From assembly GCF_900110025.1 (NCBI RefSeq), contig NZ_FOCE01000004.1, positions 62,001-126,000 on the forward strand: 64,000 nt of DNA, read 5' to 3'. Source of the stretch: Gemmobacter aquatilis. Lineage in GTDB: Bacteria > Pseudomonadota > Alphaproteobacteria > Rhodobacterales > Rhodobacteraceae. The translations under genes were made by a program, and so were the position numbers. Below, piece after piece: positions 1-64,000 of the stretch. Below the pieces are notes generated by a model. That model had not been told where the DNA came from and searched no databases. It was given only the letters and a program-made list of their open reading frames with translations. Numbering within the stretch: position 1 is the stretch's first letter; the number at the start of each line of letters is the position of its first letter.

Positions 1-1
1 T

Positions 2-472
2 GGCGAAGGAGAGGTGATCCGCAACCTTGGCTGTCGCATGGAGGGGGGCGGGCGCTGGTGTCAGGTCAGCACCTCTTATGGCACTGGCTGGGTGGCCGGG
101 CGTTTTTTGCGCGAATCGTCGGCGCCGGGGGCCAATATAGCGCCACCCGCGCCGCTGCCTGCCGCCAAACCGGGCCAGCCTCGCGGCAATGGCGAGCCCT
201 TCACCGCCATGGGCACGCTGCCCTGCGCCCGAGCCAAGGGCCAGCCGACGGGGCCATGCGCTTTCGGCGTGATCCGTCCGGCGCTTGGCGAGGCCAACCT
301 CTGGATCGCCCATCCCCAAGGCGGTGAACGCTACATCCTGTTTCAGGACGGTGCGCCGGTGTTTACCGATGCTCAGGCCAAGATCCGGTTCGAGAGGGAG
401 GTCGATCTTTACTTGATCCGCATCGGCGCCGAGCGTTTCGAGGTGCCGCGGGCCGTGATCTATGGGGGCTGA
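2..472 (+). CDS. SH3-domain protein, C-terminal part
   Basis: The reading frame is already open at the left edge, so the start lies outside the window; about 156 residues are visible. Near the visible N-terminus, GRWCQVSTSYGTGWVAGRFL matches the end of a bacterial SH3 (SH3b) domain, a fold usually found in periplasmic or envelope proteins that bind peptidoglycan or peptides. A Pro/Ala-rich linker follows, then about 70 residues beginning PCAFGVIRP that resemble no family I recognise. This tail contains many charged and aromatic residues and looks like a second folded domain. A GTG at 14 is internal to the domain and is unlikely to be the real start. A terminator hairpin follows 29 bases after the stop. 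Function is not known; an envelope location is inferred from the SH3 domain. Confidence 0.75.
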   Translation, partial: GEGEVIRNLGCRMEGGGRWCQVSTSYGTGWVAGRFLRESSAPGANIAPPAPLPAAKPGQPRGNGEPFTAMGTLPCARAKGQPTGPCAFGVIRPALGEANLWIAHPQGGERYILFQDGAPVFTDAQAKIRFEREVDLYLIRIGAERFEVPRAVIYGG

Positions 473-500
473 CCCGGCCCGTCCTGCACCAAAGGTTGTT

Positions 501-525
501 AACTGCCTCCGGTGCAGGCAGTTTT
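501..525 (+). terminator. Intrinsic terminator after SH3-domain gene
   Basis: An 8-bp stem AACTGCCT (501-508) / AGGCAGTT (516-523) with a 7-base loop ends in a short T run (522-525). The T run is on the plus strand, so it serves the SH3-domain gene. Its last base touches the stop codon of the convergent permease gene. Confidence 0.6.
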
Positions 526-1916
526 CACAGCCAGCCCAGCAGTTTCCACCACAGGAAATCCACCGGCACCAGGACCAGCAGCGTCAGTGCGGCCAGCGGC
601 AGGGTGATGCGCAGCAGGTGGCCCAGCCGTTCGCCTGACAATTGCATCGCCACGACCAGCGGCCCCACCTGATAGGGAAACAGGACGGTGGAAAAGCCGA
701 TCACCTGTGTCATCAGCACGGCACGCAACCCGAAGCCTGATTGGGCTGCCAGATCGGGCGCCATCGGTGTCAGCACCGCCGGAACGCCGGGGACGGTGGC
801 GATCAGCCCGGTCACCGTGGACATCACCGACAGCGCCATGAAGTTCAGCGCCTCCCGGCCCGGCTGCAAGGGCAGCATCCGCTCCAGCGTCTGGCCGATC
901 ATCGTGCCAAGGCCCGAGGCATTGACCAGCGCCCCAAGCGCCAGCGCGCCCGCCACGAACAGCAGCATCCCGAAATCGACAGAGGCCTTGAAGGCGGGCG
1001 GCTCGACCACGCCGATGCGCGGCAACAGCAGCACCACGGCGGTGGCCAGCCCGATCCAGGCGGGGTTGATGCCGTGCAGACTGTCGGTCATCCAAAGCGC
1101 AAGGGTGACCAGCAGCACCAGCCCCACGCGCCGTTGCATGGCGGCACTGGCGGGGGCGGCTGTGGCGGGCTGCGGCGCGGCGGCATCGCGGCGCACCGTA
1201 TCCGGGAACAGGCGCAGCACCAGCAGCACGGTCAGCAGCGATTTCAGCAGGCCCAGAACCGGATAGTGCAGCAGCAGGTATTCGGTATAGCCGAAGCTGG
1301 CATGGTGGAGCGTCTCTGCCGTGCCGGACAGGATCATGTTGGGGATGTTGGAGGGCAGGATGGCAAAGCTGGGCATGTTGCAGCCCAAGGTCAGCACCAC
1401 GGCAATGCCGATCCGCCCGTTGGCGCCTTTGCCAAAGCCGCAGCGATCTGCCAATGCCATGCCGATGGGCAGCAGCACGACCGCGCGCCCCACCGAGGAT
1501 GGCATCAGGAACCCCAGCGCCATGGCGACACCCATCAGCCCGCCGATCAGCCGCGGATAGCTGCCGGTCAGCAGCGGCGCCATGACGCTAGCCAGCCGGT
1601 CGCCCAGACCGGACCGGCTGATCGCCGCGCCGATCACGAAGCCCGAAACGATCAGCCAGACCGCCGCCGAGCCGAACCCGGCAAACACCAGCTCTGGTGT
1701 GGCCAGACTGAAGATCAGCGTCAGGGCGAACAGCAGCAGGGTGGCCAGATAGGGCGGCACGGCGCCCGTGCTCCACAACAGCAGTGTCACGAAGACGATG
1801 CCAAAGATGCGCGCCTGTGCCGGGTCAAACCCCGCAGGCGGCACCAGCGCCAGCCCAAGGGCCAGCGCGATCAGCCCGCCGATGATGATCTGTTTCGTGT
1901 GCTGGATGCCCGTCAT
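525..1916 (-). CDS. DASS/SLC13-type anion permease
   Basis: A 463-residue polytopic membrane protein with about a dozen hydrophobic segments, resembling the divalent anion:Na+ symporter (DASS, SLC13) family and related SLC13 permeases that import dicarboxylates, sulfate or similar anions. Typical features are the N-terminal GFDPAQARIFGIVFVTLLLW region, an asparagine-rich SNIPNMI-like motif in the middle and a GLIATVPGVPAVLTPMAPDL stretch in the second repeat. Start: ATG at 1916 is preferred over an upstream in-frame TTG at 1949, because GAGGG and AGGAG precede it. It is transcribed away from an AraC regulator across a 70-base gap, which suggests that this regulator controls it in response to the transported compound. 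The substrate cannot be read from sequence. Confidence 0.8.
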   Translation of the reverse strand: MTGIQHTKQIIIGGLIALALGLALVPPAGFDPAQARIFGIVFVTLLLWSTGAVPPYLATLLLFALTLIFSLATPELVFAGFGSAAVWLIVSGFVIGAAISRSGLGDRLASVMAPLLTGSYPRLIGGLMGVAMALGFLMPSSVGRAVVLLPIGMALADRCGFGKGANGRIGIAVVLTLGCNMPSFAILPSNIPNMILSGTAETLHHASFGYTEYLLLHYPVLGLLKSLLTVLLVLRLFPDTVRRDAAAPQPATAAPASAAMQRRVGLVLLVTLALWMTDSLHGINPAWIGLATAVVLLLPRIGVVEPPAFKASVDFGMLLFVAGALALGALVNASGLGTMIGQTLERMLPLQPGREALNFMALSVMSTVTGLIATVPGVPAVLTPMAPDLAAQSGFGLRAVLMTQVIGFSTVLFPYQVGPLVVAMQLSGERLGHLLRITLPLAALTLLVLVPVDFLWWKLLGWL

Positions 1917-1986
1917 GGCCCTCGTCGCTCCTGTTTGATCCTGTGGCAAGACTGTAGCGCGGTGGGGGAAAATGCGTTAGACCGCC

Positions 1987-2787
1987 ATGATGACAACAGA
2001 TGTCGATAACACGCCAAACTTTGATCCCAGCGCGGTGGCCTTTGTCCGCGACCCGGCGCGCCCGGTGTTGACCCATGCGCGGCTGTTGCAGGCGGGGGCG
2101 GCGGTGACGCCGCATCACCACCCGCGGGGGCAATTGCTGTGGGCGGTGCAGGGGGTGTTGCGGGTGATCAGCGAAAGCTCGGTCTGGATCGTACCGCCCA
2201 GCCATGCGGTGTGGATTCCGGGGGGCACGCGGCATCAGGTGGTGACCGAAAGTGCGGCGCAGACCCGCAACCTTTACGTCGATCCCTCGCGCCCGATCCG
2301 TGACGCGGCGCAGGGGTGCGGCGTGCTGCACCTGACACCGCTGCTGCGCGAGGTGATCCTGCGGCTGGTCAGTGACGCCACCAAGGACAACACTGACCGT
2401 TACCAGCGTCTGTGCGAGGTGGCGCTGGACGAGATCGCCGCGCTGGAAACCGCGCCGCTTTGCCTGCCGGGCGGGCGTGACCCCAGACTGGTGCGCTTGA
2501 CCCGCCATCTGGGCCAGAACCCCGCCGATCCCCGCCCGCTGACCGCACTTGCCGCTCTGGCTGGGGCCAGCCCACGCACGATGGAGCGGCTGTTCCGGCA
2601 GGAAACCGGCCTCGCCTTCCGACAGTGGCGCAGCCAGTTGAAGTTGCTTGCGGCAATCGAACGGCTGAGCCATGGCGAAAGCAGCACCGCCATCGCCTAT
2701 GCGCTGGGCTATAGCAGCCCCAGCGCCTTTGTTGCGGCGTTCCGCCAGCATTTTGGCAGCCCGCCGCAAAGCTTTCTGGCTGGCTGA
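1987..2787 (+). CDS. AraC-family transcriptional regulator with cupin domain
   Basis: A 266-residue regulator. The N-terminal half is an AraC-type cupin sensor: HHHPRGQLLWAVQGVLRV near residues 39-56, followed by a PPSHAVWIPGGTRHQV turn. The C-terminal 90 residues hold two helix-turn-helix units, with LAALAGASPRTMERLFRQET as the first and IAYALGYSSPSAFVAAFRQH as the second. Such proteins bind promoter DNA and respond to a small ligand held in the cupin. The divergent neighbour is a DASS-type permease, so it is probably the local regulator of that transporter (inference from position). Two adjacent ATG codons (1987 and 1990) could both serve as start, and no strong Shine-Dalgarno sequence is visible. 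Confidence 0.88.
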   Translation: MMTTDVDNTPNFDPSAVAFVRDPARPVLTHARLLQAGAAVTPHHHPRGQLLWAVQGVLRVISESSVWIVPPSHAVWIPGGTRHQVVTESAAQTRNLYVDPSRPIRDAAQGCGVLHLTPLLREVILRLVSDATKDNTDRYQRLCEVALDEIAALETAPLCLPGGRDPRLVRLTRHLGQNPADPRPLTALAALAGASPRTMERLFRQETGLAFRQWRSQLKLLAAIERLSHGESSTAIAYALGYSSPSAFVAAFRQHFGSPPQSFLAG

Positions 2788-2832
2788 GCTACACGCCAGA
2801 CGCACCCGATGCGGGGCGCGTCTGGCAAAGGT

Positions 2833-4671
2833 TCAGGCCTCCATCGCTTCCAACTCGTCGATGAAGCCTGCGATCATGCTCAGCCCCTTGTCCCAGAAGG
2901 TCGGGTCCGAGGCGTCAAGCCCGAAGGGGGCCAGCAGTTCCTTGTGGTGCTTTGATCCGCCTGCTTTCAGCAGGTCGAAATACTTTTCTTCAAAGCCCGG
3001 CAGGCCCGAGGCATAGACGGCATAAAGCGCATTCACCAGACCGTCACCAAAGGCATAGGCATAGACGTAGAAGGGCGAATGCACGAAATGCGGGATATAG
3101 GCCCAGAAGGTCTCATACCCGTCCATGAACTCGAAGGCATCGCCCAGGCTTTCGGCCTGAATGCTCATCCACAGGGCGTTGATGTCATCGGGGGTCAGCT
3201 CGCCTTCGGCCCGTGCGGCGTGCAGTTTGCATTCGAAATCATAGAAGGCGATCTGGCGGACGACGGTGTTGATCATGTCCTCCACCTTGCCGGCCAGCAG
3301 GGTCTTGCGTTCGGCGGGGGTCTGCGCGCCGTCCAGCAGCTTGCGAAAGGTCAGCATTTCGCCGAACACGCTCGCCGTTTCGGCCAGCGTCAGCGGGGTG
3401 GAGGACAAAAGCTCGCCCTGCGCCGCCGCCAGCCGCTGGTGGACGCCGTGGCCCAGCTCATGCGCCAGCGTCATCACGTCGCGCGGTTTGCCAAGGTAGT
3501 TGAGCATCACATAGGGATGCACGGTGGTGACGGTGGGATGGGCAAAGGCGCCCGGCGCCTTGCCGGGCTTCACGCCCGCGTCAATCCAGCCCTTGGTGAA
3601 GAAGGGTTCGGCCAGTTCCGCCAGTTTTGGCGAAAACGCGGCATAGGCGCCCGACACGGTGGCGCGGGCGGTTTCCCAATCCACGATTTTGGGCGCTTCG
3701 ATCGGCAGGGGCGCGTTGCGGTCCCAGACCTGCAGTCTGTCCAGCCCCATCCATTTCGCCTTCAGCCGGTAATAGCGATGGCTCAGCTTCGGATAGGCGG
3801 CGACCACGGCATCGCGCAGCGCCTGCACCACCTCGGGTTCCACATGGTTGGATAGGTGGCGCCCATGCTGCGGCGTGGGCATCTTGCGCCAGCGGTCGTG
3901 GATTTCCTTTTCCTTGGCCAGCGTGTTGTGCACACGGGCAAACAGCTTGATATGCTTGTCGAACACGGCGGCCAGCGCGCGGGCGGCGGCTTCGCGTTTC
4001 GTGCGGTCGGTATCGGTCAGCAGGTTCAGCGTGGATTCAAGGTTCAGCTCTTCCGCCTCGCCTTCCACCGTGAACATCAGCCCGGCCATGGTTTCGTCGA
4101 ACAGCTTGTTCCAGGCGCTGGCACCGACCACCGATTCATCATGCAGGAACTTTTCCAGTTCGTCCGACAATTGATGCGGGCGCATGGCGCGCATCCGCTC
4201 GAACACCGGCTTGTAGCGGGCGAGATCGGCATTGGCGGCCAGCAGGCCATCAAGATGCGCATCCTCCAGCCGGTTGAACTCCAGGCTGAAGAACACCAGC
4301 GGGGTGGTGAAGGTGGTTATACGGTCCTGCACATCGGCCATGAACTTGGCGCGCTCGCTGTCCATGGTGTTCTGGTAATAGCGCAGGCCCGCGTAAGACA
4401 TGATCCGCCCGGCGATCACGTCGATCTGCTCATAGGCCAGCACACAGGCCAGCAGCCCGGCGGCGTCAAGGCTGGCCAGCTTGCCCTCGTAGGTCAGCGC
4501 GAAATCGGCGCAGGCTTTTTCCAGCCAGGCCATGTCGCGGGTCAGTTCGGGGGCATCGGGGGCGGGGTAGAGATCGGTCAGATCCCAATCCGGCAGGGCG
4601 CCAAGCGGGGCTGCGCCTGCGCCTGACATGGCGGCGGCGTCGAAGACGGGGCGGGGAACGGAAACGGGCAT
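2833..4671 (-). CDS. pepF: Oligoendopeptidase F (M3 family)
   Basis: A 612-residue cytoplasmic zinc metallopeptidase of the M3 family that cleaves short peptides. The catalytic zinc motif HELGHGVHQ lies near residue 400, with a conserved downstream ETASVFGEM segment supplying the third ligand. Length is typical for the PepF/M3B group. Start: ATG at 4671 is preceded by GGAGG with 6-base spacing (GGAGGTTCCTG-ATG); a longer frame reaching 4755 lacks comparable support. It converges on the AraC gene and stands alone, with a gap of about 350 bases upstream that must contain its promoter. Role: peptide turnover. Confidence 0.92.
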   Translation of the reverse strand: MPVSVPRPVFDAAAMSGAGAAPLGALPDWDLTDLYPAPDAPELTRDMAWLEKACADFALTYEGKLASLDAAGLLACVLAYEQIDVIAGRIMSYAGLRYYQNTMDSERAKFMADVQDRITTFTTPLVFFSLEFNRLEDAHLDGLLAANADLARYKPVFERMRAMRPHQLSDELEKFLHDESVVGASAWNKLFDETMAGLMFTVEGEAEELNLESTLNLLTDTDRTKREAAARALAAVFDKHIKLFARVHNTLAKEKEIHDRWRKMPTPQHGRHLSNHVEPEVVQALRDAVVAAYPKLSHRYYRLKAKWMGLDRLQVWDRNAPLPIEAPKIVDWETARATVSGAYAAFSPKLAELAEPFFTKGWIDAGVKPGKAPGAFAHPTVTTVHPYVMLNYLGKPRDVMTLAHELGHGVHQRLAAAQGELLSSTPLTLAETASVFGEMLTFRKLLDGAQTPAERKTLLAGKVEDMINTVVRQIAFYDFECKLHAARAEGELTPDDINALWMSIQAESLGDAFEFMDGYETFWAYIPHFVHSPFYVYAYAFGDGLVNALYAVYASGLPGFEEKYFDLLKAGGSKHHKELLAPFGLDASDPTFWDKGLSMIAGFIDELEAMEA

Positions 4672-5025
4672 CAGGAACCTCCGGCAATGCTTTGGCCACA
4701 GATAGGCAGTCGAAGGGCGGCGGCGCAAGCCCGTGCGGGTGGGCATGGGGCGCAAGCGGATGTGATCTGCCGCCGCCGTGATGCGGTTGCGCTGGGGGAG
4801 GCAAGGCCGAAAGACGCGGCATTTCTGGCCTTGCAGGGCTGTCGGATCGACCGGTCAGGGCAGGAGAGACCGATGTTGACGCCTGAAGTGCCTAAATTTC
4901 GGGCAACAGGCGAGATTGTAATCATTCTTCTGCCCCTTGCGCCGCAAACATCGGCGTCTCCGCTTCCCTCTGCCGGAACGCACTGATTAACTGGCCTCAA
5001 GCAAGACCGTGGGGGGTGGCTTCAG
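4672..5025. other. 354-base divergent intergenic region
   Basis: This gap separates divergent pepF and the ATP-grasp/Anbu operon and must hold both promoters. It is locally AT-richer between about 4885 and 4935. A TTGACG at 4876 is followed by TAAATT after only 11 bases, so no convincing sigma-70 promoter can be assigned. No convincing gene, repeat or terminator is seen. Confidence 0.4.
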
Positions 5026-6438
5026 GTGACGAGCTATTTCAACGAAATGTATCAGGATGGTGCAGTCCGGGCGCCTTATGCGCGCCTTGAAGACTGGATG
5101 CGCACCATGCCTGCCGAATTCAGGCAGATGAAGCAGGCCGAGGCCGAGGCGCTGTTCCGGCGCATCGGCATCACCTTCGCCGTCTATGGTGAAGGCGGTG
5201 ACCCGGATCGCCTGATCCCCTTCGACATGTTCCCGCGCGTGTTCACCGCGACGGAATGGGGCAAGCTGGAACGCGGCATCAAGCAGCGCGCCCGCGCGCT
5301 GAACGCCTTTCTCGTCGATGTCTATGGCCGGGGCGAGATCGTGCGGGCCGGGCGAATCCCGGCGCGGCTGGTCTATCAGAACGAGGCTTACGAGAAAGCC
5401 GTGGTGGGCTTTGTGCCGCCGAAAGGCGTTTATAGCCATATCGTCGGCATCGACCTCGTGCGCACCGGGGCGGAAGATTTCTTCGTGCTGGAGGACAACT
5501 GCCGCACGCCATCGGGCGTGTCTTACATGCTGGAAAACCGCGAAATCATGATGCGGATGTTCCCGGACCTGTTCCGCGAAAACCGCATTCAGCCGGTGGA
5601 CAGCTATTCCGACCGGCTGCGCCGCACGCTGGCCTCTGTCGCCCCCGCCAAATGCCGGGGCGAGCCGACGGTGGTGCTGCTCACACCCGGCCATTTCAAC
5701 AGTGCCTATTACGAACACAGCTTCCTCGCCGACCTGATGGGGGTCGAACTGGTCGAGGGGCAGGATCTGTTTGTGGAAGGCGAATATTGCTGGATGCGCA
5801 CGACCGAAGGGCCGAAGCGCGTGGATGTGATCTATCGCCGGATCGACGACGCCTTCCTTGATCCGCTGTGCTTCAACCCGTCTTCCATGCTGGGCGTGCC
5901 GGGGCTGATGGATGTCTATCGTTCCGGTGGCGTGTCAATCTGTTCGGCGCCGGGGGCGGGGGTAGCTGACGACAAGGCCGTCTATACCTATGTGCCCGAA
6001 ATGGTGCGCTTCTATCTGGGGGAAGAGCCGCTGTTGCAGAACGTGCCCACCTGGCAATGCGCCAAGGCGGATGATCTGAAATATGTGCTCGACAAGATGG
6101 AAGAGCTGGTCGTGAAAGAGGTGCATGGCTCGGGCGGATACGGGATGCTGGTCGGACCGAAGTCCAGCAAGGCCGAGGTGGAGGCCTTCCGCCACAAGGT
6201 CATGGAAGACCCCGACAACTATATCGCCCAGCCGACGCTGGCGCTTTCGACCACGCCGACCTTCGTGCAGGAAGGCATAGCCCCCCGCCATGTGGACCTG
6301 CGGCCCTATTGCCTTGTGGGGGAAAGCATCGACCTCGTGCCCGGCGGGCTGACGCGCGTCGCGCTGAAAGAGGGCAGTCTTGTCGTGAACTCGTCGCAGG
6401 GCGGGGGCGTCAAGGATACCTGGGTGCTGGCGGAGTAA
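5026..6438 (+). CDS. Circularly permuted ATP-grasp protein
   Basis: A 470-residue protein of the circularly permuted ATP-grasp family (DUF404/DUF407, CP_ATPgrasp). Recognisable signatures are the N-terminal YFNEMYQDGAVRAPYARL, the FPRVFTATEWGKLERGIKQR block, the VLEDNCRTPSGVSYMLENRE nucleotide-binding region, and KEVHGSGGYGML, a glycine-rich ATP loop, further on. The family is predicted to form amide or peptide-like bonds (amidoligase); the substrate is unknown. Start is GTG at 5026. It opens a tight operon: alpha-E follows after 4 bases, then a transglutaminase overlapping by one base, then Anbu. This gene order recurs in many proteobacteria, implying a shared peptide-tagging or cross-link system (inference from comparative-genomics literature). 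Confidence 0.9.
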   Translation: MTSYFNEMYQDGAVRAPYARLEDWMRTMPAEFRQMKQAEAEALFRRIGITFAVYGEGGDPDRLIPFDMFPRVFTATEWGKLERGIKQRARALNAFLVDVYGRGEIVRAGRIPARLVYQNEAYEKAVVGFVPPKGVYSHIVGIDLVRTGAEDFFVLEDNCRTPSGVSYMLENREIMMRMFPDLFRENRIQPVDSYSDRLRRTLASVAPAKCRGEPTVVLLTPGHFNSAYYEHSFLADLMGVELVEGQDLFVEGEYCWMRTTEGPKRVDVIYRRIDDAFLDPLCFNPSSMLGVPGLMDVYRSGGVSICSAPGAGVADDKAVYTYVPEMVRFYLGEEPLLQNVPTWQCAKADDLKYVLDKMEELVVKEVHGSGGYGMLVGPKSSKAEVEAFRHKVMEDPDNYIAQPTLALSTTPTFVQEGIAPRHVDLRPYCLVGESIDLVPGGLTRVALKEGSLVVNSSQGGGVKDTWVLAE

Positions 6439-6442
6439 GACC

Positions 6443-7393
6443 ATGCTGAGCAGAACCGCAGACAACCTCTATTGGATCGCCCGCTACATGGAGCGTGCCG
6501 ACATCGCGGCCCGCCTGTTGGAAGTGGGCTCGCGCATCTCGCTTTTGCCGGGGGTGCAGGGCTATCGCAGCGAATGGGATAGCCTTTTGCAGTCCTCGGG
6601 TACGGCCGACGGGTTCGCCAAGAAATATGGCGATCCGGTGCAGCGCAACATCGAAAGCTATCTGTTCTTTGACCGCGACAACCCCTCGTCGGTGGCCAGT
6701 TGCATCACGGCGGCGCGCGAAAACGCCCGCATCGTGCGCACGGCGCTGACAAGCCAGGTCTGGGATGCGCTGAACACCGCGTTTCAGGAATTGCGCCAGC
6801 TGGAACGCACCCCGCGCAGCGAGCTGGAACTGTCGCTGCTGACGGATTGGGTGATGCGCCACGCGGCCATGGTGCGCGGCGCCATAGACGCAACGCTGCT
6901 GCGCAATGACGGCTACAACTTCCTGAACATCGGCTATTATCTTGAACGCGGCGACAACACTGCGCGGCTGATGGATGTGAAATATTATGTCCTGTTGCCA
7001 CGGGTGGATTTCGTGGGGTCTGGGCTGGACAATTATCAATGGGCGACCTTGCTGCGCGCCATGGGGGCGCAGCGCGCCTTCCACTGGGCCTATGGCGGCG
7101 AGGTGACGGCGGCGAAGATCGCGCATTTCCTGATCCTCAATCCGCAAAGCCCGCGCTCGCTGATCACCTGTGTCGCAGGCACCAATGCCCACCTGGCGCG
7201 TCTGGCCAAGGCCTATGGCCGCGCGACGCTGGCGCAATCGAAGGCGGCCGCGATTCTGGCAGAGCTGGAGACGACGACAGTGGATGCGATCATAGACGAG
7301 GGACTGCACGAGTTTCTGTCGCGCTTCATTGGCGAATCGGCTGTGTTGGGCCATCTGATGCATGAATGTTATCTGAGCGGGGATGTGCGCTGA
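6443..7393 (+). CDS. Alpha-E domain protein (DUF403)
   Basis: A 316-residue, mostly helical protein of the alpha-E (DUF403) family. The N-terminus MLSRTADNLYWIARYMERAD is the diagnostic block, with NIGYYLERGDNTARLMDVKY in the middle. The family has no established biochemical activity; it nearly always accompanies circularly permuted ATP-grasp proteins and transglutaminases, so it is assumed to be a partner or scaffold of the ligase. The gene starts 4 bases after the ATP-grasp stop and its TGA overlaps the next ATG (TGATG), indicating translational coupling. Length is normal for the family. Confidence 0.9.
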   Translation: MLSRTADNLYWIARYMERADIAARLLEVGSRISLLPGVQGYRSEWDSLLQSSGTADGFAKKYGDPVQRNIESYLFFDRDNPSSVASCITAARENARIVRTALTSQVWDALNTAFQELRQLERTPRSELELSLLTDWVMRHAAMVRGAIDATLLRNDGYNFLNIGYYLERGDNTARLMDVKYYVLLPRVDFVGSGLDNYQWATLLRAMGAQRAFHWAYGGEVTAAKIAHFLILNPQSPRSLITCVAGTNAHLARLAKAYGRATLAQSKAAAILAELETTTVDAIIDEGLHEFLSRFIGESAVLGHLMHECYLSGDVR

Positions 7394-8202
7394 TGCGGCT
7401 GATCGTCGATCATGTGACGCGGTACACCTATGATGTGCCGGTACGCGGTGTGGTGCAAAGCCACCGGCTGACGCCTTCGGCCTTTGACGGGCAGACGGTG
7501 CTCGAATGGTCGGTTGAGGTCAGCGACGGGATTCCGGGCGGTGTGTTCCGCGATGGGGCAGGGGATCGGGTGCAAAGCTGGTCGGTTCAGGGACCGGTCA
7601 GCGAGATTCTGGTGCGGGTGCGTGGCACGGTGGAAACCGTCGATCTGGCCGGGGTATTGCGCGGGCACCGCGAGGTCGCCAAGCCCGAAGTCTATATGCA
7701 GGAAACCGCACCCACCCGCGTCGATACGGCGTTGATCGAGCTGTCCAAGGCCGCAGAGGGGGCGGCTAATCAGCTCGACGCGGCGCACAAGCTGTCAGAC
7801 GCGGTGGCCGAGGCGATTGCCTATCGGCCCGGGGCGACCACGGCACACACCACGGCGGCAGAGGCGCTCGCTCTGGGCGAGGGGGTCTGTCAGGACCACG
7901 CCCATGCGCTGATCGCCTTGGCGCGGCATATTGGCATCCCGGCGCGCTATGTTTCGGGCTATCTTTTCGCCGATGGGGACGGGAAACAGCATGAAGCGGC
8001 CCATGCCTGGGCCGAGCTGTGGATGCCGGGGCTGGGCTGGGTCGGCTTCGATCCGGCGAATCGCTGCTGCCCGGACGAACGTTATATCCGGCTGGGATCG
8101 GGGCTGGATGCCCTGAACGCAGCGCCGATTCGCGGCACGGCACGGGGGCAGGGGCAGGAAAGCCTCGACGTGACGGTTGCGGTTGTCGCAGCGCAGCAAT
8201 AG
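7393..8202 (+). CDS. Transglutaminase-like cysteine protease
   Basis: A 269-residue transglutaminase-like protein. An N-terminal beta-rich domain (MRLIVDHVTRYTYDVPVRGV; the bacterial transglutaminase-like N-terminal family) precedes a papain-fold core with the triad visible as Cys in GEGVCQDHAH (about residue 166), His in AAHAWAEL (about 203) and Asp in GWVGFDPANR (about 219). Bacterial members are usually peptidases or amidases acting on isopeptide or peptide bonds rather than true cross-linkers. The ATG overlaps the stop of the alpha-E gene by one base. In this operon it could remove or exchange what the ATP-grasp enzyme attaches (inference). Confidence 0.9.
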   Translation: MRLIVDHVTRYTYDVPVRGVVQSHRLTPSAFDGQTVLEWSVEVSDGIPGGVFRDGAGDRVQSWSVQGPVSEILVRVRGTVETVDLAGVLRGHREVAKPEVYMQETAPTRVDTALIELSKAAEGAANQLDAAHKLSDAVAEAIAYRPGATTAHTTAAEALALGEGVCQDHAHALIALARHIGIPARYVSGYLFADGDGKQHEAAHAWAELWMPGLGWVGFDPANRCCPDERYIRLGSGLDALNAAPIRGTARGQGQESLDVTVAVVAAQQ

Positions 8203-8234
8203 TGTTGCGCGACACAGCCGAAACGGAACTTGAA

Positions 8235-8960
8235 ATGACCTATTGCGTGGGCCTGTTGCTGAATGAAGGCATGGTATTGCTGTCCGATACGCGGACCAAT
8301 GCCGGGCTCGACAATATCTCGACCTATCGCAAGATGTTCACGTTCGAGGAACCGGGCGAGCGGGTGATCTGCATCATGACGGCCGGCAGCCTGTCGGTGA
8401 CGCAGACCACCATCGCCCGCCTGCGCGAGGCGATGGAGGATCCCGACGCCGACGGCGAAACCTCGATCATGAAGGCGCCGACCATCCTCAAGGTGGCCGA
8501 GATCGTCGGCAACATGCTGGCCGAAGTGCGCACCGAGATCGGCGAGAAGATGAGCGCGCAGAAGCAGAGCGCCTCGGCCACGATGATCGTGGCAGGGCAG
8601 CGCAAGGGCGGCGCGATGCGGTTGTTCCTGATCTATCCCGAAGGCAATTTCATCGAGGCGACCGAGGACACGCCGTTCCTGCAGATCGGCGAGCACAAAT
8701 ACGGCAAGCCGATCCTCGACCGGGTGGTGCGGCCGGATACCTCGATCCTTGATGCGCAGAAGGCAGTGCTGCTGAGCATGGATTCGACGCTGCGTTCGAA
8801 CCTGTCGGTGGGTATGCCGCTGGATATGGCCGTGATCGCACGGGATGCCTGTCAGGTGACGATGCGGCGGCGCATCGAGGCGGGTGATGAGCAGTTCCGC
8901 GCGATGAGCGAGGCCTGGTCGCGGGCGCTGCGTGACGGGTTCACCCAGATTTCTCTGTAA
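8235..8960 (+). CDS. Anbu, proteasome-like peptidase
   Basis: A 241-residue proteasome-type Ntn-hydrolase, matching Anbu (ancestral beta subunit, COG3484 type). It begins MTYCVGLLL; the threonine after the initiator Met is the expected N-terminal nucleophile, followed by a DTRTNAGLDNI block that holds the active-site aspartate. The start at 8235 is fixed by this nucleophile, since longer readings of the frame bury it. No propeptide is present, as is usual in Anbu. Family members assemble into open rings or helical oligomers rather than closed four-ring barrels, and their substrates are not settled. It is the last gene of the ATP-grasp/alpha-E/transglutaminase operon, 32 bases after the transglutaminase. 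Confidence 0.9.
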   Translation: MTYCVGLLLNEGMVLLSDTRTNAGLDNISTYRKMFTFEEPGERVICIMTAGSLSVTQTTIARLREAMEDPDADGETSIMKAPTILKVAEIVGNMLAEVRTEIGEKMSAQKQSASATMIVAGQRKGGAMRLFLIYPEGNFIEATEDTPFLQIGEHKYGKPILDRVVRPDTSILDAQKAVLLSMDSTLRSNLSVGMPLDMAVIARDACQVTMRRRIEAGDEQFRAMSEAWSRALRDGFTQISL

Positions 8961-9040
8961 CGCCAATCAACCGGAACGCGGCCCTTTGGGCCGCGCGTTC
9001 GATTTGTCTCGCCTGCGCGGCAAGGCCGCTTGGCTCGGGT

Positions 9041-9075
9041 GCCTCCGGCGGGGGGATTTTTACAAAGAAGAAGGC
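9041..9075 (+). repeat. Degenerate copy of intergenic repeat family
   Basis: GCCTCCGGCGGGGGGATTTT followed by an ACAAAGAAGAAG-like end resembles the copy at 57033-57073 (GCCTCCGGCGGGGATATTT...). It lies 3' of the Anbu gene, and its last 16 bases form the final codons of the convergent hydrolase gene. Confidence 0.5.
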
Positions 9076-10013
9076 AGGGTGGCGTTGACGAACAGGGTGA
9101 TGGCGCTGTGGTGGAAGCGGTCGCGATGGGCCGGGGTTTCCATCATTACCTCATGTCGGGCGCGCAGATAGAGATCGAGTCTGGCGGTGCCCCAGTCGCG
9201 CAGGCGCTGGCGGATGGCGCGGGGGCAGATGATGCGTTCGGTGCTGCCCAGGGCGATCAGGGCGGGGACGGGCGGGCTGGGCAGACGCGCGAGGGCCTTC
9301 AACTCGGTAAAGGCAGCGTGCAGCCAGGTCAGCGACGGGCCGCCGAGCGCCAGATCGGGGTGTGCCGTCAGGTGCTGGCGCATCCAGTGATACATGTCCG
9401 GGTCGCGGGTCAGCAGGTTGCCGCGGAACGGCGCGTGCAGCACATAGCTGAGGCGCGTGGTGGTGGGCGTGAGGCGGTGGCCCTGGCCCGACTGATGGGC
9501 GAGGCGCGACAGGGTGACGGCAAGGGGCTCTACCGTCGGGAACAGCTTGATCCCCCACATCGGGGCGGAAAAGACCGCGCTGCGGAAGGGCAGGCCGTCC
9601 TGCAGGCTGCGCAGGGCGATGCAGCCGCCCATGGAATGGCTGAGCAGGTGGAAGGGTTCGGGCAGGCCCCGGGTGTTGGCAAACTGCAGAAGGCTGCGCA
9701 CATCCTGCTGGTATTCCGCGAAGTCCGTCACATGGCCCAGCGCCGGATCGGGGCCATTGCGGTCCGAAAGGCCCTGGCCGCGCCAGTCCAGCGTGGCCAC
9801 CTGCCAGCCGGCACGGGTCAGGGCGATGGCGGTCGGCCCGTATTTCTCGATATATTCGGACCGACCGTTGAACAGGAAGACGGTGCCGCGCGCCGGGCCG
9901 CAGGCGGGCCAATGTGCCAGGCGCAGACGGGTACCATCCTCGGCCTGCGCCCAGACCGCATGGCCCCCATCGGGACCCTGTGCGGCATCGGCATGGAACG
10001 GCGCGGGCTGCAT
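9060..10013 (-). CDS. Alpha/beta hydrolase, lysophospholipase-like
   Basis: A 317-residue alpha/beta hydrolase of the serine aminopeptidase S33/lysophospholipase (PldB-like) group. The nucleophile elbow is HLLSHSMGGCIAL, with an oxyanion region TVFLFNGRSEYIEKY and LDWRGQGLSDR upstream. Asp and His of the triad lie in the C-terminal third (the terminal RHEVMMETPAHRD segment supplies the His). Likely cytoplasmic hydrolysis of monoacyl lipids or related esters. The ATG overlaps the stop of the SCP2 gene by one base (TGATG on this strand), so the two are translationally coupled and probably act on the same lipids. The last codons run into a repeat element. Confidence 0.85.
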   Translation of the reverse strand: MQPAPFHADAAQGPDGGHAVWAQAEDGTRLRLAHWPACGPARGTVFLFNGRSEYIEKYGPTAIALTRAGWQVATLDWRGQGLSDRNGPDPALGHVTDFAEYQQDVRSLLQFANTRGLPEPFHLLSHSMGGCIALRSLQDGLPFRSAVFSAPMWGIKLFPTVEPLAVTLSRLAHQSGQGHRLTPTTTRLSYVLHAPFRGNLLTRDPDMYHWMRQHLTAHPDLALGGPSLTWLHAAFTELKALARLPSPPVPALIALGSTERIICPRAIRQRLRDWGTARLDLYLRARHEVMMETPAHRDRFHHSAITLFVNATLPSSL

Positions 10014-10297
10014 CAGCCGAGGGCGGCGCCCAGTTGCATGGCCAGACCCATATTGCCCTCGACCGCCAGCTTGCCGGTCATGAAGGCGGCGGTCGCGTTC
10101 ATCTCGCCCTCCAGAATGGCGCGGAACACCTCGGCCTCGGCGGTCAGCGTCACATCTGCGGGTTCATCGGCGGCGCGCACACCTGCGGCGTCGATCATGA
10201 TCGCGCCTTCACCGGGGATCACGAATTTCGCCACGCCGTCAAAGCCTGCAACCTTGGCCGACAATGCCGCGACGGCGGCGGTGATGACTTCGCTCAT
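10013..10297 (-). CDS. SCP2 sterol-carrier-like protein
   Basis: A 94-residue single-domain SCP2 (sterol carrier protein 2) family protein. The ending FRAILEGEMNATAAFMTGKLAVEGNMGLAM is typical of the domain's lipid-pocket helices (given here in part: MTGKLAVEGNMGLAM). SCP2 domains bind lipids or acyl chains. AAAGGAACCAGC precedes the ATG at 10297. It is co-translated with the downstream lysophospholipase-like hydrolase and transcribed divergently from a TPR protein gene; a perfect 8-bp inverted repeat lies between the two starts. Confidence 0.88.
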   Translation of the reverse strand: MSEVITAAVAALSAKVAGFDGVAKFVIPGEGAIMIDAAGVRAADEPADVTLTAEAEVFRAILEGEMNATAAFMTGKLAVEGNMGLAMQLGAALG

Positions 10298-10325
10298 GCT
10301 GGTTCCTTTGTTCCCTGAAACGTGA

Positions 10326-10356
10326 GCAGAGGGTTATGGCAATTCGCCCCCTCTGC
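10326..10356. promoter_or_regulatory. Inverted repeat in divergent promoter region
   Basis: GCAGAGGG (10326-10333) and CCCTCTGC (10349-10356) form a perfect 8-bp inverted repeat with a 15-base spacer, centred between the divergent SCP2 and TPR genes. It could be an operator or an mRNA hairpin; there is no T run. Confidence 0.35.
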
Positions 10357-10370
10357 GATACAGTGAAGAT

Positions 10371-10943
10371 ATGAAAGCAGCGTTTCCTTTCCACAATCTT
10401 GTCGTGGCGGCAGTTCTGGCCTTTGCCCTGTGTGACGCTGCGGCCATGGCGGCGACACCCGAGGAAACCGCACAGCTTGACGCGCTGTTCGCCGAATTGC
10501 AGGCCGAGGAGGCCCCGCAGGCCGAACGGGCCGAGCGGGAGATCTGGCGGATCTGGTCACATTCCGGTTCGCCCGCGATGGACCTTTTGCTGGAACGCGG
10601 GCGCAAGGCGATGGAACAGGGCGATCTGGAGGCGGCGGTGGCGCATTTTTCCGCGCTGATCGACCATGCCCCCGATTTCGCCGAAGGCTGGAACGCGCGC
10701 GCCACGGCCTGGTTCAACATGGGGCGCTATGGCCAGTCGGTGGCGGATATCCAGCACACGCTGGCGCTCAATCCCCGGCATTTCGGGGCAATGGCGGGGT
10801 TCGGGGTGATTCTCGAAACGCTGGAGAAGAAAGAGCAGGCGCTGGAGGTGTATCGGGCGGTGCTTGCTATACATCCCCACATGCAGTCGGTAAACGAGGC
10901 TGCAACACGCCTTGAAGCCGAACTGGCCGGGCAGGAACTCTGA
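10371..10943 (+). CDS. TPR protein, exported
   Basis: A 190-residue protein with an N-terminal signal peptide (hydrophobic run NLVVAAVLAFALCDAAAMAA, probable cleavage after AMA) and three to four tetratricopeptide repeats: GDLEAAVAHFSALIDHAPDF, then AEGWNARATAWFNMGRYGQS and a further VLETLEKKEQALEVYRAVL unit. TPRs mediate protein-protein contact, and the signal suggests a periplasmic location. Partner and role are unknown. The gene ends 12 bases before the helicase gene, so the two may be co-transcribed, although a functional link is not evident. Confidence 0.82.
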   Translation: MKAAFPFHNLVVAAVLAFALCDAAAMAATPEETAQLDALFAELQAEEAPQAERAEREIWRIWSHSGSPAMDLLLERGRKAMEQGDLEAAVAHFSALIDHAPDFAEGWNARATAWFNMGRYGQSVADIQHTLALNPRHFGAMAGFGVILETLEKKEQALEVYRAVLAIHPHMQSVNEAATRLEAELAGQEL

Positions 10944-10955
10944 AACGGCAGGCCC

Positions 10956-13874
10956 ATGGCAGCGCAAGGACGGGTGACGGCGGTTCTCGGGCCGACGAAC
11001 ACCGGAAAGACCCATTACGCCATCGAGCGGATGCTGGGCCATCGCACCGGCGTCATCGGCTTTCCGCTGCGTCTGCTGGCGCGCGAGGTTTATGACCGTA
11101 TCGTGAAGGCGCGCGGGCCGTCGGTGGTGGCGCTGGTGACCGGCGAAGAGCGCATCGTGCCGGAGCGGACGCAGTATTGGGTCTGCACGGTCGAGGCGAT
11201 GCCGCAGGAGATCGGCGCCGATTTCGTGGCGATTGACGAGATCCAGTTGTGCGGCGACCCGGAGCGCGGCCATGTGTTCACCGACCGGCTGCTGCGCGCG
11301 CGCGGGCTGGTGGAAACCATGTTTCTGGGGTCCGATTCCATGCGCCCTGCCATCGCGGCGCTGGTGCCGGGCACGCAATTCGTGCGGCGCGACCGGTTTT
11401 CGACGCTGACCTATACCGGGTCGAAGAAGATCAGCCGGATGCCGCCGCGATCTGCCATTGTCGGGTTTTCGGTCGATGATGTCTATGCGATTGCCGAACT
11501 GATCCGGCGGCAGAAGGGCGGCTGCGCGGTGGTGATGGGCGGGCTGTCACCGCGCACCCGCAACGCACAGGTGGCGCTGTATCAGAATGGCGATGTGGAT
11601 TATCTGGTGGCGACCGACGCCATCGGCATGGGCCTGAATCTGGACATCAAGCATGTGGCCTTTTCGGGCACTTACAAGTTTGACGGGCGGCGGATGCGCC
11701 CGCTGTTCCCGCATGAGATGGGCCAGATCGCAGGCCGTGCCGGGCGGCATATGGAGCCGGGTACCTTTGGCGTGACCGGCGATGCCAGCCCGCTGGACGA
11801 CGATCTGGTCGAGGCGATCGAGGAACACCGCTTCGCCCCGGTGCGCAAGCTGATGTGGCGCAACGAGGTGCTGGAATTCGGTTCGGTTGCGCGGCTGATC
11901 GCCGCGCTGGAGGCGCCGACCAGCAACGAATGGCTGATGCGCACGCGCGAGTCGGATGACCTTCAGGCGTTGAAGGCGCTGTCGGAAATGCCCGACCTGC
12001 GTGACCGGCTGAAAACCCCGCAAGCGGTGAAACTGCTGTGGGATGTATGCCGCATCCCCGATTTCCGCTCCAACGGCGGCGCGGATCATGTGCAATTGCT
12101 GCAGCGGATGTTCGGATTCCTGCAGGATGGGCGGGTTCCCTCTGACTGGTTGGCGAAAGCTGTTGCACGGATTGATCTGTGCGACGGAGATATTGACGCG
12201 ATCTCGAAACGTCTGGCCTATATCCGCACCTGGACTTACGTTGCGCAGCGCAAAGGCTGGGTTGAAGACGAAAGCCATTGGCGCGACGAAACGCGCGCTG
12301 TAGAAGACCGCCTGTCGGATGCGCTTCATGCGCGGCTGACGCAAAGATTTGTCGATCGGCGCACATCCGTGCTGATGCGCCGGTTGAAACAGAAGGAGAG
12401 CCTTGTGGCTGAGGTGAATGACAAGGGTGAAGTGACGGTCGAAGGCGAATTCGTCGGCCGTCTGGAAGGGTTCCGCTTCCGTCAGGATGCCTCGGCAACC
12501 GGCGAAGAGGCAAAGGTGATGCGGCAGGCGGCGTTTCAGGCGCTGCGGCCCGAATTCCACCTGCGCGCGGATCGGTTCTACAATGCACCCGATACCGAGA
12601 TGGATTTCACTGAACAGGGCGGCCTGATGTGGGGCGGTTCGGCGGTGGGCAAGCTTGTGGCAGGGTCCGAAGCGCTCAAGCCGCAGGTCGAGGCGTTTGT
12701 TGATGAAGAGGCCGGGCCGGATGTCACCGAAAAGGTGCGCCGCCGTCTGCAGCATTTCATCGACCGCAAGGTGGCCGCGCTTTACGAGCCGCTGCTGGCG
12801 CTGGGGCGCGATGAAAGCCTGCAGGGCCTGACCCGTGGCTTCGCCTTCCGGCTGGCCGAAGGGCTGGGCATCGTCACGCGCGAAAGCGTCGCAGATGACG
12901 TGAAGGCGCTGGATCAGGATTCGCGTTCGGCGCTGCGCAAGCATGGCGTGCGCTTCGGCCAGTATACGATCTTCATGCCGCTGTTGCTGAAACCCGCACC
13001 CACCCGGCTGCGGCTGGTGCTGTGGTCGCTGGCCAAGGGCCTGCAGGAATTCCCCGAAAGCCCGCCGCCCGGCCTTGTCACCATCCCGAACATCCCGGAT
13101 GTGCCGAAGGATCATTACACGCTGGCGGGCTATCGCCCGGCGGGCACCCGTGCCATCCGCATCGACATGCTGGAACGTCTGGCCGATCTGCTGCGCGCCA
13201 AGGACAGCCGCACCGGCTTTGAAGCCACGCCTGACATGCTGTCGATCACCGGCATGACGCTGGAACAATTCGCCGATCTGATGGGCGGGCTGGGCTACAA
13301 GGGCGAAAAGGCCGAACGGGCGAAGGTGCGCGTCGTGGAACTGCCGAAACCTTCGGACAGTGCGGCACCGATCCCGGAAGAGGTGTCGGTTCTGGCGCCC
13401 GTGCCGGAAGAGCCGGTGGCCGAAGGTGCCGAGGCGCCAGCGCCCGAGATGGAAACCTATTACACCTTCACCTGGGCCCCGCGTCCGCGTGGCGGGGAAC
13501 GCGGTCCGCGCCGCGAAGGGCAGGGGCAGGGCAACCGCGCTCCGCGTCCTGAAGGCCAGCCGCGTGGCGAAAACCGGGGGGAAAACCGCGGTGAGCGTCC
13601 GAACCGTGGCCCGCGCCCGGACCGCGCCGCCGAGGGGGCCAAGCCCGAAGGCGAGCGCGCCCCGCGCCCCGAAGGCGGCAAGCCGCGTGAGGACCGTCCG
13701 CGCCATGAAGGTGGCAAGCGCGACGACCGCAAGGGCGGCAAACCCGAACGCGGCGGCAAGGATCAGGGCCACAACAAGGCCAAGTCCTTCGAGGCGCGTC
13801 CGCCGCGCGTTGAAAAACCGATCGACCCTGACAATCCCTTTGCGGCGCTGTTGGCTCTGAAGGGCAAAGTCTGA
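10956..13874 (+). CDS. Suv3-like ATP-dependent RNA helicase
   Basis: A 972-residue superfamily 2 helicase resembling mitochondrial Suv3 (degradosome helicase). Motif I is GPTNTGKTHYA near residues 12-22, motif II is AIDEIQL (DEIQ box), and motif VI appears as QIAGRAGRH. The first 450 residues hold the two RecA-like domains, followed by the Suv3 middle region. The last 150 residues are low complexity, rich in Arg, Gly, Glu and Lys (PRPEGQPRGENRGENRGE-type runs), a likely RNA- or RNase-binding tail. In alphaproteobacteria the Suv3 relatives are thought to act in RNA turnover. The next gene, an S4 RNA-binding protein, starts directly at its stop, suggesting joint function on RNA. Confidence 0.88.
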   Translation: MAAQGRVTAVLGPTNTGKTHYAIERMLGHRTGVIGFPLRLLAREVYDRIVKARGPSVVALVTGEERIVPERTQYWVCTVEAMPQEIGADFVAIDEIQLCGDPERGHVFTDRLLRARGLVETMFLGSDSMRPAIAALVPGTQFVRRDRFSTLTYTGSKKISRMPPRSAIVGFSVDDVYAIAELIRRQKGGCAVVMGGLSPRTRNAQVALYQNGDVDYLVATDAIGMGLNLDIKHVAFSGTYKFDGRRMRPLFPHEMGQIAGRAGRHMEPGTFGVTGDASPLDDDLVEAIEEHRFAPVRKLMWRNEVLEFGSVARLIAALEAPTSNEWLMRTRESDDLQALKALSEMPDLRDRLKTPQAVKLLWDVCRIPDFRSNGGADHVQLLQRMFGFLQDGRVPSDWLAKAVARIDLCDGDIDAISKRLAYIRTWTYVAQRKGWVEDESHWRDETRAVEDRLSDALHARLTQRFVDRRTSVLMRRLKQKESLVAEVNDKGEVTVEGEFVGRLEGFRFRQDASATGEEAKVMRQAAFQALRPEFHLRADRFYNAPDTEMDFTEQGGLMWGGSAVGKLVAGSEALKPQVEAFVDEEAGPDVTEKVRRRLQHFIDRKVAALYEPLLALGRDESLQGLTRGFAFRLAEGLGIVTRESVADDVKALDQDSRSALRKHGVRFGQYTIFMPLLLKPAPTRLRLVLWSLAKGLQEFPESPPPGLVTIPNIPDVPKDHYTLAGYRPAGTRAIRIDMLERLADLLRAKDSRTGFEATPDMLSITGMTLEQFADLMGGLGYKGEKAERAKVRVVELPKPSDSAAPIPEEVSVLAPVPEEPVAEGAEAPAPEMETYYTFTWAPRPRGGERGPRREGQGQGNRAPRPEGQPRGENRGENRGERPNRGPRPDRAAEGAKPEGERAPRPEGGKPREDRPRHEGGKRDDRKGGKPERGGKDQGHNKAKSFEARPPRVEKPIDPDNPFAALLALKGKV

Positions 13875-14219
13875 TTGGCGAAGTATCGGGCAGAGACGGC
13901 ATCCAAGCCGGTGGCGGCGCCGCGCGTCACCATCCGGCTGGATAAATGGCTTTGGCAGGCGCGGTTCTTCAAATCGCGCCCCGTCGCCTGTGCGGAAATC
14001 GCCGAGGGCCATCTGCGGCTGAACGGCAATCGCTGCATGAAACCCGGCCATCAGGTGGGCGAGGGAGACACGCTCACCTTCCCGCAAGGTGGCCGCATCC
14101 GTCTGATCCGCGTGCTGGAGATCGGCACGCGGCGCGGCCCCGCCGCCGAGGCGCAGCGGCTCTATCTGGATCTGGACCCGCAGCCCGGCGGGATCGACGC
14201 CGAACACGCGGGCGAGTGA
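13875..14219 (+). CDS. S4-domain RNA-binding protein (Hsp15-like)
   Basis: A 114-residue protein with an S4 RNA-binding domain in residues about 20-65: IRLDKWLWQARFFKSRPVAC begins the domain, followed by AEIAEGHLRLNGNRCMKPGH. This matches the HslR/Hsp15 family, which binds stalled 50S ribosomal subunits carrying nascent tRNA-peptide in Escherichia coli. The start is TTG at 13875, directly behind the TGA of the helicase gene, so translation is probably coupled. A divergent C-terminal tail is short and acidic. Confidence 0.88.
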   Translation: MAKYRAETASKPVAAPRVTIRLDKWLWQARFFKSRPVACAEIAEGHLRLNGNRCMKPGHQVGEGDTLTFPQGGRIRLIRVLEIGTRRGPAAEAQRLYLDLDPQPGGIDAEHAGE

Positions 14220-14289
14220 TCGGGGCGGCTTGAATGATCAGGCAGCTTGGACTAACTGAACGGCAGCAACTCAAGACCGGGGCCGAACC

Positions 14290-14628
14290 ATGACCTATGT
14301 GGTGACCGACAACTGCATCGCCTGCAAATACACCGATTGCGTGGAAGTCTGCCCGGTGGACTGCTTCTACGAAGGCGAGAATACGCTGGTCATCCACCCG
14401 GATGAATGTATCGACTGTGGCGTGTGCGAACCGGAATGTCCCGCCGATGCGATCCGCCCCGATACCGAGCCGGACATGGACAAATGGGTGGAGTTCAACC
14501 GCAAATATGCGGAGCTTTGGCCGGTCATCACCCAGAAGCGCGACCCGCTGCCCGATGCCGCCGAACATGACGGCGAAAAGGACAAGCTGACCAAGTATTT
14601 CTCGCCCAATCCGGGCGAGGGCAGCTGA
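14290..14628 (+). CDS. fdxA: Ferredoxin FdxA (7Fe-8S type)
   Basis: A 112-residue ferredoxin. Two iron-sulfur motifs are visible: [17 protein letters not shown] in the first 25 residues and [12 protein letters not shown] around residues 39-50. The first half carries the longer cysteine spacing typical of a [3Fe-4S] plus [4Fe-4S] (FdxA, 7Fe) protein, and the length with a C-terminal extension ([14 protein letters not shown]) is characteristic of the alphaproteobacterial FdxII/FdxA type. It transfers electrons in the cytoplasm; its partner is not evident. Gene order S4 protein, fdxA, carD is common in Rhodobacterales. Confidence 0.93.
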
Positions 14629-14730
14629 AGGCAGTGCTGATTCGCCTGAATTTCGGGTGACGCTGCGGAAACTGTGCAAGGAACATGCGAATTTTGCATG
14701 GCGGCACATCTTTGCCGCATGACGCGCCGG

Positions 14731-14759
14731 TTGGAATCAGGCCGATTTTGTGTTATCAA
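14731..14759 (+). promoter_or_regulatory. Candidate carD promoter
   Basis: TTGGAA (14731-14736) and TATCAA (14754-14759) are separated by exactly 17 bases, fitting a sigma-70-type promoter. It lies about 160 bases before the carD start in the 293-base gap after fdxA, so a leader of about 150 bases is implied. Confidence 0.45.
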
Positions 14760-14921
14760 GTCGTCATAAAACAATGCTGGATGCCTGACCGCCGCCTCAG
14801 GATTGCTCGCCTGGGACGGATATTCTTGTGACAGATCGCCCTCTCCGCTGGATACCTTGGTGTCCGGTCGGGGCATTTGTCGTCTGATGACGGGGGCTCG
14901 GCGCATGAGGAAGCTGCTGGA

Positions 14922-15431
14922 ATGACCAAAACCAAGAAGCCCGAGTTCCGCCCCAACGAATTCGTCGTCTATCCGGCCCATGGTGTGGGCAAGATCATCT
15001 CGATCGAAGAGCAAGAGATCGCAGGTATTCATCTGGAGCTTTTCGTCATCTCCTTCGAGAAGGACAAGATGACGCTCCGCGTGCCCACGCACAAGGCGAC
15101 GGAAATCGGGATGCGCCAGCTTTCCACCCCCGATGTGGTGAACAAGGCGCTGGACACGCTGAAGGGCAAGGCCCGGGTGAAGCGGGCCATGTGGTCGCGC
15201 CGGGCGCAGGAATATGAACAGAAGATCAACTCGGGCGATCTGCTGTCGATTGCAGAGGTCGTGCGCGACCTGCACCGCACCGACGATCAGCGCGAACAAA
15301 GCTATTCCGAGCGTCAGCTGTACGAAGCGGCGCTGGAGCGTCTGACCCGCGAAGTCGCCGCCGTATCGGGCGCAGACGAGGCGCAGGCGCAAAAGACCGT
15401 CGATTCGGTGCTGACCTCGCGCGCCGCCTGA
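14922..15431 (+). CDS. carD: CarD-family transcription regulator
   Basis: A 169-residue CarD/CdnL-type protein. The N-terminal RNA polymerase-interacting domain is visible as FRPNEFVVYPAHGVGKIISI, and the C-terminal helical DNA-contact domain includes SRRAQEYEQKINSGDLLSIA. CarD binds the RNA polymerase beta subunit and stabilises open promoter complexes, especially at rRNA and ribosomal protein genes; it is a global activator. Start at ATG 14922 is preceded by GAGGA about 10 bases upstream; in-frame ATGs upstream (14877) give an unlikely N-terminal extension. A strong bidirectional terminator follows the stop. Confidence 0.93.
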   Translation: MTKTKKPEFRPNEFVVYPAHGVGKIISIEEQEIAGIHLELFVISFEKDKMTLRVPTHKATEIGMRQLSTPDVVNKALDTLKGKARVKRAMWSRRAQEYEQKINSGDLLSIAEVVRDLHRTDDQREQSYSERQLYEAALERLTREVAAVSGADEAQAQKTVDSVLTSRAA

Positions 15432-15448
15432 TCGCAGGCCAAATGGAT

Positions 15449-15476
15449 AAAAGGGCCGCCTTAGGGCGGCCCTTTT
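15449..15476. terminator. Bidirectional intrinsic terminator carD/cobS
   Basis: A perfect 12-bp stem, AAAAGGGCCGCC (15449-15460) and GGCGGCCCTTTT (15465-15476), with loop TTAG. A-rich and T-rich ends on both sides allow termination of carD on plus and of cobS on minus. Confidence 0.88.
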
Positions 15477-15479
15477 GCA

Positions 15480-16244
15480 TCAGATCAGGCTGGCAAAGGC
15501 GGCCAGCGCCGCCAGATCCGCCAGTTGCTGCGATGCCCCCAGAATGTCGCCGGTCTGCCCGCCGATCTTGCGCTGTGCCAGCAGCGCCAGCACCAGCGTG
15601 GCCGCCGCCACCGCCAGCACCGCCGCCAGCGCCCCCAAACCCCCCGTCAGCAGGGCCAGCACCGCGGCAACCCCTACCGCCGCCGCCGCCGCATCCTGTG
15701 ACGGCCGCCCGACCGACGCGCTTAACCCGCTGCCGCGCGCATTGGCCATGCCCGCCATCAGCACCGCCATCGGCGCCCGGCTCAGTGCCGCTGCCGCCAG
15801 CAGGGCCGGCCAATGCCCCGCCGCCAGCAGGGCCGACACCGCAGACCAGCGCGCGAGTGTCACCAGCAGCAACCCCATCACCCCATAGCTGCCGATATGG
15901 CTGTCCTTCATGATTTCCAGCCGCCGCGCTTTCTCCCATCCGCCCCAAAGCCCGTCGCAGGTGTCTGCCAGCCCATCCTCGTGCATGGCGCCGGTGGTCA
16001 AGGTGCCCATCCCCAGCGCCAGTGCGGCGGCCAGTCCGACCGGCAGGCCAAGCACCAGCGCCAGCTGAGCCACTGCCACCGCCAGCCCTCCCAGGATCAG
16101 CCCCGCCACGGGCCAAGCCCAGACGGCGGGCGGGCTGGGGAAGCTGGCCGGAGGCGGCAGCGGCACCCGGCTGAGCAGGCTCAGCCCCGCGCGCAGATCA
16201 CACATCAGGCGCGACGCGATGTCGCCGGGGTCGGTCGTGCGCAT
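15480..16244 (-). CDS. cobS: Adenosylcobinamide-GDP ribazoletransferase
   Basis: A 254-residue polytopic membrane enzyme that joins adenosylcobinamide-GDP with alpha-ribazole (phosphate) in the last steps of cobalamin synthesis. The signature GAMHEDGLADTCDGLWGG, with acidic residues for metal binding, is present near residues 90-107, and KDSHIGSYGVMGLLL follows. Start: ATG 16244 is chosen, preceded by GGAAAGGG; a frame reaching 16304 would overlap the divergent promoter. It is transcribed divergently from cobT, the enzyme that makes its ribazole substrate. No cobalamin riboswitch was seen in the gap. Confidence 0.93.
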   Translation of the reverse strand: MRTTDPGDIASRLMCDLRAGLSLLSRVPLPPPASFPSPPAVWAWPVAGLILGGLAVAVAQLALVLGLPVGLAAALALGMGTLTTGAMHEDGLADTCDGLWGGWEKARRLEIMKDSHIGSYGVMGLLLVTLARWSAVSALLAAGHWPALLAAAALSRAPMAVLMAGMANARGSGLSASVGRPSQDAAAAAVGVAAVLALLTGGLGALAAVLAVAAATLVLALLAQRKIGGQTGDILGASQQLADLAALAAFASLI

Positions 16245-16289
16245 CTGGATGCCCTTTCCGGGATGGTTTCCGCCGTCGAATATCGGTAG

Positions 16290-16311
16290 CCAAGGTGCAA
16301 CCAAGGTTCAA
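16290..16311. promoter_or_regulatory. Tandem 11-bp direct repeat between cobS and cobT
   Basis: CCAAGGTGCAA (16290-16300) and CCAAGGTTCAA (16301-16311) are adjacent 11-bp units differing at one base, located in the 81-base divergent gap. One-helical-turn spacing suggests a regulator binding site controlling both genes. Confidence 0.45.
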
Positions 16312-16325
16312 TCGAGGACATGCCG

Positions 16326-17336
16326 ATGCCTGCGCCTTTCTCCTCCCTTTCCGACTTCCGTGCCGTTCTGCAAGCGCTGCCGCGCAGCGATGCGCAGGCC
16401 GAGGCGGCGGCGCGTGACCGCAACGGGCAGTTGACCAAACCGCCCGGCGCGCTGGGGCGGCTGGAGGATCTGGCGATCTGGTATGCGGGCTGGCGCGGCA
16501 CTGGGCGCCCGGTGCTGGAACGCCCGCAGGTCATTGTTTTCGCAGGCAACCATGGCGTCACCGCGCGCGGTGTGTCGGCCTTTCCGGCCGAGGTGACGGT
16601 ACAGATGGTCGCCAATTTCCGCGCGGGCGGGGCGGCGATCAACCAACTGGCCAAGGCTTTCGGCGCCACGATGGCGGTGCACGAGCTGGAACTGGATCGC
16701 CCGACCGCCGATTTCACCACCGCCCCGGCGATGAGCGAAGCAGAGCTGGTTGCCGCACTGGCTGTGGGCTGGCAGGCGGTGGACCCCGACGCCGATCTTC
16801 TTGTGGTGGGCGAGATGGGCATCGGCAACACCACCCCCGCCGCCGCCATCGCCTGCGCGCTGTTTGGCGGCCAGCCGGGCGAATGGACGGGGCGGGGCAC
16901 CGGCGTCGATGACGCCGGGTTGGCGCTGAAGACGCAGGTCGTGGCCGAAGGGCTGGCATTGCATCCCGACCGCGACCCGCTGGAGGTGCTGCGCTGCCTT
17001 GGCGGGCGTGAGATTGCCGCCATGGCCGGGGCGATTGCCCGGGCGCATCAGGCGCGGATTCCGGTGATTCTGGACGGGTTCATCTGCACGGCGGCGGCGG
17101 CGGTGCTGGCATTGGCGGCAGAAGGCGCGCTGGATCACTGCGTGGCGGGCCATGCCAGCGCCGAGGCGGCGCATCGCACGCTGCTGTCGAAGCTGGGCAA
17201 GGCGCCGTTGCTGGAACTCGGTCTGCGGCTCGGCGAAGGCTCGGGGGCGGCGCTGGCCATCGGGGTGCTGAAGGGCGCGGTGGCCTGCCATTCCGGCATG
17301 GCGACCTTTGCCGAAGCGGGCGTTTCGGACGGCTGA
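16326..17336 (+). CDS. cobT: Nicotinate-nucleotide-DMB phosphoribosyltransferase
   Basis: A 336-residue CobT/CobU-type enzyme that makes alpha-ribazole phosphate from dimethylbenzimidazole and nicotinate mononucleotide. Recognisable parts: [20 protein letters not shown] near residue 38, [19 protein letters not shown], and [14 protein letters not shown] near residue 160, with the catalytic Glu region in the C-terminal [15 protein letters not shown] segment. Start: ATG 16326 gives a 7-base spacing from GAGGA (16314-16318), while ATG 16320 is only one base from it. It is divergent from cobS, its pathway partner. Confidence 0.93.
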
Positions 17337-17423
17337 GCAGGGCAAGGCGGTGGGCGCAGGCGCCCCCTCTGGGCTTTCAGCCCGCCCCGACGGAATTGGC
17401 CAACGCGACGGCAGGCAAGCGCG

Positions 17424-19277
17424 TCACTGCGCGGCCTTGTCGGCGCCGATCTCGTCCTGATCGTCCAGCAGGGCGGTGCGCAGATCCTCGTCCAGCTGGC
17501 GGGCGCGGGCGACATAGGCGGGGTTGTCGTGGACGGGCTTTCCCGGCTCCCATAGCTCTGCCAGATCGCGCATCGCCGCGCGATCAACCTTGAAATAGGT
17601 CTGGCTCAGCTTGGCGGCCTCGTATTCGGTAAAGCCCATGTTTTCCAGAACATAGCGCCCCGCGCGGATCGAGCTGTCGAAGGTTTCGCGCACGATGTCA
17701 TCCGCCCCGGCGCGGTAAAGCTCGTAGACATGCACCCGGTCATAGGCGCGGGCGACGATATGCAGATCGGGCCGGGACTTGCGGGCAAACTGCACGATCT
17801 GCGTGGCGCGGGCGGCATCGTCTACGGCCACGACAAGGATCTGCGCGCTGGCCAGCCCTGCCGCCAGCAGCAGATCAGGGCGGGCCGGGTCGCCGTAAAA
17901 GCCCTTGATGCCAAAGCGGCGCATCCGCTCCACCGCTGCGGCATCGGCATCCAGCACCACGGTCTGCAGCCCGGCAGATCGCGCCATCCGGTTCACCACC
18001 TGCCCGAAGCGGCCGATCCCGGCGATGATCACCGGGCCCTTCTCGTCGATTTCATCGGGGGTGCGGTCGCTGTTGCGGGCATTGTGGTGGTGCGACAGGC
18101 GTTCATACAGCAGGAACAGCAGCGGCGTCAGCAGCATCGACAGGCTGATGACCAGCAGGGCACGTTGCGCCACTGGCTCGGGCAGGATGCCTTGCGTCAG
18201 CGCGAAGCTGACGATCAGGAAACCGAACTCGCTGCCCTGTGCCAGACCGAAGGTGAACAGCATCCGGTCGCGCCCGCGCAGACGGAAGATCCGCGCCAGC
18301 GTGTACAGCACCAGCGCCTTGGCGGTGATCAGCCCCAGTGTCAGCGCAAGGATGCGTGGCGCCTGTGTCGCAAACAGCGAGATGTCGATACTGACGCCGA
18401 CCGTCATGAAGAACAGCCCCATCAGGATGCCCTTGAACGGTTTGATATCCGCCTCGATCTGGTGGCGGAACTCCGAATTGGCCAGCACCACCCCGGCGAT
18501 AAAGGTGCCAAGCGCGGGCGACAGGCCCACCAGCATCATCAGAAAGGCAATGCCCAGCACCATCAGCAACGAGATGAAGGTGCCCATTTCCGGCAGGCGC
18601 GAGGCATGGACAAAGCGGAACACCGGGCGGGTGAGGAAATGCCCGGCCAGCACGATGCCCGCCACGATGGAAAGGGTCAGCCCGGTCACCGCCCAGCCGG
18701 GCAGCGATTGTACCAGCGACAGCAGCGGCTCTGCCGCACCCTCGGTTGCCGGGGGCTGGATCGCCCGGGTGGCCAGCAGCGGAATCGCCGCCAGCATGGG
18801 CACCACAGCAATATCCTGCGACAGCAGCACGGCAAACACCGAACGCCCCCCCGCCGTGCGCATCAGGTTCTTCTCGCTCAATGTCTGCACCACGATGGCG
18901 GTGGAAGAGAGCGAGAACAGCAGGCCCAGCGTCACCGCTACCTGCCAGCGCCCGTCCATCGCCAGGACGATGGCGCCGATCAGGCTGGCTGACAAAGCCA
19001 CCTGCAAGCCGCCCAAACCCAGCAGCCGGTGGCGCATCTCCCACAGGGTGCGCGGCTCCAGGTCGAGCCCGATCAGGAACAGCATCATCACCACGCCGAA
19101 TTCGGCGAAATGCTGCAGGTCATGAGTTTCCGATCCGGCCAAGCTAAGGGCCGGGCCGAGCAGCAGTCCCGCCGCCAGATACCCCAGAACAGACCCCAAT
19201 CCGGCCCGCACGGTCAGTGGCACGATCAGGACTGCAGCGCCCAGATAGACGCTGGCCTGAAGCAGAAAACTCTCCAT
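17424..19277 (-). CDS. KefB-like CPA2 cation:proton antiporter
   Basis: A 617-residue monovalent cation:proton antiporter-2 family protein. Residues 1 to about 385 form a Na+/H+ exchanger-type membrane domain (SVYLGAAVLIVPLTVRAGLG start; VLLSQDIAVVPMLA in the middle), and residues about 400-520 are a TrkA-N (RCK) domain with the Rossmann loop VIIAGIGRFGQVVNRMARSA. This layout matches KefB/KefC glutathione-gated K+ efflux systems, but the KefF/KefG partner is not nearby, so gating is unknown. AAGGGGCGC precedes the ATG at 19277. It is a single gene converging on cobT. Confidence 0.88.
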   Translation of the reverse strand: MESFLLQASVYLGAAVLIVPLTVRAGLGSVLGYLAAGLLLGPALSLAGSETHDLQHFAEFGVVMMLFLIGLDLEPRTLWEMRHRLLGLGGLQVALSASLIGAIVLAMDGRWQVAVTLGLLFSLSSTAIVVQTLSEKNLMRTAGGRSVFAVLLSQDIAVVPMLAAIPLLATRAIQPPATEGAAEPLLSLVQSLPGWAVTGLTLSIVAGIVLAGHFLTRPVFRFVHASRLPEMGTFISLLMVLGIAFLMMLVGLSPALGTFIAGVVLANSEFRHQIEADIKPFKGILMGLFFMTVGVSIDISLFATQAPRILALTLGLITAKALVLYTLARIFRLRGRDRMLFTFGLAQGSEFGFLIVSFALTQGILPEPVAQRALLVISLSMLLTPLLFLLYERLSHHHNARNSDRTPDEIDEKGPVIIAGIGRFGQVVNRMARSAGLQTVVLDADAAAVERMRRFGIKGFYGDPARPDLLLAAGLASAQILVVAVDDAARATQIVQFARKSRPDLHIVARAYDRVHVYELYRAGADDIVRETFDSSIRAGRYVLENMGFTEYEAAKLSQTYFKVDRAAMRDLAELWEPGKPVHDNPAYVARARQLDEDLRTALLDDQDEIGADKAAQ

Positions 19278-19375
19278 GCGCCCCTTATCCGCATTGAGGC
19301 GGAGGCTGGCAACCGGGCAGGGTGGCAGAGGCGTAACAATATGACCCGATTTGCAACAATCGGTGTGCGCTGCCG

Positions 19376-22300
19376 TCAGCCGCGCGGCATGGCAAGGGTG
19401 ACCATCCGGCCGCCCTTCTTGTAGCGCAACTCGTCATCTGTGATCGCGGCGATGGTGCCGCCGTCGATCCGGTCGCCGACGCGGACCTTCTTGTATTTTC
19501 CGGCCGAGGTGCGGATCAACGCATAGCGTTTGGCGGGCGTGCCATAAACACCGATCAGGTTGGTTTTTCCAAGGTCTATGGCGTTGACGAAGGTCGCGTT
19601 CTTGGCAACCGAAGCCTTGGAGGGCACCTTGGGCGCCGCGGCCGCGGCGGCCACCTCGGGTTCCTCATCCTCACCGGGTACGGCCTTGCGCGCGGTGCGC
19701 TTCGGCTCTTCCGGTGCGGGTTCCGGCTCCGGTTCAGCCAGTTTCACGGTGGCGCGGGGGGCGGCGGCCTCGGCCAGCGCTGCCTCGACCGCTTTGGAGA
19801 AGTTGCGCGGCTTTTGCGGCGGCAGCCGCGAGATGGCTACGGCCTGTGGGCTGATCGGTCCTTTGGGCGCAGCATCCTCTTGCGGCGCCGTCTCTGCCAG
19901 GGCTTGGGCAGCGGCGGCGGCGGAAAGGGAGGCGGCTTCGGCGACGCGCTGCGCCTCTTCATCCAGGCGGCGGGCTTCGGCGGCAGCGACAATACTTTGT
20001 GGCCGGGCGCGTGGCAGGACGCTGGCCAACCGGCTGTCCACTGGCGGGGCCAGCGCGGCATCATCCGCCGGGGCTGGCACCAGACCGGCAGGGCGCGCGC
20101 GCGGGCGGAAGCCGGACAGCGCCGGATCGGCGACAGGAGGAGCCGCGGCTGCCGCTTCGGGCGTGGTGTCGGCCGCTTCCGCCAAGGCCGCAGCATCCGG
20201 CGCGACCGCAGTGGGCGCCAAAGCCGCAATGCTGGCCGGGCGCTGTGGCGGCAGGATGGGCGGCGGACCCGCCACCAGATTATAGCCTTCGGGCGTGACG
20301 ATTCCCTCCACCGTGGGTTTGATCAAGCCATTGGCATCAAAGGCATAAATCGTGCCAAAGGGCGGCGGCGGCAGCGGCGCCACCGGGGCCGGGTCGGCTG
20401 CGGTCTGCGGTTGTTCCAGCGCCAGTGCATCCAGTGCGGCGGGCGGCTGGTCCATGGTGGACAGGATGATCTCGTCCTGATCGTTGGGCAGCAGCACGGG
20501 GGCCGCCCCGGCCTCGCCTGCCGCTTCGGGCAGCGGCGCTGCGGGCGCTGTCGCGGGTTCGGTCATCACATCCTCGGGGGCGATGCCGTCAGCGGCGGCC
20601 TCGTCCTCGGGGCTGGGGATGTCCGTGATCGGCGCAATAGCGGGATCGGAGGCGGCTGCATCTGCCGCAGGCAGGGCCGCAACTTCCACCTCGGGGGCGG
20701 GATCGCTGCTGCGGGCCAGATAGATCGAGGACCATGCGCCGATCAACACAAGGATCAGCAGCAGGATGCCGGTCAGGATCAGGCCCAGATAGCGCGGCTT
20801 GCCGCGCGCGGGCCGGGCCTTCGGCGTAAAGGGGGCGGCCTCGGCCATGGCGGCGGGGGGCGGGGCGACCAGCGTTTCCACCGGCAGCGGCGGCATGACC
20901 GGCGGCTTGGCCGCGGCTGTGACGGGGTGCTGCGGCGGTGGAGTGGGCTTCACGCGCCGCCCGCCCATGCCCGGAATGGTGGGCGCCGTCACCTGTGCAC
21001 CCTTGGCCGGTCGCGGCGGCGCCGCGACCTTGGGTGCCGGGCGTGCGGGGGCGGCGGCAACCTGTGCCGCCCGGCGCGCAAGGGCCGAGGGCAAGGCGGG
21101 CGGCGCCTGACGCGCGGCAGCCCGCGCCGCCGCCAGGGCCGGGGGCAGGGCAGGCGGCAGATCATCCTCGGGCAGCGCGTTCAGTGTCGGGTCGTCATAG
21201 GGATCGTTGTCCGGGTCGCCCGGCAGATCATAGGCGCGCGGCGCCGGGGCCGAAGCCGAAAGCGGCGGTGGCGTCAGCGGTGCTGACGGTGCCTTGCGCG
21301 CGGTGACCGGCGGCTCTGCCACCGGCGCCGCACCGGGTTTGGCCGCACGGCGCCGGCGCGAGGCGAAGCTGGCCGCAACCGAAGGCGCTGCCGCAATCCC
21401 CGCCGCAGGAGCGGTCACGGGCGGAATCACCTGCGGGCTGACCGGCGTTTCGGCCGCGTCCGTCTCGAACATTGCCTGCAGGCCATTTGCCGCAACGGGG
21501 GCATCCGGCAGGTTCAGATCGGGAATATCCAGATCCGCCGCCGTCAGGTCGGGAAAGTCGATCTCGATGAACGGCGCTTCCTCCTCGTCCGGCGGGGCGT
21601 CAAACTCTGGTGGCGCCTCGAACGGCAGTTCGGGGGCCAATTCAGGCGCGACCTCGGGCGATTCGGCAGGCAATTCGGGGGGAGGCGCGACCGGCTGTTC
21701 GGGCGTTTCCGGCTCGGGAAGCTCCCGCGCCGGCAACTCTGGCGTGGGGACTTCGGGCCAAAGCGGCTCCGGTTCGGCTTGTGGCACTTCAGGCTCCGTC
21801 GGGGCCACGGCAGGCTCGTCCTCGGACGGCACCTCTGTCGGGGCCACGGCGGGCGCGGGCTCCGGCTCCGGTGCAAACGCGGGGTCCGGTGCAATCTCGG
21901 GCGGCACGTCGATTTGCGGCTCTGGCGCGGATGCGGCCAGACGCTCGCCCCGGCTGAGGATCTGCACTGCTTCGCTGTCGCGCTCCACCTGCTCGCCCTC
22001 GGGCAGCAGGCTGGGCGCCAGCTCCGACGGGCCGAACCACGGCTCGCCCTCGAACCGCGCATCGCCCGGCAGGGCGGCGAAGGAAATCGGGTTCAGCCGG
22101 AAACTCGCCGCGAAATCCTCGGCCTCCTGCAAGGTTTCGCGCGCGACGACGGCCACCTGGACATGCGGCCCGTCGCCCGACCAGTCGAACACAAGTTCGT
22201 TCACGTCATAGGGGGTGCGCCCCTCCAGCGCGCGGCGGATCTGCGCATCGCGGTTCAGATCGTCCGGCCCCGGCGCGTCCAGCGTCAGATACAGGATCTG

Positions 22301-22495
22301 CGAATTGGGGATGATGATCTTCGTGGCCACCCCATGCGGCGCCAGCCCAAGGGCCGAGCGGCGCAGATAGCTCATCGCTTCGCCCAGATCGGGCGTATCC
22401 AGCGGGCTTGCGCCGATCTCCAGCCAGCCGCGTGCCGTGCGGTGCAGCAAGGCGACGCTGTCATCGGTGATGTGAAGAGCGAAATTCGGTTTCAT
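19376..22495 (-). CDS. Membrane protein: PilM-like head, PilP-like tail
   Basis: A 1039-residue protein with four parts. Residues 1 to about 160 (MKPNFALHITDDSVALLHRT..., then IIIPNSQILYLTLDAPGPDD) resemble the actin-like PilM/GspL head of pilus and type II secretion platforms. A Pro/Glu/Ala-rich low-complexity linker follows to about residue 560. A single membrane helix sits near residues 571-593 (YLGLILTGILLLILVLIGAW). A second Pro/Ala linker ends in about 75 residues (NLIGVYGTPAKRYALIRTSA, then VGDRIDGGTIAAITDDEL) like PilP/GspC domains. The topology would place the head in the cytoplasm and the PilP-like end in the periplasm. No other pilus genes are near. The family role is unknown; many relatives are annotated by composition only. 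Confidence 0.75.
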   Translation of the reverse strand: MKPNFALHITDDSVALLHRTARGWLEIGASPLDTPDLGEAMSYLRRSALGLAPHGVATKIIIPNSQILYLTLDAPGPDDLNRDAQIRRALEGRTPYDVNELVFDWSGDGPHVQVAVVARETLQEAEDFAASFRLNPISFAALPGDARFEGEPWFGPSELAPSLLPEGEQVERDSEAVQILSRGERLAASAPEPQIDVPPEIAPDPAFAPEPEPAPAVAPTEVPSEDEPAVAPTEPEVPQAEPEPLWPEVPTPELPARELPEPETPEQPVAPPPELPAESPEVAPELAPELPFEAPPEFDAPPDEEEAPFIEIDFPDLTAADLDIPDLNLPDAPVAANGLQAMFETDAAETPVSPQVIPPVTAPAAGIAAAPSVAASFASRRRRAAKPGAAPVAEPPVTARKAPSAPLTPPPLSASAPAPRAYDLPGDPDNDPYDDPTLNALPEDDLPPALPPALAAARAAARQAPPALPSALARRAAQVAAAPARPAPKVAAPPRPAKGAQVTAPTIPGMGGRRVKPTPPPQHPVTAAAKPPVMPPLPVETLVAPPPAAMAEAAPFTPKARPARGKPRYLGLILTGILLLILVLIGAWSSIYLARSSDPAPEVEVAALPAADAAASDPAIAPITDIPSPEDEAAADGIAPEDVMTEPATAPAAPLPEAAGEAGAAPVLLPNDQDEIILSTMDQPPAALDALALEQPQTAADPAPVAPLPPPPFGTIYAFDANGLIKPTVEGIVTPEGYNLVAGPPPILPPQRPASIAALAPTAVAPDAAALAEAADTTPEAAAAAPPVADPALSGFRPRARPAGLVPAPADDAALAPPVDSRLASVLPRARPQSIVAAAEARRLDEEAQRVAEAASLSAAAAAQALAETAPQEDAAPKGPISPQAVAISRLPPQKPRNFSKAVEAALAEAAAPRATVKLAEPEPEPAPEEPKRTARKAVPGEDEEPEVAAAAAAPKVPSKASVAKNATFVNAIDLGKTNLIGVYGTPAKRYALIRTSAGKYKKVRVGDRIDGGTIAAITDDELRYKKGGRMVTLAMPRG

Positions 22496-22669
22496 TGCAC
22501 AGGTCTAGCACGGCTTGGGGCAGCGCGGGGAGTCGCGCGCGCGCAGTCGCCCCGTCACTATAGCAGCTTTCCGCCGAAGGGAAGGAAAACACCCGTGAGC
22601 GGGCCCTGCCATGGCTTGCGCCGCGCGGCCCGGCGCCCACATCTTGCACAAGATCAAGGAGAACGAGTG

Positions 22670-23356
22670 ATGCGGATCTGGACAATGGCCGTGATGACGG
22701 CGGGGATAAGCCTTGCGGCGCTTGGCGCGCAGGCGGGGCAGATCACGGTGACGGGCGAGGGCCGGGTAGACGGTGCGCCCGACATGGCGACGGTCAGCCT
22801 TGGTGTGACGACCGAGGGCGAGACGGCCGCCGCCGCGCTGTCGGCCAACAGCGCCGAACTGGCCAAGGTGATGGACCGGCTGACCGGCGCCGGGATCGCG
22901 GCGCGCGATATCCAGACCAGCGGGCTGTCGCTGAACCCGAACTGGCAGCAGGACAGCACGGGCAGCACGCCACCGCGAATCGCGGGCTATGTCGCCTCGA
23001 ACATGGTGACGCTGCGGGTGCGGGCGCTGGAGGGTTTGGGCGGCGTGCTGGATGCGGCCGTGCAGGATGGTGCCAATACGCTGAATGGGGTGGAATTCGG
23101 CCTGTCCGAACCCGGCCCCGCGCTGGACGAGGCGCGCCGCCGTGCCGTGACCGACGCCAAGGCGCGCGCGGCCTTGCTGGCCGAAGCGGCAGGCGTGGCG
23201 CTTGGCCCCATCGCCTCGATTCAAGAGGGCGGCGGCCTCGTGGCGCCGGTGCCGATGATGCGGATGGCCGCCGATATGGCCGGGGCGCCGCCGATTGCGG
23301 CGGGCGAGGTGACGATGACGACCAGCGTGACCATCGTCTGGGAGATCAAGGAGTAA
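22670..23356 (+). CDS. SIMPL-domain (DUF541) protein
   Basis: A 228-residue exported protein with a signal peptide (MAVMTAGISLAALGAQA) followed by a SIMPL/DUF541 domain covering the rest: ITVTGEGRVDGAPDMATVSL is the diagnostic opening and ALDEARRRAVTDAKARAALL lies in the second half. Members are periplasmic or outer-membrane associated and have been linked to oxidative stress defence (YggE) in E. coli; the biochemical activity is unclear. AAGGAG precedes ATG 22670. It is followed by a repeat element and an intrinsic terminator, and it is transcribed divergently from the preceding PilM/PilP-like gene. Confidence 0.9.
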   Translation: MRIWTMAVMTAGISLAALGAQAGQITVTGEGRVDGAPDMATVSLGVTTEGETAAAALSANSAELAKVMDRLTGAGIAARDIQTSGLSLNPNWQQDSTGSTPPRIAGYVASNMVTLRVRALEGLGGVLDAAVQDGANTLNGVEFGLSEPGPALDEARRRAVTDAKARAALLAEAAGVALGPIASIQEGGGLVAPVPMMRMAADMAGAPPIAAGEVTMTTSVTIVWEIKE

Positions 23357-23370
23357 GCGCCGAAAGAAGG

Positions 23371-23430
23371 CGGGGGCGCTGCCCCCGTCGCCTGCGGCGA
23401 CTCCCCCGGAGTATTTGGGCCAGGGTGAAT
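23371..23430 (+). repeat. Composite intergenic repeat (hairpins plus core)
   Basis: Two short GC hairpins (GGGGGCGCTGCCCCC and GTCGCCTGCGGCGAC) precede the core TCCCCCGGAGTATTTGGGCC and GGGTGAA. The same hairpin-hairpin-core layout recurs after dctD and, inverted, before rne. Confidence 0.6.
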
Positions 23431-23474
23431 GAGGAAGGGGGCCGCCAGTGAATATGGCAAATTCAACGGCCTGC

Positions 23475-23510
23475 CGCCCGGCGCCGCCCCTGCCGCGCCG
23501 GGCGTTTTTT
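23475..23510 (+). terminator. Intrinsic terminator after SIMPL gene
   Basis: A 9-bp stem CGCCCGGCG (23475-23483) / CGCCGGGCG (23496-23504) with a 12-base loop is followed by six T (23505-23510). The last T belongs to the stop codon of the convergent metY. Confidence 0.82.
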
Positions 23511-24802
23511 CAGGCGGTGGCGCGGGCCAATGCCTGATCCAGATCGGCGATGATGTCGGCGACATCCTCGATCCCGATCGACAGGCGCACCACATTCGGT
23601 GCGGCCCCGGCGCGGATCTGCGCCGCCTCGTCCAACTGGCGGTGGGTGGTAGAGGCCGGGTGGATGATCAGAGAGCGGGTGTCGCCGAGGTTGGCGACGT
23701 GGCTGAACAGGGTCAGGCTGTCCACCAGCCGCACGCAGGCCTCGTAACCGCCTTTCACGCCAAAGGTGAACAGCGCGCCAGCGCCCCTCGGCACGATCCG
23801 CGCCACGCGGTCGTGGTATGGCGACGAGGCCAGCCCCGGCCAGGTGACGAAATCGACGCGCGGATCGGCCTCCAGCCATTCGGCGACCACTTTCGCGTTT
23901 TCCACATGGCGCTGCATCCGCAGGCCCAGCGTCTCGATCCCCATCAGCGTGTAATGCGCGCCTTGCGGGTTCATCGTCATGCCCAGATCGCGCAGGCCGA
24001 CGGCGATGGAATGGAAGGTGAAGGCCATGCCCCCCAGCGCCGCATGGAAGTTCAGCCCGTGATAGGCGGGCTCGGGTGCGGCCAGCGACGGGAACTTGCC
24101 CGAGGCCGACCAGTCGAACGTGCCGCTGTCCACCACCACGCCGCCGGTGACAGTGCCGTTGCCGGTCAGGTATTTGGTGGCGGAATGGACGACCAGCGTC
24201 GCCCCATGCTCGATCGGTTTGCACAGGTAAGGCGTGGCCGTGGTGTTATCGACGATCAGCGGCAGGCCAACGTCCTTCGCCACGGCCGAAACCGCATCCA
24301 GATCGGTGATATAGCCGCCCGGATTGGCGATGGTTTCGCAGAAGATCGCGCGGGTGTTCTCGTCCACCGCCGCCTTCAGCGCCTTCAGATCATCGAAATC
24401 GACGAACTTGGCCGACCAGCCGAACTTCCTGATCGTATTGGAGAATTGCTGGATCGTGCCACCATAGAGCCGGGTGGAGGCGACCACATTGCAGCCCGGT
24501 TGCATCAGCGGGAACAGCGCCATGATCTGCGCCGCGTGCCCCGAGGAACAGCAGACGGCGCCCACGCCCCCCTCCAGCGCCGCGACGCGTTCGGCCAGGG
24601 CCGAGACGGTGGGGTTGGTCAGGCGGGAATAGATGTAGCCAACCTCTTGCAGGTTGAACAGCGCCGCCGCGTGATCGGCATCGCGGAACACATAGGCGGT
24701 GGTCTGGTAGATCGGCACCTGCCGGGCGCCGGTGGCGGGATCGGGTTTGGCCCCGGCATGGATGGCAAGCGTGTCAAAGCCCATCGGGCGCGCGTCGGTC
24801 AT
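23510..24802 (-). CDS. metY: O-acetylhomoserine sulfhydrylase MetY-type
   Basis: A 430-residue PLP-dependent enzyme of the Cys/Met metabolism family, of the O-acetylhomoserine aminocarboxypropyltransferase group (full length about 425-430). It makes homocysteine from O-acetylhomoserine and sulfide. The PLP lysine is in HSATKYLTGNGT (about residue 210), and QVPIYQTTAYVFRDADHAA is the typical N-terminal block. Start: ATG 24802 is preceded by GGGAGGATTACC; upstream codons to 24859 lack support. Its homocysteine product feeds the split methionine synthase parts encoded further right (pathway inference). It converges on the SIMPL gene. Confidence 0.88.
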   Translation of the reverse strand: MTDARPMGFDTLAIHAGAKPDPATGARQVPIYQTTAYVFRDADHAAALFNLQEVGYIYSRLTNPTVSALAERVAALEGGVGAVCCSSGHAAQIMALFPLMQPGCNVVASTRLYGGTIQQFSNTIRKFGWSAKFVDFDDLKALKAAVDENTRAIFCETIANPGGYITDLDAVSAVAKDVGLPLIVDNTTATPYLCKPIEHGATLVVHSATKYLTGNGTVTGGVVVDSGTFDWSASGKFPSLAAPEPAYHGLNFHAALGGMAFTFHSIAVGLRDLGMTMNPQGAHYTLMGIETLGLRMQRHVENAKVVAEWLEADPRVDFVTWPGLASSPYHDRVARIVPRGAGALFTFGVKGGYEACVRLVDSLTLFSHVANLGDTRSLIIHPASTTHRQLDEAAQIRAGAAPNVVRLSIGIEDVADIIADLDQALARATA

Positions 24803-24885
24803 GGTAATCCTCCCATTACGAATGGGGCGGAGGTTAGGGGATGGTGGCGGGCGCGGCAATGGGGAGCAGAGGGGGGAGGCCGGGA

Positions 24886-25887
24886 TCAGCGGAACCAGCA
24901 GTTTTCCCGTTTCAGGGTGTTGCGGATCACCTGTTCGCGTTTCGGCAGGGCGGCGCGATCAAACAGGCTGCGGGCCTTTTGGCCCTTGGGTTGATAGACC
25001 AGACGCTTGAAGGGTTCGTATTCCTTGAGGATTTTCTTGATCGCCTGCGGCGCGCAGACCGTTTCCAGCACCTGCACCGCCAGATCGCTTTCGCGGGCAT
25101 AAAGCAGGCTGAGGCTGCGGTAGTGGCAGGTTACAGCGCCATCCAGCCCGGCCAGGTCCGGGCCGGGGCGGCCACCGCCGAAGGAATGGATGACCAGCGG
25201 CAGCGCGACCTGATCGAGCCAGGGGTTAAGCTCCTGACAGACAAGGGGTTCTGGCCGGTTGTTGCGAATTTCGCGGGCGTAATCGAGGAAGCGTGCGCCG
25301 AAGGCGCGGGGGCTTTCGTGGAAGAACCAGCCCGCGTTGAAATAGAGGTAGCGCTGCCAGTATTCATCGGGCTGGCTGCGGTCGAGCGAGCTTTCATAAT
25401 CCAGCCCGAACCGGTCATAGAGCGATTTCCAGATCGCGCCGTAGCCCGGCCCGTAAAGCTCGATCTGCGGCCAGGTGTTTTCGCGGCGCATCGAGGCGGA
25501 AGGTTTTGAAAAATCGAAGAAAACCTGATCGAAACTGCCGGTGATCAGCGTGTCGGTGTCAAGGAACAGGAAGGGTTCTTCCGGCAGGGCGGTGATCGCC
25601 TCGATCTTGTTGCCATGGGGGTAGGATTCACCGAATACCTTGTTTTCAAAGGGAATGATCTCGGCCCCGAGGCTTTCCAGCAGGGCGCGGGTGGCGCTGT
25701 CGGTCAGGCGCGGGTCGGTGGACCAGCGGGGGCCGGGCTGGGGTTCGGCGAGGTAGAGCTTGCCTGCAAAGCCGGGGTTGGTGTGGCGCAGCGAGGCGGC
25801 GAGCAGCACCGCCTCGTATTGCAGACGCCCGCCCTGAAGCACGGCGAGGATGTTGAATGTCTGCCCGGAGGCGGGATGCTGTGGCAT
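24886..25887 (-). CDS. Glycosyltransferase-like protein
   Basis: A 333-residue cytoplasmic protein that I do not recognise with certainty. FLFLDTDTLITGSFDQVFFD carries a DxD-like metal/sugar-nucleotide motif about residue 108, after an N-terminal LAVLQGGRLQYEAVLLAASL segment, which resembles GT-A fold glycosyltransferases of the GT8 or nucleotide-diphospho-sugar transferase type. The downstream PDEYWQRYLYFNAGWFFHES is consistent with an acceptor/substrate loop in such enzymes. Acceptor and sugar are not predictable. It lies 83 bases upstream of metY on the same strand. Confidence 0.6.
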   Translation of the reverse strand: MPQHPASGQTFNILAVLQGGRLQYEAVLLAASLRHTNPGFAGKLYLAEPQPGPRWSTDPRLTDSATRALLESLGAEIIPFENKVFGESYPHGNKIEAITALPEEPFLFLDTDTLITGSFDQVFFDFSKPSASMRRENTWPQIELYGPGYGAIWKSLYDRFGLDYESSLDRSQPDEYWQRYLYFNAGWFFHESPRAFGARFLDYAREIRNNRPEPLVCQELNPWLDQVALPLVIHSFGGGRPGPDLAGLDGAVTCHYRSLSLLYARESDLAVQVLETVCAPQAIKKILKEYEPFKRLVYQPKGQKARSLFDRAALPKREQVIRNTLKRENCWFR

Positions 25888-25973
25888 GATGAACGGGCTC
25901 TGCTTCTGGCCTTTGGCGGAACTATAGGCGGGAAGTGGGGGTGAGGAAAGCTGAATTACGAAAGGATTTCAGG

Positions 25974-26381
25974 ATGTTCCGGGCGGTTGTTATTGCGGCG
26001 CTTCTGGTGCCGGGGATGGGGTTGGGGCAGGGGTTGACCACGGCGGCGGAGGTGAAGCCGATCTTTGCGGCGACCAAGGCGAGTTGGATTGCGGTGCGGG
26101 AATGGGAGGGGCAGGATCTGATCTATTTCACCCAGATCGAAAGCTGGCGCTGTGGCGTGGCGGAGGTGCGCTATGCGGTGAATGGCGGGGCGGAGCAGGT
26201 CTGGGCGATGGACCCGTGTTTCACCGGCACGGCACAACCCAATGCGGTTTCGGCGGACCGCATCCCCTATACCGTGTTGCCGCTGCGATCTGTGCAGCAG
26301 GTGGATGTGGTCGTGGTGTTCGAGGATGGCACCAGCGACAGCGCGCATTACGAGCGCGCCGCGGTGCTGATGCCGGGGTGA
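25974..26381 (+). CDS. Secreted hypothetical protein with Cys pair
   Basis: A 135-residue protein with a signal peptide (MFRAVVIAALLVPGMGLGQG). The mature part holds two cysteines, in SWRCGVAEVRYAVNG and in WAMDPCFTGTAQPN, which could form one disulfide. Start at ATG 25974 is supported by AAAGGA 8 bases upstream. I see no match to a known family. It is divergent from the glycosyltransferase-like gene and converges with the DDAH gene. Confidence 0.6.
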   Translation: MFRAVVIAALLVPGMGLGQGLTTAAEVKPIFAATKASWIAVREWEGQDLIYFTQIESWRCGVAEVRYAVNGGAEQVWAMDPCFTGTAQPNAVSADRIPYTVLPLRSVQQVDVVVVFEDGTSDSAHYERAAVLMPG

Positions 26382-26465
26382 GGAGGCGCGGCGGCCGAGC
26401 TGAAAACAGGGGGGTGACATCGGTGCACCCCCGGTACACCCCCCGTGCCGCAGCGGTGCCGCGTT

Positions 26466-27263
26466 TTACGGCTTGGAGGTGAAGCGCAGCGACAGGCAGG
26501 ACATGCCGCCGTCAAGCTTGGCACATTCGCTGTTGCCGATCTCGCGCAGGTCATACCCGGCGGCCAGCAGGGCGTCGCGGGTGCGGGGGAAGCCTGCGGG
26601 CATCAGCACCACATCGTTGAAGCGGATGGTGTTGGCGGCGGCCTCCTCGCCTTCCGCCACGTCGATCAGGCGGTAGCCCGTGAAGCAGCCGGTGGCGGAC
26701 AGGCGGCGGGTGGCGAGGATGGTTTCGGCGTCGAGCAGCGAACAGTCGGTCTTGAAATGCAGCACGCCGGGGGGCGTGTGAACCTCGCGCACGGTTTCGC
26801 CCCAAGGGGCCACAAGCGCGGCCAGTTCGGCGATGCCTGCGGCATTGGTGCGGGCGGAACGGCCGACGAGGATTTCGGTTTCGGTCATCAGGATGTCGCC
26901 CGCCTCGATGAAGCTGTCGGGGCCGCTGATCCGCTTCACATCTGCATAGAGCGCCTCAAGATGCGGGGCCATTTCGGCGGCCTCGCCCAGACGGGAAGGG
27001 GCGCCGGGGCGCATGGTGACAGCGCCGGAGGGCAGGCAGAGCGCGGTATCTTCGACAAAGACGGAATCGGGATAGGCATCCAGCGCGTCAAGCTCGATCA
27101 CCGTGGCGCCGGTGGCGCGCAGGGCTGCGATATAGGCGGCGTGATGCGCCTGCATCAGCGCAAGGTCGGGCGTGCCGGTATCGACGGCGCGCAGGCCCGC
27201 GATGATCGAGGCGGCGGGTTTGCGGGTGATGGCATGGGTGAAGCGGTAGGACCGATCAGACAT
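26466..27263 (-). CDS. Dimethylargininase / arginine deiminase-like hydrolase
   Basis: A 265-residue amidinotransferase-fold (GME) protein close to dimethylarginine dimethylaminohydrolase (DDAH), which converts methylated arginines to citrulline and methylamines. Catalytic residues visible: Cys near the C-terminus in LDGGMSCLSLRF, His in GVLHFKTDCSLL, and acidic residues in DSVFVEDTALCL and SFIEAGDILM. The length is typical. Start: ATG 27263, preceded by AGAAGGAGCCCCC. Assignment to DDAH rather than a related deiminase rests on motif pattern only. Confidence 0.82.
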   Translation of the reverse strand: MSDRSYRFTHAITRKPAASIIAGLRAVDTGTPDLALMQAHHAAYIAALRATGATVIELDALDAYPDSVFVEDTALCLPSGAVTMRPGAPSRLGEAAEMAPHLEALYADVKRISGPDSFIEAGDILMTETEILVGRSARTNAAGIAELAALVAPWGETVREVHTPPGVLHFKTDCSLLDAETILATRRLSATGCFTGYRLIDVAEGEEAAANTIRFNDVVLMPAGFPRTRDALLAAGYDLREIGNSECAKLDGGMSCLSLRFTSKP

Positions 27264-27385
27264 GGGGGCTCCTTCTGTTGCGCCAGAAATAGCTTGGCGG
27301 GGCGGGGCGCGATTGTCCGGGCGCGACGCGGCAAGGTCGGCGTGCGGCTCTTGATGCGTGGGGCGGCAGCGGTTAGTCAGGCGGA

Positions 27386-28324
27386 ATGAGCGATCTGGCA
27401 AATTCCCTTCCGGCTGTGCGTGGCACGCTGACCCCGAACCGGCCTTTGGCCGATCTGACCTGGCTGCGCGTGGGCGGGCCTGCCGACTGGCTGTTCCAGC
27501 CCGCCGACGAGGCCGATCTGTGCGATTTTCTGGCGGCGCTGCCCGAGGATGTGGCGGTGTTTCCGATGGGCGTCGGGTCCAACCTGATCGTGCGGGATGG
27601 CGGGTTGCGGGCGGTGGTGATCCGGCTGGGGCGCGGCTTCAACGGCATTGCGGTCGAAGGGGAGCGGGTGATCGCCGGGGCGGCGGCGCTGGATGCGCAT
27701 GTGGCGCGCAAGGCCGCCGAGGCGGGGCGCGACCTGACCTTCCTGCGCACCATTCCGGGCAGTATCGGCGGGGCCGTGCGGATGAATGCGGGCTGCTATG
27801 GGCATTATGTGGCGGATTTTCTGGAGGAAATCCGCATCGTGACCCGAGCGGGCAAGGTGGAGGTGCTGCCGGTGGCGGCGCTGCACCTGCGCTATCGGCA
27901 ATCGGATCTGCCGGAGGGGGCGGTGGTGGTTTCGGCCACGTTCCGGGCGCCTGCGGGCGATGCGGCGGCGCTGGAGGCGCGGATGGCGGATCAACTGGCC
28001 AAACGCGATGCGAGCCAGCCGACGAAAGACCGTTCCGCCGGATCGACCTTCCGCAATCCGGTGGGCCATTCGTCCACCGGGCGGGCCGATGACAGCCATG
28101 ATCTGAAGGCGTGGAAGGTGATTGACGAGGCCGGGATGCGCGGCGCGCGGCGGGGCGGCGCGCAGATGAGCGAGATGCATTCCAACTTTCTGATCAATGC
28201 CGGGGGCGCCTCGGCGGCGGATCTGGAAGAATTGGGCGAGGACGTGCGAAAAAAGGTTTTCCAACACAGCGGGATCACGCTAGAGTGGGAAATCATGCGC
28301 GTCGGTGAACCGGCGGCAAAATAA
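27386..28324 (+). CDS. murB: UDP-N-acetylenolpyruvoylglucosamine reductase
   Basis: A 312-residue FAD enzyme that completes UDP-N-acetylmuramic acid. [15 protein letters not shown] near residue 60 is the FAD-binding region, and the proton-donor serine segment [13 protein letters not shown] (about residue 212) and the C-terminal [20 protein letters not shown] are typical. It opens the murB-ddlB-ftsQ-ftsA-ftsZ run, the distal part of the division/cell-wall cluster. It is divergent from the DDAH-like gene. Confidence 0.95.
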
Positions 28325-28362
28325 CAAGAATATCGGGGCGTCAGACCCTGAAGAGGCAGTAA

Positions 28363-29286
28363 ATGGCGGGCAAGTCGGGCAAGACGGGCTCCCGTATAGC
28401 AGTTTTGATGGGTGGGCTTTCCGCAGAGCGGGAGGTGTCTTTGTCATCCGGGCGCGAATGTGCCGATGCTTTGCGGGTTGCGGGATATGACGTGATCGAG
28501 GTCGATGCGGGCCCGGATCTGGCCGCACGCCTTGTCGAGATCGCACCCGATGCGGTGTTCAACGCGCTGCATGGCCGCTGGGGCGAGGATGGCTGCGTGC
28601 AGGGCATCCTGGAATGGCTGCGGATTCCCTATTCTCATTCCGGCGTGCTGGCTTCGGCCCTGGCGATGGACAAGCAGCGCAGCAAGCAGGTGTTCCGCGC
28701 GGCGGGGCTGCCGGTGGTGGACAGCGTGCTGGCCAGCCGCGACGCGGTAGAGGCGGCGCATGTGATGGCGGCGCCCTATGTGGTGAAGCCGAACAACGAG
28801 GGGTCGTCGGTCGGCGTCTATATCGTGCATGACGGGGCGAACAGCCCGCCGAAACTGTCGGCGGAAATGCCCGATGTGGTGATGGTGGAAACCTATGCGC
28901 CGGGGCGCGAGCTGACGACGGCGGTGCTGGGCGACCGGGCGCTGGCGGTGACGGATATCATCACCAGCGGCTGGTATGACTATCACGCGAAATATTCGGT
29001 GGGCGGATCGCGGCACGAGATTCCGGCCAATATCCCCGCCGAGATCGAGGCGGCCTGCCGCGACTATGCGCTGCGCGCGCATCAGGCGCTGGGTTGCCGG
29101 GGGCTGAGCCGCACCGATTTCCGCTGGGATGAAAGCCGCGGTCTGGCCGGGCTGATCCTGCTGGAGACCAATACCCAGCCGGGGATGACCCCGACCTCGC
29201 TGGCGCCGGAACAGGCGGCCCATTGCGGGATGCCGTTCCCCGAGCTGTGCGCCTGGATCGTGGAGGATGCCTCATGCGGGCGGTGA
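28363..29286 (+). CDS. ddlB: D-alanine-D-alanine ligase
   Basis: A 307-residue ATP-grasp ligase that joins two D-Ala for peptidoglycan precursors. Signatures: [20 protein letters not shown] at the N-terminus, [20 protein letters not shown] near residue 66, [15 protein letters not shown] for nucleotide binding, and [20 protein letters not shown] at the end, with the magnesium ligands. The gene overlaps ftsQ by 13 bases and follows murB by 38 bases, as usual in this cluster. Confidence 0.95.
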
Positions 29287-30212
29287 CCGCCGGGCCTCAT
29301 TACCGCGAGCCGCCGATGACACGGGTTGCGGCGTCGCGGGCGGCGCCGGGGCTGCGGCGCGATCCGGCGCCGACGCGGATGGCCTACCGGATGCAGCGGC
29401 TGTGGCTGACGCCGGTGTTCCGCGTGCTGATGAGGGTGGGGTTGCCGGCTTTCATCATCGTCTTCGTGGGTGGGGTCTGGCTGTCGGATGCCGAACGGCG
29501 CGAGGCGCTGAATTCGACCATGCTGGGGGTGCGCAACACGGTGGCGCAGCGGCCGGAGTTCATGGTGTCGGCGCTGTCGATCTCGGGCGCGTCGGCGCCG
29601 CTGGACAAGGCGATCCGCGAATTGCTGGGGCTGAAGCTGCCGCTGTCGAGCTTTGACATTGATCTGGTGGCGGCACAGGCGCGGATTTCCACGCTGGATG
29701 CGGTGGAAAAGGTCGAGGTGAAGGTGGGGGTCGGCGGCGTGATGGAGGTGACCGTCACCGAACGCCAGCCGGTGCTGGTCTGGCGCCGGGGCGACGCGCT
29801 GGATCTGCTGGACCCGACGGGGCGGCGCGTGGCGCAGGTGCTGGCGCGGGCAGACCGGCCCGACCTGCCGCTGATCGCGGGCGAGGGCGCCAATCTGGTG
29901 GCCGACGAAGCACTACAGATCATTGCCGCCGCCGAGCCGATCATTCCCCGCCTGCGCGGCCTTGTGCGCATGGGCGAGCGGCGCTGGGATGTGGTGCTGG
30001 ACCGCAACCAGCGCATCCTGCTGCCCGCCGATCAGCCGGTGCGCGCGATGGAGCGGCTGCTGGCGCTGGACAAGGCCGAAGATTTGCTGAGCCGGGACGT
30101 GCTGACTGTCGATCTGCGCAGCCAGTTGCGCCCCACATTGAGACTTGCCCCCAACGCCCTGAACGACCTGCGCGTCGCCAAGGGCATCGTGACCGCGGAG
30201 AGCGACCTATGA
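29274..30212 (+). CDS. ftsQ: Cell division protein FtsQ
   Basis: A 312-residue bitopic membrane protein. A cytoplasmic N-terminal stretch of about 55 residues ([20 protein letters not shown]) precedes one membrane helix ([18 protein letters not shown]), then the periplasmic POTRA and FtsQ domains. FtsQ bridges early divisome proteins and the FtsL/FtsB complex. Start: ATG 29274 with GGAGG 7 bases upstream inside the end of ddlB; an earlier ATG at 29223 has no comparable ribosome-binding site. The stop overlaps ftsA by ATGA. Confidence 0.93.
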
Positions 30213-31543
30213 CCGATCTCTACCAATCTCAGCGTGCCATGCGGAACATGCGCCGCGCCGCCATGCAACGCGGTGTTGTGGCCATTCTGGACATCGGCTC
30301 GTCCAAGATCGCCTGCCTTGTGCTGCGGTTCGACGGGCCGGAGCGGCGGCGCGATGCCGATGGCGTGGGCTCGATGGCGGGGCAATCGCAGTTCCGCATC
30401 ATCGGGGCGGCGACCACCCGGTCGCGCGGGGTGCGCTTTGGCGAAGTGCATGTGATGAACGAGACGGAACGCGCCATCCGCACCGCCGTGCAGGCGGCGC
30501 AGAAGATGGCGAATGTGCGGGTCGATCACGTCATCGCCAGCTTTTCGGGCGCCGAGCCGCGCAGCTACGGGCTGGCGGGTGAGATCGAGCTGCAGGACAG
30601 CGTGGTGACGGAACAGGATGTGGCCCGCGTGCTGGCCGCCTGCGACATGCCGGATATCGGCCATGGCCGCGAAGTGCTGCACGCGCAGCCGGTGAATTTC
30701 GCGCTGGATCACCGCTCGGGCCTTGGCGATCCGCGCGGGCAGATCGGCAACCGGCTGGCCTGCGACATGCACCTGCTGTCGATCGACGCGACGGTGGTGC
30801 AGAACCTGTTCTACTGCATCAAGCGCTGCGATCTGGAACTGGCGGGGATCGCCTCGTCGGCTTACGTTTCGGGCATTTCCTCGCTGGTGGAAGACGAGCA
30901 GGAACTGGGCGCGGCCTGTATCGACATGGGCGGCGGGTCCACCGGGATTTCGATCTTCATCAAGAAACACATGATCTATGCCGATGCGGTGCGCATGGGC
31001 GGGGACCACATCACCTCGGATATCTCCAAGGGGTTGCAGGTGCCGATGGCGGTGGCCGAGCGGATCAAGACCAAGCATGGCGGCGTACATGCCACCAGCA
31101 TGGACGACCGCGAGATGATCGAGATGGGCGGCGACAGCGGCGACTGGGAGAAGGACCGCCGTCAGGTGAGCCGGACCGAGTTGATCGGCATCATGCGCCC
31201 GCGCGTGGAAGAAATTCTGGAAGAGGTGCGGGCGCGGCTGGATGTGGCGGGCTTTGACCACCTGCCCAGCCAGCAGATCGTGCTGACTGGCGGCGCCAGC
31301 CAGATCCCCGGGCTGGACGGGCTGGCCGCGCGGATTCTGGGCCAGCGCGTGCGCCTTGGCCGCCCGCTGCGGATTCAGGGGTTGCCGCAGGCGGTGACCG
31401 GCCCGGCCTTTTCGGGCGCGGTGGGGCTGTGCCTGTTTGCCACGCATCCGCAGGATGAATGGTGGGATTTCGACATTCCTGCCGAGAAATATCCGGCGCG
31501 GTCGCTGAAGCGGGCCTTCAAATGGTTCAAGGACAACTGGTAA
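30209..31543 (+). CDS. ftsA: Cell division protein FtsA
   Basis: A 444-residue actin-like ATPase that tethers FtsZ to the membrane and recruits divisome proteins. Visible are the phosphate-1 loop VVAILDIGSSKIACLV (about residues 26-41), the phosphate-2 region ACIDMGGGSTGISIFI (about 236), the IVLTGGASQIPGL segment, and a C-terminal amphipathic membrane-targeting helix KRAFKWFKDNW. It is translationally coupled to ftsQ through the ATGA overlap. A terminator hairpin follows before ftsZ. Confidence 0.95.
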   Translation: MTDLYQSQRAMRNMRRAAMQRGVVAILDIGSSKIACLVLRFDGPERRRDADGVGSMAGQSQFRIIGAATTRSRGVRFGEVHVMNETERAIRTAVQAAQKMANVRVDHVIASFSGAEPRSYGLAGEIELQDSVVTEQDVARVLAACDMPDIGHGREVLHAQPVNFALDHRSGLGDPRGQIGNRLACDMHLLSIDATVVQNLFYCIKRCDLELAGIASSAYVSGISSLVEDEQELGAACIDMGGGSTGISIFIKKHMIYADAVRMGGDHITSDISKGLQVPMAVAERIKTKHGGVHATSMDDREMIEMGGDSGDWEKDRRQVSRTELIGIMRPRVEEILEEVRARLDVAGFDHLPSQQIVLTGGASQIPGLDGLAARILGQRVRLGRPLRIQGLPQAVTGPAFSGAVGLCLFATHPQDEWWDFDIPAEKYPARSLKRAFKWFKDNW

Positions 31544-31581
31544 TCCGCAACATCCTGCGCCAGCGGCGAAATCCCGCTTAG

Positions 31582-31627
31582 AACGCGCCACAATCCCCCA
31601 TATTTTGTGGGGGAATCGCGTTTTTTT
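31582..31627 (+). terminator. Intrinsic terminator between ftsA and ftsZ
   Basis: Outer stem AACGCG (31582-31587) / CGCGTT (31617-31622) and inner stem TCCCCCA (31594-31600) / TGGGGGA (31608-31614) stack across a small internal loop, followed directly by TTTTTTT (31621-31627). It would separate ftsZ transcription from the upstream operon, partly or fully. Confidence 0.68.
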
Positions 31628-31676
31628 CGTGACGGCGGTGGCATCTGTGGATAGAATCGCGGATAAGTCAGGGGTC

Positions 31677-31697
31677 CGCTGTCCGGGACAGACAGCG
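31677..31697. promoter_or_regulatory. Inverted repeat upstream of ftsZ
   Basis: CGCTGTC (31677-31683) and GACAGCG (31691-31697) form a 7-bp perfect dyad with a 7-base spacer, 63 bases before the ftsZ start. It may be an operator or a leader hairpin. Confidence 0.35.
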
Positions 31698-31759
31698 CGA
31701 ACATCCTGAGATCAAATGAAAACCTTCGGCGGCCCACAAAAAAATCAGGCGGATAGGCA

Positions 31760-33370
31760 ATGGCACTTAATCTGACGATGACCTCTCAAAACGAAGAGTT
31801 GAAGCCGCGCATCACCGTTTTCGGGGTGGGCGGTGCTGGCGGCAATGCGGTCAACAACATGATCGACAAGCAGCTTGAGGGGGTGGAATTCGTCGTCGCC
31901 AATACCGACGCGCAGGCCCTGCAGCAAAGCCGGGCAGATGCCAAGATCCAGATGGGGCCGAAGGTCACCGAAGGTCTGGGCGCGGGTGCCCGCCCGACCG
32001 TGGGGGCCGCCGCCGCCGAGGAAACCATCGAAGCCATCGTGGACCATCTGGCGGGGGCGCATATGTGCTTCATCACCGCCGGGATGGGTGGCGGCACCGG
32101 CACCGGCGCTGCCCCGATCATCGCGCAGGCCGCGCGGGAACTGGGCGTGCTGACGGTGGGTGTTGTGACCAAGCCGTTCCAGTTTGAAGGCAACAAGCGG
32201 ATGCGTCAGGCCGAGGAGGGCATCGAAGCCCTGCAGAAGGTCGTCGATACGCTGATCATCATTCCGAACCAGAACCTGTTCCGTCTGGCGAACGAGCGCA
32301 CCACCTTTACCGAAGCCTTCGCCATGGCCGATGACGTGCTGTATCAGGGCGTCAAGGGTGTGACCGATCTGATGGTGCGCCCCGGCCTGATCAACCTCGA
32401 TTTCGCCGACGTGCGCTCGGTGATGGACGAGATGGGCAAGGCGATGATGGGCACCGGCGAAGCCTCGGGCGAGGATCGTGCGGTTCAGGCGGCGGAAAAG
32501 GCGATTGCCAACCCGCTGCTGGACGAGATCAGCCTGAATGGCGCCAAGGGCGTGCTGATCAACATCACCGGCGGCTACGATCTGACGCTGTTCGAACTGG
32601 ACGAAGCCGCGAACATCATCCGCGAGAAGGTGGACCCGGACGCGAACATCATCGTGGGTTCCACGCTGGACACCGGCATGGAAGGCGCGATCCGCGTGTC
32701 GGTCGTGGCGACCGGCATCGACGCTTCGGCGGCGAACCGCGCCGAAACCCCGTCGCGCCGCCCGATGGGCAGCGCCGCGCCGACCTTCGCCCCGGCGCCC
32801 GAGCCGAAGGTCGAAGCCCGCCCGGCTGCCGCTGCCGCGCCGCAACCGGCCCCGCAGCCCGCGCAAGCCGCCCTGTTCGAGGCGCCGCAGCCGCAAGGCT
32901 TCCAGCCGCGCGCGGAACAGGACGAGGTGTTTGACGACATGCCGGCCCCCGCCTATCGCCCGCAGCCCGCCGCCCAGCCGGCGCCGCAGGGCCGCAGCTT
33001 TGCCGCGCATGACGAAGATGCCGCCTCTTTCGTGGCGCCGCGTCCGCGCTCGGCAGGCCAGCCCTCGCCCGAGGCGATGGCGCGTCTGCAGGCAGCCGTG
33101 ACCAAGAACCCGGCCACCGCGCAGCGCCCGCAACCCGCCGCGCGTCAGCCCGCACCGCAACCGGCCCCGGCGCCGCGCGCGGCGGAAAAGCCGCGTTTCG
33201 GCATCGGCTCGCTGATCAACCGCATGGCGGGGCATTCGGCGGAACCGGCGGTGGAGCGTGCGCCCGCCCGCCAGCAGCCGCAGGTCGCGGCCTATGACGA
33301 CGAGCCGGAGCCTTCGGCGGATCAGGAGCGGATCGAGATTCCGGCTTTCCTGCGCCGTCAGGCGAACTGA
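31760..33370 (+). CDS. ftsZ: Cell division GTPase FtsZ with long linker
   Basis: A 536-residue tubulin-like GTPase that forms the division ring. The GTPase domain takes about residues 1-320, with [14 protein letters not shown] at the N-terminus and the tubulin signature GGGTGTG at 110-116. A Pro/Ala/Gln-rich linker of about 170 residues follows, and the conserved C-terminal peptide EIPAFLRRQ that contacts FtsA closes it. The long linker is typical of Rhodobacterales. It has its own upstream region (216 bases) holding a terminator and a dyad, so it can be transcribed separately from ftsQA. Confidence 0.97.
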
Positions 33371-33401
33371 CGCTGCGGAAATCGGTAACATTTGTTGACG
33401 T

Positions 33402-33430
33402 AAAAGCCCGGCATGCCGGGCTTTTTCTTT
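33402..33430 (+). terminator. Intrinsic terminator after ftsZ
   Basis: A stem AGCCCGG (33405-33411) / CCGGGCT (33416-33422), extended by flanking A/T pairs, with loop CATG is followed by TTTTTCTTT. It ends ftsZ transcription. Confidence 0.85.
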
Positions 33431-33488
33431 TGATGAATCAGGGGGTTGTGGCGGCTGTGGCGGAATGTTGCAGGGCGTGGGACCGACT

Positions 33489-33504
33489 GTTACATCCGGT
33501 TACA
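33489..33504. promoter_or_regulatory. Direct repeat upstream of lpxC
   Basis: GTTACA occurs at 33489-33494 and 33499-33504, exactly 10 bases apart, about 100 bases before lpxC. One-turn spacing is what a regulator using two half-sites on one face would need; the function is unproven. Confidence 0.3.
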
Positions 33505-33605
33505 AAGAGTGAGTTGTGGTCTGAGCCCCCCCGAATTACCTAGACTGCACGGCATGATCCCTGTGGATAAGTGCCGGGGATCCTCGGGTGATCTGGGAGT
33601 TGGAC

Positions 33606-34526
33606 GTGCAGAATACGCTGAAATCCGCTGCGGTTTTTGAAGGGCTCGGCCTGCATTCGGGCGCGCCCGTTCGTATGGTTGTGACCCCCGCCGCTGCCGA
33701 TAGCGGCATCTGGTTCCGCCGTACCGATCTGCCCGCAGGCGAGGCGCTGATCGCGGCGCGCTGGGATACGGTTGTGCCGTCGAAGCTGTGCACGCTGGTT
33801 GCCAATGCGGCGGGGGCCTCGGTGTCCACCATCGAACATATCATGGCGGCGCTGGCGGGCTGTGCCATCCACAATGCGCTGATCGAGATCGACGGGCCGG
33901 AAGTGCCGATCCTTGACGGATCCTCGGTGCCGTTCGTGGAGCGGTTTCTGGCGGTGGGGCTGGTGGAGCAGGATGCGCCGGTGCAGGCGATCCGCGTGCT
34001 GAAGGCGGTGGAAGTGCGCGACGGCGAGGCGGTGGCGCGGCTGGAGCCTTCGGACATGCTGGAGATCGACTTCCGCATTGATTTCGCCGAAGCGGCGATC
34101 GGGCGGCAGGAAAAGACACTGAACATGGCGAACGGCGCCTTTGTGCGCGAGCTGTGCGACAGCCGCACCTTCTGCCTGCAGGCCGATGTGGACCGGATGC
34201 GCGCCAATGGGCTGGCGCTGGGCGGGTCGCTGGAAAATGCGGTGGTGTTCGAGAATGGCGCAGTGCTCAGCCCCGGCGGTCTGCGGCATAGCGACGAGCC
34301 GGTGCGCCACAAGATGCTGGACGCGCTGGGCGATCTGTCGCTGGCGGGCGGGCCGCTGCTGGGCCGCTATACCGGCATCCGCGCGGGCCATGCGTTGACC
34401 AACCGGCTGCTGCGCGCGCTGTTTGCCCAGCCCGACGCGTGGATGGCGGTGGATTGCGGCGGCCAGACCATGGGCAAGCTGCCGGGCATGGGCGTGCATC
34501 GCGGCGATCTGCCCGCGACGTGCTGA
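33606..34526 (+). CDS. lpxC: UDP-3-O-acyl-N-acetylglucosamine deacetylase
   Basis: A 306-residue zinc deacetylase, the committed step of lipid A synthesis. The family N-terminus QNTLKSAAVFEGLGLHSGAP is present, zinc-site His lies in VSTIEHIMAALAG, and RHKMLDALGDLSLAG holds the second zinc His/Asp pair. Start: GTG 33606 is chosen, because GGGAG (33595-33599) lies 6 bases upstream and the family normally begins just before this point; an earlier GTG at 33588 is possible. It follows ftsZ after a terminator and shares its position with many alphaproteobacterial clusters. Confidence 0.93.
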   Translation: MQNTLKSAAVFEGLGLHSGAPVRMVVTPAAADSGIWFRRTDLPAGEALIAARWDTVVPSKLCTLVANAAGASVSTIEHIMAALAGCAIHNALIEIDGPEVPILDGSSVPFVERFLAVGLVEQDAPVQAIRVLKAVEVRDGEAVARLEPSDMLEIDFRIDFAEAAIGRQEKTLNMANGAFVRELCDSRTFCLQADVDRMRANGLALGGSLENAVVFENGAVLSPGGLRHSDEPVRHKMLDALGDLSLAGGPLLGRYTGIRAGHALTNRLLRALFAQPDAWMAVDCGGQTMGKLPGMGVHRGDLPATC

Positions 34527-34663
34527 GCCTGCCGCAGCGGTGAAAGGCGTTTTGCGCACCGCATTTTTCTGTGCTAGGACAAGCCAAACAGAGCGGTCCG
34601 GCGCAGCCCTTGCGCCGCGCCCGTGCTCGCCGCCCGGAACGGGCCGGAACTGACGAGGCGAAT

Positions 34664-35515
34664 GTGCGTAAGATGACAGGCAGCAAATCGGGCGCAGGCA
34701 TCCTTGGGGGCTTGCTTCTCGCCGCAATTCTGGCTGGGTGTGGCGGTGGTGCGTCGAAAGAGCCTGCGCTGGACAAGATGAGCGCCGAGCAGATCTACAA
34801 ACTGGGCGAGTTTTCGCTGGAGGAAGAGGGCAAGCCGGAAGACGCGGTGCGCTATTTCTCGGAAGTGGAGCGGCTGTATCCCTATTCCGATTGGGCCCGC
34901 CGGGCACTGATCATGCAGGCCTTCACCTATCACAAGAACAAGGAATATGAGGATTCGCGCGCCGCAGCGCAGCGGTTCCTTGACTATTATCCGGGCGATG
35001 ATGATGCGGCCTATGCCAAATACCTCATGGCGCTGAGCTATTACGACCAGATCGACGAGGTGGGCCGCGATCAGGGGCTGACCTATCAGGCGCTGCAGGC
35101 GCTGCGCGACGTGATCGAGGAATACCCGGACAGCGAATATGCCCGCTCGGCGATCCTCAAATTCGATCTGGCCTTTGACCATCTGGCCGGCAAGGAAATG
35201 GAGATCGGTCGCTATTACCTGAAGCGCGGCAATTACACGGCGGCGATCAACCGCTTCCGCGTGGTGGTGCAGGATTTCCAGACCACCAGCCATACCGCCG
35301 AGGCGCTGCACCGGCTGGTCGAAGCCTATCTGTCGCTGGGTCTGACCGACGAGGCGCAGACGGCGGCGGCGATCCTGGGCCATAACTATCAGGCAAGCCC
35401 GTTCTATGAGGACAGCTATGCGCTGCTGGGCCAGCAAGGGCTGAAACCCGAGGCGAAGGGGGATAGCTGGCTGACCAAGATCTACCGTCAGGTCATCAAG
35501 GGCGAGTGGCTGTAA
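34664..35515 (+). CDS. bamD: Outer membrane assembly lipoprotein BamD
   Basis: A 283-residue lipoprotein with TPR repeats, part of the BAM complex that inserts beta-barrel proteins. The lipobox LAGC lies in AAILAGCGGGAS, after a basic N-terminus. TPR units such as AEQIYKLGEFSLEEEGKPED and EYEDSRAAAQRFLDYYPGDD follow. GTG 34664 has GAGG at 5 bases; ATG 34673, three codons later, is the alternative start. Its position between lpxC and recN is conserved in alphaproteobacteria. Confidence 0.93.
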   Translation: MRKMTGSKSGAGILGGLLLAAILAGCGGGASKEPALDKMSAEQIYKLGEFSLEEEGKPEDAVRYFSEVERLYPYSDWARRALIMQAFTYHKNKEYEDSRAAAQRFLDYYPGDDDAAYAKYLMALSYYDQIDEVGRDQGLTYQALQALRDVIEEYPDSEYARSAILKFDLAFDHLAGKEMEIGRYYLKRGNYTAAINRFRVVVQDFQTTSHTAEALHRLVEAYLSLGLTDEAQTAAAILGHNYQASPFYEDSYALLGQQGLKPEAKGDSWLTKIYRQVIKGEWL

Positions 35516-35593
35516 GGCGGCGGCGCAAGCCGCGCCCCACAGGCCGAACCATGACAGGGATGGCGGGTTGACCCCCGCCCTACGGGATGAACC

Positions 35594-37237
35594 ATGCTTC
35601 GTTCGCTTGATATTCGAGACATGCTGATCATCGACCGGCTTTCGCTGGCGTTTCAGCCGGGGCTGAATGTGCTGACCGGCGAAACCGGGGCGGGCAAGTC
35701 GATCCTGCTGGACAGCCTGGGCTTCGTGCTGGGCTGGCGCGGGCGGGCCGAACTGGTGCGCGGTGGCGCCGACAAGGGCGAGGTGGTGGCGGTGTTCGAT
35801 CTGCCGCCCGGCCATGCGGCGCGGGCCGTGCTGGCGGAATACGAGATCGAGGCGGAGGACGAGCTGATCCTGCGCCGGGTGAATTTCGCCGATGGCCGCA
35901 AGACTGCCTGGGTAAATGACCGCCGCGTATCGGGCGAGGTGTTGCGCGCCCTGTCGGAGCGGCTGGTGGAACTGCATGGCCAGCATGATGACCGGGGGCT
36001 GCTGAACCCGCGCGGACATCGGCAGATGCTGGATGCCTATGCGGGCTTCGATCTGGCGCCGTTGCGGGCCGCCTGGGCGGCGATGGGGCAGGCAAAGAAG
36101 GCGCTGGCTTCGGCGCAGGGTGCGCTGGCGGCGGTGCAGGCCGAGGAAGAATTCCTGCGCCATGCGGTGGCCGAACTGGACAAGCTGAACCCCGAGCCGG
36201 GCGAGGAGGCGGTGCTGGACACCCGCCGCCGCGCCATGCAGGGGGCCGAGAAGATCCGTGCCGATGTGGCGCGGGCCGGGATGGCGATGTCGGAGCAGGG
36301 CGCCGAGGGCGTGCTGCTGGAGGCGCTGCGGCGGCTGGAGGCGGTCGCCGATCAGGCGGATGGGGCGCTGGAAGCGCCGATTGCCGCGCTGAACCGGGCG
36401 CTGGTGGAACTGGGCGAGGCGTCTTCCGGGGTGGAGCGCTGTCTGGCGGGGCTGGACTTCGATCCGGGCGCGCTGGAGGCGCTGGAGGAACGGCTGTTCG
36501 CCATTCGGGCGTTGGCGCGGAAACATTCGGTGCTGCCGGATGATCTGGGCACCTTTGCCGACGGGTTGCGCGGGCGGCTGGCGGCGCTGGATGGCGGGGC
36601 GCAGAACATCGCGGCGCTGAGCCGGGCGGTGGTGCAGGCCGAGGATGGCTATGCCGCCGTGGCGGCGCAGGTGAGTGCGGCGCGGCGCGAGGCGGCGGCG
36701 CGGCTGGATGCGGCGATGGCGGCGGAACTGGCGCCGCTGAAGATGGAGCGCGCGGTGTTTGCGACCGAGGTCGCGCCGGGCGAGCCGGGGCCGGAGGGCG
36801 TGGATGCGGTGGCCTTCACCGTGGCCACCAATCCGGGGGCGCCCTCGGGGCCGTTGAACCGCATCGCCTCGGGCGGGGAACTGTCGCGCTTTCTGCTGGC
36901 GCTGAAGGTGTGTCTGACCGGCGATGCGCCGGGGCTGACGCTGATCTTTGACGAGATCGACCGGGGTGTCGGCGGGGCGACGGCGGATGCGGTGGGGCGG
37001 CGGCTGAAGGCGCTGGCCGACGGCGCGCAGGTGCTGGTGGTGACGCATAGCCCGCAGGTGGCGGCGCTGGGGGCGCATCACTGGCGGGTGGAAAAGCGGG
37101 TGTCAGGCGGAATGACCACCTCGACCGTGACGCCGCTGGATGCCGGGGCGCGGGTCGAAGAGATCGGGCGGATGCTGGCGGGCGACACGGTTTCCGACGC
37201 CGCGCGCGAGGCGGCGCGGGCGCTGCTGGTCGGCTGA
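35594..37237 (+). CDS. recN: DNA repair ATPase RecN
   Basis: A 547-residue SMC-like ATPase that acts in double-strand break repair. Walker A is GETGAGKS at residues 29-36, the N-terminus MLRSLDIRDMLIIDRLSLAF is typical, the centre is coiled-coil (Ala/Glu-rich), and the C-terminal lobe carries the ABC signature NRIASGGELSRFLLAL, the Walker B-like LTLIFDEIDRGVGG and the VTHSPQVAALG switch. No convincing LexA box of the alphaproteobacterial GTTC-N7-GTTC type is seen in the 78-base gap upstream. Confidence 0.95.
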   Translation: MLRSLDIRDMLIIDRLSLAFQPGLNVLTGETGAGKSILLDSLGFVLGWRGRAELVRGGADKGEVVAVFDLPPGHAARAVLAEYEIEAEDELILRRVNFADGRKTAWVNDRRVSGEVLRALSERLVELHGQHDDRGLLNPRGHRQMLDAYAGFDLAPLRAAWAAMGQAKKALASAQGALAAVQAEEEFLRHAVAELDKLNPEPGEEAVLDTRRRAMQGAEKIRADVARAGMAMSEQGAEGVLLEALRRLEAVADQADGALEAPIAALNRALVELGEASSGVERCLAGLDFDPGALEALEERLFAIRALARKHSVLPDDLGTFADGLRGRLAALDGGAQNIAALSRAVVQAEDGYAAVAAQVSAARREAAARLDAAMAAELAPLKMERAVFATEVAPGEPGPEGVDAVAFTVATNPGAPSGPLNRIASGGELSRFLLALKVCLTGDAPGLTLIFDEIDRGVGGATADAVGRRLKALADGAQVLVVTHSPQVAALGAHHWRVEKRVSGGMTTSTVTPLDAGARVEEIGRMLAGDTVSDAAREAARALLVG

Positions 37238-37322
37238 TCTTCGCCGCCCCGGTTTTCGCTGCCCCGATCTTCGCTGCGTTGCAGAAACTGCAGGGCGGCA
37301 GGGCGCAAATGGCGGTTGTTCC

Positions 37323-37337
37323 GTCAGCGATGCTGAC
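37323..37337. promoter_or_regulatory. Inverted repeat before DUF3563 gene
   Basis: GTCAGC-GAT-GCTGAC (37323-37337) is a perfect 6-bp dyad with a 3-base spacer, 43 bases before the small gene. It could be an operator close to its promoter. Confidence 0.35.
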
Positions 37338-37379
37338 CCATATTGCGGACAGGGAGGCAAACCACTCACGAGGTTCGCC

Positions 37380-37544
37380 ATGTTGGACACTGTCACGAAA
37401 TTCATCCGCGCCCTGCGCATTCCCACCACCGAAGAGCTTGAGTCGCGCTATCTGAACGAGGCTTCCAGCCGCTATGATCTGGAGCAGCGCGAGCGCGAGG
37501 TCGAAAGCGGGCGCTTCCGCCGCAAGACGCTGGCGTTTTACTGA
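37380..37544 (+). CDS. Small DUF3563-like protein
   Basis: A 54-residue protein: residues 16 to 45, EELESRYLNEASSRYDLEQR followed by EREVESGRFR, resemble the DUF3563 family, whose members have a conserved YLNxASxxxDLExR pattern. The rest is basic. No function is known. It sits alone between recN and the SnoaL-like gene, in the opposite direction to the latter. The reading frame continues upstream without a stop to 37140, but ATG 37380 is the fitting start because AGGTTCGCC precedes it and the family begins here. Confidence 0.7.
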   Translation: MLDTVTKFIRALRIPTTEELESRYLNEASSRYDLEQREREVESGRFRRKTLAFY

Positions 37545-37546
37545 AA

Positions 37547-37930
37547 TCAGCCTTCCGTGGCGCTGAACTGCAGCGCCACGGCCTGCCAGCCTTCGGGGCG
37601 GGCGACCAGCGTTGCGATCAGCAGCGCACCGATGCGGCCCATATCGCGGCCTTCTTCATCCACCAGACCGGACAGCACGAAACGCTGATGCAGCACGGCA
37701 GCGCCGGGGCCCATCGGGCGCAGCTTGCTGCGGCCCGTGACAAGGCGGGCGCGGCTGAACAGGCCCGACAGTTCGGCCTTCAGCGTGGCGAGGATGGCCT
37801 TGCGGCCTTCGACCCAGGCGCCGGTGAGGCTGAGCATGTCGGCATCTTCGCTGAGCAGGGCGGCCAGTGCATCCGCATCGCGGGCGATCCAGCCGGCAGC
37901 GAAGGCGCGGGGAAATTCTTCAGGCGTCAT
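37547..37930 (-). CDS. SnoaL-like / DUF4440 protein
   Basis: A 127-residue single domain of the NTF2-like superfamily (SgcJ/EcaC, DUF4440 type). ARDADALAALLSEDADMLSL is the typical first-helix/strand region and HQRFVLSGLVDEEGRDMGRI lies in the beta sheet. Such proteins bind small hydrophobic ligands or act as isomerases; the ligand is unknown. Its start overlaps the end of the preceding FAD oxidoreductase gene by 11 bases, so the two are co-expressed. Confidence 0.8.
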   Translation of the reverse strand: MTPEEFPRAFAAGWIARDADALAALLSEDADMLSLTGAWVEGRKAILATLKAELSGLFSRARLVTGRSKLRPMGPGAAVLHQRFVLSGLVDEEGRDMGRIGALLIATLVARPEGWQAVALQFSATEG

Positions 37931-39290
37931 GCGGGGGCACCAGCTTTCCGGGGTTGAGCAGGTTCAGCGGGTCCAGCGCGGTTTTAAGCGCGCCCATCAC
38001 GGGCCATGCGGCGCCATGTTCCTGCGCCATGTAGCCCAGCTTGCCGATGCCGATGCCATGTTCGCCGGTCACCGTGCCGCCCAGGCGCAGGGCGCGGGTT
38101 GCCATGCGGGCGGCCAGCGCTTTGGCGGTGGCGCGGTCTTCGGGGCTGTGCGGGTCGATCAGCAGGATGGCGTGGAAATTGCCGTCGCCGACATGGCCGA
38201 GGATCGGGCCGGGGATGCCGCTGGCGGCGATGTCGGCGCGGGTTTCCTCGACCGCTTGCGCCAGTTGCGAGATCGGCACGCAGACATCGGTGACGATGGC
38301 GGTGGCGCCGGGGCGCGCGGCAAGGCAGGCGGGGTAGGCGGCGTGGCGCATCTTCCACAGGGCGCTGCGGTCTTCGGGCTGTTCGGCCCAGCGAAAGCCG
38401 GTGCTGCCATGGCTTTGCGCAATCTCGCCAAAGCGGGCGGCCTGTTCGGCGACGCTGGCGGGGGTGCCGTGAAATTCCACCAGCAGCAGCGGGGTTTCGG
38501 CCAGCGTCTGGCCGGAATAGGCGTTGCAGGCGGCGACGGCGGCGGGATCGAGAAACTCGATGCGGGCCATGGGCAGGCCGGACTGGATGGTTTCGATCAC
38601 GCAATCGACGGTCTGCGCCATGGTGGCAAAGCCGCAGACGGCGGCCGAGACCGCCTCGGGCTGGCCGTGCAGGCGCAGGGTCAGTTCGGTGATCAGGCCC
38701 AGCGTGCCTTCGGAGCCGACGAACAGGGCGGTGAGGTCATAGCCCGCGGCGGATTTTGGCGCGGCAGAGCCGGTGCGGATCACCGTGCCATCGGCCAGAA
38801 CCACCTCCAGCCCCAGCACGGCGTCGCGCATGGTGCCATAGCGCACGGCGGTGGTGCCCGAGGCGCGGGTGGCGGCCATACCGCCCAGCGAGGCATTGGC
38901 GCCGGGATCGACGGGGAAGAACAGGCCGGTGGCGCGCAGATCGCGGTTCAGCGCCTCGCGCGTGATGCCGGGTTGCACGCGGACCAGCATGTCTTCGGCG
39001 CGGATGTCGAGCACGCGGTCCATGCGGGTGAAATCGACGGTGACGCCGCCGTGCAGCGCCAGCGCGTGCCCTTCCAGCGAGGTGCCCGCCCCCCAGCCAA
39101 TGACCGGCAGGCGATGGGCGGCGCAGATGCGCATCAGGTCTGCCACCTCGGCGGTGGTTTCGGGGTAGGCCACGGCATCGGGCAGCCCGCCCGTCACATG
39201 GGTTTCGCTTTGCGCATGGGCCGCGCGATGGGCCTGCGCTGTGGTGAACCGGTCGCCCAGCAGGGCGGAGAGGGCGTCATGGGCTGTCAT
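37920..39290 (-). CDS. FAD-linked D-lactate/glycolate dehydrogenase-type oxidoreductase
   Basis: A 456-residue flavoprotein of the FAD_binding_4 / GlcD-Dld family. The FAD site lies in the first half (VIGWGAGTSLEGHALALHGG and VDPGANASLGGMAATRASGT), and the C-terminal oxidase domain ends with GGTVTGEHGIGIGKLGYM, typical of D-lactate dehydrogenase (cytochrome) and glycolate oxidase subunit D. A 2-hydroxyacid substrate is likely; no GlcE or GlcF subunits are adjacent, so a single-subunit D-lactate dehydrogenase-like role is favoured. Start: ATG 39290 is preferred to GTG 39299. It is translated together with the SnoaL-like gene. Confidence 0.87.
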   Translation of the reverse strand: MTAHDALSALLGDRFTTAQAHRAAHAQSETHVTGGLPDAVAYPETTAEVADLMRICAAHRLPVIGWGAGTSLEGHALALHGGVTVDFTRMDRVLDIRAEDMLVRVQPGITREALNRDLRATGLFFPVDPGANASLGGMAATRASGTTAVRYGTMRDAVLGLEVVLADGTVIRTGSAAPKSAAGYDLTALFVGSEGTLGLITELTLRLHGQPEAVSAAVCGFATMAQTVDCVIETIQSGLPMARIEFLDPAAVAACNAYSGQTLAETPLLLVEFHGTPASVAEQAARFGEIAQSHGSTGFRWAEQPEDRSALWKMRHAAYPACLAARPGATAIVTDVCVPISQLAQAVEETRADIAASGIPGPILGHVGDGNFHAILLIDPHSPEDRATAKALAARMATRALRLGGTVTGEHGIGIGKLGYMAQEHGAAWPVMGALKTALDPLNLLNPGKLVPPHDA

Positions 39291-39338
39291 GCGCGGCACC
39301 CTAGGCGAGCGGCGGGCAAAGGGGAAGGGTGGGCGCGA

Positions 39339-40022
39339 TCAGGGGGCGGCAACCCGCGCAATGGCGGGCGCCAGATCGCCATAGCCGGTGAAGCGGCGTT
39401 CGTAAGCCAGACCGAGCCGGGCGGCGGCGTCTGCGGCCTTGGCATTCAGCGCGGGGTCGTTGGTCTGCGCCTGATACACCAGTTTGGTGTAATTGCCGAA
39501 CATCATCGGGATCAGTTCGGGGTGTTTGTCGAACCCCATCGGGCGCCAGACGAAGGCATCGAATTGCCGCACGAGGAAATCCGTCAGGTAGAAGGCGGTG
39601 AATTCCTGTTCGGCCAGTTCGGCAAAGCGGGCATTGCCTTCGAAGAACGAATAGCAATGCGGGCCTTCCAGCATGTCCACGCCCAGTTCGGCGCATCGGG
39701 CCTGAAGCAGCCCGCCGGTGCCGCAATCGGCGTAAAGGATGAAGATGCGGTCATAGGTGGCACGGTGATCGGCCACGGCGCGGGAAACGGCATCGGGGAT
39801 CCGGTCGGGCCACAGATGCAGGTTCGCAGGCAGGCATTGCAGATCGAGGTGATCCCAGCCGCCCGCGCGTTTCACGGCCAGAACCTCATGCGCGAGCGCG
39901 CCGCAGGCAATCAGCAGCACGCGGCCCGGGGCCGGGCCTTGCGCGCTGGCGTCAAGGCCGGTTTCCGTAAGCACGGTATCGTCGAGTTGAGTATCGTTGG
40001 GCGGGGGGCTTTCAGGGGGCAC
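39339..40022 (-). CDS. DUF1638 protein
   Basis: A 227-residue protein of the DUF1638 family; LLIACGALAHEVLAVKRAGG near residue 36 and ILYADCGTGGLLQARCAELG near residue 95 carry the conserved Cys residues. The family is often encoded beside corrinoid proteins and methyltransferases and may act in metal or corrinoid chemistry; the reaction is unknown. Start: GTG 40022, supported by GGAG at 6 bases. It belongs to the minus-strand set with the corrinoid protein and the homocysteine methyltransferase, separated from them by plus-strand RTX genes. Confidence 0.85.
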   Translation of the reverse strand: MPPESPPPNDTQLDDTVLTETGLDASAQGPAPGRVLLIACGALAHEVLAVKRAGGWDHLDLQCLPANLHLWPDRIPDAVSRAVADHRATYDRIFILYADCGTGGLLQARCAELGVDMLEGPHCYSFFEGNARFAELAEQEFTAFYLTDFLVRQFDAFVWRPMGFDKHPELIPMMFGNYTKLVYQAQTNDPALNAKAADAAARLGLAYERRFTGYGDLAPAIARVAAP

Positions 40023-40190
40023 GGGACTCTCCGGTCTGGTGTGAAAGGTGTGGGGGGGAGGGGGGCCCGGGTCAAGCCCCGCGTCGGATCACGGAGCCGT
40101 GAGGCGGGACGATTTCTGCGCCGGGTGTGAAACTCGGGCCGGGCGCGGCCCGTAGGTGCAGCATCTACCTGAAACCGATTGGAGGATCAC

Positions 40191-41327
40191 ATGGCCCATC
40201 TTGGAAGTTCCTACACCTCGCTTGATGCCTTTCTGGACAGTGCCACACGCTATTGGGCGGTGGATTTTGTCGCGCTGAACAGTTCCGGCGTGTCGGGGCA
40301 GGCCGTGCTGGCGCTGGGGGAAGACACCGAGGGCACGCCCTATCTGAGCGTGTCGATCACCGCCGAGGGCATGGCGCCGGATCAGGTGCATGCCCAGCAT
40401 ATCCACGGCACCTTCGATGCCGATGGCGATCCGTCGGATGCGCGGGAACCGACGCTGGCGCAGGATACCGATGGCGATGGCTTCGTCGAGGTGCTGGAGG
40501 GTGTGGCGACCTATGGCGACGTGATCATGACGCTGGACACCGAAGGGCATGACCATGGCACGGGCCATGTGACGCATGGGCCGATGGCCAATTCCGAAGG
40601 CGAGATGAGCTTCATCCGGGCCTTCGATCTGACCGAGGCGGAGGCGCTGCTGAGCCCGGTGACCGGCACGCAATACACGATGGACGATCTGATGCCGCTG
40701 ATCCTGCGCGAGATCGTGCTGCATGGGGTGAATGTCGGCGCGGGCTATGGCGCGGGATCGACCGGCGAGATCAACGGCACGCAGGACGGCTATGTCGGCA
40801 TCCTGCCGGCGGCGACCGGCGAGATCGAATGGATCGACGCCGAGGGCGCGCGCGACATCTTCGAAGAACAGTTCGCCTTTGCCAGCGAGACGATCCGTCT
40901 GGGCCGGGGCGCGGATGCGCGCGATGCCGGTCTGGGCAATGACACGGTGTTCGGGGGCAGCGGCAATGACAATGTGGAGGGCGGCGCGGATGCCGACCGG
41001 CTGCTGGGCAATGCCGGGGCTGATACGCTGGACGGCGGCGATCAGGATGACCGGCTGATCGGCGGGGCGGGCGATGACCTGCTGACCGGCGGGCTGGGGG
41101 CGGATCTGTTCGTCTATCGGCAACTGTCGCTGGGCAAGGATGTGATCGCGGATTTCGAGGACGGCATCGACCGGATCGACCTGCGCGGCAGCGGGCTGGA
41201 CATGGATCTGCTGGTGTTCGGGTCCGCCGCCGATGGCGATGCGGTGGTGCGCTTTGGCGAAACCGTGCTGCGTTTTGAGGGTGTGAGTGCAGCGGCGCTG
41301 GACGAGGCGGATTTCCTCTTCGCCTGA
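40191..41327 (+). CDS. CHRD-like and RTX repeat protein
   Basis: A 378-residue protein. The first 230 residues include a CHRD-like beta domain ([40 protein letters not shown]). From about residue 235, glycine- and aspartate-rich RTX (haemolysin-type) nonapeptides follow: [19 protein letters not shown] and [22 protein letters not shown] repeats bind Ca2+ outside the cell, and such proteins normally leave via type I secretion with no N-terminal signal, as here. Start: ATG 40191 with GGAGG at 5 bases. A strong terminator follows. Function is unknown. Confidence 0.8.
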
Positions 41328-41341
41328 GGCTGCGTGTAGAG

Positions 41342-41369
41342 AAGGCGCGCCGCTGTGGCGCGCCTTTTT
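41342..41369 (+). terminator. Intrinsic terminator after RTX gene
   Basis: AAGGCGCGCC (41342-41351) and GGCGCGCCTT (41357-41366) pair across the loop GCTGT, followed by TTT. It lies between the convergent RTX and corrinoid protein genes. Confidence 0.85.
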
Positions 41370-41376
41370 CCGTTTG

Positions 41377-42075
41377 TCAGGCGCTGAGCTGGTTGTGCTT
41401 GCGCGCGACGAAGGATTTCGCGGTTTCCACCGCCACGGCGGCATCGCGGCAATAGGCATCGGCGCCGATGGCCTTGCCGAATTCTTCGTTCAGAGGCGCG
41501 CCGCCGACCAGAACGATGATTTCCTCGCGCATGCCTTTTTCTTTCAGCGTGTCGATGACCACCTTCATGTAGGGCATGGTCGTCGTCAGCAGGGCCGACA
41601 TGCCGAGGATGTCGGGCTGCTCTGCCTCGATCGCCTCAAGGTATTTCTCGACCGAGTTGTTGATGCCAAGATCCAGCACCTCGAAGCCCGCGCCTTCCAT
41701 CATCATGCCGACAAGGTTCTTGCCGATGTCGTGGATGTCGCCCTTGACGGTGCCGATCACCATCTTGCCCATGCGCGGCGCGCCGGTTTCCACCAGCAGC
41801 GGCTTCAGGATGAACATGCCGCCCTTCATCGCATTGGCGGCCAGCAGCACTTCGGGCACGAACAGGATGCCGTCGCGGAAATCGGCGCCGACGATGGTCA
41901 TCCCGGCGACCAGCGCCTTGGTGAGCACGTCATAGGGCGTCCAGCCGCGCTCGATGAGGATGTTCACACCCTCTTCGATCTCATCCTTGAGGCCGTCGTA
42001 GAGATCGTCGTGCATCTGGAGGACAAGTTCGTCGTCGCTCAGTTCAGACAGGATGATATCGTCTTCGTCAGCCAT
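41377..42075 (-). CDS. Corrinoid (B12-binding) methyltransfer protein
   Basis: A 232-residue protein with an N-terminal helical cap (about residues 10-100) and a B12-binding Rossmann domain carrying DIHDIGKNLVGMMM (the DxHxxG histidine that ligates cobalt), then MSALLTTTMPYMKVVIDTLK. It resembles MtbC/MttC corrinoid proteins and the cobalamin part of MetH. Start: ATG 42075 with AGGAG at 7 bases. With the homocysteine methyltransferase at 44666-45673 it probably forms part of a split methionine synthase as described in other Rhodobacteraceae; the pterin-binding part is not in this window. The substrate of the methyl donor is inferred. Confidence 0.87.
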   Translation of the reverse strand: MADEDDIILSELSDDELVLQMHDDLYDGLKDEIEEGVNILIERGWTPYDVLTKALVAGMTIVGADFRDGILFVPEVLLAANAMKGGMFILKPLLVETGAPRMGKMVIGTVKGDIHDIGKNLVGMMMEGAGFEVLDLGINNSVEKYLEAIEAEQPDILGMSALLTTTMPYMKVVIDTLKEKGMREEIIVLVGGAPLNEEFGKAIGADAYCRDAAVAVETAKSFVARKHNQLSA

Positions 42076-42228
42076 TTCGGGGCTCCTGCGGGAAGGGTTC
42101 AGGCCTGAATGCGACGGATGATCGCCCGGCACTTTTCGCTTTGCGACATGGCCGCAGGCAAAGGCGACAGTCAAGCGGAAAGCGGGCGGGGGCTTGCAGG
42201 ATGTTCCTGTTGTGTTCTAGTGTCCGGC

Positions 42229-43317
42229 ATGGATGGCAAGGATCGGACAGTCAGGCCGGAGATGCGGCTGCGCGCGCGCGGCGCGCTGGGCAATGCCAGC
42301 GGGCGGTTTGAACGCGAAAGCCGGGTGGCGGTGGATGACGGCTGGGAGATGGCCGAGGAGGAGCGGCTGCTGCAGACGGAGGTGCGCGAGGAGCGGCCCC
42401 GGTCGGCGCTGAGCTACAACCGTTCGCCCGATCTGCCGTTTGACCGCAGCGTGAACCCCTATCGGGGCTGCGAACATGGCTGCGTCTATTGTTTCGCCCG
42501 GCCCTCGCACGCCTATCTGGGCCTGTCGCCGGGGCTGGATTTCGAGACGAAGCTGATCGCGCGCCCCGGAATCGCCGCGGTGCTGGAGCGGGAGATCGGG
42601 GCGAAAGCCTATCGCGTGGCGCCGATTGCGCTGGGCACCAATACCGACCCCTATCAGCCGGTGGAGCGTGACTGGGGCGTGATGCGTGCGGTGCTGGAGG
42701 TGCTGGCGGCCTGGCAGCATCCGCTGGCGATCACCACCAAGGGCACGCTGGTGGAACGCGATCTGGATCTGCTGGCGCCGATGGCGGGGCGGGGGCTGGC
42801 GCGGGTGGGCATTTCGGTCACCACGCTGGATGCCGGGCTGAGCCGGGCGCTGGAGCCGCGCACGCCGCTGCCTGCGCGGCGGCTGGAGGTGATCCGGCGG
42901 CTGTCCGCCGCAGGGGTGCCGGTGCGGGTGATGGTGTCGCCGGTCATTCCGGGGCTGACCGATCACGAGTTGGAGCCGATTCTGGCGGCGGCCAAGGCGG
43001 CGGGGGCGGTGGCGGCAAGCTGGATCATGCTGCGCCTGCCGCTGGAGGTGGCGCCGATGATGCAGGACTGGCTGGAAGCGCGGGTGCCGGGGCGGGCGGC
43101 CAAGGTGATGGCGCGCATCCGCGAGGTGCATGGCGGCAAGGACTATGACCCCGCCTGGGGCAAACGGATGCGCGGCGAGGGGCTGTGGTCGCAGCTTGTG
43201 GCGCAGCGGTTTGACAAGGCGGTGGCGCGCGAGGGGCTGGGGGTGAAGCTGCCGCCGCTGCGGTGCGATCTGTTCCGCAGGCCCGCGCGGACAGGGGATC
43301 AGATGAGTTTCTGGTGA
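42229..43317 (+). CDS. PA0069-type radical SAM protein
   Basis: A 362-residue radical SAM protein related to spore photolyase-like PA0069 proteins. The iron-sulfur motif CEHGCVYC (CxxxCxxC) lies in NPYRGCEHGCVYCFARPSHA (about residue 81), then GTNTDPYQPVE and the VMVSPVIPGLTDHELEPIL barrel region. Radical SAM chemistry is expected; the substrate of this subfamily is unknown. Start: ATG 42229 is chosen because the frame upstream (back to 42109) has no family similarity. It is divergent from the corrinoid protein gene across a 153-base gap. Confidence 0.85.
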   Translation: MDGKDRTVRPEMRLRARGALGNASGRFERESRVAVDDGWEMAEEERLLQTEVREERPRSALSYNRSPDLPFDRSVNPYRGCEHGCVYCFARPSHAYLGLSPGLDFETKLIARPGIAAVLEREIGAKAYRVAPIALGTNTDPYQPVERDWGVMRAVLEVLAAWQHPLAITTKGTLVERDLDLLAPMAGRGLARVGISVTTLDAGLSRALEPRTPLPARRLEVIRRLSAAGVPVRVMVSPVIPGLTDHELEPILAAAKAAGAVAASWIMLRLPLEVAPMMQDWLEARVPGRAAKVMARIREVHGGKDYDPAWGKRMRGEGLWSQLVAQRFDKAVAREGLGVKLPPLRCDLFRRPARTGDQMSFW

Positions 43318-43627
43318 GGGGGTTCTGGCGGGACTCTGCGTTGCGAAGGCGCGCCGGACAGGCCGCCCGTGCGGACCGCGCGGGCAAGCCATACGCCGTT
43401 CTCGACAGGGGGCTGTTGGTATGGAATTGTGATCACATCCGAAGCCGGGTGTTTGGGATGAGTCTGTCAGAGGAAGGGGGGAGCTTGGCCTTTGGCTGAT
43501 CTGCACGCCGCCGCCGTCTTGCACCGGGCGTTTTAGCCGGTCGGGATGTGACAGGATCGTGCGGGTCGGAGTGCTGCAGAATAGCTCGAAACAAAATTCG
43601 TTCTCAGAAACGATGGGGGATCATTCG
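43318..43627. other. 310-base intergenic region with palindrome
   Basis: The gap between the radical SAM gene and the lectin-RTX gene holds a perfect 10-bp palindrome TGTGATCACA (43428-43437). GGGGGA 7 bases before 43628 fixes the next start. I see no terminator for the radical SAM gene and no small gene. Confidence 0.4.
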
Positions 43628-44572
43628 ATGCCGACAGGACAATATATCATTTCGCGGGTTGAAGACGGCCTGACCCATACCGAAGCCCATGACCTTGCGC
43701 TTGGCCTGGGTGGGCATCTTGCCGTGATCACCAGCGCCGAGGAGAACGATGTCGTTCTTGGGATGCTTGCGCGGGACGTAGATTCCTGGAGCTTTGAGCC
43801 GCGTGATGTCGCACGCTCCGGGCCATGGATCGGACTGACGCAAACCGAGGGCGCATCCGAACCCGGCGGCGGTTGGGTCTGGGAGACGGGCGAGGAGTCG
43901 GATTTCACGTTTTGGCACAGCGGTCAGCCCGACAATTTTGTAAATGACTCCAGGGCATTGTATTGGGAGTATCAGGGGCAGATCGGTTGGGCGGATCATG
44001 TGGATGACCCCGTGAGCCTTGGCCTGGGCTATGGCGCAATCAAGACGGCCGCGACCGAATTCGATGCCGGGCAGCGCAAGCTGGTCGGAACGGCAGAGCA
44101 TGATTTCATCTGGGGGTCGGACGTTGGCAATCTGCTGAAGGGCGCCAATGGCAATGATCTGCTGGAGAGCAATGGCGGCAGGGACAGGCTGGATGGCGGC
44201 AATGGCGATGATAGCCTGACCGGTGGCATCGGCGCCGACAGCCTGATCGGCGGGGCCGGGAACGACGATTTCATCTATGCCACAATCGCCGAGTCGAAGG
44301 TCGGGACGGTTGGCCGCGATCGCATCCTCGATTTCAATGCCGACGCGGCGGATCAGATCGACCTGTCCCGGATCGACGCGATTGCGGGTGGCGGCGACGA
44401 TCTGTTTTCTTTCGTCGGGTCCGGGCGCATCACGGCTCTGGGGCAGGTGCGCGTCTACGAGTCGGGCGGGAATACGTTCATCGCCTGCAATACAACCGGC
44501 AGCAATGCGGTTGACATGCGGATCCTCGTGATCGGTCTGCACGATTTCGACATCAGTGATTTCATTTTGTAA
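43628..44572 (+). CDS. C-type lectin plus RTX repeat protein
   Basis: A 314-residue protein with two parts. Residues 1 to about 150 resemble a C-type lectin-like domain: TEAHDLALGLGGHLAVITS, GPWIGLTQTEGASEPGGGWVW and FTFWHSGQPDNF carry the typical Trp/Gly pattern and the WxGL-like core. Residues from about 170 are RTX Ca2+-binding repeats (NGNDLLESNGGRDRLDGGNG, DDSLTGGIGADSLIGGAGND). Probably secreted by type I export and involved in calcium-dependent binding to a surface or glycan. ATG 43628 has GGGGGA at 7 bases. The reading frame continues upstream to 43559, but that stretch lacks lectin similarity. Confidence 0.82.
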   Translation: MPTGQYIISRVEDGLTHTEAHDLALGLGGHLAVITSAEENDVVLGMLARDVDSWSFEPRDVARSGPWIGLTQTEGASEPGGGWVWETGEESDFTFWHSGQPDNFVNDSRALYWEYQGQIGWADHVDDPVSLGLGYGAIKTAATEFDAGQRKLVGTAEHDFIWGSDVGNLLKGANGNDLLESNGGRDRLDGGNGDDSLTGGIGADSLIGGAGNDDFIYATIAESKVGTVGRDRILDFNADAADQIDLSRIDAIAGGGDDLFSFVGSGRITALGQVRVYESGGNTFIACNTTGSNAVDMRILVIGLHDFDISDFIL

Positions 44573-44582
44573 GGCAGGGTGA

Positions 44583-44619
44583 CCGTTCAGGTTGCGTGCG
44601 AAACGCGCAGCCTGAACGG
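44583..44619. terminator. Long stem-loop between convergent genes
   Basis: A 16-bp stem (44583-44598 with 44604-44619, two G-T wobbles) with loop CGAAA lies between the convergent lectin-RTX and methyltransferase genes. There is no T run, so intrinsic termination is uncertain. Confidence 0.4.
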
Positions 44620-44665
44620 GTCTGGCAGGTACAAACCGCGCGGCTTGGGACCGGGCGTTCGGCTG

Positions 44666-45673
44666 TTACCGGCCGCGGCGGCGTTCGCGGCGGGCCGGGC
44701 CTTCGTCGCCGGTGCCGTCGGAGGCCGAGGAGAAGGCGCCGAGTTTGGCCGAGATTTCGTCCAGCGACGGGCGGGGGCCTTTGGGGCGGGTTTCCAGCGC
44801 TTCGCGCATCGCTTTCAGGTGCACCGGCATGGTGCCGCAGCAGCCGCCGATGATGCGGGCGCCGGAATCGCGGGCCAGCACGGCGTAATCGGCCATCAGC
44901 TCGGGCGTGCCGTCGTAATGGATCGCGCCGTCCTTGTATTTCGGGATGCCGGCATTGCCCTTGGCGATCACCGGGCGTTCGGTGCCTTGGGCGAAGAAGC
45001 CCAGCACGGTGCGCAGCAGATCCGACGAGCCGACGCCGCAATTGGCACCGAAGGCAATCGGCGGGTTCGGCAGTTTTTCCACCAGTGCTGCCAGATCGGC
45101 AGAGGTCGCGCCCATCATGGTGCGGCCTGCGGTGTCAAAGCTCATCGTGCCGCACCAGGGCATCCCGGCCAAAGCGGCGGCCTCGGCGGCGGCGCGGTAT
45201 TCCTCGGGGGCGGAAATGGTTTCGACCCAGAGCACATCGGCGCCCCCGGCCTTCAGCCCCTCGGCCTGTTCATGGAACATCTCGACCGCCAGCGCATGGG
45301 TCAGCGTGCCCATCGGCGCCATGATCTCGCCGGTCGGCCCGACGGAGCCTGCGACGACGACGGTGCGGCCCGCGGCATCGGCGATCTCGCGCCCCAGCGC
45401 CGCGCCGATGCGGTTCAGTTCGTGCACGCGACCCTGCGCGCCGTGGAGTTTCAGGCGCGAGGCGTTGCCGCCGAAGGTGTTGGTGAGGAAGATGTCAGAG
45501 CCCGACTCCACCGCGCCGCGATAGAGCGCGCGGATATTGTCAGGCTGATCCACGTTCCACAACTCGGGCGGCTCGCCGGAGGAGAGGCCCATGTTGAACA
45601 GGTTGGTGCCGGTGGCACCATCGGCCATCAGCCAGTCGCGGGTGGCCAGCAGGGTGGAAAGAGCGTCGGTCAT
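44666..45673 (-). CDS. bmt: Homocysteine S-methyltransferase family protein
   Basis: A 335-residue protein of the homocysteine/betaine methyltransferase (Pfam S-methyl_trans) family. It begins MTDALSTLLATRDWLMADGATGTNLF; zinc cysteines are seen in AFGANCGVGSSDL (about residue 210) and RIIGGCCGTMPVHL (about residue 280). It transfers a methyl group to homocysteine to give methionine, from betaine or from methylcorrinoid. Together with the nearby corrinoid protein it looks like the homocysteine part of a split methionine synthase known from Rhodobacteraceae. A short dyad at 45764-45786 precedes the start. Symbol bmt is used for the family. Confidence 0.87.
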   Translation of the reverse strand: MTDALSTLLATRDWLMADGATGTNLFNMGLSSGEPPELWNVDQPDNIRALYRGAVESGSDIFLTNTFGGNASRLKLHGAQGRVHELNRIGAALGREIADAAGRTVVVAGSVGPTGEIMAPMGTLTHALAVEMFHEQAEGLKAGGADVLWVETISAPEEYRAAAEAAALAGMPWCGTMSFDTAGRTMMGATSADLAALVEKLPNPPIAFGANCGVGSSDLLRTVLGFFAQGTERPVIAKGNAGIPKYKDGAIHYDGTPELMADYAVLARDSGARIIGGCCGTMPVHLKAMREALETRPKGPRPSLDEISAKLGAFSSASDGTGDEGPARRERRRGR

Positions 45674-45763
45674 GTCGCCTCACGGGGGGGGGAGGGCCGC
45701 AGGGTGCGGCCTTGGGTCTTTGCCCTTCCTGTGCCACGGGTGGCGGGATGAGGCAAATTCATA

Positions 45764-45786
45764 ATCTTCATGTTCATTGTGAAGAT
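45764..45786. promoter_or_regulatory. AT-rich inverted repeat upstream of methyltransferase
   Basis: ATCTTCA (45764-45770) and TGAAGAT (45780-45786) are a 7-bp dyad in an AT-rich patch that also holds three TTCAT copies. It is a candidate operator of the divergent-looking methyltransferase promoter; no factor is assigned. Confidence 0.4.
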
Positions 45787-45799
45787 CGTGCAGGGTGGC

Positions 45800-45829
45800 A
45801 AAAGAAAAGGCCGCCCGGCGGGGCGGCCT
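45800..45829 (-). terminator. Intrinsic terminator for DUF1476 gene
   Basis: AGGCCGCCC (45808-45816) and GGGCGGCCT (45821-45829) pair across loop GGCG. On the minus strand the stem is followed by TTTTCTTTT, giving a good terminator for the DUF1476 gene ending at 45853. Confidence 0.82.
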
Positions 45830-45852
45830 GAGCCTGACAGATCCCGCAGGGA

Positions 45853-46167
45853 TCAGGCTTCGGACATCAGCTGCGCCTTGGCGACGGGCAGCAGTTCGGC
45901 CAGTTTGGCGCGGATCGTGTCGGCGGTGGATTTGTCGCCCAGATCGGCGGCGAGCTTGCGCACCACGTCTTCGACCCCGGCTTCCTCGAAATCGGATTCC
46001 ACGATGGTCATCGCATAGGCGGTGGCCTCGTCGCCGGTCTTGCCCAGCAGATCTGCGGCCCAGAGCCCGGCCAGCTTGTTCCGGCGCGCTTCGGCGCGGA
46101 ACTGCATCTCTTCGTCATGGGCGTATTTGGCTTCAAACGCTTTTTCACGGTCGTCGAAGGTGGTCAT
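45853..46167 (-). CDS. F1-ATPase zeta-type inhibitor, DUF1476
   Basis: A 104-residue all-helical protein of the DUF1476 family, the zeta subunit described as an inhibitor of F1-ATPase in Paracoccus-type alphaproteobacteria. MTTFDDREKAFEAKYAHDEE is the characteristic N-terminal inhibitory segment, and a conserved acidic helix bundle follows (TGDEATAYAMTIVESDFEEA). It sits divergently from purC with a 186-base gap that also holds the purC promoter candidate. This neighbourhood (DUF1476 beside purC, purS, purQ) is common in Rhodobacterales. Confidence 0.9.
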   Translation of the reverse strand: MTTFDDREKAFEAKYAHDEEMQFRAEARRNKLAGLWAADLLGKTGDEATAYAMTIVESDFEEAGVEDVVRKLAADLGDKSTADTIRAKLAELLPVAKAQLMSEA

Positions 46168-46265
46168 GGCAAGGCCCCCCTAAGGAATATGGTTCCGGTT
46201 GCTTTCCATATGCCCGCCCGCGCCTTGCGCCGCAAGGCCCCAAGGTGCCCCGGTGGCGCTAAACC

Positions 46266-46294
46266 TTGCGGGGGCGGCGGGCTTGGACTATAGC
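46266..46294 (+). promoter_or_regulatory. Candidate purC promoter
   Basis: TTGCGG (46266-46271) and TATAGC (46289-46294) have a 17-base spacer, about 60 bases before purC. The region lies between the divergent DUF1476 and purC genes. Confidence 0.45.
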
Positions 46295-46353
46295 CGCGCC
46301 AAGGGGGACGGGCCTTTCGGGCTTTTCGTCCCATGTGCGATTCGGGAAAATGC

Positions 46354-47115
46354 ATGGCACGTCGCAAGAAGGTCTACGAAGGCACGGCGAAGATCCTTTA
46401 CGAAGGGCCGGAGCCGGGCACGCTGATCCAGTATTTCAAGGACGACAGCGCCACCCCCGGCACCGCCCCGCAGGGCGGGCTGGAAGGCAAGGGGGTGCTG
46501 AACAACCGCCTGTCCGAATTCTTCATGTCGGGGCTGAACGCCATCGGCGTGCCGACGCATTTCATCCGCCGCATCAACATGCGCGAGCAACTGGTGCGGA
46601 TGTGCGAGATCGTGCCGCTGGAAGTGGTGGTGCGCAATTTTGCCGCAGGTGGCATCACCACGCGGCTGGGCATCCCGGAAGGCACGCCGCTGCCGCGCCC
46701 GATCGTCGAATATTACTACAAGGACGACAAGCTGGGGAACCCGCTGGTGTCGGAAGAACATATCATCGCCTTCGGCTGGGCCAACCAGCAGGATCTGGAT
46801 GACATGGTGGCGCTGGCACTGCGGGTGAACGATTTCATGTCCGGCGTCATGCTGGGCGTCGGCATCCGGCTGATGGATTTCCGGCTGGAAGTCGGGCGGA
46901 TCTGGGAGGGCGATTTCATGCGCCTGATCGTCGCCGACGAGATCAGCCCTGACAGCTGCCGCCTGTGGGATACCCGCGGGCTGGAAGCGCCCGACCGCGA
47001 AGGGTTCGTGCGCGAACCCGGGCCGCTGGCCGACGTTTATACCGAACTGGCGCGGCGCCTTGGCGTGCTGCCGTCCAATGTCACCCATACCACCAAGCCG
47101 ACCCTGATCAACTGA
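46354..47115 (+). CDS. purC: SAICAR synthetase
   Basis: A 253-residue enzyme that joins aspartate to CAIR in purine synthesis. MARRKKVYEGTAKILYEGPE is the standard start with the nucleotide-binding loop, and LMDFRLEVGRIWEGDFMRLI lies in the conserved C-terminal half. ATG 46354 follows GGGAAAATGC; a longer frame to 46333 adds residues not in the family. It heads the pur operon, but an unrelated HNH-type gene lies between it and purS. Confidence 0.95.
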   Translation: MARRKKVYEGTAKILYEGPEPGTLIQYFKDDSATPGTAPQGGLEGKGVLNNRLSEFFMSGLNAIGVPTHFIRRINMREQLVRMCEIVPLEVVVRNFAAGGITTRLGIPEGTPLPRPIVEYYYKDDKLGNPLVSEEHIIAFGWANQQDLDDMVALALRVNDFMSGVMLGVGIRLMDFRLEVGRIWEGDFMRLIVADEISPDSCRLWDTRGLEAPDREGFVREPGPLADVYTELARRLGVLPSNVTHTTKPTLIN

Positions 47116-47125
47116 AAGGGGTCAT

Positions 47126-47929
47126 TTGGGCCAGCGAAAATCGAAACTATCATTCTTTCTCAAGCAACATCCCAAGTGTTGCTACTGTGGTGGTGAGGTG
47201 GATGCGGGGTCGATTGATCACGTCCCGCCAAAAGCCGTATTCAAATACAAGCATCGTCCTTCTGGCTTGGAGGTGCCTGCGTGCAGTCATTGCAATGCTG
47301 CGCATTCACCCTTTGACGAGTTCTTCGCGTTCATTGCGTTTCTTCAATTGTCATCCAAGGCAAATCACGTCGAACCTCGTTTCAATTCAATGATTTCTGG
47401 CCTTGTTCCTCGATTTCCAGAGGCGATTGTTGAGATTGTCCGGAAATCAAGTAGAGGCTGGGTCAAGGATGCGTCTGGGCTCTTGAGGCCAGTGATAGTC
47501 GCAACCTTTGAGGATCCGGCGGTTCACTTCGCCGTTGAATACATGGCGGCAAGGATCAGTTGCGCACTCGTGTATCTCTTTCATGGTGCAAGTGTTCCGC
47601 TTCAGACCTGTTTCAAAACGCGTTGGGTTTCGAACGCATCAGGCGATCACGCGGCAGTCATGAAACTGGCTCGCGGACTTCCCAATTACATTTCCTTGAA
47701 GCAGGGAAGCTTTAATACAAGTGACCAATTCGAGGCGCGATACTTCATCGAAAGTCCAACGCGGGCTGGTTTTGCATTCAATTTCCATCAGTCATTTCAA
47801 GTGACTTGCGTAGTCGAACCGGAGGCTCAGCGCGGCGAGGAAGAGCCCTTGTTTACCGTGACAAGAGACGGTATCGCCCCATTGAACCACGACTATCCAC
47901 CCTCTCTACGAATCCCAGTGCGGAGATGA
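47126..47929 (+). CDS. HNH-like zinc endonuclease-type protein, inserted
   Basis: A 267-residue protein not recognised beyond its first third: CCYCGG, then DHVPPKAVF, then CSHCN form an HNH/zinc-binding pattern near residues 18-55, as in HNH endonucleases. The rest (FARYFIESPTRAGFAFNFHQ-type) shows no clear family. The gene has markedly lower GC than its neighbours, so it was probably acquired. It starts 10 bases after purC (TTG with AAAGGGG upstream), and the GGAG for purS overlaps its last codons, so it has been fitted tightly into the operon. Function, possibly defence or selfish, is speculative. Confidence 0.6.
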   Translation: MGQRKSKLSFFLKQHPKCCYCGGEVDAGSIDHVPPKAVFKYKHRPSGLEVPACSHCNAAHSPFDEFFAFIAFLQLSSKANHVEPRFNSMISGLVPRFPEAIVEIVRKSSRGWVKDASGLLRPVIVATFEDPAVHFAVEYMAARISCALVYLFHGASVPLQTCFKTRWVSNASGDHAAVMKLARGLPNYISLKQGSFNTSDQFEARYFIESPTRAGFAFNFHQSFQVTCVVEPEAQRGEEEPLFTVTRDGIAPLNHDYPPSLRIPVRR

Positions 47930-47933
47930 ACCC

Positions 47934-48173
47934 ATGAAAGCCCGTGTGACCGTGATGCTGAAGACCGGAGTGCTGGATGTGCAGGGCGAGGCCGTGCGCC
48001 GCGCGCTGGGCACGCTGGGTTTTGAAGGGGTGGAGGCCGTACGGCAGGGCAAGGTGATCGAGCTGGATCTGGCCGCCACCGACAAGACCGCCGCCGAGGC
48101 CGAAGTGGCCGCGATGTGCGAAAAGCTGCTGGCCAATACGGTGATCGAGAAATACTCGGTCGAGATCGCCTGA
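47934..48173 (+). CDS. purS: FGAM synthetase subunit PurS
   Basis: A 79-residue small subunit of phosphoribosylformylglycinamidine synthase. MKARVTVMLKTGVLDVQGEA is the family start, and GKVIELDLAATDKTAAEAEV is the dimer-forming core. It carries ammonia between PurQ and PurL. GGAG lies 8 bases before the ATG, within the end of the HNH-type gene. The neighbour purQ is reached only after an antisense Hint-domain gene; purL is not in this window. Confidence 0.95.
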   Translation: MKARVTVMLKTGVLDVQGEAVRRALGTLGFEGVEAVRQGKVIELDLAATDKTAAEAEVAAMCEKLLANTVIEKYSVEIA

Positions 48174-48175
48174 TT

Positions 48176-49201
48176 TTACGCTGCTGCGGCCCGTTGCGGG
48201 TGACGCAGCAGCGCCAGAAGCACCTGCGTTTCGTGCTGGCGCAGGGTTTGGGCGGCATCCGGGCGGGACAAAAGCTCGGGCAGGGTGGTGCCCATCAGAT
48301 CGCAAAGCGCGCGGGTTTCCGCCGCGCCCATGGCCGTGGCGCCACGTGCGCCCGGTTGAAAGCTTTCGGCGGGCAAGCCTTCGGCAATCAGCATGGCATG
48401 TTCGTCCAGAAGGATATGGTAATAGGTGATCGGCCCGACCGGGCGCAGCGGCTTGACCGATGCGCGCAGATGGGCTGCGGGCAGCAGCACCTCGGAGCAG
48501 CCGAACAGCATTTCGGTCTGCCAGCCGGAACAGGAAATCCGGTGGCCCGGTGACAGGCCCAATGCGCGCAGGGGCAGGCCTGGCCCGAAAAAGTTCTTCG
48601 GGATGATCACGGGGTGCAGCGCGGGCTCTTTCTGCAAGGCCGCTTCGCCGACAACGGTGTCTCCGATCCAGCGGACCGGCAGGGTCCGGCCATCGGCGGT
48701 TGTCACCCCATCGCCGGGGCGCAGCGACTCGACTGCGCGCGGGCCTTGCGGGGTGGCGATCCGGGTGCCGCCCAGAAAACACAGCAGGACCGTGCCGGGG
48801 GCATAGTTGCTGCCCGTGATGCCGTGCGCGCCGTTCGGAAAGGCGGTCATCACGCCAAGCGTGCCTGAACCGTCATTGAGGAAAAAGAACCGCTGGCCGT
48901 CTGCGGTGGTGATGACGGTGATTTCCTTGCCGCGCAGATCGACGCCGTTCACATTGGCCAGCTTGTTGGTGGTCGGCAGGTTGCCGGTGAACTCGACCCG
49001 GAACCCCTGCGTCACGCCGTTGAGGATGACCTGGGTGTCGGGGTCGTTCTGCCCGCCGTTGTAATCAAGCTTGATGTCGCCGCCGGTTCCGGAGGTGAAG
49101 GTCAGTTGCGTGACCGGCGTGGTCGAGATGCCCTTCGCGTTCAGCGAGGCGTTGTTGGCGGTATTGCTGTCACCGCGGGCGTAGAAGCTGATCGTTGTCA
49201 T
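48176..49201 (-). CDS. Hint-domain (Hedgehog/intein-like) protein
   Basis: A 341-residue protein: residues 1 to about 140 are a beta-rich N-terminal segment (ISFYARGDSNTANNASLNA), then a Hint domain starts CFLGGTRIATPQGPRAVESL with the nucleophile Cys at its first position. Such proteins are frequent in Rhodobacterales and are secreted; autocleavage by the Hint domain is possible but undemonstrated. It is antisense between purS and purQ. It lacks a classical signal peptide. I see no other intein motifs, so a splicing role is unlikely. Confidence 0.82.
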   Translation of the reverse strand: MTTISFYARGDSNTANNASLNAKGISTTPVTQLTFTSGTGGDIKLDYNGGQNDPDTQVILNGVTQGFRVEFTGNLPTTNKLANVNGVDLRGKEITVITTADGQRFFFLNDGSGTLGVMTAFPNGAHGITGSNYAPGTVLLCFLGGTRIATPQGPRAVESLRPGDGVTTADGRTLPVRWIGDTVVGEAALQKEPALHPVIIPKNFFGPGLPLRALGLSPGHRISCSGWQTEMLFGCSEVLLPAAHLRASVKPLRPVGPITYYHILLDEHAMLIAEGLPAESFQPGARGATAMGAAETRALCDLMGTTLPELLSRPDAAQTLRQHETQVLLALLRHPQRAAAA

Positions 49202-49261
49202 CGCGGCGTTTCCTGTCGGGTAAGATCGGATCGTCCTCTGGCATTGGCAATCCTTGAACCT

Positions 49262-49281
49262 TGACCAATCATTGTGACCAA
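49262..49281. promoter_or_regulatory. Direct repeat between Hint gene and purQ
   Basis: TGACCAA occurs at 49262-49268 and 49275-49281, 13 bases apart, in the 247-base gap between the divergent Hint and purQ genes. It may be part of a promoter control region. Confidence 0.3.
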
Positions 49282-49448
49282 GCAGAGGCCAGCTCTGGGG
49301 CGAATTGCGGCCTTAAGCGCCGGCCTGCGCAAGCGATGCGCTGCCGGGCCACGAATTCCGGCGCGGGCCCGGTCTGGGGGCTGGAAAGCGCGCGGGGCTT
49401 GCGCTATTGGGGCGGCATCCCCCGCGCCGCGTCTGAAAGGATCCCCCG

Positions 49449-50117
49449 ATGAAAGCCGCCGTCGTCACCTTCCCCGGTTCCAACTGCGACCGTGATCTTG
49501 CCGTTGCCTTCGAAAAGGCAGGGGCCGAGGTCGTGCGGGTCTGGCACAAGGACAGCGCGTTGCCGCAGGGGGTGGATATTGTCGGCGTGCCGGGCGGGTT
49601 TTCGTTCGGCGACTATCTGCGCTGCGGCGCGATTGCCGCGCAATCGCCGATCGCGGCGGCGATTCAGGCTCATGCTTCGCGCGGCGGCTATGTGATTGGC
49701 ATCTGCAACGGTTTTCAGGTGCTGACCGAGATGCGGCTGCTGCCGGGCGCGCTGATGCGCAATGCCGGGCTGAAGTTCATCTGCAAGCCGGTGGAGCTGG
49801 TGGTGGCGACCACGGAGTCCGATTACACTGCGGGCTATGCCAAGGGGCAGCGGATCAGCGTGCCGGTGGCGCATCACGACGGCAACTATACGGTGGATGC
49901 CGAAACGCTGGCGCGGTTGCAGGGCGAAGACCGGGTGGCCTTCCGCTATGGCGACAACCCCAACGGCTCGATGGGCGATATTGCGGGCATCCTGTCGGAG
50001 AACCGCCGCGTGCTGGGCATGATGCCGCATCCCGAGCGGGTGGTGGATCCGGCGCATGGCGGGGCAGACGGGGCGGTGCTGTTTGCCAGCCTCGTCGGCA
50101 AGATGGCGCTGGCCTGA
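49449..50117 (+). CDS. purQ: FGAM synthetase glutaminase subunit PurQ
   Basis: A 222-residue class I glutamine amidotransferase. The catalytic Cys is in [16 protein letters not shown] (about residue 86) and the His in [16 protein letters not shown] near the end. It supplies ammonia to PurL via PurS. AAGGATCCCCCG precedes the ATG at 49449. It is separated from purS by the antisense Hint-domain gene. Confidence 0.95.
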
Positions 50118-50164
50118 GCAGACCGCACCTTGAGGCGCCGTCGCGCGCGGCCTAGACTGCGGGC

Positions 50165-51928
50165 ATGACGGATACTGCCGCGACGACCAGAGACAGCGAC
50201 CGCGAACCGGGGATTTCCTGGCAGGTTAAGCTTGTCGTGACGGTGTTGGTCTTGCTGGCGGTGGGGGTGGTGATCGTCACCAACCGCTGGCTGTCGGAGC
50301 GCTTCACCGAGGTGACGCGCAACCGATCAGAGCTGCGGCTGGCGCTGTATTCCGGCAACATGATTTCCGAACTGCAGCGCACCTCGGTCGTGCCGCTGCT
50401 GCTGGCGCGCGACCCCGAGATGATCGGGGCGCTGGCGAAAAGCGAATATACTTCCACCTCGCAGCGGTTGATCTCGTTCCAGACGGAAATCGGCGCGGCC
50501 TCGATCGTGTTGCTGGATGTGGAGGGGCGCATTGTCGGCGCGACCAACCGGACGCAACTGGGCGGCAGTCTGCGCGCCTCGCCGCAGTTCATCGAGGCGC
50601 AGCGGGCGAAGGACACGATTTTCACCGTCGCCCCGCGCGAGGCGATGGGGTTCGATTTCACCTATTCGCGGGCGGTACGCAATGACAACCAGTTGCTGGG
50701 GGTCATCGTCGTGGCGGTGGATCTGATGAAATACGAACGCGCCTGGGCCGGGTTGCAGGATGCGGTGATGGTGACCGACAGCGAGGGCACCGTGCTGCTG
50801 GCGACCGAGCCGCGCTGGCGCGGGCTGCCGCTGGCCGAGGCGCTGGAGGCGCGCGATGCCCCTTCGGCGATCCGCCGGGCCTTGCAGGGGGCGGCCGACT
50901 GGGCGCAGGAGCCGCCGGATGCCTATCTGAGCGGCGAGGCGGTGATGAAGACCGAAAGCCGCGTGGCGTTTCGCGGTTGGCGGATGATCACCTACACCGC
51001 CTATGATTCGGTGCGCGAGCGGGTGAACGGCGTGCTGGCGCTGGAGATCATGGGTTTTGCCATCCTGCTGGCGGTGACCTTCTACATGCTGTCGCGGCGG
51101 GCCTGGTCGCAATCTGTCAGCTTTCAGCGCGAAAGTGCGGAATTGCGGCTGCTGAACGCCCGGTTGCAGCGCGAGATCGCGGAACGCGAGAAGGTGCAGA
51201 AGAACCTTGAAGTGGCGGAGCTGACGCTGGCGCAATCGTCGAAACTCGCCGCTTTGGGCGAGATGTCGGCGGCGGTGAGCCATGAGTTGAACCAGCCGCT
51301 GGCCGCGATGAAGACCTATCTGGCCGGGGCGCGGCTGCTGTTGCAGCGCCGTCGCCCCGACGAGGCGCTGTCGTCGTTCCAGCGCATCGACGATCTGATC
51401 GAGCGGATGGGCGCGATCACCCGGCAGTTGAAATCCTATGCCCGCAAGGGCGGCGAGGCGTTCGAGCCGGTGGACATGCGCAATTCGGTGTCCTCGGCGC
51501 TGTCGATGATGGAACCGCAACTGAAGGCGCGCGTTGTGCGTATCACTCGCACCCTGCCGCGCGCCCCGGTGATGGTGATGGCCGACCGGATCCGGCTGGA
51601 GCAGGTCATCATCAACCTGCTGCGCAATGCGCTGGATGCCACGAAAGAAACCACCCGCCCGCAGATCGACCTGATCCTGTCGGCGGGCGAGACGGCAACC
51701 TTGACCGTGCGCGACAATGGGCACGGGATTGCCGATCTCGATAACCTGTTTGAACCTTTCTACACCACCAAGAAACCCGGCGAGGGCATCGGTCTCGGCC
51801 TTGCGATCTCGACCGGCATCGTGACCGACCTTGGCGGCAGGCTCACCGCGCATAATGGCGAGGGGGGCGGGGCTGTTTTCGAAATCCAGCTTCCCATATT
51901 GGGCGCAGGCGCCAAGGCAGCAGAATGA
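50165..51928 (+). CDS. DctB-like sensor histidine kinase
   Basis: A 587-residue membrane kinase. A transmembrane helix near residues 19-40 (VVTVLVLLAVGVVIVTNRW) and another near 292-312 (VLALEIMGFAILLAVTFYML) frame a periplasmic sensor domain of PAS-like (DctB) type. Cytoplasmic part: phosphoacceptor His in MSAAVSHELNQPLAAMK, and a GHKL ATPase with TVRDNGHGIADLDN and KPGEGIGLGLAISTGI. The pairing with the next gene (8 bases apart) is that of C4-dicarboxylate sensing DctB/DctD, but no dct transporter is in the window, so the signal is inferred. Confidence 0.88.
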   Translation: MTDTAATTRDSDREPGISWQVKLVVTVLVLLAVGVVIVTNRWLSERFTEVTRNRSELRLALYSGNMISELQRTSVVPLLLARDPEMIGALAKSEYTSTSQRLISFQTEIGAASIVLLDVEGRIVGATNRTQLGGSLRASPQFIEAQRAKDTIFTVAPREAMGFDFTYSRAVRNDNQLLGVIVVAVDLMKYERAWAGLQDAVMVTDSEGTVLLATEPRWRGLPLAEALEARDAPSAIRRALQGAADWAQEPPDAYLSGEAVMKTESRVAFRGWRMITYTAYDSVRERVNGVLALEIMGFAILLAVTFYMLSRRAWSQSVSFQRESAELRLLNARLQREIAEREKVQKNLEVAELTLAQSSKLAALGEMSAAVSHELNQPLAAMKTYLAGARLLLQRRRPDEALSSFQRIDDLIERMGAITRQLKSYARKGGEAFEPVDMRNSVSSALSMMEPQLKARVVRITRTLPRAPVMVMADRIRLEQVIINLLRNALDATKETTRPQIDLILSAGETATLTVRDNGHGIADLDNLFEPFYTTKKPGEGIGLGLAISTGIVTDLGGRLTAHNGEGGGAVFEIQLPILGAGAKAAE

Positions 51929-51935
51929 GGACCAC

Positions 51936-53264
51936 ATGGCCCGAGCAATGAAAGTCGCCATTGTCGATGACGAGGCGGATATGCGGCAGTCGATCAGCCA
52001 GTGGCTGGCGCTGTCGGGGTTTGACACCGTGACTTATGGCAGCGCGGAAGAGGCGCTGGCGGCCATTGCCGCCGATTTCCCCGGCGTTGTCGTCAGTGAC
52101 ATCAAGATGCCGGGGATGGATGGCATGGCCTTCCTGAAGCGGCTGATGAGCATGGACAGCGGCTTGCCCGTCATCATGATCACCGGCCATGGCGATGTGC
52201 CGATGGCGGTGGAGGCGATGCGGATCGGCGCCTTCGACTTTCTGGAAAAGCCGTTCAACCCTGACCGGATGACCGAACTGGCCAAGCGCGCCACGCAGGC
52301 CCGCCGCCTGACGCTGGACAGCCGGGCGCTGCGCAAGGAACTGTCGGACGGTTCGGTGCTGATGAAAAAGCTGATCGGCACCTCGCCGGTGATGGAACGG
52401 CTGCGCGAGGATATCCTCGATCTGGGGCAGGCGGACAGCCATGTGCTGATCGACGGCGAGACCGGCACCGGCAAGACGCTGGTCGCCCATGCGCTGCATG
52501 CGGTGGGGCCGCGGGCGTCGAAGAAATTCGTGACGATTTCCTGCGCGGCCTGGAGCGAGGATCAACTGGCGGCGCGGCTGTTCGGCCCGACCGAGGACGG
52601 CACCATCCCGCTGATCGAAGAGGCGCGGGGCGGCACGCTATGTCTGGAAGACATCGAGAGCCTGAGCCATGCGCTGCAATCGCGGCTGCTGACCACGATC
52701 AACGAACAGGGCACCCCGCCCGAGACGCGGATCATCGCGATCTGCAACGAACATGCGCCGGACAATACGCTGGAAGACATCCTGCGCCCGGATCTGTTCT
52801 ATCGGCTGGGCGCGATGACCATCCTGCTGCCGCCGCTGCGCGCACGGGGCGAGGATATCCTGACGCTGTTCACCCGCATGTCGGAACAGTTCGCCGAGGA
52901 ATATGGTTGCGATGCGCCGGGCATCACCGCGCAAGAGGCGGCGCAACTGCTGCAGGCGCCCTGGCCGGGCAATGTGCGCCAGCTGGTCAATATCGCCGAA
53001 CGCGCGGTGCTGCAGAACCGGCGCGGCTCAGGCTCCATCGCCTCGCTGCTGATGGCGGATAACGAGGCGGCGGGGCCGGTGCTGACCACCGAGGGCAAGC
53101 CGCTGAAAGATTACGTCGATTCCTTCGAGCGGATGCTGATCGACAACACGATGCGCCGGCACAAGGGCTCGATCGTCGCGGTGATGGAAGAGTTGTGCCT
53201 GCCGCGCCGGACGCTGAACGAGAAGATGGCGAAATACGGGCTCAGCCGGTCCGATTACGTCTGA
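51936..53264 (+). CDS. DctD-like response regulator without GAFTGA loop
   Basis: A 442-residue NtrC-type response regulator. Receiver domain: residues 1-120, phosphoacceptor Asp55 in VVVSDIKMPGMDG. AAA+ domain: Walker A GETGTGKTLVAHAL near residue 173. In place of GAFTGA after the ELFG-like position, the sequence is RLFGPTEDGTIPLIEEARGG, so the sigma-54-contact loop is absent, and the Walker B region reads TLCLEDIESL. C-terminus: a Fis-type helix-turn-helix, RRHKGSIVAVMEELCLPRRT. It may therefore regulate without sigma-54, as does NtrC in Rhodobacter capsulatus. ATG 51936 has GAGGACCAC upstream. Confidence 0.87.
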   Translation: MARAMKVAIVDDEADMRQSISQWLALSGFDTVTYGSAEEALAAIAADFPGVVVSDIKMPGMDGMAFLKRLMSMDSGLPVIMITGHGDVPMAVEAMRIGAFDFLEKPFNPDRMTELAKRATQARRLTLDSRALRKELSDGSVLMKKLIGTSPVMERLREDILDLGQADSHVLIDGETGTGKTLVAHALHAVGPRASKKFVTISCAAWSEDQLAARLFGPTEDGTIPLIEEARGGTLCLEDIESLSHALQSRLLTTINEQGTPPETRIIAICNEHAPDNTLEDILRPDLFYRLGAMTILLPPLRARGEDILTLFTRMSEQFAEEYGCDAPGITAQEAAQLLQAPWPGNVRQLVNIAERAVLQNRRGSGSIASLLMADNEAAGPVLTTEGKPLKDYVDSFERMLIDNTMRRHKGSIVAVMEELCLPRRTLNEKMAKYGLSRSDYV

Positions 53265-53270
53265 GCGGGC

Positions 53271-53345
53271 AGGGGGCGCTCGCGCCCCCTCTTGGGCCGC
53301 AGGCGGCCCAATTCACCCCCTGAGGATATTTGCGCCAAGATGAAA
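53271..53345 (+). repeat. Composite intergenic repeat after dctD-like gene
   Basis: A GC hairpin (GGGGGCGCTCGCGCCCCC) and a second (TTGGGCCGCAGGCGGCCCAA) precede the core CCCCTGAGGATATTT...CCAAGATGAAA (53317-53345). The core pairs with the inverted copy at 53364-53392 with 2 mismatches in 29 bases. Confidence 0.65.
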
Positions 53346-53363
53346 GCCGCAAACAGGGCCTTG

Positions 53364-53440
53364 TTTCATCTTGGTGAAAATATCCTCAGGGGGAGGCCCC
53401 CGCAGGGGGCCGTGGGGGGCAGACAGCCCCCCGGGCCCGG
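53364..53440 (-). repeat. Inverted copy of composite repeat before rne
   Basis: Read on minus: hairpins GGGGGGCTGTCTGCCCCCC and GGCCCCCTGCGGGGGCC, then a core (53364-53392) like that at 53317-53345. Together the pair forms a large cruciform-like palindrome between dctD and rne. Confidence 0.65.
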
Positions 53441-53828
53441 CCCGGTCGGAAAATAGCCATTGTGTTTGGGGCGGGGCTGCCCTTATTGTCGCAGGATCGG
53501 GGTTTCCGTTCTGGGAGCGGCCCCGTCACAGAGTTTCGCTGCCGGGCGCGCGGAACGGGCCACAGGTCCCAAGGCGCCGCTCAGGCAGATTTCACAGGCC
53601 GCAAGGCCACAGCTTTGCCAAACAGTCTTTCGGGGCTGCAGGCTTTCAGATGGGTGCCGAGGGTGCCCGGGATACAGACCGCGATGTGCCGCGACCAGGA
53701 TGCGAGGACGATTGACAGGGGGCCCAAGGGCCGCCCTGCGCCTGTCGCATCGCGCAGCACCGCCCGAACAAGCCGCCATCTGCATGACCGCCTCTTTTCC
53801 GGGCATCCCCGGCGAGGGGAGGCGTGCC
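53441..53828 (+). other. 388-base rne leader region
   Basis: No gene with a ribosome-binding site or family match is visible before rne; a frame open upstream to 53460 is not convincing. The region must hold the rne promoter and leader. RNase E leaders are often self-regulated, but I cannot identify the elements by eye here. Confidence 0.4.
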
Positions 53829-56759
53829 ATGGCGCAATGGAACACCATGGCCAAGAAAATGCTCATCGACGCCACCCACCCGGAAGAGACCCGGGTTGTG
53901 GTGGTGGACGGAAACAAGGTTGAAGAATTCGACTTTGAAACGGTAAACAAGCGTCAGCTGCAGGGGAACATCTACCTTGCCAAAGTGACCCGGGTGGAGC
54001 CTTCGCTTCAGGCGGCCTTTGTCGATTACGGTGGAAACCGCCACGGCTTTCTCGCCTTTGCCGAGATTCACCCGGATTACTACCAGATCCCGGTCGCCGA
54101 CCGCAAAGCCCTGCTGGATGAAGAGCGGGCGCTGGCGCGGGCGGAAGAGGACGAGGAGAACAACCGTTCCCGGTCGCGCGGGCCGCGCAATGGCAATGGC
54201 GGCAACGGCAACGGGGGCAATGGTTCGGGCCACAAGCCCCGGGCCGAGGCCGTAGTGGCGTCCGATGCGGTGGTGACCGCCGAGGCCTCGGTTTCGGACG
54301 CGATTGCCGGCATGGATGTCGTTGATCTGGGCGAGGAAACCGGCGCCGACGCGCTGTTCGTCGCGCGCAACGAGGACCGGGCGCAGGTCGCCTCGGAACG
54401 GACGGGCGAGGCGCATTACGAGGCGCTGGACCATGCGGCCGAGGTGGATGACGAGATCGAATCCATCGCCGAAGAAGACGTGGCCGAGGAAATCCGCGCG
54501 CCGCGCAAGCCGCGTGCCCGGCGCTACAAGATCCAGGAAGTGATCAAGGTGCGCCAGATCATGCTGGTGCAGGTGGTGAAGGAAGAACGCGGCAACAAGG
54601 GCGCCGCGCTGACCACCTATCTGTCGCTGGCGGGCCGCTATTGCGTGCTGATGCCCAACACGGCGCGTGGCGGCGGCATCAGCCGCAAGATCACCAATGC
54701 GCCGGACCGCAAGAAGCTGAAGGAAATCGCGGGCGAGATGGAGGTGCCGGAAGGTGCCGGCCTGATCATCCGCACCGCGGGTGCCAAGCGCACCAAGGCG
54801 GAAATCCGTCGCGATTACGAATATCTGATGCGGCTGTGGGAAGAAATCCGCGAACTGACGCTGAAATCCATTGCGCCCGCGCCGATCTATGAAGAGGGCG
54901 ATCTGATCAAGCGCACGATCCGCGACCTGTACAACCGCGAGATCGACGAGATTCTGGTGGAAGGCGAGGCGGGCTATCGCACCGCCAAGGATTTCATGCG
55001 GATGATCATGCCCAACCACGCCCGCGTGGTGCAACGCTATGCCGCCGACATTCCGCTGTTCGCCCGCTATCAGGTGGAAAGCTATCTGTCGGGCATGTTC
55101 AACCCGGTGGTGCAGCTGAAATCCGGCGGCTATATCGTGATCGGCATCACCGAGGCGCTGGTCGCCATCGACGTGAACTCGGGCCGGGCCACCAAGGAAG
55201 GCTCGATCGAGGAGACCGCGCTGAAGACCAACCTGGAGGCCGCCGAAGAAGTGGCGCGCCAGCTGCGTCTGCGGGATCTTGCCGGGCTGATCGTCATCGA
55301 CTTCATCGACATGGAAGAGCGGCGGAATAACGCGGCGGTCGAGAAGCGGCTGAAAGACAAGCTGAAAACCGACCGCGCGCGGATTCAGGTGGGGCGCATT
55401 TCTGGCTTTGGCCTGATGGAGATGAGCCGCCAGCGCCTGCGCCCGGGGATGCTGGAAAGCACCACCCAGCCCTGCGCGCATTGCCATGGCACCGGGTTGA
55501 TCCGGTCGGATGACAGCCTTGCGCTGACCATCCTGCGCGCGCTGGAGGAAGAGGGCACGCGGAAACGCTCGAAAGAAGTGTTGCTGAAGGCGCCGGTGGC
55601 GGTGATCAACTATCTGGTCAACCACAAGCGCGAACATATCGCCCTGATCGAGGCGCGCTATGGCATGGCGGTGCGGCTTGAGGCCGATCCGCATCTGGTG
55701 TCGCCGGATTACGCGATCGAGAAGTTCAAGACCGCGACGCGGGTTGTGCCGGAAATCTCGGCCGTGATCTCGGGCCATGCGAGCCTGATGGGTGCGCCGG
55801 TGGACGAGGACGAGAACGACCCGGAACTGCCGCTGGACGAGGAGGACGAGGACGAGGCCGAAGTGGTGGCCGCGACCCCTGCCGGGGCGCCGGGCCAAGG
55901 CGGGGCGAAGAAGAAGCGCCGCCGCAGCCGCAGCCGCCGTGGCGGATCCAAGAACAAGGATGGCAGCCCGGTCGATGGGGCTGACGAGGACGAGGAAGAC
56001 GACGGCGACGACCTCGACGAGGCCGAAGAGGCGGGCGGTGAAGAGACCGACGTGGCAGAGGCTCCGATGGTGACAGAGTCGCCGGTGGGGGATGCAGCGA
56101 CGGTTGCGCCTGAAGCGGTGCCGCTGGTTGGCGAACTGGCCGAGGCGGTGATCGCGGCGGAAGCCCCGGTTGAAGCGCCTGCTGCCAAGGCGCCGTCGAA
56201 ATCCACGCTGTCGCGGTCCGCATCGCCGAAGGCTGAGGGCGAGAAGGCCGTGGGCGAAAAGGCTGGGAGCAGCAAGACGGCGGCCACCAAGGCGGGCACC
56301 GCCAAGACGGCAGCCACCAAGACGGGCACGGCCAAGACGGGGGCGACGAAATCCTCCACCGCCAAACCGAAGACGGCGACGCAGAAGTCAGAGACGGTGA
56401 CGGCCGAAGGTGACAAGCCCAAGACCAGCCGGTCGAGCAGTTCGCGCAGCAAATCGGCCAAGGCGAAGGCCGAAGCCGAGGCAGAGGTCGCGCCGCTGAC
56501 GGTAGAGGCGATGCTGGCCGAGCCGGTGGCAGTCTCCGTCGAACCGCCTGTCGAAGCCGTTGTCGAAACGCCGGTCGCGGATTTCGTCGAAACGGTTGCC
56601 GAAGCGCCGGTGGCGGCGGAGCCGGTCTTGCAGGCCGATCCGGGCGAATGGCCGGTGGCCGAGACGGTGCAACCCGATCCGGCCGAGGCGGAAGCGCCGG
56701 CCTCGGATGCCGGGGAGCCGCAGACGAAACGCAAGGGCTGGTGGTCGGTAAACCGCTGA
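53829..56759 (+). CDS. rne: Ribonuclease E/G
   Basis: A 976-residue endoribonuclease that starts mRNA decay and rRNA/tRNA processing. AKKMLIDATHPEETRVVVVD opens the N-terminal half; the S1 domain is split by an acidic/Gly-rich insertion around residues 105-230 (RNGNGGNGNGGNGSG). The catalytic core has AIDVNSGRATKEG (Mg2+ aspartates), IVIDFIDMEERR and zinc-link CAHCHGTG. The C-terminal 330 residues are low complexity with Glu, Lys/Arg and Ala runs (KKKRRRSRSRRGGSKNK) and a 10-residue repeat region, probably for degradosome partners. ATG 53829 has GGGGAGG at 6 bases. Confidence 0.93.
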   Translation: MAQWNTMAKKMLIDATHPEETRVVVVDGNKVEEFDFETVNKRQLQGNIYLAKVTRVEPSLQAAFVDYGGNRHGFLAFAEIHPDYYQIPVADRKALLDEERALARAEEDEENNRSRSRGPRNGNGGNGNGGNGSGHKPRAEAVVASDAVVTAEASVSDAIAGMDVVDLGEETGADALFVARNEDRAQVASERTGEAHYEALDHAAEVDDEIESIAEEDVAEEIRAPRKPRARRYKIQEVIKVRQIMLVQVVKEERGNKGAALTTYLSLAGRYCVLMPNTARGGGISRKITNAPDRKKLKEIAGEMEVPEGAGLIIRTAGAKRTKAEIRRDYEYLMRLWEEIRELTLKSIAPAPIYEEGDLIKRTIRDLYNREIDEILVEGEAGYRTAKDFMRMIMPNHARVVQRYAADIPLFARYQVESYLSGMFNPVVQLKSGGYIVIGITEALVAIDVNSGRATKEGSIEETALKTNLEAAEEVARQLRLRDLAGLIVIDFIDMEERRNNAAVEKRLKDKLKTDRARIQVGRISGFGLMEMSRQRLRPGMLESTTQPCAHCHGTGLIRSDDSLALTILRALEEEGTRKRSKEVLLKAPVAVINYLVNHKREHIALIEARYGMAVRLEADPHLVSPDYAIEKFKTATRVVPEISAVISGHASLMGAPVDEDENDPELPLDEEDEDEAEVVAATPAGAPGQGGAKKKRRRSRSRRGGSKNKDGSPVDGADEDEEDDGDDLDEAEEAGGEETDVAEAPMVTESPVGDAATVAPEAVPLVGELAEAVIAAEAPVEAPAAKAPSKSTLSRSASPKAEGEKAVGEKAGSSKTAATKAGTAKTAATKTGTAKTGATKSSTAKPKTATQKSETVTAEGDKPKTSRSSSSRSKSAKAKAEAEAEVAPLTVEAMLAEPVAVSVEPPVEAVVETPVADFVETVAEAPVAAEPVLQADPGEWPVAETVQPDPAEAEAPASDAGEPQTKRKGWWSVNR
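56274..56363 (+). repeat. Three 30-bp tandem repeats within rne
   Basis: Three consecutive 30-base units (56274, 56304, 56334) encode KTAATKAGTA, KTAATKTGTA and KTGATKSSTA in the RNase E tail. They form a Lys/Thr/Ala-rich low-complexity stretch. Confidence 0.75.
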
Positions 56760-56766
56760 TCCTCTG

Positions 56767-56793
56767 AACGCCGGGCCCTGCGCCCGGCGTTTT
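56767..56793 (+). terminator. Intrinsic terminator after rne
   Basis: AACGCCGGGC (56767-56776) and GCCCGGCGTT (56782-56791) with a 5-base loop, followed by TTT up to 56793. It ends directly at the stop codon of the convergent tusA-like gene. Confidence 0.85.
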
Positions 56794-57023
56794 CACTTGC
56801 CGCGCCGCAGGAAATAGGCGGTGGCGGCGCCCAGCGGTTCGGCCCCCAGAAACGCGTGGCCGGCCTGGGTGCAGAAATGCGGCAGATCCACCGCCGCCAT
56901 GCCATCGGTGGCGCGAACCCGCAGCACCACGCCCGGTGCCAGCCCCATCAGCACCTTGCGCGCTTTCAGCACCGGCAAGGGGCAGATCATGCCTTCGCAA
57001 TCCAGATCCTGATCGAACTCCAT
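56793..57023 (-). CDS. TusA-family sulfur carrier
   Basis: A 76-residue protein with the SirA/TusA signature: DQDLDCEGMICPLPVLKARK carries the CPxP motif that binds sulfur as a persulfide. Such proteins move sulfur for tRNA thiolation, molybdenum cofactor or other paths. ATG 57023 is preceded by AAAGGGAGCG; a second ATG 15 bases upstream (57038) lies within the intergenic repeat core and could add five residues (MKGSA). It converges on rne and is divergent from ccdA. Confidence 0.85.
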   Translation of the reverse strand: MEFDQDLDCEGMICPLPVLKARKVLMGLAPGVVLRVRATDGMAAVDLPHFCTQAGHAFLGAEPLGAATAYFLRRGK

Positions 57024-57032
57024 CGCGCTCCC

Positions 57033-57073
57033 TTTCATCTTGGCCCAAATATCCCCGCCGGAGGCTCCGCCGC
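57033..57073 (-). repeat. Intergenic repeat in tusA-like leader
   Basis: On minus the order is GGCGGCGGAGCCTCCGGCGG then GGATATTTGGGCCAAGATG and AAA. The core ends at the ribosome-binding site of the TusA-like gene and includes an ATG. It belongs with the copies at 9041, 23371, 53271 and 53364. Confidence 0.6.
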
Positions 57074-57181
57074 CAGCCCCAAAACGGGCGGCTGGGCAGG
57101 GGGGCACGGGGATGTGACACCGCCGCGCGTGACGGCGTGGCGATCCTGCACTAAGACGGGCTGAGCAGCAAAGAGGGCGGA

Positions 57182-57937
57182 ATGTTCGGGATTGATCTAT
57201 TCGATGCAGGCCTGTTGCCCGCCATGCTGGTGGCACTGGTCGCGGGCGTGCTGTCGTTCCTGAGTCCCTGCGTGCTGCCCATCGTGCCGCCCTACCTCGC
57301 CTATATGGGTGGCATCTCGATGCCGGAACTGCGGCAGGGGCAGGCGGCGGCGCGGCGACGCATCATCCTGCCTGCGCTGTTCTTCGTGCTGGGGCTTTCG
57401 ACGGTGTTCCTGTTTCTGGGCTTCGCCGCCTCGGCCTTTGGCAGCCTGTTTCTGCAATATCAGCAAGTGCTTGCGAAAGTATCGGGCGCGATGGTGATCG
57501 TGCTGGGGCTGCATTTCATCGGGCTGTTCCGCATCCCGCTGCTGGACCGCGAGGCGCGGCTGGATGCGGGCGATCAGGGCGGCACGGCGCTGGGGGCCTA
57601 TGTGCTGGGGCTGGCCTTCGCCTTTGGCTGGACGCCCTGCATTGGCCCGCAACTGGGCGCGATCCTGTCGCTGGCGGCGAATGAGGCCAGCCTGACGCGG
57701 GGCACGGTACTGCTGGCGGTCTATGCGCTGGGGTTGGGGTTGCCGTTCCTGCTGGCGGCGCTGTTCATCGAACGGGCGATGGGGGTGATGGCGCGGCTGA
57801 AGCGGCATATGAAGCTGATCGAGCGGGCGATGGGCGTGCTGCTGATCCTTGTGGGGATCGCGCTGGTGACCGGCGCCTTGTCCGAGGCGTCGTGGTTTCT
57901 GCTGGAACAGTTTCCCTTTCTTGCCACTTTGGGTTGA
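57182..57937 (+). CDS. ccdA: Cytochrome c biogenesis protein CcdA
   Basis: A 251-residue six-helix membrane protein that carries reducing power across the inner membrane to periplasmic thiol proteins for cytochrome c maturation. The conserved cysteines are in SFLSPCVLPIVPPYLAYMG (residue about 30) and AFGWTPCIGPQLGAILSLA (about 150). GAGGGCGGA precedes the ATG at 57182. It is divergent from the TusA-like gene and alone, with no ccm genes adjacent. Confidence 0.9.
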   Translation: MFGIDLFDAGLLPAMLVALVAGVLSFLSPCVLPIVPPYLAYMGGISMPELRQGQAAARRRIILPALFFVLGLSTVFLFLGFAASAFGSLFLQYQQVLAKVSGAMVIVLGLHFIGLFRIPLLDREARLDAGDQGGTALGAYVLGLAFAFGWTPCIGPQLGAILSLAANEASLTRGTVLLAVYALGLGLPFLLAALFIERAMGVMARLKRHMKLIERAMGVLLILVGIALVTGALSEASWFLLEQFPFLATLG

Positions 57938-58015
57938 GCCTTCGGTCTTCCGCATTTTTGCCGGATTGCGCTGACAGGCTGATCTGCGACACTGGGGCAG
58001 CAAAGCGGGGGGCGC

Positions 58016-59263
58016 ATGGCGGATGGGGCAGAGCATCGGGGCACGGGCGGCGGCAGCTTTCGCCGCCGGGTGTTCTATATCCCCGGTTATGACCCGATCC
58101 ACCCGCGCCGCTACCGCGAGCTGTATCGGCGCGAGGGCGCGGCGCAGGCGGCGCTGTCGGGCTATGACATCGCGCTGAAACCGAAAAAGGTGCGCGGCCC
58201 CTATGGCTGGCATGTGACCGCCCGGATCGAGGGGCGCGCGGTCCACAGCGATGTCGAGGTACTGGTCTGGTCTGACATCGTGCGCGACAGCATGGATCAG
58301 CGGATCCTTGGCACCTATCTGCAACTGATCCGCACGGCCTGGGCCTATATCGGTTCGGGCGCGCTGTTCCGGCTGATGCGGCTGCGGCAGGGGCCGATCA
58401 TCGCGGCGCTGTATCCGATCGTGGTGCTGCTGGCGGAACTGCTGGTGGCTGTTCTGGCAAATGGGCTGATCTATTGGGCCTGCCGCGCGGCGCTGCCGGC
58501 ACCCTGGGGTGCGCTGGGGGGCGGGGCGCTGGGGCTGGCAGCCTTTGTGCAGATCCTGCGCTGGTTCAAGCGCAAGGATGGCAGGATCTATGCCTATTAC
58601 CTGATGCATGATTACGCCTTTGGCGCGCAGGCGCGGGGGGCCAATCCGCCAGAGCTGGAGGCGCGGATGGCCGCCTTCCGCATCGCCATCGCCGAGGCGC
58701 TGCGCGAGCCTTATGACGAGGTGCTGGTGGTGGGCCATTCGTCTGGCGCGCATCTGGCGGTGTCGATCCTGGCCGATCTGCTGCGCGAAGGGCTGCCGGA
58801 GGACGGGCCGGTGCTGTCGTTCCTGTCGCTGGGGCAGGTGGTGCCGATGATCAGCTTTCTGCCCGAGGCGCGGCGCCTGCGCGCCGATCTGGCGCTGATG
58901 GCAGAGCAAGAGCGGATCGCCTGGGTCGATGTCACGGCACCCGGCGATGGCTGCGCCTTTGCGCTGTGCGATCCGGTGGCGGTCAGCGGGGTGGCGCCCA
59001 AGGTGCAGCGCTGGCCGTTGATCTATTCGGCGGCCTTCAGCCAGACCCTGCGGCCCGAGACATGGGCAAGCCTGCGGCGGCGCTATTTCCGCCTGCATTT
59101 CCAGTATCTGTGTGCGTTCGACAACCTGCCGGGCGAGCCGTGGGATTACGACTATTTCCGCGTCACCGCCGGGCCGCAGACGCTGGCCGCGCGTTTTGCC
59201 GACCGGCCGCAGTCGAAAAGCCGCATTGACCGCGCGGTGAACCGCTTTACCACGGTGGCATGA
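58016..59263 (+). CDS. Membrane-anchored alpha/beta hydrolase-like protein
   Basis: A 415-residue protein. After about 115 residues there is a membrane segment (IIAALYPIVVLLAELLVAVL) and possibly a second one near 160 (LGGGALGLAAFVQILR). The C-terminal half holds a serine-hydrolase elbow VLVVGHSSGAHLAVSILADL (residue about 245), typical of alpha/beta hydrolases. The N-terminal VFYIPGYDPIHPRRYRELYR is not assigned. Its stop overlaps the P450 start by 4 bases, so they are translated together and probably act on a shared hydrophobic substrate. Substrate and precise fold need confirmation. Confidence 0.7.
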   Translation: MADGAEHRGTGGGSFRRRVFYIPGYDPIHPRRYRELYRREGAAQAALSGYDIALKPKKVRGPYGWHVTARIEGRAVHSDVEVLVWSDIVRDSMDQRILGTYLQLIRTAWAYIGSGALFRLMRLRQGPIIAALYPIVVLLAELLVAVLANGLIYWACRAALPAPWGALGGGALGLAAFVQILRWFKRKDGRIYAYYLMHDYAFGAQARGANPPELEARMAAFRIAIAEALREPYDEVLVVGHSSGAHLAVSILADLLREGLPEDGPVLSFLSLGQVVPMISFLPEARRLRADLALMAEQERIAWVDVTAPGDGCAFALCDPVAVSGVAPKVQRWPLIYSAAFSQTLRPETWASLRRRYFRLHFQYLCAFDNLPGEPWDYDYFRVTAGPQTLAARFADRPQSKSRIDRAVNRFTTVA

Positions 59264-60633
59264 GCGCCGATCACCCCCATCCGCCCAAACCGCTGGCCCG
59301 GCCTGACAAGGTGTCGCTGTGGCGCTATCTGCGGCTGTTCCGGCGTGACATCCTGTCGGCGCAACCGGCGCGGCTGTATCGCGCCTGGATGGCCGAGTTT
59401 CGCACGCCGTTCTTTCGCAGCTATCTGTGCAACGACCCGGCGCTGGTTGATCTGGTGCTGAAGGAACGCCCGAAGGATTTCCCGAAATCCGACCGGGTGG
59501 GCGAGGGGTTGCGGCCCCTGCTGGGCAATTCGGTCTTTGTGACCAATGGCGAGATCTGGGAACGCCAGCGCCGCATCATCGACCCGGCGTTCGAGGGCGG
59601 GCGGCTGCGCGAAACCTGGCCGGCGATGCGGGCGGCGGGGCAGGCGATGCTGGCGCGGCTGGCGCCCAAGGCCGATGGCGCGCCGCTGGAGATCGAGTTC
59701 GAAACCAGCCATGCGGCGGCGGATGTGATTTTTCGCACGCTGTTTTCCCTGCCGATCGAGGATGAAACCGCAGGCGCGGTGTTCCATGAATTCCGCCGTC
59801 ACCAGAAGGCGCAACCGATCCTGAATCTGGCCGCGCTGCTGCCGCTGCCGGCCTGGGCACCCCGGCTGCACCGGCCCGAGACGAAGCGCACGGCGGCGCG
59901 CATCCGGGCGCTGATCACCCGGCTGACGGCGGAGCGCGCGGCGGCGCTGGCGCAGGGCACGGCGCCCGATGATCTGGCGACCAAGATCATGGCCACGCCC
60001 GACCCGCTGACCGGCGCGCGGTTCGGGACCGAGGAAATGGTCGATCAGGTGGCAATCTTCTTTCTGGCCGGGCACGAAACCTCGGCCTCGGCGCTGGCCT
60101 GGGCGCTGTATCTGCTGGCGACCCATCCCGATTGGCAGGATCGGGTGGCGGCAGAGGCGCAGGCGGAGCTGGGGGCAGAGGCCGATTTCGCGGCGCTGGG
60201 GCGGTTGAAGGCGGCGAAGGCGGTGTTCCGCGAGGCGCTGCGGCTGTATCCGCCGGTGCCGATGATGGTGCGCGAGGCGCGCTGCCCGGTGAAACTGCGC
60301 GACCGCATGGCCCCGGCAGGCGCGCAGATCGTGCTGTCGCCCTGGCACCTGCACCGGCATGAACGGCTGTGGGACAACCCGGACGGCTTTGACCCCGCGC
60401 GGTTCGAGACGGAAAACGGCAAGGCCTGCCTGCGCAGCGCCTATATCCCGTTTTCCGCCGGGCCGCGTGTCTGCCCCGGCGCGGGCTTTGCCATGGTGGA
60501 AGGCCCGCTGCTGCTGGCGCTGCTGCTGCGCGACTTCCGCCTGCTGCCGGTGGAAGGCCGGGTGCCGGTGCCCGAAGCGCATCTGACCGTGCGCGCCCGC
60601 GACGGCATCTGGTTGCGCTTGCACCGCAGGTGA
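59260..60633 (+). CDS. Cytochrome P450
   Basis: A 457-residue cytosolic P450 (class I-like length). The I-helix oxygen-binding motif is FLAGHETSASALAW (about residue 269), the K-helix ExxR is FREALRLYPP (about 324), and the heme Cys is in FSAGPRVCPGAGFAMVEG (about 405). It likely hydroxylates a lipid or terpenoid; the redox partner is not adjacent. ATGA overlap couples it to the upstream hydrolase-like gene. A candidate stem-loop lies 55 bases after its stop. Confidence 0.93.
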   Translation: MSADHPHPPKPLARPDKVSLWRYLRLFRRDILSAQPARLYRAWMAEFRTPFFRSYLCNDPALVDLVLKERPKDFPKSDRVGEGLRPLLGNSVFVTNGEIWERQRRIIDPAFEGGRLRETWPAMRAAGQAMLARLAPKADGAPLEIEFETSHAAADVIFRTLFSLPIEDETAGAVFHEFRRHQKAQPILNLAALLPLPAWAPRLHRPETKRTAARIRALITRLTAERAAALAQGTAPDDLATKIMATPDPLTGARFGTEEMVDQVAIFFLAGHETSASALAWALYLLATHPDWQDRVAAEAQAELGAEADFAALGRLKAAKAVFREALRLYPPVPMMVREARCPVKLRDRMAPAGAQIVLSPWHLHRHERLWDNPDGFDPARFETENGKACLRSAYIPFSAGPRVCPGAGFAMVEGPLLLALLLRDFRLLPVEGRVPVPEAHLTVRARDGIWLRLHRR

Positions 60634-60661
60634 TGCGCACCCTTCGCGAAGGAGGCGGGGA

Positions 60662-60736
60662 ATGAAATGGAAGGTGCAGGTCTCTGTCCGAAACGGGGAT
60701 TTCCGTTTCGTATCAATCGCTTGCATTTTCCAATGA
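60662..60736 (+). CDS. Candidate 24-residue small ORF
   Basis: AAGGAGG (60649-60655) lies exactly 6 bases before ATG 60662. The 24-codon frame begins MKWKVQVSVRNGDFRF and its TGA overlaps the ATG of a second small frame (ATGA at 60733-60736). No family match. The strong ribosome-binding site and the coupling are the only support. It spans the hairpin at 60689-60710. Confidence 0.3.
   Translation: MKWKVQVSVRNGDFRFVSIACIFQ
60689..60710. other. Stem-loop after P450 gene
   Basis: CGAAACGG (60689-60696) and CCGTTTCG (60703-60710) form an 8-bp stem with a 6-base loop. No T run follows, so termination is unlikely; an operator or mRNA structure is possible. Confidence 0.4.
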
Positions 60737-60816
60737 AGGCGGCTCAAACCAAAAACAGATCAAGAACGAAGCGGGTTCTTGTAAAGCTGCTTCGGCGGCT
60801 GTTCCGGGTGCCCTGA
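60733..60816 (+). CDS. Candidate 27-residue basic small ORF
   Basis: Start overlaps the stop of the previous small frame (ATGA). It begins MKAAQTKNRSRTKRVLVKLL and continues RRLFRVP; 10 of 27 residues are Lys or Arg, so an amphipathic membrane- or nucleic-acid-binding peptide is imaginable. No family match; may be chance. Confidence 0.28.
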   Translation: MKAAQTKNRSRTKRVLVKLLRRLFRVP

Positions 60817-60830
60817 ACAAGGGATCGGAA

Positions 60831-61178
60831 ATGGAAAACCCCGGCGCGCTGGCGGGCGCGACCGGGGCTAATTGCGATGTCGAGAAACATCAACCGAAAG
60901 AATACAGTCATCGCCTCGCTTGGGCAATGGCCTTGCGGCAGGCGATTCGGGAATGCGACCCGCTGGACGCCGCGCTAATCCTGTCCGACGAACTGGAACG
61001 CCTGCGGCAAGGCGCACCTATCCCGCCGTTGATGAATGCCATGGAGGAAGCACGGCACTGGGCGGCATGGGCCACCCCGTTCGAGGTGAAGGCCTACTGC
61101 CTCGCCTGCTTTCAGGCCATGTCGCCCAAGGATCAAGCCGGGTTCCTCGCCTATGTGACAGGGAGGGCAGCGGCATGA
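60831..61178 (+). CDS. Hypothetical protein, phage-associated
   Basis: A 115-residue protein of unknown family. Largely helical and charged (YSHRLAWAMALRQAIRECDP; DAALILSDELERLRQ). AAGGGATCGGAA lies before the ATG. It opens the phage-like gene string at the right end and overlaps the next gene by ATGA, so they are co-translated. It may be part of the phage regulatory or packaging region, but nothing in the sequence proves this. Confidence 0.5.
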   Translation: MENPGALAGATGANCDVEKHQPKEYSHRLAWAMALRQAIRECDPLDAALILSDELERLRQGAPIPPLMNAMEEARHWAAWATPFEVKAYCLACFQAMSPKDQAGFLAYVTGRAAA

Positions 61179-61432
61179 AGGAGCGCTGCGCCGAAGAATG
61201 CCTGTTCCATTGGTCTGCCGTGGTTAAGGCTGCCAGTTCCGGTTGGGAACAACAGTTCGCTGCCGAAATCGCCAAGAAGGCTGAAAAGCCATGGTGGCGC
61301 CCCACGGCCAAGCAGTTGGTCATCATGCGCCGCATGACGGATGCCCTGTTCTATGGGGATGCTGCCAGCCTGATCGAAGTGGAGCGACCCGTGCCCGTCC
61401 GCACCAGCAAGGGAGGGCACCGCGCAGCCTGA
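61175..61432 (+). CDS. Hypothetical protein, phage-associated
   Basis: An 85-residue protein starting ATG 61175, with ATGA overlap of the previous gene's stop and GGGAGGGCAGCGGC upstream. MKERCAEECLFHWSAVVKAA, then a helical charged middle; three cysteine residues lie near the N-terminus. No family match. It precedes a structured 383-base gap. Confidence 0.5.
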   Translation: MKERCAEECLFHWSAVVKAASSGWEQQFAAEIAKKAEKPWWRPTAKQLVIMRRMTDALFYGDAASLIEVERPVPVRTSKGGHRAA

Positions 61433-61442
61433 CCGCGTGAAC

Positions 61443-61702
61443 CTGTGCTGATTGGACGGTTCAGACGGTGGCGTTCAGCACAGTAACGGCCTGCCACGGG
61501 GCGATCCCATAGGCCAACCGCAGCCCGAAAGCTCGAAGCGGGGGATCAGGCGCCAGACCCGGCGCCTTTAAGTAGCGAGCAAGCCCGAGGCGGGGTCATA
61601 CGACCTCGGGCGCCCAGAAGCGATGGACCGGCTCCGTTGAGCAGATCTTCACGCAGAGGGCTAGGGACCAACCTGTGCCGAAAGGCACGGGCTGGTCTCC
61701 CT
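61443..61702. other. Structured gap with four stem-loops
   Basis: The 383-base gap 61433-61815 carries no convincing gene but four hairpins: CTGTGCTGA (61443-61451)/TCAGCACAG (61475-61483); GGCGCC (61549-61554)/GGCGCC (61561-61566); GCCCGAGG (61583-61590)/CCTCGGGC (61604-61611); and a long stem at 61663-61702 with GAAA tetraloop (61680-61683). AGGGC and GCCCT flanks of the last can extend its pairing. It lies upstream of HNH and terminase genes. Possible roles: non-coding RNA, packaging (cos/pac) site, or intron remnant; none proven. Confidence 0.45.
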
Positions 61703-61815
61703 ATGCCCTTCGCTCCGAACCTCACCATTGAGCAGTGAAACCTTACGAGACTGACTATGAACGAAAGAGACGCGAACTTGAAAACTTGGTGCGCAGATGC
61801 ACAAAAGGCGGCGTG

Positions 61816-62205
61816 ATGGCACATTGGCCTTACAACACTTCAAAATGGGCGCGGCTGCGCGAGGCCAAACTGTCGGCAACTCCGCTCTGCGAAATCTGCA
61901 CCCGGCGCGGCCTGATCGTGGAAGCAGTGGCCGTCGATCACTTCAAGCCCATCAATCAAGGCGGTTCGCCTTTCCCTGAAATGTCTGGCCTGCTGTCGCT
62001 CTGCCTGCCGTGCCACAACGAGAAGACCGCCAGCTTCGACAAGCCAGGCGGCCAGACATTTAGGCGCCGGTTCAAAGGGTTCGACGCGAACGGCAACCCG
62101 ATTGACCCCTTCGATGCCTGGCATGGGGGGGCTTCAGGGACGGTGAACCCGCAGCAGAAGACCGGCGGAGTAAACAAGCGCAGACTTAATAACAAATGTA
62201 GCTAA
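61816..62205 (+). CDS. Phage-type HNH endonuclease
   Basis: A 129-residue HNH protein: CEIC and CLPCHNEKTASF zinc knuckles frame VAVDHFKPINQGG with the catalytic His. Phage HNH proteins beside terminase genes assist DNA packaging in lambdoid-like phages. ATG 61816 follows AAAGG at 7 bases, and the codons upstream of it in the frame (from 61735) have lower third-base GC than the gene itself, so the longer start is less likely. It sits 18 bases before the terminase. Confidence 0.8.
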   Translation: MAHWPYNTSKWARLREAKLSATPLCEICTRRGLIVEAVAVDHFKPINQGGSPFPEMSGLLSLCLPCHNEKTASFDKPGGQTFRRRFKGFDANGNPIDPFDAWHGGASGTVNPQQKTGGVNKRRLNNKCS

Positions 62206-62223
62206 AACAGAAGGTTATCTGGA

Positions 62224-63882
62224 ATGGGGCAGCGTGGGATCGGGGCGAAACCCAAACATCTGCATGTGGTGGAACAGCGCGCGCCGGACCTGTTCCACCC
62301 CGAGGGCTTCCGCCCGCAACCTGCCGCGATGCCGTGGGATGCCCCCGGCCAGAGCCGCGTTGACCGCGTGGTGGCTTTTCTAGAATACCTGCCGATCACC
62401 CAGGGCAAGCTGGCCGGGCAGAAGCTGCGCGTTCGCCCCTTCCAGCGCCGGTTTCTGGAAGCCGTCTATGCGGAAGACGACGAAGGCGGGCGCCCGGTGC
62501 GCACTGCCGTCCTGTCGATGCCCCGCAAGAACGGCAAGACCCAGCTCGTCGCAGGCCTTGCCCTGTGCCACCTGCTTGGCCCCGAGGCCGAACAGCGCGG
62601 CGAAATCTATGCCGCCGCGAACGACCGCTTCCAGTCGGGCAAGACCTTCAACGAAATCGTCGCCATCCTGGACGAACTGCCCGATCTGGACTCCCGCGTG
62701 AACGTGACCAAGTTCCGCAAGGAAATCGAGGTGCTGGCAGGCCCCGGCAAGGGGTCGATCTTCGCTGCCTTGTCTGCCGATGCGGCGGGCAAGCATGGGC
62801 TTTCGCCGTCCTTCATCGTCTATGACGAACTCGGGCAGGCCCCCAAGCGCGACCTTTACGAAGCCCTTGATACCGCCATGGGCGCCCGTGACAATCCGCT
62901 GATGGTGGTGATTTCCACCCAGGCCGCCGACGATCACGCCATCATGTCGGAACTGGTCGATTACGGCCAGCGCCTGAACGCGGGCGAGATGGAAGACCCG
63001 GCCTTTCACCTGACCTTCTACGGCGCCACCGATCAGGATGACCCATGGCACCCCGACACCTGGGCGAAGGCCAATCCCGCCCTGGGCGATTTCCGCAGCC
63101 TGTCGGATGTGCAACGCCAGGCGGCGCAGGCGCAGCGGATGCCAAGTGCCGAACACAGCTTCCGCAACCTGATCCTGAACCAGCGCGTCAGCGCCCATGT
63201 GCGCTTCATCGCCAAGGCGGAATGGGACATGAACAGCGCCGCCCCCCGCGCCGATCTGCGCGGGTGCCCCTGCTTTGCCGGGCTGGACCTGTCGGCCAGC
63301 CGCGACCTGACGGCCTTTGTTCTGGTGTTCCCCGATGACGCAGGCGGGTTCGATGTGCTGCCGCGCTTCTACCTGCCCGAAGCGGGCCTGCGCGAAAAGG
63401 CCGAGGCGGATCGGGTGCCCTATGATGTCTGGGCGCGGCAAGGGCATCTGACGGCCATTCCCGGCGCGGTGGTCGATCCGTCTTTCGTGGCACAGGATAT
63501 TGCCGAGGCGGCGGCGGAATACGATCTGCAAGGGCTGGCCTATGACCGCTGGCGCATCGAGGATCTGAAACGCGAGCTGGCGAACATCGGCGCCGAACTG
63601 CCGCTGCGCGAATTCGGCCAGGGCTTCCGCGACATGGCCCCGGCCATCGACACGCTGGAACGGCTGGTGGCCGAAGGCAAGCTGCGCCATGGCGGTAACC
63701 CGATCCTGACCATGTGCGCCAGCAACGCAGTTATCGAACGGGACGCGGCGGGCAATAGGAAGCTGGCCAAGCATAAGAGCACGGGCCGAATAGACGGGAT
63801 GGTGGCTCTTGCCATGGCCCTGGCCGCATCTGGGCGGGTTGAGGAGGCGGCAATTCCTGCGTGTCTGGCGGAGTTTCTTTAG
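62224..63882 (+). CDS. Phage terminase large subunit
   Basis: A 552-residue terminase (Terminase_1 type) that packages phage DNA. Walker A-like MPRKNGKTQLVAG is near residue 99, Walker B-like FIVYDELGQAP near residue 198, and nuclease acidic residues appear in FAGLDLSASRDLTAFVLV and YDRWRIEDL, with GRIDGMVALAMALA near the end. The N-terminal GAKPKHLHVVEQ resembles the start of small terminase proteins, although the small subunit gene itself is not obvious nearby. No portal or capsid genes are reached before the window ends. Confidence 0.88.
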   Translation: MGQRGIGAKPKHLHVVEQRAPDLFHPEGFRPQPAAMPWDAPGQSRVDRVVAFLEYLPITQGKLAGQKLRVRPFQRRFLEAVYAEDDEGGRPVRTAVLSMPRKNGKTQLVAGLALCHLLGPEAEQRGEIYAAANDRFQSGKTFNEIVAILDELPDLDSRVNVTKFRKEIEVLAGPGKGSIFAALSADAAGKHGLSPSFIVYDELGQAPKRDLYEALDTAMGARDNPLMVVISTQAADDHAIMSELVDYGQRLNAGEMEDPAFHLTFYGATDQDDPWHPDTWAKANPALGDFRSLSDVQRQAAQAQRMPSAEHSFRNLILNQRVSAHVRFIAKAEWDMNSAAPRADLRGCPCFAGLDLSASRDLTAFVLVFPDDAGGFDVLPRFYLPEAGLREKAEADRVPYDVWARQGHLTAIPGAVVDPSFVAQDIAEAAAEYDLQGLAYDRWRIEDLKRELANIGAELPLREFGQGFRDMAPAIDTLERLVAEGKLRHGGNPILTMCASNAVIERDAAGNRKLAKHKSTGRIDGMVALAMALAASGRVEEAAIPACLAEFL

Positions 63883-64000
63883 GCTGCTTGAACTCGACTG
63901 CGGGAATAGGTTGGTCGGGCGCTACCGAGCTTGGCCAAATAGAGTAGACTGCAAGCAGTAAACCAATGATCCCCACGAAAAGTGAGATCGCAGAAAGACG
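63731..64000 (-). CDS. Possible membrane protein, partial
   Basis: A minus-strand frame runs off the right edge and ends at 63731. Its visible part begins with a hydrophobic helix LFVGIIGLLLAVYSIW followed by a Pro-rich segment. It would overlap the end of the terminase gene by 152 bases in the opposite direction, which is unusual, so it may be a chance frame or a gene with a shorter real overlap. The start is not in the window unless GTG 63976 is used. Confidence 0.25.
   Translation of the reverse strand, partial: RLSAISLFVGIIGLLLAVYSIWPSSVAPDQPIPAVEFKQPKETPPDTQELPPPQPAQMRPGPWQEPPSRLFGPCSYAWPASYCPPRPVR

What the first reader, a model, noticed from the sequence alone, without database searches (positions are those of the whole stretch)
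61443..61702. Possible structured non-coding RNA upstream of phage HNH and terminase
A 260-base stretch with no convincing gene contains four separate stem-loops, including a 9-bp perfect stem and a 40-base hairpin with a GAAA tetraloop. It sits in front of the HNH/terminase genes of a phage-like module. It could be an RNA element, a packaging site or the remains of an intron.
Basis: seen in the sequence. Interest (0 to 1): 0.6.

Follow-up and report, generated by a model that had tools for sequence, protein, structure and literature searches.

The report
Phage RNA with a self-matching guide
This stretch encodes a large, intricately folded RNA of a previously uncatalogued family, found in viruses, virus satellites and defence islands of alphaproteobacteria, and it carries a short internal 'address' that always matches the DNA at its own end, which suggests that the RNA recognises its own DNA, perhaps to start copying it.

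Summary
Window 61443-61735 (+) encodes a ~293-nt structured RNA with no Rfam match. A covariance model finds it in 35 of 395 genera of the family at E<=0.001 (29 strong; 5 of 6 weak ones supported by context; 1 rejected) and elsewhere only in Alphaproteobacteria. Helices, including two pseudoknots, covary beyond every shuffle and slide control. It sits in ~10-kb capsid-encoding, tail-less elements (as here), in ordinary phages (Paracoccus phage Shpa) and in islands with type I RM or BREX. It is tied neither to HNH nor to one terminase; in Shpa it lies 5 kb from the record's end, so it is not the packaging site. The striking feature is a covarying direct repeat: a 3-nt + 8-nt bipartite sequence inside the RNA (around GGCUCCG) recurs at its 3' end (around UCACCA). 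Arms differ between loci (40 distinct 8-mers) but match within each locus (7.2/8 vs 3.9 shuffled), through at least 34 arm changes on the tree. No complement lies in the element, so the simplest partner is the template DNA strand of the 3' copy. I propose a cis-acting RNA seeding an R-loop on its own DNA, most likely to prime replication as ColE1 RNA II does. Family and repeat: near certain. Mechanism: about 35%.

The parts
60831..61178 (+). ORF1 (cluster c1), 115 aa, unknown function; its relatives lie upstream of the RNA in 26 of 62 loci
   Evidence: no Pfam or PHROG match
61175..61432 (+). ORF2 (cluster c4), 85 aa, unknown function; in satellites its relatives end ~30-40 nt before helix P1
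   Evidence: no Pfam or PHROG match
61443..61735 (+). The structured RNA (5' end inferred from helix P1; 3' end = end of repeat copy 2)
   Evidence: homologues and covariation; core model R1 covers 61486-61645
61443..61483 (+). P1: 61443-61451 pairs with 61475-61483; loop 61468-61471 (GUGG) pairs with 61494-61497 (CCAC), a pseudoknot-like P2
61488..61515 (+). Pseudoknot 1: GGCC 61488-61491 with GGCC 61512-61515
   Evidence: helix 1 (4 of 4 pairs compensatory)
61503..61547 (+). PB: 61503-61508 with 61542-61547, extended by 61518-61521 with 61538-61541
   Evidence: helices 3 and 4, 98.7-100% paired; helices 2 and 3
61531..61580 (+). Pseudoknot 2: loop GCUCG 61531-61535 with CGAGC 61576-61580
   Evidence: helix 5, 100% paired, 3 of 5 pairs compensatory; strongest mutual information
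61548..61567 (+). PC hairpin
   Evidence: helix 6
61583..61612 (+). PD hairpin, 9 of 10 pairs compensatory; PA (61499-61502 with 61612-61615) closes the core
   Evidence: helices 7 and 2
61627..61644 (+). Repeat copy 1 (internal guide): ACC (61627-61629) - GGCUCCG (61630-61636) - UUGAGCAG (61637-61644)
61658..61708 (+). 3' hairpin with GAAA loop in the window; stem covaries, loop does not
61719..61735 (+). Repeat copy 2: ACC (61719-61721) - UCACCA (61722-61727) - UUGAGCAG (61728-61735)
   Evidence: exact TCACCATTGAGCAG occurs once in the genome
61736..61815 (+). Purine- and A-rich tract following copy 2 (averaged over about 70 loci: R 0.60-0.68 vs 0.51-0.57 upstream of control genes)
61735..62205 (+). 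HNH endonuclease gene (PF01844)
62224..63882 (+). Terminase large subunit (PF20441, PF03354)

Best explanation
A cis-encoded, pseudoknotted RNA of about 300 nt, carried by alphaproteobacterial temperate phages, capsid-encoding satellites and defence islands. Shown: the RNA fold; and an internal bipartite sequence (3 nt + GGCUCCG + 8 nt) that is kept identical to a site at the RNA's own 3' end (3 nt + UCACCA + 8 nt). Inferred: as RNA polymerase passes the 3' site, the folded RNA presents copy 1 to the template DNA strand of copy 2 and seeds a persistent RNA-DNA hybrid (R-loop) that spreads into the purine-rich tract beyond. Inferred further: the hybrid is trimmed to a primer and starts replication of the excised element without an element-encoded initiator, as RNA II does for ColE1.
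For: Fold and strand: compensatory changes in 33 of 44 pairs, no shuffle or slide comes close (also 74 on 58 sequences); G.U 123 cells vs A.C 33 on the + strand. Repeat: 91 loci, 80 distinct; arm identity 7.18/8 vs 3.90 shuffled (max 4.75 of 20,000) over 40 distinct 8-mers, dropping to background at position 10; left arm 3 nt. At least 34 (copy 1) and 40 (copy 2) arm changes on the RNA tree, with joint changes per position about equal to single ones at positions 2-7. No complement of the arm in the element above chance, exact or with G.U (53 vs 62 expected), so the bottom DNA strand of copy 2 is the only partner known to be present. Differences between copies at positions 2-7 are mostly copy1 G / copy2 A (9, reverse 0), tolerated as rG.dT in this orientation. 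The 60-80 nt after copy 2 are purine- and A-rich beyond control gene starts, also where no gene starts within 90 nt. The window's element shows integrase, an HTH/AlpA-like gene, capsid, protease, portal, TerL and HNH but no recognised replication gene. In Shpa and L101 the RNA follows helicase and primase/Toprim genes. Five related loci carry a sigma70-like promoter (TTACAA-17-TATACT type) just upstream. ColE1 needs no plasmid-encoded initiator, and its RNA opens the origin and primes it (PMC5043065).
Against: Three C-to-T differences at arm position 2 fit a common RNA partner better than a DNA strand (66). The centre (GGCUCCG vs UCACCA) is not matched, which simple priming does not need. The GC skew of Shpa does not turn at the RNA. 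Phages with their own helicase and primase carry the RNA too, and one copy lies on a plasmid with its own replication initiator gene. No transcript, R-loop or replication data are available.
Confidence: 0.35

Rival explanations
1. Cis-acting leader RNA that modifies RNA polymerase (processive antitermination, as HK022 put or Bacillus EAR), letting transcription run into the long downstream operon (head genes, RM, BREX).
For: The RNA lies upstream of long cargo or late operons in many loci; in five loci a promoter-like site lies just upstream; put RNA alone binds the elongation complex and suppresses termination (PMC9378689).
Against: Does not explain the covarying direct repeat with its two spacers; in 21 of 81 loci my rough gene caller puts the next gene on the other strand (78).
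Confidence: 0.2
2. Both copies are binding sites for one trans-acting antisense RNA (as P4 CI RNA or P1 C4 act on paired sites) or for a protein with changing specificity, giving element-specific immunity or control.
For: All G/A and C/T differences between copies are compatible with G.U pairing to one RNA partner.
Against: No partner in the element; no protein is common to all loci; the different conserved spacers GGCUCCG and UCACCA do not look like two equal binding sites.
Confidence: 0.2
3. Guide RNA for an unknown enzyme: the 3+8-nt guide directs cleavage, nicking or recombination of the element's own DNA at the 3' site, where cargo modules are exchanged.
For: Bipartite guide around a fixed unpaired centre; in L035 vs window the RNA is 92% identical but the downstream packaging module differs, with the junction near the RNA end.
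Against: No nuclease or recombinase is common to the loci: tyrosine and serine recombinases, several terminases.
Confidence: 0.15
4. Packaging signal (cos/pac) or packaging RNA next to terminase.
For: Adjacent to terminase genes in the window and many satellites.
Against: 5 kb from the Shpa record's end and terminase; present in islands without terminase; kept with unrelated terminase types.
Confidence: 0.05
5. Remnant of a group I or II intron, or chance hairpins in GC-rich DNA.
For: Large structured RNA beside an HNH gene.
Against: No Rfam intron match; covariation far above controls.
Confidence: 0.01

Closest known systems
ColE1 RNA II (replication primer RNA)
   Same: Long folded cis RNA, no element-encoded initiator needed; from memory, an upstream RNA loop must pair with the template strand near the origin, which makes a direct repeat
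   Different: No sequence or Rfam relationship; bipartite guide with unmatched centre; spacing ~90 nt; occurs in phages, satellites and islands; no antisense RNA I identified
HK022 put RNA / EAR (processive antitermination RNAs)
   Same: Cis-acting structured RNA upstream of long operons in phages or large clusters
   Different: put is much shorter (from memory); neither is known to carry a covarying direct repeat
IS110 bridge RNA
   Same: RNA with left and right guide arms around a fixed centre, matching its own element's DNA
   Different: No IS110 recombinase; both arms have the same orientation; no second (target) loop
P4 CI RNA / P1 C4 antisense control
   Same: Element-specific short repeats in a leader of a phage or satellite
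   Different: No antisense partner found within the element
Capsid-forming PICIs (cf-PICI)
   Same: Small integrase plus AlpA-like plus packaging and capsid genes without tail genes
   Different: Host range and gene order here; helper dependence untested; the RNA is not known from them

Membership tests
Any Rfam 15 family | match at the family's gathering score | tested here: not met
Group I / group II introns | conserved catalytic core (Rfam Intron_gpI/gpII) | tested here: not met
ColE1-type RNA primer origin | RNA loop identical to a downstream site so that it can pair with the template strand | tested here: met
   (same logic, no homology claimed)
ColE1-type RNA primer origin | no element-encoded replication initiator | tested here: inconclusive
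   none recognised in the window's element (35, 64, 83); but Shpa and L101 have helicase/primase and the plasmid has an initiator
ColE1-type RNA primer origin | R-loop at the 3' site, RNase H-cut primer, replication start there | not testable with these tools
   needs experiment; Shpa GC skew gives no support
Processive antitermination RNA (put/EAR) | suppresses termination in cis | not testable with these tools
   position upstream of operons only
cos/pac packaging site | located at the genome end next to terminase in a packaged phage | tested here: not met
   Shpa (record ends taken as genome ends)
IS110 bridge RNA | encoded beside an IS110-family recombinase | tested here: not met
   none among the annotated neighbours
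cf-PICI (the host element, not the RNA) | integrase, AlpA-like regulator, terminase, portal, protease, capsid, no tail genes | tested here: inconclusive
   genes found (the AlpA-like gene has only sub-threshold HTH hits); ends and helper dependence not determined

The most novel reading that the evidence does not exclude
An RNA that recognises its own DNA by a built-in bipartite guide: a large structured RNA family whose internal guide co-evolves with a site at its own 3' end, used by phages, satellites and defence islands as an RNA-only, element-specific origin or DNA-targeting signal.
Probability: 0.45. Interest if true: 0.95.

Novelty: categorically new. Interest (0 to 1): 0.85.

Why it matters
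It adds a widespread, highly structured phage RNA family absent from Rfam, with an unusual covarying self-match that points to RNA-DNA (or RNA-RNA) recognition. If the R-loop reading is right, it would explain how ~10-kb satellites and defence islands without recognisable replication genes multiply, and would give a small RNA-only replicon or targeting module for alphaproteobacteria. It is directly testable in Paracoccus denitrificans or Rhodobacter capsulatus, strains of which carry it.

Tried and rejected
Blastn of the window region in phage records found only chance similarity; divergent members were needed to find Shpa; two more queries found nothing. First viral-contig patterns gave 3 mostly chance hits and none. 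Cos/pac idea: rejected by Shpa. Antisense partner within the element: searched exact and with G.U, none above chance. Att-site idea for the repeat: only two copies in most elements and no flanking third pair; no convincing att repeat at the element ends. An arm-plus-spacer genome pattern was written with the wrong gap and is uninformative; exact TCACCATTGAGCAG is unique in the genome. GC skew of Shpa: no support for an origin there. Literature searches for the RNA in the open library found nothing on it. Pattern hits outside Alphaproteobacteria did not pass the covariance model and are chance. L111 was rejected as a false model hit (no phage context, no repeat).

Full report
OBSERVATION. The stretch 61443-61702 folds significantly better than shuffled sequence (z = -3.4) and has no Rfam or tRNA match. 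DNA search in 395 genomes of one family (one per genus) found about 20 homologues; their alignment and RNAalifold showed many compensatory changes, and the neighbouring ORF1 and ORF2 are kept even where the terminase is only ~28% identical.

FAMILY. A covariance model of the 158-nt core finds the RNA in 35 of 395 genera of the family at E<=0.001: 29 strong, six weak. Five of the weak ones (L106-L110) are supported by gene context and the repeat; one (L111) is rejected. It also occurs in 8 other genomes of a class-wide sample and 2 others of a phylum-wide sample, both from the same class. Among genome-contig pattern hits, all 42 loci confirmed by the model belong to Alphaproteobacteria, including Rhodobacter capsulatus DSM 1710 and Paracoccus denitrificans DSM 413. 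It is in the isolated Paracoccus phage Shpa and on an Agrobacterium plasmid. The window's genome has one copy.

STRUCTURE. On 19 sequences, 44 pairs including two pseudoknots are 96.4% paired, 33 pairs have compensatory changes, and the covariation score is 0.568 vs 0.166 shuffled; slides by 1-3 columns give at most 0.133. On 58 distinct sequences the nested pairs give 0.547 vs 0.149 (this alignment was fitted to the structure). A mutual-information scan on a MAFFT alignment, which is given no structure, finds the same helices and pseudoknots. G.U is far commoner than A.C on the + strand (123 vs 33 cells), so the + strand is the structured one.

THE SELF-MATCH. The mutual-information scan also found columns that are not complementary but identical. 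Downstream of conserved GGCUCCG inside the RNA, and downstream of conserved UCACCA at its 3' end about 90 nt later, the same 8 nt follow; 3 nt before each motif match as well. The arms differ widely between loci (TTGAGCAG, CCGACAC, TTGTGAG, AAAGCCATC, GTCGTCTG...). Over 40 distinct 8-mers the within-locus identity is 7.18/8 against 3.90 when partners are shuffled (maximum 4.75 in 20,000); identity reaches background at position 10. On an RNA tree built without the arms, the arms changed at least 34 and 40 times and joint changes at positions 2-7 are about as few as single ones, so changes are shared. No complementary sequence above chance exists in the element. The differences that do occur at positions 2-7 are G in copy 1 / A in copy 2 (9, reverse 0), C/T and three others.

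SURROUNDINGS. In the window the RNA lies in an element of about 10 kb: ORF1, ORF2, RNA, HNH, TerL, then beyond the window capsid, protease, portal, a small HTH/AlpA-like gene and integrase; a stretch of ~2 kb between TerL and capsid has no convincing gene. Many IMG/VR contigs with the RNA are 9-12 kb long. Other carriers exchange the head module for a lambda-like one (L127, L035), or have type I RM genes (L120, L098), BREX (L117) or a type IIG enzyme (L178) next to the RNA, with QatC-like genes near L044 and L160. In Shpa the RNA follows the helicase and primase genes and lies 5 kb before the record's end. In five related prophages with divergent upstream genes, a TTACAA-17-TATACT-like promoter sits just upstream (by eye), which would make the RNA the 5' end of a transcript. 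After copy 2 comes a purine- and A-rich tract of 60-80 nt.

MECHANISM. Shown: RNA fold, self-match, distribution. Inferred: which molecule copy 1 pairs with. A direct repeat cannot pair with itself in RNA; the only partner guaranteed to be present is the template DNA strand of copy 2. That is the logic by which, from memory (Masukata and Tomizawa 1990), an upstream G-rich loop of ColE1 RNA II pairs with the template strand near the origin; the general ColE1 mechanism is described in PMC5043065. The absence of recognisable replication genes in the window's element, the position after replication genes in Shpa and L101, the G/A asymmetry and the purine-rich tract agree with this. The unmatched centre, the C/T differences, the GC skew of Shpa (no turn at the RNA) and the plasmid with its own initiator do not add support. 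Antitermination (PMC9378689), a trans-acting antisense partner, and guidance of an unknown enzyme remain open.

LIMITS. No transcript data; gene calls in the loci come from a simple ORF script; element ends were not found; the literature search covers open-access papers only, so 'not described before' is limited to that and to Rfam 15; the ColE1 loop detail and the EAR, bridge-RNA and P4/P1 comparisons rest on memory.

Noticed in passing
L117, L120, L098, L178, L044, L160: The RNA neighbours anti-phage defence genes: BREX (BrxA, BrxC), type I RM, a type IIG enzyme, QatC-like proteins.
   Followed up: partly
L040, L099, L044, L100, L160, ~40-120 nt upstream of the core: Conserved sigma70-like promoter (TTACAA-17-TATACT/TAGAAT type) just upstream of the RNA.
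   Followed up: partly
about 20-75 nt upstream of the RNA core in many loci (e.g. L039, L177, L120): An additional GC-rich hairpin that changes on both sides between loci (e.g. ACCCCGC...GCGGGGC) directly before P1; not evident in the window.
   Followed up: no
continuation of the window on contig C17, window-scale 64100-66000: About 2 kb between TerL and the capsid gene without convincing genes; the element may be partly decayed.
   Followed up: no
G036, G014, G963: Some genomes hold two copies of the RNA in different elements; in G036 they carry different arms (L037, L097), in G963 too (L120, L122), in G014 the same copy 1 (L044, L100).
   Followed up: partly
KR072689 33048-33227 and 33267-33443 (L177): gp47, and the start of gp48, of Paracoccus phage Shpa are annotated on top of the RNA and may be spurious.
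   Followed up: no
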